Shown: positions 1-36,923 of the stretch, piece by piece
Position numbering within the stretch: position 1 is the first letter of the stretch
Layout: the number at the start of each line of letters is the position of its first letter
NCBI GenBank assembly: GCA_003228495.1
Contig: QIDY01000413.1
Location: 1 to 36,923 of the forward strand
Source: Nitrospirota bacterium
GTDB lineage: Bacteria; Nitrospirota; Nitrospiria; Nitrospirales; UBA8639
Direction of reading: 5' to 3'
Length of the DNA stretch: 36,923 nt
Made by a program: the position numbers and the translations under genes
Notes under the pieces: generated by a model
The model's database searches: none
Told to the model about the DNA's origin: nothing
Seen by the model: the letters and a program-made list of their open reading frames with translations, nothing else

Positions 1-374
1 ACAACATCCCCTGTCATTATCCCCACGTTGTAGAAATATTTCGTGTTCGGCGTTAACCCCGTAATCTCAACGAGGCGATCCTTCACGGCAGCATTGGATT
101 CAGGGATGCTCGTGGTTCCGATGGCAGTCTGATTTAAGGGGGAGGGGTTGGGGGAGTTATCCACCCCATATTGCACCCGGCTATCGTCCGGGGAGGCCAA
201 GTCATCAGTCCGCCAAATAATGGTGATCGAAGTCGGCGTGGGCAACTGCAGATAGGGTTGACGAACCAGCGCAGCAAAGGCAGGCACGGCAGCCCCCAGA
301 AGGACAACGAGCAGGCAGCTCACCAAAACAACGCTCTGTCCCACACGAGTCCATGAGGCCAGTGTGTGTTTCAT
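1..374 (-). CDS. Secreted purple-acid-phosphatase-like / fibronectin-III-like protein, N-terminal part (C-terminus runs off the window)
   Basis: Manual reverse translation from ATG at 374: MKHTLASWTRVGQSVVLVSCLLVVLLGAAVPAFAALVRQPYLQLPTPTSITIIWRTDD...VEITGLTPNTKYFYNVG. Signal peptide plus the 'RQPYLQ...ITIIWRTD...L.PNTKYFY' pattern of N-terminal domains of metallophosphoesterases. No stop before position 1. Confidence 0.75.
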   Translation of the reverse strand, partial: MKHTLASWTRVGQSVVLVSCLLVVLLGAAVPAFAALVRQPYLQLPTPTSITIIWRTDDLASPDDSRVQYGVDNSPNPSPLNQTAIGTTSIPESNAAVKDRLVEITGLTPNTKYFYNVGIMTGDV

Positions 375-410
375 GACTGTAGGCCTTCTCCCGCTTCTCA
401 TATCCAATGC

Positions 411-1496
411 TTACTCCCCTTGCCCTTTAAGAATTCCCAATAATTCCCTGGCCTCATCCAAATTCGGCGCCATCTGCACCGCCGACTCAAGGTCGCGTCT
501 GGCATCGGGCCGCTGACCCAGGGCCATGTACACTTTGCCGCGCAAGAGGCGATTGAGTGCAGTTGTTCGCTTTCTCAAGACCCGATTGGCTTCTGTTAAC
601 GCCTTTTCCTTGGCCATTCGTGAAGCGTCCTCTTGCCCCATCATGTCTAAGATCTCTGCACGGCGCAGGTACCATGCCGTCTTCACTGACGCTCGGGCCA
701 ATTCCTGGTCCACCAACTTCAACGCGTAGTCAAACTGTTGCCGCTTTATAGACACCCGAATCAGGCCTTTTTTCAACTGAAGGGCATTCCCCACGCGGGC
801 CAACCCTTCGCGATACCCGTTTGCAGCCAGGTCAAATTGCCCCAGCGATTCCTGAAGCTTTCCACGAGACAGGTAGAGAGGGGTCAAAGGACGGACGGTA
901 ATCGCAGAGGTGAAATCCTCGATGGCCATGTCAACCTTATTCATCCGCGAATGCACATACGCACGTTCCACCAAGGCAGTCAGCAACAAATTCTTGTCTG
1001 AGGTTCTCTCGGAGATTCTGGCTGAGGTGGTGCCCAGGATCCTGGCGGCAATCCCTCCTGAAACCTTCGCTGCCCCTTCATCCAAGAAACGATCCAAAAC
1101 CACTTCCGCCTCCACATCCCGCCTCAATGCCGAGAGGGTCAAACCGCGTTCAAGGAGAATCTCTTGATTACCGGGATCCAACCGATTGGCCCGATCAATA
1201 TCAGCTAAAGCGTTAATGAACTTTCCGTTTTTCCGATAGTTCCAGGCGCGTGTAATCAGTAGATCGACATCATTGGGATTCTTGGCGAGTTGTTCGGTAA
1301 TTTCTTGAATTTCCGGGTCTAGGCCCTCATGGGCAGAGGCCGGCGCCACAAAGAACAAGACCCAGACGACAAGCGCCACCCAGAAGATGACGAGTCGCGA
1401 ACTCCCGGCCCCAGGTCTCACTGAAGAACCTTCAAAGCCCGATGCATGGTTGCCACATTCTTCGCCTTTGCATAAATCGCGGCTCTTCTGCTTCAT
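411..1496 (-). CDS. Tetratricopeptide-repeat protein with N-terminal membrane/signal segment
   Basis: 361-aa ORF; repeated TPR-like units (ALADIDRANRLDPGNQEILLERG, AIEDFTSAITVRPLTPLYLSRGKLQESLGQFDLA, ARRDLESAVQMAPNLDEARELLG). Confidence 0.8.
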   Translation of the reverse strand: MKQKSRDLCKGEECGNHASGFEGSSVRPGAGSSRLVIFWVALVVWVLFFVAPASAHEGLDPEIQEITEQLAKNPNDVDLLITRAWNYRKNGKFINALADIDRANRLDPGNQEILLERGLTLSALRRDVEAEVVLDRFLDEGAAKVSGGIAARILGTTSARISERTSDKNLLLTALVERAYVHSRMNKVDMAIEDFTSAITVRPLTPLYLSRGKLQESLGQFDLAANGYREGLARVGNALQLKKGLIRVSIKRQQFDYALKLVDQELARASVKTAWYLRRAEILDMMGQEDASRMAKEKALTEANRVLRKRTTALNRLLRGKVYMALGQRPDARRDLESAVQMAPNLDEARELLGILKGQGE

Positions 1497-1897
1497 CTCA
1501 ACTCTCCCTCATCATCTTCAGAATCTCGCTAACTCAGGCCGGGAATCTTTGATTGCCTCTCGATAGTTGAAAACCTTCGCTAGACTCTACATGAATTTAA
1601 TTGTCGATGCCATTAAAAATCTCTTAAAAGCCTTTAACTTTTTACCCCCAGCAATTTCAAGTGCGAGTCAAGACTAGCAGGTTTATTTGTCAGAAGTGAA
1701 CCCCCTAAAAGACGGATAAAAAAGGGTCGAAAAAGGGGTCGGGATCTTTTATTGGCCTGACGAATAGGAATGAATTGATAGAAGGAATGCTCTATCCTAG
1801 TTCTTTGGCCATTTGGCATGGGAGGTTTTCCTCAACCTGAAGAGAGCCCAACATTACGTTGGTTCAACATTCTGTGGGCACTCCAACAAGAGGAGGA

Positions 1898-1919
1898 TTG
1901 TGCTAAATTTGTGCTAGAA
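1898..1919. repeat. Tandem 11-bp direct repeat TTGTGCTAAAT / TTGTGCTAGAA
   Basis: Seen directly: ttgtgctaaat (1898-1908) followed immediately by ttgtgctagaa (1909-1919), 9/11 identical. Confidence 0.6.
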
Positions 1920-2040
1920 TACTTTCAATTTGATGGAATTAATGGAAATAATAGAATCAATAGAATCGAAGAAAAGTTGTGTAAAAACAAATATTTGCGG
2001 GAAACCAGACCAATCTCAATGAGTTAGTCATTCTTGTTGA

Positions 2041-2088
2041 AACGGATTTGTAAACCGCCGGTCGGAGGTTCGATTCCTCACGCCTCCA
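2041..2088 (+). pseudogene. 3' fragment of a tRNA-Thr(TGT) gene (anticodon loop, variable loop, T-arm, 3' acceptor strand); no 5' half
   Basis: aacggatTTGTAAaccgccggtcGGAGGTTCGATTCCTCacgcctcca: anticodon loop TTTGTAA, T-arm GGAGG-TTCGATT-CCTCA, acceptor CGCCTCC+A. The matching 5' acceptor strand GGAGGCG and a D-arm are absent immediately upstream. Confidence 0.65.
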
Positions 2089-2215
2089 TACTTTTTTCCT
2101 CAAATATTCAAGACCAGCTCTCACATCGGTTCTGTCCTAATTCTCAATATCCCCATTCTACTAAACCTGCCCAGCTAAGGCGTTTTTCACTTATTGGTAA
2201 GGTAAAGGAGTCATT

Positions 2216-3979
2216 ATGTCATCTATTTTGCCATCCTGGAATCTGAAAGATTTATTACGCAATCCAACGAAAGATTCACGACGAATCGAGAAAGAGTTGG
2301 AATCTCGTATTGCGGCGTTTGAAGGACAACGGAATCGCCTCACTTCCAAAATATCGCATCAGACCTTCCAACACGTCTTGAAACAAGTTGAGGGCATTAC
2401 GGAACAGATGAACATACTTGGGGCATATGCGTTTTTGTGGTTTGCGGAAAATACAAAAAATCAAACCGCACGAGCCTTTGAGCATCAGGTTCAGAGTCGA
2501 TTGGCTCAGTTCTCCCCTCGCCTACTTTTCTTTGACCTGTGGTGGCAAAGCCTTTCGACAAAACAAGCCTGCCGTCTTTCCTCAGGCGCCACACGATATC
2601 GATATTACTTGAATACCCTCACACGTTTAAAACGCCATACGTTACGTGAGTCCGAAGAACGTATTGTGACCATCAAGAATACGACAGGTCGACAGGCCTT
2701 AGAAACCTTGTACGGAGTCACCACTAATAGCTTGAGTTTTCCACTCAAATATCAAGGCCGCACCAAGCAACTGACCCGTGAACAATTGATGAGTTACGTC
2801 CGTCATCCTTTGGCATCCGTTCGTCGAGGAGCCTATCAATCGCTTTTTAAAGTGTATGGGGCGCAACGAGACCTCTTGGGAGATCTGTATAAGCACTTGG
2901 TCCAAGATTGGGGCAATGAAGGCTTACAATTACGCCACTATTCTTCCCCCATTGCCGTTCGAAATATGGCCAATGATCTTCCTGAACAAGCAGTTGATGT
3001 GCTTCTCACAACTTGCCGGAAGAATGTTGGAATTTTTCAACAGTACTTTCTCCTCAAACGGCATCTTCTTAAGCTCAAAACTTTTCAGCGATACGATCTG
3101 TATGCCCCTTACAGTGCTAAAACACAGCGCTATACGTTTTCTCGTGCCAAGTGCATGGTAATGGAAGCCTACCAAAACTTTTCACCAAAACTCGCAGACC
3201 TGGCTTCTCGGGTTATTCGTGAAGAACATTTGGATGCGGTGATCCGTCCCGGAAAAATGGGTGGAGCCTTTTGCTATAGCGTCCGTCCTAAGCAAACTCC
3301 GTATGTGTTAGTGAATTTCACGGGTGAAGTCCGAGATGTTTCGACCCTGGCCCATGAGCTTGGGCATGCCGTTCACGCCATGTTGGCCGAGAACCATCCC
3401 GTTTTGACGTTCCACTCCGCCCTGCCTTTGGCCGAAACCGCATCGATTTTTGGAGAGCAATTACTCTCGGATTCACTGCTTTCTCAAGAACGTGATACGC
3501 AAGCCAAAGTGAGTCTTTTGCTCGGTCAACTGGATGGTGCCTATGCCACCCTAATGCGTCAGGCGTTTTTTGTTCAGTTTGAACGTGAGGCACATCGCCG
3601 AATTAACAAGGGTTCGACGATTGATGAGCTGGCAGAAATCTATCTCGCCTTACTACGGGAACAATTTGGACAAGCCGTGAAAGTTGGAGAGGAGTTTCGA
3701 TGGGAATGGTTAACGATCCCACATATTTACGCCAGTCCGTTTTATTGTTATTCCTACAGTTTTGGGAACTTATTAGTCCTGGCCCTCTTTCAACAATACA
3801 AAAAGGAAGGAACGACGTTTATTCCAAAATATTTAAAGTTATTGAGCGGCGGCGGATCGGCCGGTCCGCAAGAATTGCTCACTCCGTTACACGTGGATGT
3901 GAACTCGCGGAATTTCTGGCAGGGAGGATTTACACGAATTCAAGCCCTGCTGGATGAGCTTGAGCAGAACATGCCATAA
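2216..3979 (+). CDS. pepF: M3 family oligoendopeptidase (PepF-like zinc metallopeptidase)
   Basis: 587-aa ORF; zinc motif HELGHAVHAMLAENHP in TLAHELGHAVHA; downstream Glu region FHSALPLAETASIFGEQLL typical of M3 peptidases. Confidence 0.9.
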   Translation: MSSILPSWNLKDLLRNPTKDSRRIEKELESRIAAFEGQRNRLTSKISHQTFQHVLKQVEGITEQMNILGAYAFLWFAENTKNQTARAFEHQVQSRLAQFSPRLLFFDLWWQSLSTKQACRLSSGATRYRYYLNTLTRLKRHTLRESEERIVTIKNTTGRQALETLYGVTTNSLSFPLKYQGRTKQLTREQLMSYVRHPLASVRRGAYQSLFKVYGAQRDLLGDLYKHLVQDWGNEGLQLRHYSSPIAVRNMANDLPEQAVDVLLTTCRKNVGIFQQYFLLKRHLLKLKTFQRYDLYAPYSAKTQRYTFSRAKCMVMEAYQNFSPKLADLASRVIREEHLDAVIRPGKMGGAFCYSVRPKQTPYVLVNFTGEVRDVSTLAHELGHAVHAMLAENHPVLTFHSALPLAETASIFGEQLLSDSLLSQERDTQAKVSLLLGQLDGAYATLMRQAFFVQFEREAHRRINKGSTIDELAEIYLALLREQFGQAVKVGEEFRWEWLTIPHIYASPFYCYSYSFGNLLVLALFQQYKKEGTTFIPKYLKLLSGGGSAGPQELLTPLHVDVNSRNFWQGGFTRIQALLDELEQNMP

Positions 3980-3986
3980 AAATCCC

Positions 3987-4418
3987 TCAGAATATACCAG
4001 CTTGCCGTTGAAGCCACCGGATATAGGCAATGACTTGAGAGACATCCTCTGGCACCATCCCTTCAATTTTCGGCATATTCCCAAACTTCCAATGATGGGC
4101 ACGGACACCTTGAGCTACGGCTCGTTGAAAGGCCATATCGGCATGATGATTCGGTTCATAAATTTTATGGACCAAGGGAGGCCCCTGGTTGGTGCCCTGC
4201 CCTTGAGGTCCGTGGCATTGAGAACAAAAGGTGTTGAATTTCGTTTCCCCTTCCTTTAATTCAGCCGGCAATGGTTTTTCAGTCGAAGCTAGAATGGTTG
4301 GCGATGATGCCGGCGAACTTTGTGCATTTGAACCATTCTCGGAGCATCCCAAAAAGAACATGCAACACAGACCGATCATGATCCTTTTGGTCGTATGCCA
4401 TATCAGCCGAGGTTTCAT
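3987..4418 (-). CDS. Class I cytochrome c lipoprotein
   Basis: From ATG at 4418: MKPRLIWHTTKRIMIGLCCMFFLGCSENG (lipobox-like LGC) then FCSQCHGPQGQGTNQGPPL (CxxCH) and GNMPKIEGMVPEDVSQVIAYIRWLQ. Confidence 0.85.
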   Translation of the reverse strand: MKPRLIWHTTKRIMIGLCCMFFLGCSENGSNAQSSPASSPTILASTEKPLPAELKEGETKFNTFCSQCHGPQGQGTNQGPPLVHKIYEPNHHADMAFQRAVAQGVRAHHWKFGNMPKIEGMVPEDVSQVIAYIRWLQRQAGIF

Positions 4419-5125
4419 ACCTTCTCTCCTTTTGAACCAGAGCCCAAGATTGCCGGATCTGAGATCTGAGCTTCCTGGAAACCCTCTTGACGAATGAGAC
4501 AACTATCACAATGTCCACAAGGACGATGATCAGCTCCAGGTTGATAACAACTATTCGTTAATTGAAAGGGCACATGGAGTTCCTGGCCTTTTTGAATAAT
4601 CTCGCGTTTTGTCATGAAAAGCAACGGGGCCACGATTTCAATGGGCGTTCCCTCTTGTCCTAAACGGGTTCCTTGTTTGGCAACTTCCATAAAGGCCTGA
4701 ATAAATTCCTGGCGGCAATCGGGATAGCCTGAATAATCTCGTATATTCGCCCCGAAGAAAATTTTTGTAGCATTCAAGACTTCCGCATAGGCTAAGGCTA
4801 AACTCAGAAAAATCATATTTCTGGCAGGCACATAGGTCACTGGAATCCCATGCTCCCGTTCCCTGGAAAGTCGATCGGTCGGCACGGGTATCTCATCCGT
4901 CAATGCAGACCCACCGAACATTCGCAAATCCAGTTGAAGAATCTTGTGATCTTGCACGCCCAGCCATGTGGCAATACCTTTGGCACATTCAATTTCATAT
5001 TGATGCCGCTGACCATAATCTATCGTCAAAAGATACAGATCAAATCCTTTCGCCTTGGCCATTGCCGCCATGACCGTGGAATCTAACCCGCCGCTCGCCA
5101 ATATGACCACAGGGATAGTTGCCAT
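4415..5125 (-). CDS. queC: 7-cyano-7-deazaguanine synthase
   Basis: MATIPVVILASGGLDSTVMAA (PP-loop SGGLDS), YVPARNMIFLSLALAYAE, C-terminal zinc cluster NSCYQPGADHRPCGHCDSCLIRQEGF. Start chosen at internal Met (ORF extends to 5188). Confidence 0.95.
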   Translation of the reverse strand: MATIPVVILASGGLDSTVMAAMAKAKGFDLYLLTIDYGQRHQYEIECAKGIATWLGVQDHKILQLDLRMFGGSALTDEIPVPTDRLSREREHGIPVTYVPARNMIFLSLALAYAEVLNATKIFFGANIRDYSGYPDCRQEFIQAFMEVAKQGTRLGQEGTPIEIVAPLLFMTKREIIQKGQELHVPFQLTNSCYQPGADHRPCGHCDSCLIRQEGFQEAQISDPAILGSGSKGEKV

Positions 5126-5301
5126 ATGTTCTTCTCTCTGTTCTACGACGTTTTCCGTATAGCGAACACCATCCACATAAGGAACCACTTGAACGAGATC
5201 TTATCCCTCAAGACATTCAGGATATCAGGAGATTATGGGAAAGGGAGGCCTACGCATCTTCACCATGAGCAGCTAGATACAGATGGGAAAACAGGCACTA
5301 A

Positions 5302-5482
5302 GGGTTCGCGAAACAATAACTTCCCAGAATTCGCGCCAAGATTTATGTCAGGTTGGGTCGATCTGAGGGAGCACAACCGGAGACGTCACATGGCCGACGT
5401 TGAGGATTGTGCAGGTGGAAATCGGCCCAAGCTGGCCTGAAGATTGGAATGAGAAAATGGGAAGTTATTGTTTCGCGAGCCC
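5302..5482. mobile_element. MITE-like element, 181 bp, 25-bp terminal inverted repeats, putative 3-bp TAA target duplication
   Basis: Left IR 5302-5326 gggttcgcgaaacaataacttccca; right IR 5458-5482 tgggaagttattgtttcgcgagccc (reverse complement gggctcgcgaaacaataacttccca): 24/25 match. TAA at 5299-5301 and TAA at 5483-5485. Confidence 0.85.
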
Positions 5483-5506
5483 TAAGGAAAGAATCATGAT
5501 GGGCGA

Positions 5507-6016
5507 TCACGAGCGTTGTTCCGATCGCTCAATTTTTTCCATTAATTCACGTTTGGATTGGCACTCGACACATAAGCGGGCAAAGGGCAACGCATAAAGA
5601 CGCTTTTCACTGATTTCTTCCCCACATTCCGCACACATCCCATACGTACCTTCGTTTAGACTATCTAAGGCATCGTCAATATGCTTTCGTTCCCGATTCC
5701 GCATTTCTTGGAGGGAAATCCCCATTTCACGTTCCAGATCCACCAAGGCCTGATCGCCGCTATCCATGGCGGCTTCTAGCCGGCGTTGCTGCTCTTCAGT
5801 GACAGATTGCCCCAATTGCTGTTTTATTTCTTGAATGAGGGCTTCACGTTTTACGAGCAGGATTTTCTTGAGTGATGCATGACGATTATCAGGCGCCTCT
5901 TTTTTAGAGGCCTCTTTTTTCTTGGTCGCTCTTGAAGAAGTTACCGCTGCAGTTGCGGCCTTTTTCACACGTGTCGTGGTAGTTTTTGCTTCCTTCTTCC
6001 CCGATCGTGCGGCCAT
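5507..6016 (-). CDS. DksA/TraR-family C4 zinc-finger protein with basic Lys/Ala/Thr-rich N-terminal tail
   Basis: LNEGTYGMCAECGEEISEKRLYALPFARLCVECQSKRE (CxxC...CxxC zinc finger); N-terminus MAARSGKKEAKTTTTRVKKAATAAVTSSRATKKKEASKKEA. Confidence 0.88.
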   Translation of the reverse strand: MAARSGKKEAKTTTTRVKKAATAAVTSSRATKKKEASKKEAPDNRHASLKKILLVKREALIQEIKQQLGQSVTEEQQRRLEAAMDSGDQALVDLEREMGISLQEMRNRERKHIDDALDSLNEGTYGMCAECGEEISEKRLYALPFARLCVECQSKRELMEKIERSEQRS

Positions 6017-6133
6017 ACTTATATTCCTTTCTCCATTGGGAGGTTAACAAACAGGTGACCCTCCATGAGGACCAGACCTATGGATATGGGCACCCTAATC
6101 ATTCCACCAACGGCCATTCCTCATCTACTCCGG

Positions 6134-6649
6134 TTATGCATAGGTGATTAAGGAATGGATGGCACACCCATTCAATTTCTTTCGCCCGTCGAGCCCTGAT
6201 AATTCAACTAAAAAACCCACTCCGGCAATTTCTCCGCCTAATTGTTGGATCAAATGAACGGTGGCTGAAGCCGTCCCACCTGTGGCCAAAAGATCATCAA
6301 CAATAAGAACCGACTCACCTTCTTGAATCGCATCCCGATGAATCGCGAGAGAATTTGACCCATATTCTAAATGGTATTTGACTTCAAACACATCGGCAGG
6401 CAGTTTCCCCGGTTTTCGAACAGGCACAAATCCCGCGTTAAGATGATACGCTAAGGGACTACCTAGTATGAACCCTCGTGATTCGATCCCCACGACTTTG
6501 GAAATACCGGTGCCCTGATATTTTTGGACAAGATCATCAATAATGGCCCGAAGACAGATCGGTTCCTTTAATAGGGTTGTAATATCATAAAACAAAATCC
6601 CCGGTTTGGGGAAATCCGGAACTTCTCGAATGAACGATTTATAGTCCAT
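6134..6649 (-). CDS. apt: Adenine phosphoribosyltransferase
   Basis: IREVPDFPKPGILFYDITTLLKEP; VVGIESRGFILGSPLAYHLNAGFVPVRKPGKLP; PRPP motif VLIVDDLLATGGTASA. Confidence 0.95.
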   Translation of the reverse strand: MDYKSFIREVPDFPKPGILFYDITTLLKEPICLRAIIDDLVQKYQGTGISKVVGIESRGFILGSPLAYHLNAGFVPVRKPGKLPADVFEVKYHLEYGSNSLAIHRDAIQEGESVLIVDDLLATGGTASATVHLIQQLGGEIAGVGFLVELSGLDGRKKLNGCAIHSLITYA

Positions 6650-6679
6650 GTAATTTTCTAAAGGTTCTCATTTTGTAGC

Positions 6680-6789
6680 TCAGGTATTTAGGCTGAAGAC
6701 TGAAGGCTATCACTCAATACACAAAAACTTGGATGCTGACGCATGAGATTGGCCCCTAAAAGCCTTCAGCCTTCAGTCTATCCACCTGA
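6680..6789. repeat. 110-bp imperfect inverted-repeat (REP/MITE-like) element
   Basis: Left arm 6680-6708 tcaggtatttaggctgaagactgaaggct; right arm 6761-6789, reverse complement tcaggtggatagactgaaggctgaaggct; 24/29 identical. Confidence 0.7.
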
Positions 6790-6821
6790 AAAGTTATTTA
6801 TTTCCTTTGCACCATACTCAA

Positions 6822-7112
6822 TTATGGGTGAAGAATGGTAAACCCGTGAGTGTGCCTGTTTGAGTCTTTCCAGTCAACTAGGATTTTGGTCACGCTGGAT
6901 AATCGAGGGCCTTGTTCCAGAATCTTGAGAAAGGTCTCAAGCAGGAACCTTGGACCCTCAGCTTCCACTTCAACTGTTCCATTTTTGCGGTTTCGAACCC
7001 ATCCATGCAATCCTTTCTGAGTGGCGTGATACTGAGTAAATGCCCGGAAGCCCACCCCTTGGACTTCTCCAGTCACCACAACATGTACTCGAACGCATTC
7101 TTTGTCTTCCAT
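6822..7112 (-). CDS. acyP: Acylphosphatase
   Basis: VRVHVVVTGEVQGVGFRAFTQYHATQKGLHGWVRNRKNGTVEVEAEG: canonical acylphosphatase signature. Start could be 7112 or up to 7160. Confidence 0.92.
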   Translation of the reverse strand: MEDKECVRVHVVVTGEVQGVGFRAFTQYHATQKGLHGWVRNRKNGTVEVEAEGPRFLLETFLKILEQGPRLSSVTKILVDWKDSNRHTHGFTILHP

Positions 7113-7156
7113 GCTTTCTTGCTCCAAAGATGGGCTTGAATGGAAATGAGGGCTGA

Positions 7157-8605
7157 TCATGGGCTTTGAAGAAACGATTGAATAAGGCTATCGGCCACCC
7201 GATGACCTTCACGAATACAATCCGGAATGCCAATTCCATAGAGCCCCGCTCCACTGACATGGAACGTTGGCCAAGGGACCAAGAGATCCTTAATTTTAGC
7301 GATCCTCGCCTGATGCCCCATGACATATTGAGGCATTCCCCGTACCCATCGATGAACTTCCGTATAGTTCGGGCAGCTTGTAATACCAACAATTCCCTGT
7401 AATTCTTGGCGGATGGATTCCACAAGTTCCGCATCGGTATATTCCAGAATCTGTTCACGGCCCCGTCCACCCACATAGCAACGAATAAGCGCTTCTCCTT
7501 TCTTGCTTCTGTTTGGCCACTTCAGGGAAGTCCATGTGCCGGCCAAGAGGGAACGTTGTTCTTTTCGGGGTACGACAAAGCCAAATCCTCGAATGTGTCC
7601 CGCAACAGCTTCGGAAGGATAGGCCATGGATACCGTCGCCGTGGAGGTATAAGGAATATGCTCTAATAGATTTGCCACTTCGGGTTGAAACATGCGAATG
7701 ATTTGAGCCGTCCGGTAAGCGGGAGTGGCCAGTACAACGGCATCAGCTGTGAGAATCGTGCCATTTTCTAAGGTTACTGAAAACCGCCCATTATTTCGTG
7801 TCGATGCCTGTACGTCTCGACAATCGGAACCGGTCATTAACTGAACTCCGGAGTCGGTTAATCTATTAACCAAGGCTTGGATTAATTCACCTAAGCCGTT
7901 TCGAAGCGTCATAAATAAAGAAGTTGACAACCCAGGTGCTTTTGGCGCGGCCCCAGCTTTCGCTTGAGCTACACGCATTCCTTTAATCACACTCCCATAT
8001 TGCTGTTCTAATTCACGAAATCGCGGGAAAGTAGCTTCGAGGCTTAATTCGTCCGCATCACCGGCATAAATACCCGCAACCAGAGGTTCAATGAGGTAAT
8101 CAAATGCTTCAGACCCAAATCGTCTTCGAAAAAAGTTTGCTAAGGATTCATCCGTGGTCCCAAAAGCCGATTTTGGCCAAAATCGTTCCGCACCCATTCG
8201 CAGAAGACCTCGCCAGGACATCAGCCCACTCGACACAAGAGTGTCGACTCGTTGGGGTCGAAAGGCCAATAAACCTTGAGGTAATTCACGCAAGACCCCA
8301 CGGCACAAAGAAAATGTTTGATTATTCTCGGCATTCGTCGGAATCAACTGATCCTCAAGACCCAAGGTTCGGCATAATTCCATGGCCCACGGCTTTGAAG
8401 TCAAAAATGAATCCGGTCCGCCTTCAATGAGAAGATCCTCTGTGATGTTGGTCAAAATTTTCCCACCCCAACGGGCATCCCGTTCAATGACCGTACATTG
8501 CACATCAAGTTCATTTTTTGCAGCTTCCTCCATGACAAAAAAAGCCGTTGAAAGACCTGAAATTCCTCCCCCAATAATGACGACATGGCAAGAAAAGGCA
8601 GGCAT
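7157..8605 (-). CDS. hemG: Protoporphyrinogen oxidase (oxygen-dependent, HemY-type)
   Basis: VVIIGGGISGLSTAFF FAD motif; ERDARWGGKILTN; GPDSFLTSKPWAMELCRTLGL; C-terminal FHVSGAGLYGIGIPDCIREGHRVADSL. Confidence 0.93.
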   Translation of the reverse strand: MPAFSCHVVIIGGGISGLSTAFFVMEEAAKNELDVQCTVIERDARWGGKILTNITEDLLIEGGPDSFLTSKPWAMELCRTLGLEDQLIPTNAENNQTFSLCRGVLRELPQGLLAFRPQRVDTLVSSGLMSWRGLLRMGAERFWPKSAFGTTDESLANFFRRRFGSEAFDYLIEPLVAGIYAGDADELSLEATFPRFRELEQQYGSVIKGMRVAQAKAGAAPKAPGLSTSLFMTLRNGLGELIQALVNRLTDSGVQLMTGSDCRDVQASTRNNGRFSVTLENGTILTADAVVLATPAYRTAQIIRMFQPEVANLLEHIPYTSTATVSMAYPSEAVAGHIRGFGFVVPRKEQRSLLAGTWTSLKWPNRSKKGEALIRCYVGGRGREQILEYTDAELVESIRQELQGIVGITSCPNYTEVHRWVRGMPQYVMGHQARIAKIKDLLVPWPTFHVSGAGLYGIGIPDCIREGHRVADSLIQSFLQSP

Positions 8606-8707
8606 AATATTCGGGATACTGATGAATTGTGGCTAAAAGGGAGTCGGTAGTAGATGCAAGGATTACATCTTTACGGAGATGAAAAGGGCCAAAGAAAGAT
8701 CGTGTAT

Positions 8708-9748
8708 TTACATGACAACCTGCGAGTCAGGTGAAAAACGGCGCACACAATCAATAGCAAATTCCACACTGGACAAAGGAGTGGTGGGAAGAATGCCATG
8801 GCCCAAATTAAAGATATGTCCGGGACGTCCGGCAGCTTGTTGCATGATATCTCGAACCCGTCGTTCAATTTCTTTTTCTGATGCGAACAACACCATGGGA
8901 TCAAGATTGCCTTGAATCCCTACATCATGCCCAACCATAGCCCATCCTTCATCTAAGCGGATACGCCAATCCACGCCCATCACATCACTTCCAGCTTTAC
9001 GCATTAATGGAAGTAGGCCTGCCGTCCCTGTTCCAAAATAAATGAGCGGAATACCTTCCACCCGCAAGGCCGAAAAGATGCCTTGGACATGCGGCAAAAC
9101 ATATTCTTCATAGTCACCAGGACTTAAACACCCGACCCAACTATCGAACAGTTGAATGGCTTGGGCTCCTGCTCGACTTTGAACTCGCAAATACTCGATG
9201 ACGACAGCAGAGAGCTTCGACAACAATTGATGCCAGACGATGGGTTGCGAAAACATGAGTTGTTTTGTCCGAGCATAATCGCGTGAACTGCCACCTTCGA
9301 TGGCGTAACTAGCTAAGGTAAACGGTGCACCCGCAAACCCGATTAACGGCACTCGATCATTCAAAGCTTCTAGAGCTTGGCGAATGGCTTCCCCCGCATA
9401 GTTAAACGCATCTCCATCAACCGGGCGAAGTTGGACAATACTCACTTCGTCTCGAATAGGATTATCGATGACCGGCCCTTTTCCTTCGACAAATTCCAAG
9501 TTAAGCCCCATGGCTTCTAACGGCAGTAAAATATCCGCAAAGATAATGGCGGCATCTAATTGAAACCGCTGGATAGGTTGAAGCGTAACTTCAGCCGCAA
9601 GGGCAGGCGTTTTGCAGACATCTAAAATTGAATGCCGGCGACGAATGGCCTGGTACTCCGCCATATATCGTCCGGCTTGTCGCATAAACCAAACCGGGGT
9701 ACGGTCAACAGACTGGCGAAGACAGGCTTTTAAAAAGCGATCGTTCAT
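8708..9748 (-). CDS. hemE: Uroporphyrinogen decarboxylase
   Basis: RTPVWFMRQAGRYMAEYQAIR; FADILLPLEAMGLNLEF; GFAGAPFTLASYAIEGG; HIFNLGHGILPTTP. Confidence 0.97.
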   Translation of the reverse strand: MNDRFLKACLRQSVDRTPVWFMRQAGRYMAEYQAIRRRHSILDVCKTPALAAEVTLQPIQRFQLDAAIIFADILLPLEAMGLNLEFVEGKGPVIDNPIRDEVSIVQLRPVDGDAFNYAGEAIRQALEALNDRVPLIGFAGAPFTLASYAIEGGSSRDYARTKQLMFSQPIVWHQLLSKLSAVVIEYLRVQSRAGAQAIQLFDSWVGCLSPGDYEEYVLPHVQGIFSALRVEGIPLIYFGTGTAGLLPLMRKAGSDVMGVDWRIRLDEGWAMVGHDVGIQGNLDPMVLFASEKEIERRVRDIMQQAAGRPGHIFNLGHGILPTTPLSSVEFAIDCVRRFSPDSQVVM

Positions 9749-9833
9749 GCGGATATTCTACGCAACCAAAATGAGTCAATGAATTGCCGAAAGATACCTT
9801 ACGGCACACTTTTTTCATAAATCCTGTAAAAGG

Positions 9834-10280
9834 CTAGGAGTCAAGGCACCCTAAGCGGGGAGCTAAGGCTACATAAATACGTTGAGACGTTTCAGTGATC
9901 GAATCCCACTCCGATTCTGCCATCACCCATGCATCATCCGGTTCGAGTTCAATACGATAATGTTGCTGATCAAGAGAAAACCATTCAAAATACGGATGCG
10001 GAGAAAGGAGCGGATGAGGGTCAAACGACAGCAAGCTCACTTTCCCGATTTGTGGAATGGCGAAATCCTCTAATGACTCTCCGGCACGAGGATCATCCAG
10101 AAATTTCGGGTTGGAAAACTGAATGACTTTTCCAGCGATTTCTCCAATTAACTTTCCGGCCAGGCAAAAATCTACTGTCCCCAAAACAGCAAAGCTTATT
10201 TGCCCAACCACAACTTCAGGTGTTCGATTATCAAAGTATCCTTCCTTGACCCATCGAGCGTTCCCAAACTTTTGCGCCAT
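9834..10280 (-). CDS. Conserved hypothetical protein (148 aa)
   Basis: Uninterrupted ORF with a plausible globular composition; no family recognised. Confidence 0.65.
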   Translation of the reverse strand: MAQKFGNARWVKEGYFDNRTPEVVVGQISFAVLGTVDFCLAGKLIGEIAGKVIQFSNPKFLDDPRAGESLEDFAIPQIGKVSLLSFDPHPLLSPHPYFEWFSLDQQHYRIELEPDDAWVMAESEWDSITETSQRIYVALAPRLGCLDS

Positions 10281-10358
10281 GAAAGTGCTCTTCTTTTAAC
10301 ATTCGTTACGGGGAAGGGGCGGAATTGACAAAGACCCGAGGATATCAATGACGGACCG

Positions 10359-10562
10359 TCAAGGTTTACAGACAGGGCATCGTAGTTGAGCAGAAGCTTC
10401 AGTATTTTCTAAAGCATCCAAGGCCGTATCCTTATCCGGATATTCTTCCCACCCCCCTTCCCAGAAATCAGCTCGATGAGGAAGGGAGGGAACTTCCAAG
10501 CAACGGTCCCGATGAATCATAGCCTGATCGAGAGATCGCTTTAAATGTATCCAATAACCCAT
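10359..10562 (-). CDS. Small hypothetical protein (67 aa) ending in CPVCKP
   Basis: ORF with balanced acidic composition, preceded by purine-rich stretch aaaggaaaggatgag on the minus strand. Confidence 0.55.
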   Translation of the reverse strand: MGYWIHLKRSLDQAMIHRDRCLEVPSLPHRADFWEGGWEEYPDKDTALDALENTEASAQLRCPVCKP

Positions 10563-10676
10563 CTCATCCTTTCCTTTAAAAGGGATGCTATTTGCTTGCT
10601 GATTTGCGTAAAAAGGGACTCAATCAAATCGGCATGAGAGAATGTACTAAATCGGAAGGAAGGGGCTGGAGGGGAA

Positions 10677-10856
10677 TTAACCCTCAATCAGGTGCCATTC
10701 GTCTTTTTCTATAAAAACTTTTTGGCCAGCTTCAAGTTTTGCTTTACCTTCTTTATCAAAAAACTGCATGTACCGTTCAATGCGATCAGGGTCATCAATA
10801 CGTTCTTCTTTCATCATTCCTGTAGGCAGTTTAAACCGTCGAATGAGCACCGACAT
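10677..10856 (-). CDS. Small hypothetical protein (about 59 aa)
   Basis: MSVLIRRFKLPTGMMKEERIDDPDRIERYMQFFDKEGKAKLEAGQKVFIEKDEWHLIEG; start taken at internal Met after a ggaggatttcgc RBS-like region. Confidence 0.6.
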   Translation of the reverse strand: MSVLIRRFKLPTGMMKEERIDDPDRIERYMQFFDKEGKAKLEAGQKVFIEKDEWHLIEG

Positions 10857-10984
10857 TGCGAAATCCTCCGAAGTGAACTCAAAAAAATCCAACAAATTAG
10901 TTTATAGAACTAGCTAGTAGGCGTCAAGATCCTGGTATCCCTATAAGCATCAAATGAAATGGGAAGAAAATTCCTCCTACCCTA

Positions 10985-11015
10985 TTGGCCATGTGGGCAC
11001 TTTCTCCTATATAAT
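10985..11015 (+). promoter_or_regulatory. Candidate sigma70-type promoter for the FmdB-type gene
   Basis: Perfect -10 TATAAT at 11010-11015; weak -35 TTGGCC at 10985-10990 (19-bp spacer); SD-like aaggag just upstream of ATG 11071. Confidence 0.4.
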
Positions 11016-11070
11016 TCATCGTGATACATTTTTTTTAAAATCTGTCTTACCCTACTTTAAGGAGATCCCT

Positions 11071-11364
11071 ATGCCCTTATACGAATATGTCTGTGAATCT
11101 TGTGATCACAACTTCGAGGCCATGCAATCGCTTAATACGAAACCGGAAGATACGACATGCCCCAAATGCCAAGCCGCAAAAAGTCGAAGAGTCATGTCAT
11201 CCTTTGCTTCAAAAATTGTCGGCACCCACAAAACCGGCTTTGCTGAAATTAAAGCCTATAACATGCATGATGAACGGATGGATAAACTTAAGAAGCTTCC
11301 TCCAATGATGGGACAACGTGCTGCCCCTACTGAAGCCAATTCTCAACCAAGCAGTAGCGAGTAG
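11071..11364 (+). CDS. FmdB-family zinc-ribbon protein
   Basis: MPLYEYVCESCDHNFEAMQSLNTKPEDTTCPKCQAAKSRRVMSSF: classical FmdB/regulatory zinc-ribbon N-terminus. Confidence 0.9.
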   Translation: MPLYEYVCESCDHNFEAMQSLNTKPEDTTCPKCQAAKSRRVMSSFASKIVGTHKTGFAEIKAYNMHDERMDKLKKLPPMMGQRAAPTEANSQPSSSE

Positions 11365-11557
11365 CTCAAACATTTTCGCAAACAGGTCTAGCTACAAAAT
11401 TTCCTTTCAATTACCTCCTCCTTTTTCATGACCCTCTTGACATTTATTTCCTAAAACGGGAAAGATGGCCCCGCTTTTTTATCTTTGTAGGAATCAACCC
11501 CATTGTTTCTTAAGAAAATTTGTCGTTGAATATTTTCAATACACTTCGTGGGTCTTG

Positions 11558-12454
11558 ATGATGATTCGATGGCTTATAAGAAAATCTGGCATCTCACCGT
11601 TCCTTTGTATGATGGGGGTTATAGCCCTGGGCCTCTGCCTTCCATTCACGCAATCTTCGGCTATTGAACCATCATTACTCAAACAATATTCGCCCCGAAG
11701 TGTCTCACAACCTTCAGGGACTATCCTCATAACAGGGAATGGACCCGAACGCTACCTCATGGAAAAGTTGGCCAATGCTTTCGAACAACAACATCCCTCA
11801 ATTTCTGTTGATTTTTTTTGGCATCCTAATGCGAAACCTATCCGGACCATTGAATTACATGAGGCTGACATTGCCATTACCGGGGAAGAGGTTCCTTCTC
11901 TGCGCTCCACGATGATTGCAAGAGATGGCATTGCAGTCTTAGCAAATTTTTCCAATCCTATTAAAGAAATGACGACCCCTCAACTCGCCGACGTGTTTTC
12001 TGGAAAACTCCGATACTGGTCCCAAGTCTATGAAGAAGCGCCCCAAACAAAAATCATACTGATCAATCGCTCGACCAATCAAAACATTCGGCAAGCGTTC
12101 GAACATTGGCTCAAGATCCCCAACGGCATCCCTCGTTCCGTCTATCGGGCGGAAACTGAGCAAGACGCCATTACTCGGGTGAGTGGGAATCTGGAAGCCG
12201 TAACATTTGTCTCTATGGCGCCGGCCCTTCGGGCAAAGGAAGACGGGGTCGCTATCAACATCTTATTTATCGATAAGATTGAGCCTGAAATACAGACCGT
12301 ATTAGATAAACGGTATCCAATCCAGCGGCCAGTGATGTTCATTACCAACCAGGAGCCATCAGCACACGTTCTTGCCTTTGAACAATTTGTGCTGTCACAA
12401 GATGGACAAAGGCTGATCAAAAAAAGCAAGTATTATCCCTTGAGCGATCGCTGA
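11558..12454 (+). CDS. PstS-like phosphate/substrate-binding periplasmic protein
   Basis: Signal-like N-terminus; ILITGNGPERYLMEKLANAFEQQHPSISVDF; MTTPQLADVFSGKLRYWSQVYEEAPQTKIILINRSTNQNIRQAFEHWL, as in the PBP-like family. Confidence 0.78.
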   Translation: MMIRWLIRKSGISPFLCMMGVIALGLCLPFTQSSAIEPSLLKQYSPRSVSQPSGTILITGNGPERYLMEKLANAFEQQHPSISVDFFWHPNAKPIRTIELHEADIAITGEEVPSLRSTMIARDGIAVLANFSNPIKEMTTPQLADVFSGKLRYWSQVYEEAPQTKIILINRSTNQNIRQAFEHWLKIPNGIPRSVYRAETEQDAITRVSGNLEAVTFVSMAPALRAKEDGVAINILFIDKIEPEIQTVLDKRYPIQRPVMFITNQEPSAHVLAFEQFVLSQDGQRLIKKSKYYPLSDR

Positions 12455-12536
12455 AAAAGAAGGAAAGACAATTCGTTACTTGCCTACAAGGACTTAAGTG
12501 ATGAATTGGAAACAACATTAAGCATCACCACGCGTT

Positions 12537-13955
12537 ATGTTCAAAAAAGTCTTAGTTGCCAATCGAGGCGAAATTGCCATGCGTGTCATCCGGGCATGTC
12601 GAGAATCCGGCATTGCTACGGCCGCTATCTACTCGGAAAGTGATGCCACTGGCATTTATGTCAAAAAAGCCAATGAGGCCTATTTGGTCGGGCCTGGCCC
12701 CGTCCAAGGCTATCTGGATGCACGACAAATTGTTGGGTTAGCCAAACGCATTCGTGCCGATGCTATTCATCCGGGCTATGGATTTCTTGCTGAAAATGCT
12801 GAATTTGCCAAGTTATGCAAAGAAGCTGGCATAAACTTTATTGGCCCCTCGCCCCATTCCTTAGAACTGTTGGGCGATAAAGTCAAAGCTCGAGAACTCG
12901 CTATTAAGATTGGCGTTCCCGTTGTTCCAGGAACGGATGGAAGCGTGGAATCCTTGGAGGAAGGTCTGGCCTTTTGCCGGCGAATAGGCTATCCCGTCAT
13001 GGTTAAAGCCACTGCAGGGGGGGGTGGTCGCGGATTGCGCGTGGTGCGATCAGATGAAGAACTCAAGCATGCGATGGAAGCCGGTGCTCGTGAAGCCCTT
13101 GCCGCTTTTGGTAATGGAGAACTCTTTATTGAAAAATATGTTGAACGACCTCACCATATTGAATTTCAATTACTCGCGGATAAAAACGGCTATGTCATTC
13201 ATCTCGGCGAGCGAGATTGCTCCATTCAACGACGTCACCAAAAACTCATTGAAATTGCTCCATCACTCGTGTTAACTCCTCGCCTTCGGGCAGAAATGGG
13301 TGAAGCGGCCATCGCCCTGGCCCGGGCAGCACAGTTTTACAATGCCGGAACGATTGAATTTCTCTTGGATCCCGATGGCCGCTATTATTTCATGGAAATG
13401 AATCCTCGCATACAAGTTGAACATACCGTCACCGAACAAATTACCACCGTCGATATCGTACAATCCCAGCTCTGGATTGCTGCCGGACGGCCCTTGGTCT
13501 TTGGGCAACACGAGGTTAATCTCCAAGGGTATGCCATACAATGTCGGATTAATGCCGAAGACCCTCAAAACGATTTTCGACCGTCTTCCGGAAAAATCAC
13601 GGCGTATCTTTCTCCCGGAGGAGTCGGGGTGCGTATTGACGGTGCTGTTTACAAGGACTATACCGTCCCTCCCTATTACGATGCGCTCTTGGCCAAACTC
13701 ACCGTGCATGGCCGAACCTGGGATGAAACCGTGCGCCGGACCCATCGTTCACTCGAAGAATTTATGTTGAGGGGAGTGAAAACCACGATTCCTTTTTTAA
13801 CAAAAATCATGGAAGAACCCGATTTTCGTGCAGGGCGGTTTGATACCAGCTACCTTGAAAACCACCCCAAGTTGTTTGATTATGAAGAAATGGAAGAACC
13901 CGAAGATTTAGTCGTTGCCCTTTCCGCAGTCATTGCTGCATACGAAGGCTTGTAA
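12537..13955 (+). CDS. pycA: Pyruvate carboxylase subunit A / biotin carboxylase
   Basis: MFKKVLVANRGEIAMRVIRACRESGIATAAIYSESD; ATP-grasp KATAGGGGRGLRVV; FMEMNPRIQVEHTVTE; next gene is the carboxyltransferase+BCCP subunit. Confidence 0.93.
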   Translation: MFKKVLVANRGEIAMRVIRACRESGIATAAIYSESDATGIYVKKANEAYLVGPGPVQGYLDARQIVGLAKRIRADAIHPGYGFLAENAEFAKLCKEAGINFIGPSPHSLELLGDKVKARELAIKIGVPVVPGTDGSVESLEEGLAFCRRIGYPVMVKATAGGGGRGLRVVRSDEELKHAMEAGAREALAAFGNGELFIEKYVERPHHIEFQLLADKNGYVIHLGERDCSIQRRHQKLIEIAPSLVLTPRLRAEMGEAAIALARAAQFYNAGTIEFLLDPDGRYYFMEMNPRIQVEHTVTEQITTVDIVQSQLWIAAGRPLVFGQHEVNLQGYAIQCRINAEDPQNDFRPSSGKITAYLSPGGVGVRIDGAVYKDYTVPPYYDALLAKLTVHGRTWDETVRRTHRSLEEFMLRGVKTTIPFLTKIMEEPDFRAGRFDTSYLENHPKLFDYEEMEEPEDLVVALSAVIAAYEGL

Positions 13956-14012
13956 GGATTTTGTTCGATTCAACGGATGTTTTGTATCCGTTGTTCATGC
14001 GAAAGGCTACTT

Positions 14013-15950
14013 ATGCCACCAAAAAAAACCCAAAAGCGAGTCCATCCAGGTCGTCCGGTTCCTACACGCATCAAAGCGGGTGCTCCTCCCGCGCTCGACA
14101 TTGAAGCTTCCCCGAAACGGCAGGTCTATCTGACGGATGTGGCCCTACGTGACGGACATCAATCGCTCCTAGCGACACGCATGCGGACCGAAGACCTATT
14201 ATCTGTCGGGGCAGAATTAGATGAAGTCGGATTCTGGTCATTGGAAGTATGGGGAGGTGCGACTTTTGATTCCTGCCTGCGGTTTCTGAAGGAAGATCCC
14301 TGGGAACGCCTCCGGGCTTTTCGGCAAGCCATGCCCAAAACCCGATTACAAATGTTATTGCGCGGGCAAAACGTAGTGGGTTATCGGCATTATGCAGACG
14401 ACGTACTAGAGAAATTCATCGAACTCTCAGCGAAAAACGGCATCGATGTGTTTCGGATTTTTGATGCCCTCAATGATATTCGCAACATGAAACCAGCCAT
14501 GGAAGTGGTGAAAGCCTGCGGCAAACATATTGAAGCCACCATCTGTTATACCGTAAGTCCGGTCCACAGCCTGAATCATTTTGTTGAACAGGCCAAACAA
14601 CTCGAAGACCTCGGAGCGGATACGATTTGCATTAAAGATATGGCAGGGCTACTGCCTCCCTTTGAAGCCTACGAGTTAATCGATCGCCTCAAATCGACAG
14701 TTCGCACCCCCATTCATCTCCACACCCATTACACATCCGGCATGGCTTCTATGTCTGCTCTCATGGCTATTATGGGAGGTCTTGATATTTTAGATACGGC
14801 ATTGTCTCCCCTATCCGGTGGCACCTCTCATCCCCCGACAGAATCCTTTATTGCCGCACTTCGGAATACCCCCTATGACACCAAGTTAAACCTTCAGCAA
14901 CTGGCTCACCCCGCAGATAAACTTCGAAAGGCCAGAAAACGCTATCGACAGTTTGAAAGTGATTTTACCGGTGTGGATACGGATATCTTGCTCTCTCAAG
15001 TGCCCGGCGGCATGTTGTCGAATTTGGCTGCCCAGTTAGCCGAGCAAAACGCTCTTGGGAAAATCAAGGAGGTATTGGCAGAAATTCCTCGTGTGCGGAA
15101 GGATATGGGATATCCTCCCCTTGTGACCCCTACCAGTCAAATTGTCGGAACACAGGCCACTCTGAATATTTTGACAGGTGAACGGTATAAGGTGATTACC
15201 AATGAAACCAAGAATTATTTCCAAGGCTTATATGGAAAACCGCCAGGGAGTCTCAACTCAAAAATCAGAAAAAAATCACTAGAAGGCGACCGACCGATTT
15301 TGGGTCGGCCCGCTGACAACCTAGACCCAGAGCTAGAGGATGCTCAGCAAGAATTAGTCGGGAAAAACATCGCAGAGGAAGATATTGTCTCGTATGCCCT
15401 CCTTCCATCCGTCGCGTTGCAATTCTTTGATGAACGGGAGAGGGGCGAGCTCAAACCCGAACCCCTCCTAACGCAGTCAGAAAGTGGGCCAACTGTCGCG
15501 CATGACTTACACCTGGCACCCGTAGAATTTAAAGTCACTGTTCATGGTGAGTCGTATCATATTCGGGTGTCCGGATCTGGCCAAACAATTGATGGGACCA
15601 AACCTTATTATATTAAGGTGAATGATAAACTTGAGGAAGTGTATCTCGAACCCATTCAGGAAGTGTTAGCTGGTGCTCCAGATGCCCCAACAGCTTCTTT
15701 ATCGACCAAGGTAGAGGGGCGACCAAAACCCTCACAAGCTGGCGATGTAACAACGCCCATGCCCGGTCGGGTGGTCAAACTGATGGTTGCACAGGGTGAT
15801 AAGGTGAAAGTAGGCGATCCATTGCTAGTTGTGGAGGCCATGAAAATGGAGAATCGAGTGCAGGCCCCAATAGCCGGAAAAGTGGGGACGATTTATGTCA
15901 AAGAAGGAGATGAGGTGAATCCGGACGAAACCCTGATTCATTTGGAATAA
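14013..15950 (+). CDS. pycB: Pyruvate carboxylase subunit B (carboxyltransferase + biotin carboxyl carrier domain; oxaloacetate decarboxylase alpha-like)
   Basis: LTDVALRDGHQSLLATRMRTEDLL; biotin-attachment motif LLVVEAMKMENRVQAPIAG. Start at MPPKKTQ (ORF opens at 13977). Confidence 0.92.
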   Translation: MPPKKTQKRVHPGRPVPTRIKAGAPPALDIEASPKRQVYLTDVALRDGHQSLLATRMRTEDLLSVGAELDEVGFWSLEVWGGATFDSCLRFLKEDPWERLRAFRQAMPKTRLQMLLRGQNVVGYRHYADDVLEKFIELSAKNGIDVFRIFDALNDIRNMKPAMEVVKACGKHIEATICYTVSPVHSLNHFVEQAKQLEDLGADTICIKDMAGLLPPFEAYELIDRLKSTVRTPIHLHTHYTSGMASMSALMAIMGGLDILDTALSPLSGGTSHPPTESFIAALRNTPYDTKLNLQQLAHPADKLRKARKRYRQFESDFTGVDTDILLSQVPGGMLSNLAAQLAEQNALGKIKEVLAEIPRVRKDMGYPPLVTPTSQIVGTQATLNILTGERYKVITNETKNYFQGLYGKPPGSLNSKIRKKSLEGDRPILGRPADNLDPELEDAQQELVGKNIAEEDIVSYALLPSVALQFFDERERGELKPEPLLTQSESGPTVAHDLHLAPVEFKVTVHGESYHIRVSGSGQTIDGTKPYYIKVNDKLEEVYLEPIQEVLAGAPDAPTASLSTKVEGRPKPSQAGDVTTPMPGRVVKLMVAQGDKVKVGDPLLVVEAMKMENRVQAPIAGKVGTIYVKEGDEVNPDETLIHLE

Positions 15951-16888
15951 TGAGATGGGGCACCACCACTTTTTTTATCGCCATTGGGTGTTTCACGTTT
16001 GTGGGATGTTCATCTTCTAACTCGCTCCCTCCATGGGTAGAACTCATCCAACGGGTTCCCTTTCAAACCATACGAGTCAACGACCATCGTATCGTTTACC
16101 TTGATGTGGGCAAAGGGAAGCCTGTCATCCTTATCCATGGTTTTAGTGGATCGATGTGGCAATGGGAAAACCAGTATTCCTCATTGGCTCAAACACATCG
16201 AGTGTTGATCCCAGATCTTTTAGGCTCGGGGCTTTCGGATAAACCGGAGGCCGTGTATAGCCCCGAACATCTCGTAAAATTTTTCCATGATTTCATGGAT
16301 AGCCTTGAGATCGAACAAGCCACACTTATCGGAAACTCCATGGGTGCAGGACTTGCCATGGCAATGGCCCTCGACTACCCGGACCGTGTAGATCAACTGG
16401 TGCTCATTTCTGGATTTCCAGCTCAAATTAAATCTAGCGTCGCTTCACCGCAATATCGCCGGTTTCTTTACCACCGTCCGCCCCTTTGGCTGGCCACCAT
16501 CGGAAATCAAATGGCAGGAAGAGGCACAACTGAACGCTTACTCAAGGAACTTGTCCATCAGCCAGCATTGATCTCTACCTCCGTGATTGAGCGCTCATTT
16601 CATAATCGCCAACGAGGTAACGTGCTCACCCCGCTCTATTCGTTATTAGACCATATGGATAGCTGGGAAGGGGGTTACGGCCAAAGACTTGCAGACATTT
16701 CTCACCCCACTTTGCTCGTATGGGGCGATCATGATCGCGTTTTTCCTTTAGAAATTGGGAAGCAGGTGAAAAACTTATTGCCCCAAGCTGAATGGCATAT
16801 TATCCCTGAAGCCGGACATTTGCCCCAATGGGAACAACCTCAAGTGGTCAACCCTCTTATTCTTTCCTTTCTAGAGAAAGCTTTGTAA
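15950..16888 (+). CDS. Alpha/beta-hydrolase fold lipoprotein
   Basis: N-terminal TFVGCSSSN lipobox; VILIHGFSGSMWQWENQ; nucleophile elbow LIGNSMGAGLAMAMAL; LLVWGDHDRVFPLE; EAGHLPQWEQPQ. Confidence 0.9.
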   Translation: MRWGTTTFFIAIGCFTFVGCSSSNSLPPWVELIQRVPFQTIRVNDHRIVYLDVGKGKPVILIHGFSGSMWQWENQYSSLAQTHRVLIPDLLGSGLSDKPEAVYSPEHLVKFFHDFMDSLEIEQATLIGNSMGAGLAMAMALDYPDRVDQLVLISGFPAQIKSSVASPQYRRFLYHRPPLWLATIGNQMAGRGTTERLLKELVHQPALISTSVIERSFHNRQRGNVLTPLYSLLDHMDSWEGGYGQRLADISHPTLLVWGDHDRVFPLEIGKQVKNLLPQAEWHIIPEAGHLPQWEQPQVVNPLILSFLEKAL

Positions 16889-17557
16889 GTGACGTTTTCC
16901 GATCACCTGCGCCACTTGGCTGCGTCTATCTGGGAAGCTCAGTTCCATCATCCCTTTGTTGTCGCTTTAGGAAAGGGCACACTCCCGATCCAAAAGTTTC
17001 GATATTATATTTTGCAAGATGCTCGCTTTTTAGAAGAATTGGCCAAGGTATTTGCGGCCGGAGCAGAAAAGGCCGACAATGCAGAGACCGCTCTTCGCTT
17101 TGCTCAATTAGTCGAAGAAACCATTCTTGTCGAGCGGGGTCTTCACGAATCGTACGGCAAACAGTGGAATTTAACACTTCAAGACATGCGATCCACTCCC
17201 CTCTCACCGACAAATTATGCCTATTGCCGCCATATGCGAAGTGTGGCCCAAACCGGCACCCTTGGAGAAATCACCGTGGTCGCGTTGCCTTGCGCATGGG
17301 TCTATTGTGAAGTGGGCCAACACTTCTTACGTAAAGGTCCTCCCAAGTCCTCTCATCCCTACCGTGAATGGTTGGAATTATATGGATCACAAGATTTCGC
17401 GAATGTGGCCAAATGGATGCGAAATGTAGTCAATCGATGTGCAAAAGGTGCGGGCAAAACCGAAAAGTCTAGAATGGAAGAGGCCTTTTTGATTAGCTCA
17501 CGATACGAATGGATGTTTTGGGATATGGCATGGAGGGAAGAACGTTGGCCAGTGTAA
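16889..17557 (+). CDS. tenA: TenA-family aminopyrimidine aminohydrolase (thiaminase II-like)
   Basis: GTG start directly after the preceding stop; FRYYILQDARFLEELAKVFA; VVALPCAWVYCEVGQ (conserved Cys position); C-terminal YEWMFWDMAWREERWPV. Confidence 0.87.
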   Translation: MTFSDHLRHLAASIWEAQFHHPFVVALGKGTLPIQKFRYYILQDARFLEELAKVFAAGAEKADNAETALRFAQLVEETILVERGLHESYGKQWNLTLQDMRSTPLSPTNYAYCRHMRSVAQTGTLGEITVVALPCAWVYCEVGQHFLRKGPPKSSHPYREWLELYGSQDFANVAKWMRNVVNRCAKGAGKTEKSRMEEAFLISSRYEWMFWDMAWREERWPV

Positions 17558-17692
17558 AGCCATGGCCAGTTAGTGTTCGTCAGGTCCAATCATGCGAAAA
17601 TTACTTGTGTTTCAAAAATCAGTGAATGACAGGCAAGACCTCCTAATTGTCATTTTCCATGAGCCTGATTTTTCATGTGATGAGGCTTCTTC

Positions 17693-18377
17693 GTGAAAAG
17701 AAGAATTTTCTCAAGAATGGGAGTTCTTCTATTGTTGCTGTTCGGATATCCCATTCACGGACTCTCAAATGTTTACGGTCAAACTGATCTTCCTTATGGC
17801 ATTCAACCTCTTCTTGAACTTGATGATCAGTCAGTCCATGTCCTGATTCCTGGATCTATTCGCCCTCTTGTTGTCGGGAAGGAGATTGAACGGTTTCTTC
17901 AAGAATTAGAAGGGATGCCTCCTGATTGGGCTTCGTCACTCAGACCTTACCGAACAAAGCGAACGCCTCTTCCTGTTGAACCGTCAACGGGACGAAGCCC
18001 GTTCCGAGCAGCGTTTTCTATTAAACGAGCCCATTGCCTTTCTTTGGTCGGGAATGCTCCGTCAATATTTGCCTGAATATAAGGGGTTTTCCCTCGCATT
18101 GGGCCCTGAACTTACTCATACCTCTTGGGGTATCGTGCGTTTTAAGCCTAGAGAACTCCCAGACTACCTTGTGGCCGTTCCCCCACCCGCCTTACGGGAG
18201 GAACTTCTGGTACGGCAACAGATGGGTGAACACATTGAAATCATTGTTGTATTTATAGGGACTCTTATTCCAAATGAATCACTGATTTATGCCTTTTCTC
18301 ATGACGGTCAAAAAGACGGTATGATTTTACCTGTAGTATCAATTCAGAGCATCATGTATATTCTGAAAACCTCTTAG
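17693..18377 (+). pseudogene. Secreted hypothetical protein, apparently interrupted by one frameshift (two overlapping ORFs in different frames)
   Basis: Frame A (17693..18076) begins with a signal peptide MKRRIFSRMGVLLLLLFGYPIHGLSNVYG and looks protein-like up to about 17940. Frame B, open from 17910 to 18377, continues LTEQSERLFLLNRQRDEARSEQRFLLNEPIAFLWSGMLRQYLPEYKGF... Confidence 0.65.
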
Positions 18378-18423
18378 GCTTTTCTCACTACATCCTCAAC
18401 CAAATTCTCCGATAAGAACGCAC

Positions 18424-18846
18424 ATGGTTCATCAACCCTCCCACCCCCAATCCAGCACGTGGCTTTTCATGAAATATTGGGGACCTGTTCTCTTCTATGG
18501 CGCAATCATTGTCTACCTTTCATCTCAATCATCCCCTAGCCAATATCTTCCATCCTTTTCATTCCCCATGAGTGATAAACTATTACATGGATTGGAATAC
18601 GGCATGCTTGGCATTCTCCTGTATCGAGCCTTTCACCAAACCATTGGAAGCATCGGAAGTATGAGTTTGGCAATTGTTTGTGCCGTAGCTTTTGGGATAT
18701 CCGATGAAATCCACCAATGGTTCGTCCCAAACCGACAAGCTGATCTTTTGGACCTTTTGGCTGATACACTAGGAGCAACCCTCTTTATCTTGGCATGGGT
18801 CTTTCTTACAAAAAAAGTCCACATCCCTCAAACACTTAGGGGTTAG
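18424..18846 (+). CDS. VanZ-family membrane protein
   Basis: IVYLSSQSSPSQYLP...DKLLHGLEYGMLGILLYRA...GISDEIHQWFVPNRQADLLDLLADTLGATL: VanZ-like hallmark. Confidence 0.9.
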   Translation: MVHQPSHPQSSTWLFMKYWGPVLFYGAIIVYLSSQSSPSQYLPSFSFPMSDKLLHGLEYGMLGILLYRAFHQTIGSIGSMSLAIVCAVAFGISDEIHQWFVPNRQADLLDLLADTLGATLFILAWVFLTKKVHIPQTLRG

Positions 18847-19041
18847 AAGAGGCGATAGAATATGGCTTTTGAGGAAATCGCAATAGCTCCAAAAACCTTT
18901 GAAGATACATTAAGCTTTCATACGAACAGACGATAACTAACACAGACGCAGACGGGAGTTTTGTAATTTACAGCCCTCTCTCCAAAAAAAATTGTCCAAT
19001 TTAACCTTGAGCCCTCTATCTTACTAAGCACCTGTTCGAAG

Positions 19042-19641
19042 ATGCCTTCCTTTCCCAACCAGAGACGCTTTGTGAATCACTTTACTAATCAGGACGGCGT
19101 CACATATCTCTTTGTCATGATATTAGTCGTGGTTATGAGTATTTCACTCATGGGAGTCACTCAACAATGGTCAGTGGTTATGAAGCGCGATCGTGAAGCG
19201 GAGCTACTTTTTCGTGGCACACGCATCAGGGAAGCCATTGAACGCTATGTGGCCGATTATGAGATTCAAAAGGCCACCAGGCCCAATCGCTGGCCCCTTA
19301 GCCTTGAGCAACTCACGAAGAAAAATCCTAAACGCTATCTGCAAGCTGTTTATTCCGACCCTGTCACAGGAGAGGATTTCGATCTTATTAAAGTGGGGAA
19401 AGAACTCCATGGCGTTCGCAGTACCAGCACCGATGTCCCCTATGACCAGGTTCACTTCAAAAATGTCAAAACGTACCAGGCCATTCGGTTTGAATCGACC
19501 GGCGCGGGTACCAATTGCCAACCGAACCCTCTCAATCCACTTGCTCCACAGAACTGTGCCCCATCCGGCAAAAAATCTTCTGTGCCAGACGGCTCTTCAC
19601 CTGAGACTTCGAAACCCGGCAATCCCAATACTCCATCATAG
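19042..19641 (+). CDS. Type II secretion/type IV pilus pseudopilin-like protein (atypical N-terminus, no Glu5)
   Basis: DGVTYLFVMILVVVMSISLMGVTQQWSVVMKRDREAELLFRGTRIREAIERYVADYE; C-terminal Pro/Ser-rich tail; first gene of the secretion-like cluster. Confidence 0.78.
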   Translation: MPSFPNQRRFVNHFTNQDGVTYLFVMILVVVMSISLMGVTQQWSVVMKRDREAELLFRGTRIREAIERYVADYEIQKATRPNRWPLSLEQLTKKNPKRYLQAVYSDPVTGEDFDLIKVGKELHGVRSTSTDVPYDQVHFKNVKTYQAIRFESTGAGTNCQPNPLNPLAPQNCAPSGKKSSVPDGSSPETSKPGNPNTPS

Positions 19642-19903
19642 TTGATCCGTTTACGGCCCTGATTAAAGACAATTAAAACCTCTCCACGAAACACTCCTCA
19701 AAATGGGCGTCTGTCTCTTTTGCTTTGCCATGAAATTCTCCTAACTTAATATTGAAAGAACGGGATCCGATAAGGACCACAGATGAAGGAATCCGGACTG
19801 GATCTCTGGCCCGAATCGTCGAAATATGCTATAGTATTAGGGGTTTTTTGTTCTCCAGTATTCCCCACCTGACTTCTCAAGAGAAGGAACTCACTGCATT
19901 TTT

Positions 19904-22294
19904 ATGCGCACCTTTTATCGTAGCGGAATTCTTCTTTTCCTAGCTCTCCTTGTTGCTTGCACCATGCAGGAGCTAAAGCTCGGAGAAGAACTAGAAAAAA
20001 AAGGGGATTGGGATGGGGCGGTGGCGGTGTATCGAGACGCTATCAAAAAAGAACCCTTCAACAAGGAACTGGACAAGAAGTTTCGTCATGCCAAAATCCG
20101 TGCGGCAGAACAACATTTTGCTCAAGGACGCGAATGGCTTAAAAAACACCAGATTGCTGAGGCGCTGCAAGAATTTGAATATGCCCTAGGCTTGGACCCA
20201 GAAAAACCGGAACACCACACTGCACTCAATGATGCCTGGCGCTTAAGATCAGCTCGTCAAACGCTCCTTGACGCCAAGCAAATGGAAGGCCTAGGGCGGT
20301 TGGACCAAGCCCTCGGACTATATGAAACCGCTGTCGAGCTAGACCCTTCCTTAACTGAAGCCGTTGAAGGGATTACTCGAGTTGTCCAGCAACAACAAGA
20401 AACCCAGACCATTGGCGAATCAAGCGAACCAGTCACCCTTCGCTTTCAAAATACTCGGTTAAAGCAGGTGTTTGAAATTCTCGCGAGAACCTCCAACATC
20501 GACATCTTATTTGACAAGGATGTTCGGGATGATTTGGTCACCATCTTTACCAAGGATACGCCATTTCATGAGGCCCTGAATCTCATCCTCACCACCAACC
20601 AATTATTTGCCAAACGGGCAGGCCCCGATCGTCTCTTGATCATTCCTGATACCAAACAAAAACGAGAACAATACGAAGACCTGCAAATTCGCACATTTTA
20701 TTTATCCAATGCTAAAGCCAAAGACATCGCCAATTTGCTTCGCACGATTTTGGAAACGAAACGAGTCTATGTTAACGAACCCTTGAACACGGTTGTGATA
20801 CGAGACCAACCCAAAAAAATCGTCTTGGCGGAACAAATAATCCTGGCCAATGATAGACAGGATGCGGAGGTCCTTTTTGATGTGGAAGTCTTGGAAGTGA
20901 ACCGCACAAAAACACAAAAGTTAGGGTTGAATTTTGCCAAATCAGCCGGCTTTGGCATCTTTCCCGATACATTAGATGCCGCTGGAACACTTGCAGCCAA
21001 AGTCTTTTCAACAGTTCCCTCAACGTTCACCTATCGCAACTTGACCAGCCTTGGCAAAGATTCTTACTTATTTACCTTTCCCAGTAGTGTTTTATTGAAT
21101 TTTTTCAAGCAGGAATCAGAAGCCAAAACCCTATCTTCTCCCAAACTTCGCATCCTCAATAATCAAAAAGGTTCTATAAATGTTGGAGATCAAGTACCCA
21201 TTCTTCTCTCCACGACCAATGTGCTACCTGGTCAAGCCGCCACGGGTGCGGTTCCGACGACTTCAACCGTCACCTCAATCGAATTTAAGGATACCGGGAT
21301 CAAACTGACCATTGAGCCACAGGTTCATTTAAATAACTCCATTACCCTGCGATTGCAAATAGAAGTCACACGTTTAGGAGACAGAGTCATTCTGCAATCA
21401 AATCCCTTAATTACTCAATTTCGCTTTGGCAAACGAACCGCAGACACGGCCCTCAACATTCGGGACGGCGAGACCGTTGTTTTGGCCGGGCTCATTGCTG
21501 AAGAAAATAGAAAAACCCGAGACTCTGTACCCGGCGTGGATGACATCCCATTAGTCGGAGACTTACTGAGTAATACCGATACCGACAAAATCACCACAGA
21601 AGTCATGTTAATTATTACGCCTCATATTGTGCGGAAACTGATTCCTCCACAATTGGCCAAACAGACAATGTGGTCAGGTACGGCAAAGCGATACGATACT
21701 CAACCACTCTTTTCGCAGGGCCAACCCGAATCCACATCTCTCTATAGTGATGCAGACGGCGAGATTGCTAGTCCGCCTCCTTCTCCATCGTCTTCCCCGG
21801 TCGAGGAATCGGCTGAGACAGATAACGTTGAACCGGAATCAGCCACATCCGATGATGAAGTGGACCCTAGCGCCTCTGCTCCTGAAGTCTCACGGTTACA
21901 AGTTATCCCGGCGGCGGCTTCAAGCAAAATTGGAGAACAAATTTCTTTAACACTTCAAAGCCAAAATTTTTCTTCTGTAGAACGAGTATCATTGGCCCTG
22001 ACATATGATCCAACTGTTGTAGCCTTCAAACAAGCCATTGAAGGCCCATTTTGGACAGGGCAACAGGTGCCTCCTAGTCTCACGGTATCCGTGGTCCCAA
22101 ATGCCGGACAACTAGTGATTCAAATGGGGCAACAGGGAACCCCTGTTCAGGGTAGTGGGACCCTTGTCTCCCTGGTATTCGAATCCACGGGGACCGGGTC
22201 ATCCAATTTTTACATTCAAAACCCGACCGTGTTAGGAGCCAATGCTCAACCCGTACCGGTCATGGTGCAACATGGGAGAGTCTGGGTGGAATAA
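19904..22294 (+). CDS. gspD: Lipoprotein secretin (GspD/MshL/PilQ-like) with N-terminal TPRs and C-terminal cohesin-like domain
   Basis: Lipobox LALLVACTM; TPR-like WDGAVAVYRDAIKKEPFN; STN/N0 VTLRFQNTRLKQVFEILARTSNIDILFD; secretin VLDFDVEVLEVNRT-type core ending EVMLIITPHIVRK; C-terminus RLQVIPAAASSKIGEQISLTLQSQNFSSVERVSLALTYDPTVVAF...GTLVSLVFES resembles cohesin folds. Confidence 0.9.
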   Translation: MRTFYRSGILLFLALLVACTMQELKLGEELEKKGDWDGAVAVYRDAIKKEPFNKELDKKFRHAKIRAAEQHFAQGREWLKKHQIAEALQEFEYALGLDPEKPEHHTALNDAWRLRSARQTLLDAKQMEGLGRLDQALGLYETAVELDPSLTEAVEGITRVVQQQQETQTIGESSEPVTLRFQNTRLKQVFEILARTSNIDILFDKDVRDDLVTIFTKDTPFHEALNLILTTNQLFAKRAGPDRLLIIPDTKQKREQYEDLQIRTFYLSNAKAKDIANLLRTILETKRVYVNEPLNTVVIRDQPKKIVLAEQIILANDRQDAEVLFDVEVLEVNRTKTQKLGLNFAKSAGFGIFPDTLDAAGTLAAKVFSTVPSTFTYRNLTSLGKDSYLFTFPSSVLLNFFKQESEAKTLSSPKLRILNNQKGSINVGDQVPILLSTTNVLPGQAATGAVPTTSTVTSIEFKDTGIKLTIEPQVHLNNSITLRLQIEVTRLGDRVILQSNPLITQFRFGKRTADTALNIRDGETVVLAGLIAEENRKTRDSVPGVDDIPLVGDLLSNTDTDKITTEVMLIITPHIVRKLIPPQLAKQTMWSGTAKRYDTQPLFSQGQPESTSLYSDADGEIASPPPSPSSSPVEESAETDNVEPESATSDDEVDPSASAPEVSRLQVIPAAASSKIGEQISLTLQSQNFSSVERVSLALTYDPTVVAFKQAIEGPFWTGQQVPPSLTVSVVPNAGQLVIQMGQQGTPVQGSGTLVSLVFESTGTGSSNFYIQNPTVLGANAQPVPVMVQHGRVWVE

Positions 22295-22304
22295 ACCCGC
22301 CACC

Positions 22305-22808
22305 ATGCGTGGTGTGACGTTAATTGAACTCTTAGTGACCTTGGTGATTATGTTTATTCTGGCATCTGTTGCCCTTCCTTTTACGAAAATTAGCGCCAAA
22401 CGTTCGCAGGAACTTGAACTTCGGCAATCATTGCGAACGGTTCGGATCGCCATTGATAATTTTCGGCGTGATTGGGCCCGAGACGGCAGTATCTTGTTAG
22501 GGCCGTTATGCGTTAAAAATCAACTATCGTGCAAGGAAGAAACAGGGATTACCGGATATCCCAAAACCCTTGAGACCTTATTGAAAGTTGAATTATCTGG
22601 CGGAGAGGCTCAAGTAGGGGAACAGTCAAACATCCGACGATATTTGCGGAAAGTTCCGCTTGATCCCATGACGGACACAACAGAATGGGGAATTCGATGT
22701 TATCAAGATGAACCAGATGAATCCCGGTGGTGCGGGGAAGATGTCTTTGACATTTATACCACCAGCGATCGAATTGCAATGGATGGGACCCCCTATCGTG
22801 AGTGGTGA
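22305..22808 (+). CDS. GspG-like pseudopilin (first of two)
   Basis: MRGVTLIELLVTLVIMFILASVALP type IV prepilin-like N-terminus; C-terminus VFDIYTTSDRIAMDGTPYREW. Alternative start at 22272. Confidence 0.9.
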   Translation: MRGVTLIELLVTLVIMFILASVALPFTKISAKRSQELELRQSLRTVRIAIDNFRRDWARDGSILLGPLCVKNQLSCKEETGITGYPKTLETLLKVELSGGEAQVGEQSNIRRYLRKVPLDPMTDTTEWGIRCYQDEPDESRWCGEDVFDIYTTSDRIAMDGTPYREW

Positions 22809-23209
22809 TGGGAACTTTTGTACAAATTTGCAAAAAAGGCTACACTTTACTCGAACTCATGATCGTAGTGGCGATTGTCGGGATTTTGGTGTCTTTGGCC
22901 ATTCCCAATTTTCAACAATCCGCGATGAAAGCGAAAGAAACAGCTCTCAAGCAAAATCTTTTTACCATGCGCTCTGTTCTTGATCAATATTATGCAGATC
23001 GCGGTGATTATCCTGATAGCCTGGAGTCCTTAGTCGAGGCAAAGTATCTTCGAGCCATTCCCATGGACCCATTGACTAAGTCATCAACAACATGGATTGA
23101 AATTTATGAAGAGCAGGAAGAGGGGGATGACTCTTCTGCTGGTGTCTATGATATTAAAAGTGGGAGTGAAGACGTCGCTCGTGACGGGACTCCCTACAAA
23201 GACTGGTAG
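22802..23209 (+). CDS. gspG: GspG-like major pseudopilin (second of two)
   Basis: KKGYTLLELMIVVAIVGILVSLAIPNFQQSAMKAKE; LDQYYADRGDYPDSLESLVEAKYLRAIPMDPLT; C-terminus VYDIKSGSEDVARDGTPYKDW. Confidence 0.92.
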   Translation: MVMGTFVQICKKGYTLLELMIVVAIVGILVSLAIPNFQQSAMKAKETALKQNLFTMRSVLDQYYADRGDYPDSLESLVEAKYLRAIPMDPLTKSSTTWIEIYEEQEEGDDSSAGVYDIKSGSEDVARDGTPYKDW

Positions 23210-23216
23210 GCCATTT

Positions 23217-24155
23217 ATGAAACGTCTTTATTTGCAACACCTGATTCTTAGTGGAACGTTAGCCTTGTCATTAGGGGCCTGCGTCCACAAACCCACAAAG
23301 ACCATGAAGGCTGTCACCCCACTTGAAACACCTTCGCCACCACCTCAACGCGCTGTCCTGCTTCAAGAAGCACGGTTAGAGTCAGATAATCTACGAGCGG
23401 AACTAGCCAGTTTGAAAATTCTCGCGGCCAAGCAATCAGGAGAACTGCAATCGTTACGGAAACAATCCCAATCCGTTCATCGTCGTGAACAAGACCAAGG
23501 TACTCAATTGCAAAATATTCGAAGCCAGCTCTTGTCGTCACAAACCGAACGTGATCAATTGCGGAAACAAAATATGGAAATGGAAGGTCAGGTCGCAAGC
23601 ATGCCGGACACTTCTCAGTTGGTGTCGGATATTCAATCCCTACGTGGCTCCTTTCAACAGATCATGAACAGTATGAAAGCGTTAGCTTCGGACATGCGTC
23701 TCATTAAACAAGAAATGCGCATTACGACAAAAAAGCTGAAGCCGCAACAGACCAAATTGACTAAGACTCTTCCAACTGTGGTATTGACCGGCAAGCAAAC
23801 CCCGGATACCGAAGGACGCATTATCATTCGATACGGAGATACCCTATGGCAATTATCTCGAACCTATCAGGTTTCTGTTGATCGATTGAAAGAGTGGAAT
23901 CACATGACGTCCGATTTTATTATGAGCGGGTTTCGCCTGAAAGTTGTTGAACCGCTGGAAGGAATAGAAGATCAATCTGACCACGTCAAGACCTCGACGG
24001 AATTAACCGTTCCATTGGCCAGGGAAGAAAACCTCGATACACCGGTTCAGAAAATTCCCCAGCCGACGGTGGAAACCCATGTAGGAATTCCCTCTGAACC
24101 AACACATATTCTTTCAATCGCTAGCCCCCAACCGGATTCGCACGAGTCACCCTAG
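23217..24155 (+). CDS. Coiled-coil lipoprotein with LysM domain
   Basis: MKRLYLQHLILSGTLALSLGACVHK lipobox; heptad-rich LQEARLESDNLRAELASLK...RDQLRKQNMEMEGQ; LysM IIIRYGDTLWQLSRTYQVSVDRLKEWNHMTSDFIMSGFRLKV. Confidence 0.85.
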   Translation: MKRLYLQHLILSGTLALSLGACVHKPTKTMKAVTPLETPSPPPQRAVLLQEARLESDNLRAELASLKILAAKQSGELQSLRKQSQSVHRREQDQGTQLQNIRSQLLSSQTERDQLRKQNMEMEGQVASMPDTSQLVSDIQSLRGSFQQIMNSMKALASDMRLIKQEMRITTKKLKPQQTKLTKTLPTVVLTGKQTPDTEGRIIIRYGDTLWQLSRTYQVSVDRLKEWNHMTSDFIMSGFRLKVVEPLEGIEDQSDHVKTSTELTVPLAREENLDTPVQKIPQPTVETHVGIPSEPTHILSIASPQPDSHESP

Positions 24156-25360
24156 TGCCCAGTTTTCATTACAGAGCTGCGCGTCCGGATGGAACCATTG
24201 TTGAAACAGATGTAGAAGGGGAAACGCCTCGCGCCATTCGCTCACAATTAGAAGCACAAGGGCTGTTGGTTCTGGATCTGAGCGGATCCGGAACACGCTC
24301 TATCGGCCCATGGACATCTCGGCCACGCCCCTTAGCATCACGAGACTTTCTGGTATTTAATCAAGAATTTTTGGCATTAGTGAAAGCTGGGTTACCCATT
24401 TTGCGATGTTTTGATCTCTTAACTGATCGTCTCGGACAAGGAGGGTTTCAACAAGCCTTGCAGTCTGTTCGAGAAAGTATTCGCGGTGGTTCTGCTATTT
24501 CTGAAGCCATGGCCATGCATCCAACCTATTTCCCTGAGCTGTATCAAGCCTCTCTCCGAGCCGGTGAACAAGCTGGAAACCTGCCGGAAGTGCTCAAGCG
24601 ATATATCGACTATTTAAAAATGCTCATCGGAATTCGAGAAAAAGTGGTCAAAGCCACGATTTATCCGTTGTTTTTATTAGGGTTTGGTCTCTTGGTCACT
24701 CTCGGGCTTTTATTTTTCGTTCTGCCATCTTTTGCCGAAGTGTATCAAGACAGTCGTGTAGAATTACCTTGGGCCACACAATTGTTATTGAACATCACCA
24801 ATTCCGCCAGTCAATGGATCGTCGGCATGGTGATCGTTCTAGGAATAGCGAGTGCATGGATCTATTGGTGGCGGTCAACACCTCAAGGACAATGGCGTAT
24901 TGATTGGCTATTTCTCCACGCGCCCGTCTTGGGCCCTCTGTTTCTGAAGAACCAGGTTATTCGTCTTGCGAGGACCCTTTCAACGATTTTGGGTGGCGGC
25001 ATTCCTTTAATGTCAGCTCTTCAGGTCACAGCTCAATCCATGCCCAACAAAGTCTTTGCCAAAGCCTTGGATGCGGTCATTAACCATGTACGAGAGGGGA
25101 CGAGCCTTTCAGCAGCCCTCAAAAAAGAAAATTTTCTTCCGAATTTAACCTTGGAAATGATCGAGGTTGGCGAAACAACGGGGGCATTGGAAACCATGCT
25201 TTTTGAGGTGGCGGAGTTTCATGAAGGCGAGTTGGATTTTCAATTATCCCGGATGATGACCTGGATCGAACCCATTTTCATTATTCTCATTGGCATCATC
25301 TTAGGAGGAGTCGTCATTGCCTTGTATCTTCCTATTTTCCAAATGGCAGGAGCCGTGTAA
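24155..25360 (+). CDS. gspF: Type II secretion/T4P inner membrane platform protein (GspF/PilC/MshG)
   Basis: FHYRAARPDGTIVETDVEGETPRAIRSQLEAQGL; FNQEFLALVKAGLPILRCFDLL; EMIEVGETTGALETMLFEVAEFHEGELDFQL; GTG start overlaps the upstream stop by 1 nt. Confidence 0.95.
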   Translation: MPSFHYRAARPDGTIVETDVEGETPRAIRSQLEAQGLLVLDLSGSGTRSIGPWTSRPRPLASRDFLVFNQEFLALVKAGLPILRCFDLLTDRLGQGGFQQALQSVRESIRGGSAISEAMAMHPTYFPELYQASLRAGEQAGNLPEVLKRYIDYLKMLIGIREKVVKATIYPLFLLGFGLLVTLGLLFFVLPSFAEVYQDSRVELPWATQLLLNITNSASQWIVGMVIVLGIASAWIYWWRSTPQGQWRIDWLFLHAPVLGPLFLKNQVIRLARTLSTILGGGIPLMSALQVTAQSMPNKVFAKALDAVINHVREGTSLSAALKKENFLPNLTLEMIEVGETTGALETMLFEVAEFHEGELDFQLSRMMTWIEPIFIILIGIILGGVVIALYLPIFQMAGAV

Positions 25361-25385
25361 CGATTATATTTGAGCCACACATTTT

Positions 25386-27116
25386 ATGACTACACCTGTC
25401 AAACGCATGCCGTTCGAAGAGATTTTAGTAAAAAAAGGTCTGATCTTGGAACGGGAAAAAGACACCTTGCTGGAAACGGCCAGAACCTCGAACCAATCCA
25501 TGGCAGCTATTCTGTTAGAACGTGGGACCTTGACCGAGGAGTCGATTGGCCCAATCCTGGCTGATCAATATGGCCTACCTTGGAATGACTTAGAAGGATT
25601 CCGTGTTCCTAATCCTCTCATGGAATTCATCCCCGTAGAACTCATGCACCGCTATGAATTCGTTCCTATGGAAAAGGAAGACGAAGTCCTCACGATTGCT
25701 ATCGCCAAGCCCCAGGATCTTCGGATGATCGATGAACTGGAGCATCAGCTAGGGTATGAGTTGCGATTGGTCATCTCATCGAAATCGGCCATTCTTAATG
25801 CCTTGAGTAATAGTGAAGGAAACAGTCAAGTTCTCACACGCATTAAAGCCGAATTAGATCCTGTGCTCATCAAAGAAAATGAAAAGGGGGATGAAGTTCT
25901 ATCGGTCGAACGCATTACGCAAGATCTTAGTCCCGTCGTCAAATTGGTCAATACCATTATTTTAACAGCCTTACAAAAACAGGCCAGCGATATTCATGTC
26001 GAACCGACCGATCGGTCTGTTGAAATCAAATTTCGCATTGACGGCGTACTCTATTTGGCGATGGAACCCTTTGATACCGGGATTCACTCCTCTCTTATCT
26101 CCCGGCTCAAAATCATGTCGGAGCTGGATATTGCAGAACGTCGTACTCCCCAAGATGGCCGGTTTAAAATGCTGTTGAATCAACGAACCATCGATTTTCG
26201 GGTTTCCATCCTCCCCAGCGTGTACGGGGAATCCGTCGTCATCCGAATACTAGACAAGCAGCATGTATCAGCAGGCGTTCAAGGTCTACGTCTGGAAGCC
26301 TTGGGATATACCGGCGAAGACCTTCGGCGGTTTCGACGAGCCATTACGCGTCCGTACGGCATGATACTGGTTACGGGCCCGACAGGTAGTGGTAAGACGA
26401 CAACGCTCTACGCCGCCTTGAATGAGATCCATACTGCTGATGACAAAATCATTACGATTGAAGATCCCGTCGAATATCAATTGAAAGGCATTGTACAAAT
26501 CCCCGTCAACGAGAAAAAAGGTCTGACTTTTTCCCGGGGGCTTCGCTCCATTTTGCGACATGATCCTGACAAAATCATGGTAGGAGAAATTCGCGATCTC
26601 GAGACGGCACAAATCGCCATTCAATCAGCCTTAACCGGCCATCTGGTCTTTACAACTGTGCATGCCAATAATGCCTTTGATGTCATTAGCCGGTTTGTCA
26701 ACATGGGCATAGAACCCTACAATTTCGTGGCATCTTTGAGCTGTATTCTTGCGCAACGCCTAGTGCGATCTATTTGCCCAAACTGTCGCGTACCCGTTGA
26801 AATTCACCCTGACCAATGTCAAGAATCCGGCATTGATTATGAAGCCGTTAAACATCAAACATTTTTCGAAGGAAAAGGATGCAATGAATGTCATGGATTA
26901 GGTTTTAGAGGCCGAAAAGCCATTACAGAATTCCTGGATATGACCGAATCCATTAAAGAAATGATTTTAGCCGGAAAATCCTCTTCTGAAATCCGCGTGG
27001 CCGCTATGGCTCAAGGGATGACGTCCTTACGACAAGCTGCTTTGGGCAAAGTGTTTCGTGGAGAAAGCACCCTCAAGGAAATCAATCGAGTGACCCCCAT
27101 TGAAGAAATATCATGA
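25386..27116 (+). CDS. gspE: Type II secretion/T4P assembly ATPase (GspE/PilB/MshE)
   Basis: Walker A GPTGSGKTTTLYAAL; Asp box ITIEDPVEYQL; LRSILRHDPDKIMVGEIRDLETA; zinc CPNCR...CNECHGLGFRGR; N-terminal MshEN-like region. Confidence 0.97.
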   Translation: MTTPVKRMPFEEILVKKGLILEREKDTLLETARTSNQSMAAILLERGTLTEESIGPILADQYGLPWNDLEGFRVPNPLMEFIPVELMHRYEFVPMEKEDEVLTIAIAKPQDLRMIDELEHQLGYELRLVISSKSAILNALSNSEGNSQVLTRIKAELDPVLIKENEKGDEVLSVERITQDLSPVVKLVNTIILTALQKQASDIHVEPTDRSVEIKFRIDGVLYLAMEPFDTGIHSSLISRLKIMSELDIAERRTPQDGRFKMLLNQRTIDFRVSILPSVYGESVVIRILDKQHVSAGVQGLRLEALGYTGEDLRRFRRAITRPYGMILVTGPTGSGKTTTLYAALNEIHTADDKIITIEDPVEYQLKGIVQIPVNEKKGLTFSRGLRSILRHDPDKIMVGEIRDLETAQIAIQSALTGHLVFTTVHANNAFDVISRFVNMGIEPYNFVASLSCILAQRLVRSICPNCRVPVEIHPDQCQESGIDYEAVKHQTFFEGKGCNECHGLGFRGRKAITEFLDMTESIKEMILAGKSSSEIRVAAMAQGMTSLRQAALGKVFRGESTLKEINRVTPIEEIS

Positions 27117-28297
27117 ACATATTTCCAATCAAGCAACCCACGTTGGCTCTCTCCATAGAGGAAGAAACCTTGCGTTTAGTTGAAGTCAAGAAATCTTGGC
27201 GAACAACCACCCTTCAGCAAGTCAAAAATGTACCACTTCCTGTCGGCGTCATTCGTCTATCCTCTGCAAAACCAAACATTGATAATATGGAAACGTTCGT
27301 TGAACAATTGCGCATTCTGACCGAGCCCCTCAAAAAGCCGGTTTCCATTGCCATCAGCCTTCCCGATCTATGTGCCCGCACCAGTGTTTTCGACTTTTCC
27401 ACATTTCCGACAAAAAAAAGCGACCAGATAGCCCTCTTGAATTGGCGTTTCCAACAAGACTTAAAACTAGATACCTCCCAATCGCGCTTGGCGTATGGAG
27501 TCTATATCCCAACATCTCTGGCCAACGGGTCAAAGCATGAAAATCCAGAAAACGTATGGGTCTTAGGAACAGCCATTCGCAACGAAGTTGTGGAGCAATA
27601 TGAACATGCGTGTCTAGACGTTAATCTGATGCCGGTATCTGTGAGCATTTCGGGCCTAGATATCTTTGATTTATACCAACGAACTATCCAAGATATTTTA
27701 AAGGTAGAAGATCGGCGCAGGCCCAAATCCTCTTCCGGGGCAATGTTTCTCTTCATCAGTCATTGGGGGTTCACGTTTTTTTCCTTCAATGACGGATGCC
27801 CACGTTTTGTTCGAACAAAAGCCATCGCCATTCGACCCGATTCAAGTTTTGCATATGAAGATTCATTGCTATCCGGATCAGAAATTCAGGAAACGATTTT
27901 TACAAATGTAGGAGAAAGCACAGAACAAGAGTTGGAATCCCAAGAGACTCACAACCGGAATTGCTCACCCAATCCCTATCCATCCTATACCGCAATGAAA
28001 GTTGAAAAGGAAATCTTAGCGACACTGCAATATCTCCTAGAAACCTTTTCACAAAATGATACAACATCTTCTCCGGAAAATCTTTTTGTTGTGAGTGATC
28101 TTGAACATGGTCATATGCTGCTTCCAAAATCCGAACATATTCAACAAACGGCTAAATTAAGTGGATTAAGAAATGCTCACATACAGGTTACTCAGCTATC
28201 GGCCAACACCCATTTCAAAAACAGAAAAACCCGTTTTGTTCAAGAATCCAATATCTGGTCTGCCTTATCAGGCTATGCCAGCTTAAGGGTGGCATGA
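27113..28297 (+). CDS. PilM/MshI/GspL-like actin-fold assembly protein
   Basis: PTLALSIEEETLRLVEVKKSWRTTTLQQVKNVPLPVGVI...VSIAISLPDLCARTSVFDF; position between GspE and PilN; 4-nt overlap with gspE stop. Confidence 0.75.
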   Translation: MNIFPIKQPTLALSIEEETLRLVEVKKSWRTTTLQQVKNVPLPVGVIRLSSAKPNIDNMETFVEQLRILTEPLKKPVSIAISLPDLCARTSVFDFSTFPTKKSDQIALLNWRFQQDLKLDTSQSRLAYGVYIPTSLANGSKHENPENVWVLGTAIRNEVVEQYEHACLDVNLMPVSVSISGLDIFDLYQRTIQDILKVEDRRRPKSSSGAMFLFISHWGFTFFSFNDGCPRFVRTKAIAIRPDSSFAYEDSLLSGSEIQETIFTNVGESTEQELESQETHNRNCSPNPYPSYTAMKVEKEILATLQYLLETFSQNDTTSSPENLFVVSDLEHGHMLLPKSEHIQQTAKLSGLRNAHIQVTQLSANTHFKNRKTRFVQESNIWSALSGYASLRVA

Positions 28298-28905
28298 TGG
28301 TTCCTCGCGTCCACATTAAGCTTTCTGCACCGGGGCTCAATCATCTCACATTGACTCAGTTCGGACTAAAAGCAATCATTGCTTTAGGCTTAACCCTCAC
28401 TCTTTCCTTTTGGTGGATAGGCACAACCATAAAGGAACAAATTAATGCCATCGAAAACCAAACACAGAGAATCATCACTCAAACCAGACAGGTCATCGAC
28501 CAAGCAAAAATAACTGGAATTGATTTATCTGATCAGGCTATTCAAAAGATTCCGCAACAAGTTTCTTTTGTAAAACAGGTCCGAGAACGTGTCGGATTTT
28601 CTTGGACCACATTACTAACCGACCTCGAATCTTCCGTTCCAAAACGCATTATAATGAATGCTGTTTCTCTTGATGAAAAGACGAATACCGTGTTGCTCAG
28701 TGGCTCGGCTCAATCGCTCAAAGATTTAAATCTCTTGATCCATCAACTTGAAAAACATCAAGCTTTTCGTGATGTAATTTTGACCCAGCATGCGAATAAA
28801 AAAAAGAAAGGGGCGAAAGGACAACCCTATATTGTCTTTTCCATGAAAGTTTTCTATGAACCCTATGAACCCAATGATCCTCTTTCGAAAACGATGAAGT
28901 CCTAA
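28294..28905 (+). CDS. PilN-like assembly protein
   Basis: Single N-terminal TM (ALGLTLTLSFWWIG) followed by coiled coil and WTTLLTDLESSVPKRIIMNAVSLDEKTNTVLLSGSAQSLKDLNLLIHQLEKHQAFRDV. Confidence 0.82.
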   Translation: MMVPRVHIKLSAPGLNHLTLTQFGLKAIIALGLTLTLSFWWIGTTIKEQINAIENQTQRIITQTRQVIDQAKITGIDLSDQAIQKIPQQVSFVKQVRERVGFSWTTLLTDLESSVPKRIIMNAVSLDEKTNTVLLSGSAQSLKDLNLLIHQLEKHQAFRDVILTQHANKKKKGAKGQPYIVFSMKVFYEPYEPNDPLSKTMKS

Positions 28906-28911
28906 TACCTC

Positions 28912-29484
28912 ATGATTTCATTTAAATTTCTCCAGCAGTCGAAAACCACGCTTCTTATCTCACGGCATCTCATGCCATTGTTGATCATTGCTGTGTTAGC
29001 AGCACTTTCTTCTGTCGGAATGTTTGCCCTAATGTTCTACCCGGCACAAGATCGATATATTCGGGCCACAGCCATTTTTCAAAGCGCGCAACAAACACAA
29101 GCCAAAATACAAATCGCTCAACAGACTCAAGGGATCATTGCAACGACTTGGAAGGCACTTTCAGATTATCGGAAATTTACGGACCTCAGTCTGGATATTG
29201 CAGATTTGGCGAAACGAAACCATGTGCAAATTCCAGGTATGGGTTATGATTTCAAACCGTTCCCACATAACTTTTTCGCTAAAGGAACCTTTGCCTTCGA
29301 AGCCCAAGGGCCATATGAGGCCATACGAAAATTCATATACGAACTGGAAAAGCGATGGCCGTATTTGTTTATTGAAAAGTTATCAGTGGAGAGCTCTAAA
29401 AAAAAGAACGGAGTTATTTTTAAGATTACCGTTTCGACATTTTTAAAAGAGTTTCCTCGAAATCTTAAGAAAGATAAAGCCTGA
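28912..29484 (+). CDS. PilO-like assembly protein
   Basis: N-terminal TM, coiled coil, then YEAIRKFIYELEKRWPYLFIEKLSVESSKKKNGVIFKITVSTF. Confidence 0.75.
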   Translation: MISFKFLQQSKTTLLISRHLMPLLIIAVLAALSSVGMFALMFYPAQDRYIRATAIFQSAQQTQAKIQIAQQTQGIIATTWKALSDYRKFTDLSLDIADLAKRNHVQIPGMGYDFKPFPHNFFAKGTFAFEAQGPYEAIRKFIYELEKRWPYLFIEKLSVESSKKKNGVIFKITVSTFLKEFPRNLKKDKA

Positions 29485-30059
29485 TGACCAATCAACAAAA
29501 AGGATTCGTCCTTGTCGGATTAATATTGGCCTGGGGAGGTTTAACGGTCTACCAGATGTCAGAAACTTCAGATTCGAGCTCCAGCGATCTCACCACGGCG
29601 ATGACACAAACTCTATTTCCTCTTCCCTCGGTCAAAGACCTCTCTCTGGAGGAATCCTTTCCTAATGCCAGGCAAATTGCGACCTTTTCTCAACCTCGCA
29701 ATATTTTTGCTCCTTTTGGCTTGCCCGATGTTGTTTCCCTTACATCACCTCCAAATCCAATCGCCGATCCACCTGCTCCGGTACCGCCAGGTCCATCCGC
29801 GGCCGATTTGGCCATACAGCGGGCACGGCAACAACTCAACCAATTTCGTTTTCTAGGGTATTTAACAAAAGGGGGAGAAAGTCAGGCATTTCTCACCAAT
29901 GGACAAGCCATCTACATTGTCAAACAGGGAGAAATGTTAGCGGGCAAAGTCCAAGTCCACAAAATTGAGCCGGAAAACATTGTCCTCTCGACTCAAATTT
30001 GGGAGACCGGCAACCAGGTTCAAGCCACCATTCCCTTAACTCCTGAATCCCGCAGCTAA
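29484..30059 (+). CDS. PilP/GspC-like periplasmic protein
   Basis: N-terminal TM VLVGLILAWGGLTVYQ; Pro-rich linker; RFLGYLTKGGESQAFLTNGQAIYIVKQGEMLAGKVQVHKIEPENIVLS homology-region-like fold; overlaps pilO-like stop. Confidence 0.75.
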   Translation: MTNQQKGFVLVGLILAWGGLTVYQMSETSDSSSSDLTTAMTQTLFPLPSVKDLSLEESFPNARQIATFSQPRNIFAPFGLPDVVSLTSPPNPIADPPAPVPPGPSAADLAIQRARQQLNQFRFLGYLTKGGESQAFLTNGQAIYIVKQGEMLAGKVQVHKIEPENIVLSTQIWETGNQVQATIPLTPESRS

Positions 30060-30103
30060 TCCAGGACATAGCTCTTTCTGCATAAGCCTGCTATGATTTC
30101 CAT

Positions 30104-30832
30104 ATGATCATGATCCAATTGTTTCTTAACCGCAGGCATCGTCTGATAGCAACAATTTTCTTACGTTTGATCATATTGATTCCAATGCTCTTGTGGTTCT
30201 CTCCCGGATACACGGCAATGTATCGCTGCCATGATCATTCAGGAACAACCGTCCTCACAGATAATCCCGCGCAGTTACAAGACTGTTCACAACTCGAATC
30301 TTCCATCCTTCCTGTTCCCAACATACCTCAAAGCACAGTCGAACTGGCTGCCCCTACCGCATTTCCGCAATCTTATTCTGAACCGTCGGAAACGTCTATT
30401 TCTCAGACCACCAACCAAGAACCTGACCCCCATGCGGACATCATCATCCCATTAAAGAAAATTGGAGGATCGTTTGTTGTTCAAGCAACGCTGAATAAAG
30501 AACGCACGGCTCATCTTATTGTGGATACGGGAGCCTCCTTGACTGTCCTCTCAACAAGGATCGCCATCGATCTTGGCATCCTTGGAACAACCGATACTGA
30601 ACTCCTCACCGTCAACACCGCCGGCGGATCCGTACAGGTCAATATGAACTACCTTTCATCCCTCAATATCGGGAATGCCCGAGCTGAAAATATCGCAGTG
30701 GCCATTCATGATCTTCCTGATATCCCAGAACAGATCGAAGGTCTGTTAGGCATGTCTTTTCTGAAGCATTTCTTGATTACATTAGATGCCGAACATGCGC
30801 GTTTGGTCCTACGACCAAAGCCATCCTCTTAA
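30104..30832 (+). CDS. Retropepsin-like aspartic protease with N-terminal DUF4124-like Cys motif
   Basis: YRCHDHSGTTVLTDNPAQLQDC N-terminal region; aspartyl protease HLIVDTGASLTVLSTRIAIDLGI and GLLGMSFLKHF. Confidence 0.85.
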   Translation: MIMIQLFLNRRHRLIATIFLRLIILIPMLLWFSPGYTAMYRCHDHSGTTVLTDNPAQLQDCSQLESSILPVPNIPQSTVELAAPTAFPQSYSEPSETSISQTTNQEPDPHADIIIPLKKIGGSFVVQATLNKERTAHLIVDTGASLTVLSTRIAIDLGILGTTDTELLTVNTAGGSVQVNMNYLSSLNIGNARAENIAVAIHDLPDIPEQIEGLLGMSFLKHFLITLDAEHARLVLRPKPSS

Positions 30833-30923
30833 TCTCAGTAAAGGTTTCCCAGTTTAATCGTTTCCGAATAGGGCCTCACGGCACCTGCAAAACAAAGAAT
30901 TTTTCAGCGAAAAAAGGTAGAAA

Positions 30924-32093
30924 TTACTGAGGAAGGGAAAGGGGAGGAAGGGCGCCCAGATAAGGAAATTCGCCAATATGCAGCAGCGAGGAATCTTGGC
31001 GTAGCCGAAAGTCGTCTTTTTGAGGATTCACAAAACCAGGAGCAAAAGTCACATCCGTTTTCCCGGCACGCTGAGGAATAGGAGTCTGAGGAGTCCCGTA
31101 CAACAAATAATTACCTTGATTGTCATAGAGAGCATTAAACGCCAATATGGTATGACTTTGAGGAGAAAATAATAATCCAACCGTGCTATGACCAATAATG
31201 TTTCCTCGAACAGTAGCCTCGGTCTCATCATGAAATGCTATCCCGCCACCATTGCGCACAAGCGTATTTCGAATTAGCTTAGCTTTTGATTGACCGGTTA
31301 TAAGCACGGCTTCAAAAAGATTGTGAGAAATCACATTTTGCCGAAGAGTCACCTCCGAATTGCCTCCGATGGCGATGCCATGGTCATTGTGATGAATCGT
31401 ATTCCCTACGAGCATGCCAGTGGAATTCGCAAAGGCCACACCGGTGGTCTCACTCTCCCCAATAATGCAATCTTCTAAGTAGACCCCTTGAACTTGTTGG
31501 ATAAAGACCATCCCTTTCACCTGAATCTGTTTAAGGTGAACACCGCTTCCATTAAAGATCCCCACACCCAACCCACCATGTTGCATCACCGTCAAACCTT
31601 GAATGGTGACATTGGCCGCACCATACGGCCATTTGCCAATATGTAACGATCCGACTCGTTTTTCTCCCGTAATGAACACCTGATCAAGGCCTTCTCCGAT
31701 AATCATCAAGCCTTCTTTACTGTGAACCGTCACATCTTCGGCATAGGTTCCTGCTTTAATTAATATCGTATCCCCGGATGCAGCTTGGTCAATCGCTTCT
31801 TGAATCAAGGTAAATTGTCCAGATCCATCCAAAGCCACCTGCCAAACATTTGAAGCGGAGAGCTTGGAAACCTCCTCACTAGGAGAATTTGCCAAGACCA
31901 CCTCCGGCAGTCGAAGGAAAATCAAACCAGCCACACCAAAAAAACATCCAACCGCTATCCTCAAAAATCTAGGCATGCCCATAGGTTCTTGTCTAGCTAA
32001 TAATCGAGCCATCAGCAGATTGGAGTAAGCAAAAGAAAGATCGTATGCATAGCACTTCTTATTCACATACCTGATGATATTCAACAGGGTCAA
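30924..32093 (-). CDS. Right-handed parallel beta-helix (NosD/pectate-lyase-like) exported protein
   Basis: FTLIQEAIDQAASGDTILIKAGTYAEDVTVHSKEGLMIIGEG; successive repeats such as NTIHHNDHGIAIGGNSEVTLRQNVISHNLFEAVLITGQSKAKLIRNTLVRNGGGIAFHDETEATVRGNIIG. Confidence 0.87.
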   Translation of the reverse strand: MTLLNIIRYVNKKCYAYDLSFAYSNLLMARLLARQEPMGMPRFLRIAVGCFFGVAGLIFLRLPEVVLANSPSEEVSKLSASNVWQVALDGSGQFTLIQEAIDQAASGDTILIKAGTYAEDVTVHSKEGLMIIGEGLDQVFITGEKRVGSLHIGKWPYGAANVTIQGLTVMQHGGLGVGIFNGSGVHLKQIQVKGMVFIQQVQGVYLEDCIIGESETTGVAFANSTGMLVGNTIHHNDHGIAIGGNSEVTLRQNVISHNLFEAVLITGQSKAKLIRNTLVRNGGGIAFHDETEATVRGNIIGHSTVGLLFSPQSHTILAFNALYDNQGNYLLYGTPQTPIPQRAGKTDVTFAPGFVNPQKDDFRLRQDSSLLHIGEFPYLGALPPLSLPQ

Positions 32094-32159
32094 GTTAAGG
32101 CAAAAGTTATTTCTATTTATTGTTGCCCATCTTCCTCTATGCTATCGTTGGGCATCATG

Positions 32160-32789
32160 ATGATAGTGGGATTAACCGGTGGTTTAGGGGCTGGAAAAAC
32201 GACTATCGCAAACCTATTTCAAGATTGTGGGGCGAAAGTCATTGATGCCGACCAACTGGCCCGGGATGTCGTCAAACCTAGGAAACCGGCCTGGACGGAG
32301 ATAAAAAAGCAATTTGGACCAAGAGTATTTCACTCGGATCAAACGCTGAATCGGCAGGCCCTGGCCCAAATAGTGTTTGGGAATCCTCAAAAGCTAAAAA
32401 TACTCCAAAATATTATTCATCCGCGAGTAGCCCGGGAACAGACCATACAGGTAAAAGCTATCAGCAAAGCCTTTCCTCAGGCCGTGATTATTTATGATGC
32501 AGCCTTATTAATTGAAGCCAAGGCACATCTTCGAATGGATCATATCATCGTCATCAAGACAGACCGCGCTACTCAAATCGCCCGCGTATGTCATAGAGAT
32601 AGACTCACGAAAACCGAAGCGCTACGCCGCATTAAACAACAAATGCCTCTTCGCCAAAAATTGCACTATGCAGATACAATCTTAGACGGAACATGGCCTC
32701 GGTCCCAGTTGCGTCCTGTGGTGAAATCATTGTATAGGACTTATCAACAGGAAGCTCGTCAGCTAAACCTAAAGCAACGCCTGGCTTGA
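32160..32789 (+). CDS. coaE: Dephospho-CoA kinase
   Basis: MIVGLTGGLGAGKTTIANLFQDCGAKVIDADQLARDVV; start chosen at MIVG (ORF opens at 32139). Confidence 0.95.
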   Translation: MIVGLTGGLGAGKTTIANLFQDCGAKVIDADQLARDVVKPRKPAWTEIKKQFGPRVFHSDQTLNRQALAQIVFGNPQKLKILQNIIHPRVAREQTIQVKAISKAFPQAVIIYDAALLIEAKAHLRMDHIIVIKTDRATQIARVCHRDRLTKTEALRRIKQQMPLRQKLHYADTILDGTWPRSQLRPVVKSLYRTYQQEARQLNLKQRLA

Positions 32790-32841
32790 TTCAAAACACA
32801 ACAGTATTATCTTTTTCATATAGTGGTAAAGGAGTAAAACG

Positions 32842-33765
32842 ATGGTATCTGACGTTCTTATCCTTGGTTCCGGCCCGGCGGGACTAACCGCAGCCGTCTA
32901 CAGCGCCAGAGCGAATCTGTCACCTCTCTTAATCGATGGTTCACAACCCGGGGGGCAGTTGACCTTGACCACTGACGTGGAAAACTTCCCCGGCTTTCCC
33001 AAAGGGATCATGGGACCACAGCTTATTCAAGATATGCGCACACAAGCCGAGCGATTTGGGACGCAATTTCGCCACGGCCATGTCAGTGAAGTGGATCTTC
33101 AGTCACAACCTTTTCGAATCACCGTGGATGGCGAAGAAACCATTGAAACCAAAACGCTCATTATTTCCACAGGCGCGTCGGCCAATTTACTGGGTTTGCC
33201 CTCCGAGAACCGCTTGATGGGACACGGGGTCTCAACGTGTGCCACCTGTGATGGATTTTTTTTTCGTGGAAAAGACATTGCGGTAGTGGGTGGTGGCGAT
33301 AGCGCAGTCGAGGAAGCTACCTTCCTCACAAAATTCGCCTCAAAAGTCACCCTCATTCATCGACGGGATAAGTTACGGGCATCAAAAATCATGCAAGACC
33401 GTGCCATGAAAAATGAAAAAATTGCTTTTCAATGGAATAGTACTTTAGAAGAAGTGATTGGTGATGAAGTTGTAACCGGCATCCGGCTTCGAAATATCCA
33501 AACGAATCAAACAGAAGACCTCTCCTTATCAGGCGTCTTTATCGCCATCGGCCACACACCCAATACCGGTTTATTCAAAGGACAAATCGATATGGATGAG
33601 CAAGGATATATTCGTACGCAGCCCTATCGCACCACCACGAATATCCCCGGGGTGTTCGCCGCAGGCGATGTGCAGGATTCTAACTATCGGCAAGCCATCA
33701 CAGCCGCAGGTTCTGGTTGCATGGCGGCCATCGATGCCGAACGGTATTTAGAAGCCGCGCACTGA
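32842..33765 (+). CDS. trxB: Thioredoxin reductase
   Basis: LILGSGPAGLTAAVYSARANL; redox CATCDG; VVGGGDSAVEEATFL; VFAAGDVQDSNYRQAITAAGSGCMAAIDAERYL. Confidence 0.96.
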   Translation: MVSDVLILGSGPAGLTAAVYSARANLSPLLIDGSQPGGQLTLTTDVENFPGFPKGIMGPQLIQDMRTQAERFGTQFRHGHVSEVDLQSQPFRITVDGEETIETKTLIISTGASANLLGLPSENRLMGHGVSTCATCDGFFFRGKDIAVVGGGDSAVEEATFLTKFASKVTLIHRRDKLRASKIMQDRAMKNEKIAFQWNSTLEEVIGDEVVTGIRLRNIQTNQTEDLSLSGVFIAIGHTPNTGLFKGQIDMDEQGYIRTQPYRTTTNIPGVFAAGDVQDSNYRQAITAAGSGCMAAIDAERYLEAAH

Positions 33766-34970
33766 TGTTCCATGTGTTGGTGCATTATCATGAGTTGGCG
33801 CTCAAAGGACGAAACCGGAAACACTTTGAATACCGGTTAATCCATCACCTCCGTCAAGCCCTGAAACCGTTAACGCATGTACATGTCGTAGCCCTCCAAG
33901 GGCGTATTCGCGTGAGCTTTGCAGATGAAACCGCCTGGCCTCGTCTCGAACAGCAATTGAGGAGAGTGTTCGGTATTGTGAATTTTTCACTAACCCGTTC
34001 TTCAGCACTCCCCTACGATAATCCTGATCTTACGGCTCTAAAGGCCGCTATAAATTCTACCCTTCCAACTCATTCGTATCAGACCTTTCGTGTGAGCGCC
34101 AAACGCGCTGACAAACGATTTGCGAAAACCTCAATGGAAGTCGAGCGAGAAATCGGAACTTCGGTGGTCGAACACACTGGCAAGCGAGTCAATCTTACTC
34201 ATCCGGATCTCACGATCTTGGTCGAATTGGTCCCACCAGAAGCCTATTATTCTTGTCATCGAGAATTGGGCCCTGGCGGGCTTCCAACAGGGACTGGCGG
34301 AAAGGTCGTTTGTCTCATCTCAGGGGGGATCGACTCTCCAGTGGCGACCTATCGCATGTTAAAGCGAGGGTGCAAAGGGGTGTTCGTTCATTTCCATGGA
34401 CGCCCATATTTGTCACGAGTCTCCGAAGAAAAAGTTCGAGATCTTGTTAAGCTTTTAACGTCGTATCAATTACATTCCCGGCTGCATTTAGTGCCATTTG
34501 GCGAAATCCAAAGCCAAATTGTCCTCAATTCTCCGCCACCCGTTCGCGTCGTCCTCTACCGACGTCTCATGCTTCGCATTGCCGCCAAAATTGCCGAGCA
34601 GGAAGAAGCCTGGGGTCTCGTTACGGGAGATAGTCTGGGCCAAGTTGCCTCTCAGACACCGGAAAACATTGTAGTCATCAATGAAGCCACGCCACTCCCC
34701 ATCCTCCGCCCGCTCATTGGCATGGATAAAATAGAAATCACGCAACAAGCCCAAGCGATTGGCTCGTACGAAACCTCTATCGAACCCGATCAGGATTGCT
34801 GTACGCTCTTTGTGCCCAAACATCCCCGCACCCGTTGCGACCTACCAAGTATTCTCAAAGTTGAAGAACACTTAGACATTCCAGATCTTATTCAGCAAGG
34901 ACTACAAGGAGCCGAACTCATCGAATTTTCCCATTCGGAGCTGGTTCCCAAAATGTTTAATTCGTTATAA
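33765..34970 (+). CDS. thiI: tRNA 4-thiouridine synthetase ThiI (no C-terminal rhodanese domain)
   Basis: MFHVLVHYHELALKGRNRKHFE; THUMP region; PP-loop CLISGGIDSPVATYRMLKRG; GDSLGQVASQTPENI. ATG overlaps trxB TGA. Confidence 0.94.
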   Translation: MFHVLVHYHELALKGRNRKHFEYRLIHHLRQALKPLTHVHVVALQGRIRVSFADETAWPRLEQQLRRVFGIVNFSLTRSSALPYDNPDLTALKAAINSTLPTHSYQTFRVSAKRADKRFAKTSMEVEREIGTSVVEHTGKRVNLTHPDLTILVELVPPEAYYSCHRELGPGGLPTGTGGKVVCLISGGIDSPVATYRMLKRGCKGVFVHFHGRPYLSRVSEEKVRDLVKLLTSYQLHSRLHLVPFGEIQSQIVLNSPPPVRVVLYRRLMLRIAAKIAEQEEAWGLVTGDSLGQVASQTPENIVVINEATPLPILRPLIGMDKIEITQQAQAIGSYETSIEPDQDCCTLFVPKHPRTRCDLPSILKVEEHLDIPDLIQQGLQGAELIEFSHSELVPKMFNSL

Positions 34971-34979
34971 AATCCTAAA

Positions 34980-35291
34980 ATGAAAAAGCTATATGTATCT
35001 CAAAGTCTGATTGACGTGGAATCGCGGAAAGAATTGCTGGATCAGGCGGGAATCCTTTGTACCATTAGAAATCAGCGTTCAGCGATGTTGGGCGGAGAAG
35101 TACCGTTTGTCGAAGTATTCCCGGAACTCTGGGTGCTTCAAAATGATGATTGGGAACAGGCTCAACAATTACTGCAAGACTGGGAGGAAGCCAAACCGCT
35201 CGCAACCACTTCATGGACCTGTGCCAACTGTGGGGAAATCCATCAAAAAGAATTTACGACCTGCTGGAAATGTAATCAAGAAAAAGATTAA
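34980..35291 (+). CDS. DUF2007-like protein with C-terminal zinc ribbon
   Basis: MKKLYVSQSLIDVESRKELLDQAGILCTIRNQ...EVFPELWVLQNDDWEQAQQLL then WTCANCGEIHQKEFTTCWKCNQ. Confidence 0.8.
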   Translation: MKKLYVSQSLIDVESRKELLDQAGILCTIRNQRSAMLGGEVPFVEVFPELWVLQNDDWEQAQQLLQDWEEAKPLATTSWTCANCGEIHQKEFTTCWKCNQEKD

Positions 35292-35337
35292 GGGTAGGCA
35301 ATAGAAAGAACGCGGAAGCACTTATTCATAGATTCCT

Positions 35338-36456
35338 ATGCCTCCAATCATTCGCTTTGGCATTCTTCTGACCTTGATTCTTGGTTTACCTCTGTTAGGG
35401 ATACTTCTGGCAGGACATTCCTTTCCAGCTAATCTAACCATTTTACCCATCCCTACAGAACCGGGAGAGGCATCTTTTTCCTGGCTGGTTTGTGGAATAC
35501 TAACTGTACTGATCCTGGGAACCCTTACTCCTCTTCTCTGGCGATTTTTCCAGTTCTCGGTCACCACATCGTCTCATCCTGTTGCCTTCCCATGGTGGGG
35601 CTGGATCGCGCTTCTCTGGGTCGTCAGCTCATGGATACTGGCATGGAACCGTTTCTCCTGGTTTCAATCTTGGCAACCTCATACCTTTCCTCTTCTGTGG
35701 TTCGGCTATATCGTGAGTATGAACGCGTTCACCTATCACCGTGCAAGATATTGCTTTCTGCTAGACCGGCCTCAATTATTTTGCCGACTCTTTTTTCTCA
35801 GTGCAGGATTTTGGTGGTGTTTTGAATACCTGAATCAGTTTGTGAACAACTGGCATTATGTCAATCTGCCGGAGACATCGCATCTCCACTATGTTTTTCA
35901 TACTTCAGTAGCTTTCTCCACGGTCCTGCCGGCGGTCTTGAGTACCTATGAATGGTTGGGCACCATTCCCCATCTCACCAAGCCTTTTGAAAACTGGCAC
36001 TCGTTACCTTGGGTAACCTCTCACGCTACAGGCTGGATGCTTTTCACTTTGGGAAGTCTGGGACTCGGACTGATAGGAATTTGGCCGACCATTCTTTTCC
36101 CCCTGCTCTGGCTTTCCCCGTTGAGTCTTCTTCTGGGAATCCGAATCATTCGAAAAGACAGAACCTTTTTCCATGATTTGGCTAAAGGATATTGGCAGCC
36201 TGTTGTTCTTTCTACCCTGGCCGCACTCTTGTGTGGCTTCTGGTGGGAATTATGGAATGTTTACAGCTTGGTCCATTGGGAATACACCATTCCCTATGTC
36301 CATGCGTTCAAAATCTTTGAAATGCCGATCTTAGGCTATTCCGGTTATTTACCTTTTGGCTTGACCTGTTTGGCTATCACAGTGTTTGTTTTGGGATATC
36401 AACCGAATCACCGACTGAAAATACCAATCCAAACAGGCCGAGATATTGCGCTGTAA
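35338..36456 (+). CDS. Trp-rich polytopic membrane protein of unknown function
   Basis: 372-aa ORF with multiple hydrophobic helices; motifs GFWWCFEYLNQFVNNWHY, GFWWELWNVYSLVHWEY and FEMPILGYSGYLPFGL. Confidence 0.8.
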   Translation: MPPIIRFGILLTLILGLPLLGILLAGHSFPANLTILPIPTEPGEASFSWLVCGILTVLILGTLTPLLWRFFQFSVTTSSHPVAFPWWGWIALLWVVSSWILAWNRFSWFQSWQPHTFPLLWFGYIVSMNAFTYHRARYCFLLDRPQLFCRLFFLSAGFWWCFEYLNQFVNNWHYVNLPETSHLHYVFHTSVAFSTVLPAVLSTYEWLGTIPHLTKPFENWHSLPWVTSHATGWMLFTLGSLGLGLIGIWPTILFPLLWLSPLSLLLGIRIIRKDRTFFHDLAKGYWQPVVLSTLAALLCGFWWELWNVYSLVHWEYTIPYVHAFKIFEMPILGYSGYLPFGLTCLAITVFVLGYQPNHRLKIPIQTGRDIAL

Positions 36457-36537
36457 ACTTGGTTCGCCCTTTAATATGACCGCTCCTGTTAATTTTCTTG
36501 GAGGTTACAGAAAACCCAGACTCCTGAGTTTGAAGAT

Positions 36538-36923
36538 TTAGCCATATTCATTCTGTAAGGTTTGATAGACCACTTGCATATCGGAAGGACACTCGGCTGT
36601 GTATTCCTGAAAGGTGTGTAACACAGGGTGTTGAAAACCTAAGGTGTGAGCATGCAGCAAGATTCGTGGAATTTCCATTCCCCCAACTCGACAGACTTTT
36701 TGTCCGCCATAGATCTGATCTCCTAAAATGGGACAACCAAGAGAGGCCACATGGACTCGAAGCTGATGCGTGCGCCCGGTACGAGGATTGAGCACAATGT
36801 GAGAAGCCAGATCTCGAAACCGTTGTACCACCCTAAATTCCGTGATCGCCGGCTGGGGTTTGGTGGAATTGGTGGAAACCGTCTTCCCGTCTATGGCATC
36901 ACGACCAATGGCCACATTGATCG
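36538..36923 (-). CDS. RluA-family pseudouridine synthase, C-terminal part (N-terminus off the window)
   Basis: VVQRFRDLASHIVLNPRTGRTHQLRVHVASLGCPILGDQIYGG...LLHAHTLGFQHPV: RluA/C/D signature. Confidence 0.92.
   Translation of the reverse strand, partial: INVAIGRDAIDGKTVSTNSTKPQPAITEFRVVQRFRDLASHIVLNPRTGRTHQLRVHVASLGCPILGDQIYGGQKVCRVGGMEIPRILLHAHTLGFQHPVLHTFQEYTAECPSDMQVVYQTLQNEYG

Follow-up and report, generated by a model that had tools for sequence, protein, structure and literature searches.

Bacterial MITEs such as MITEAba12 and those of Coxiella are short, gene-less, multi-copy elements that are apparently mobilised in trans. Many bacterial MITEs depend on insertion sequences (IS) of the IS5 or IS630 families, some duplicating TA or TNA. 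To our knowledge, the helper families of MITEAba12 and the Coxiella MITEs are other than ISAzo13, and a literature search that reached few subscription papers found one paper naming both the ISAzo13 family and MITEs, but no published link between them. Here, we describe a gene-less MITE from a Nitrospirota genome that is in all likelihood mobilised in trans, with an ISAzo13-family DDE transposase as the most likely source of its mobility.

The window, by which we mean the whole 36,923-nucleotide stretch analysed, belongs to a fragmented genome of 2.66 Mb, 84% complete, in which it is contig C14. The MITE lies between two minus-strand genes, QueC (4415-5188) and a DksA/TraR-type zinc-finger gene (5507-6016; Pfam zf-dskA_traR, 1.6e-13). 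Its parts are as follows.

5299..5301, unstranded: left copy of the target duplication, TAA (sequence read and flank tally over copies).
5302..5326, plus strand: left terminal inverted repeat, GGGTTCGCGAAACAATAACTTCCCA (sequence, inverted-repeat search and end-pattern search).
5302..5482, unstranded: whole MITE, 181 bp, a single imperfect palindrome or hairpin with about 19 related genomic copies.
5327..5457, unstranded: core, palindromic and non-coding, with no relation to the ISAzo13 elements examined.
Within 5327..5457, read on the minus strand: core tip motif CCTCAACGTn...TACGCCTnCGG, given as the family consensus.
5458..5482, minus strand: right terminal inverted repeat, 24/25 against the left (sequence and inverted-repeat search).
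5483..5485, unstranded: right copy of the target duplication, TAA (sequence read and flank tally over copies).

The earlier note had proposed a non-autonomous transposable element mobilised in trans, to be checked by looking for further copies, empty sites and a full-length IS with the same termini. Its account of the locus was exact: an element of 181 bp, 25-bp inverted ends that match at 24 positions (the right-end letters TGGGAAGTTATTGTTTCGCGAGCCC at 5458-5482 have the complement GGGCTCGCGAAACAATAACTTCCCA, to be compared with GGGTTCGCGAAACAATAACTTCCCA), TAA on either side, 21 bp between the TAA flank and the end of the DksA/TraR-like gene at 5507, and no credible internal gene, the sole overlapping open reading frame (ORF; 5126-5440, 104 amino acids) having no Pfam match. 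An inverted-repeat search of 5000-5900 returned the MITE alone, with 29-nt arms that are 93% complementary, and the palindromy extends, imperfectly, beyond the 25-bp ends over all 181 bp. The length (below about 600 bp), the terminal inverted repeats and the lack of a transposase gene are those of a MITE, which the element, on all the evidence, almost certainly is.

About 19 related copies are present in the genome, at unrelated loci, and more occur in a few relatives, so the element is multi-copy, as the earlier note had anticipated. Twelve copies are 180-181 bp long (C14, C290, C131, C162, C22, C85, two on C7, C127, C34, C9 and C24), three are shorter (C8, 157 bp; C34, 137 bp; C42, 111 bp) and four have one altered end (C16, C200, C209 and C179), swapped after about 16 bp for ...CCAAGGGTTCACCCTGCGGGATGATCCAAGCTA. 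Identity among copies across the genome is 80-94%. The segment GGGTTCACCCTGCGGGATGATCCAAGCTA forms the altered end of the four copies (C16:16138, C200:1200, C209:2077 and C179:1724) and also occurs once outside a recognisable MITE, at C262:907. The 24-bp end pattern, allowing up to three mismatches, was found at 29 genomic sites, against none for a reversed control pattern; because of these counts, and of a fold stronger than in 200 of 200 shuffles, the element is far beyond chance. Among relatives, the MITE was also found in G005, G006, G012 and G014, and a genome of another genus in the same family (G035) carries the 157-bp form; most relatives are without it. The exact-end pattern, sought in 396 genomes of the phylum, a sample that left out most MITE-bearing relatives, was found in its own genome only. 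More diverged sequences, about 70% identical over the core, were seen in L030 (C254), L027 (C102), C239, C237, and C163 and C263 of G035. At least some of these end in other ISAzo13-like sequences (for example, GGGCCTGTCCATAAATAACTTTG in L030), which suggests that they may be older MITE lineages linked to other ISAzo13 subgroups.

The copies carry the mark of insertion. TWA borders both flanks of 18 of the 22 two-ended copies, and in 16 of these 18 the flanks are identical (eight TAA/TAA and eight TTA/TTA). The earlier note had read TAA as the flanking repeat; this stands for the window copy, but the target is TWA, that is TAA or TTA, and not TAA alone. At the window locus, the element is absent from readable same-genus relatives; the spacer has diverged there, leaving the exact target illegible, and empty sites were sought by joining the flanks of other copies and matching them against relatives. 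Uninterrupted sites with a single TWA, the empty sites that the earlier note had looked to, were found for three copies: those on C85 (in G001, GTAAGGTC), C8 (in G007, TGCTTAGTG) and C131 (in G012 and G014, GCCTAACC, with TAA apparently serving as the stop of the upstream gene). The joined flanks of the C24 copy also align continuously to relatives, but these have not kept the TWA. A repeat that is ancient and no longer mobile, and that owes its spread to recombination or segmental duplication rather than transposition, is contradicted by the unrelated flanks of the copies, by their 3-bp TWA duplications and by the precise empty sites; the one point in its favour is that copies just 80-94% identical record no very recent burst, and we find it scarcely credible.

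Placement relative to genes is consistent with transposition into TWA. In 7 of the 22 copies, the stop codon of a neighbouring ORF falls at the edge of the MITE, a count that rests on mechanically called ORFs and was compared with relatives for the C131 copy only. Because the target is TWA, TAA stops are natural landing sites, and insertion into them is survivable since the duplication restores the stop. Insertion into TAA stop codons with the gene left intact is thus a way in which such an element can spread harmlessly.

Both ends and target point to the ISAzo13 family. The genome holds a nearly complete ISAzo13-family IS at C30:372-2270 (L083; PF07592, E = 1.2e-116), flanked by CTAA and TTAG and with a transposase split into two ORFs, to be joined by a frame shift; a second ISAzo13 sequence, at C118, is broken. 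The ends of the C30 IS, GGGACTACGCAATAATAACTTCGT and GGGTTCGCGCATATTTAACTTCGT, show 7 and 8 mismatches to the MITE ends over 24 positions, so that this IS is not necessarily the helper. When 84,980 species were scanned with the C30 transposase, 80 loci from many phyla were obtained, and their ends and TWA flanks were read directly. We then ran a profile of fourteen MITE copies on 485,513 bp surrounding 85 ISAzo13 loci; L085, being a MITE, was left out. All 41 matches with E ≤ 1 fell on ISAzo13 ends and none elsewhere. The list of ISAzo13 ends had first been read with a MITE-modelled pattern; its independent anchor is the pairing of ends on either side of transposases, together with their TWA flanks. 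The majority ends of the MITE (GGGCTCGCGAAACAATAACTTCCC) and of ISAzo13 (GGGCCCGCGCAAAAATAACTTCAC) share 20 of 24 positions, and CTWA is the preferred target of both. TWA lies on both sides of 44 of the 48 ISAzo13 IS, the 3-bp duplication itself being seen for the MITE, and C precedes TWA at 84 of 91 ISAzo13 flanks and 29 of 44 MITE flanks. Taken together, the profile and the end agreement are strong evidence for the ISAzo13 family rather than for an individual helper.

Alternatively, the MITE could belong to a different IS family that makes TA-rich duplications of 2-4 bp, such as an IS5/IS1031-like or IS630-like one, and resemble ISAzo13 ends by convergence. This would be in keeping with the dependence of many bacterial MITEs on IS5 or IS630. 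It would also fit the result that searches of the assembled genome (up to three mismatches) and of the 396 phylum genomes, most MITE-bearing relatives lying outside this sample, turned up no IS carrying the exact ends of the MITE. Against it stand the 41 of 41 profile matches, the 20/24 agreement with a shared CTWA target, and the lack of any other IS in the assembled genome with ends within three mismatches; we judge it improbable. The full-length IS that the earlier note expected was found at the level of the family (similar ends, same target) but not, in these searches, as an element with identical ends. No ISAzo13 gene was found in the MITE-carrying relatives, several of whose genomes are incomplete. 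A simple internal deletion of a known ISAzo13 element is ruled out as the origin of the MITE, because its core is unlike any interior tested, giving short word matches only.

Dependence on ISAzo13 is therefore, on sequence grounds, very probable for this MITE; which member of the family acted, and that its enzyme acts on the MITE at all, we infer from ends and targets. An ISAzo13-family DDE transposase supplied in trans would recognise the inverted ends (GGGYTCGCGAAACAATAACTTCCC), excise or copy the MITE, and place it into CTWA(G) sites, where a cut staggered by 3 bp would duplicate TWA. The multiple copies, the empty sites with a single TWA and the ISAzo13-like ends all support the non-autonomous element, mobilised in trans, of the earlier note.

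Several features of the ISAzo13 elements were recorded alongside. The middle base of TWA differs between the two sides (TAA/TTA) in 18 of the 44 elements with TWA on both, versus 2 of 18 MITEs (Fisher P = 0.035), and may come either from chimeric assembly or from the way in which the elements insert. In 63 of the 68 elements examined from L083 and L088-L167, a run of seven to nine A immediately precedes the catalytic domain, some 40 nt upstream of the DDE domain. Joining the longest upstream frame to the catalytic frame takes a -1 shift in 54 of the 68 and a +1 shift in 12, and the frames are continuous in 2. This suggests that the transposase may be made by programmed frameshifting or slippage, of which our literature search found no published description for ISAzo13. 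The C30 transposase (L083) is 87-88% identical to those of L088 and L097, from MAGs labelled Gammaproteobacteria and Desulfobacterales, pointing to possible recent inter-phylum transfer or to binning errors.

The whole MITE folds as RNA into one hairpin of -100.8 kcal/mol (shuffles, -52.1 ± 4.2; z = -11.6, n = 200), and the DNA fold has z = -8.8. Over fourteen copies, pairing is retained in 94.8% of pair cells. Ten pairs show two-sided changes, whereas shuffles give 3.5 and slid controls 2-7; several of the double changes fall inside the MITE ends. The hairpin might thus be kept for its own sake, as a REP/BIME-like RNA or DNA with a structural or regulatory role, once spread by transposition and now, for example, protecting mRNA ends behind the DksA-like gene. 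The very stable fold, the excess of two-sided changes, the 7 of 22 copies adjoining a stop codon and a tip motif in common with an order-wide palindromic repeat (below) are in its favour. Yet the element is missing at the same loci in relatives and has no Rfam match, stop-codon placement also follows from the TWA target and selection against gene breakage, and compensatory changes are also given by arm correction, which is known to occur in imperfect palindromes during replication, or by the need of a transposase for two like ends, without any host function. We consider a hairpin kept for its own function unlikely, if less so than another IS family. For the MITE mobilised in trans, co-evolution or correction of the two arms probably accounts for the persistence of the long hairpin, and any function of the core is putative.

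A second palindromic repeat, intergenic and about 125 bp long (GGATGCTGAAAA...TTTTGAGCATCC), was seen at L232-L245, in G038, G041, G054, G058, G059 and others of the order; our literature search found no published description of it. Its tip, CCTCAACGTAC(CC..GG)GTACGCCTC, has up to 95 exact matches in one genome (control pattern, 0), and its stem variation is compensatory. The hairpin tip of the MITE (5370-5415 in the window, and in other copies) resembles this tip. When 17 MITE copies and 60 shuffles of each were scored with a tip profile, 10 of 17 copies matched (best 10.2 bits), compared with 5 of 1020 shuffles (best 2.9 bits). The hairpin core could, as a tentative and rather doubtful proposal, be a module of its own, shared with the order-wide repeat, that ISAzo13-type ends captured and that compensatory change has preserved because something cellular recognises its folded tip.

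This is most likely a new MITE family, otherwise an ordinary parasite of the known ISAzo13 family. For this sparsely studied family it is a concrete example of a non-autonomous partner whose ends, target and empty sites are described, and it makes ISAzo13 end recognition testable. With IS of the ISAzo13 family (PF07592, DDE_Tnp_ISAZ013), the MITE shares the 20/24 majority end, TWA flanks, the preceding C and a GGG start; unlike them, it has no transposase and a core unmatched to the interiors tested, and its ends prefer A to C at position 10 and close with TTCCC. The order-wide repeat GGATGCTGAAAA...TTTTGAGCATCC is likewise palindromic and intergenic and shares the tip motif CCTCAACGTA...TACGCCTC, but has unrelated ends, a length of about 125 bp and no established TWA duplication. 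In outline, MITEAba12 (PMC6382973) and the Coxiella MITEs (PMC5896051) are, like the present element, short, gene-less and multi-copy, with inverted ends, target duplication and apparent mobilisation in trans; they differ in living in other hosts, and the present MITE is one whole-element hairpin.
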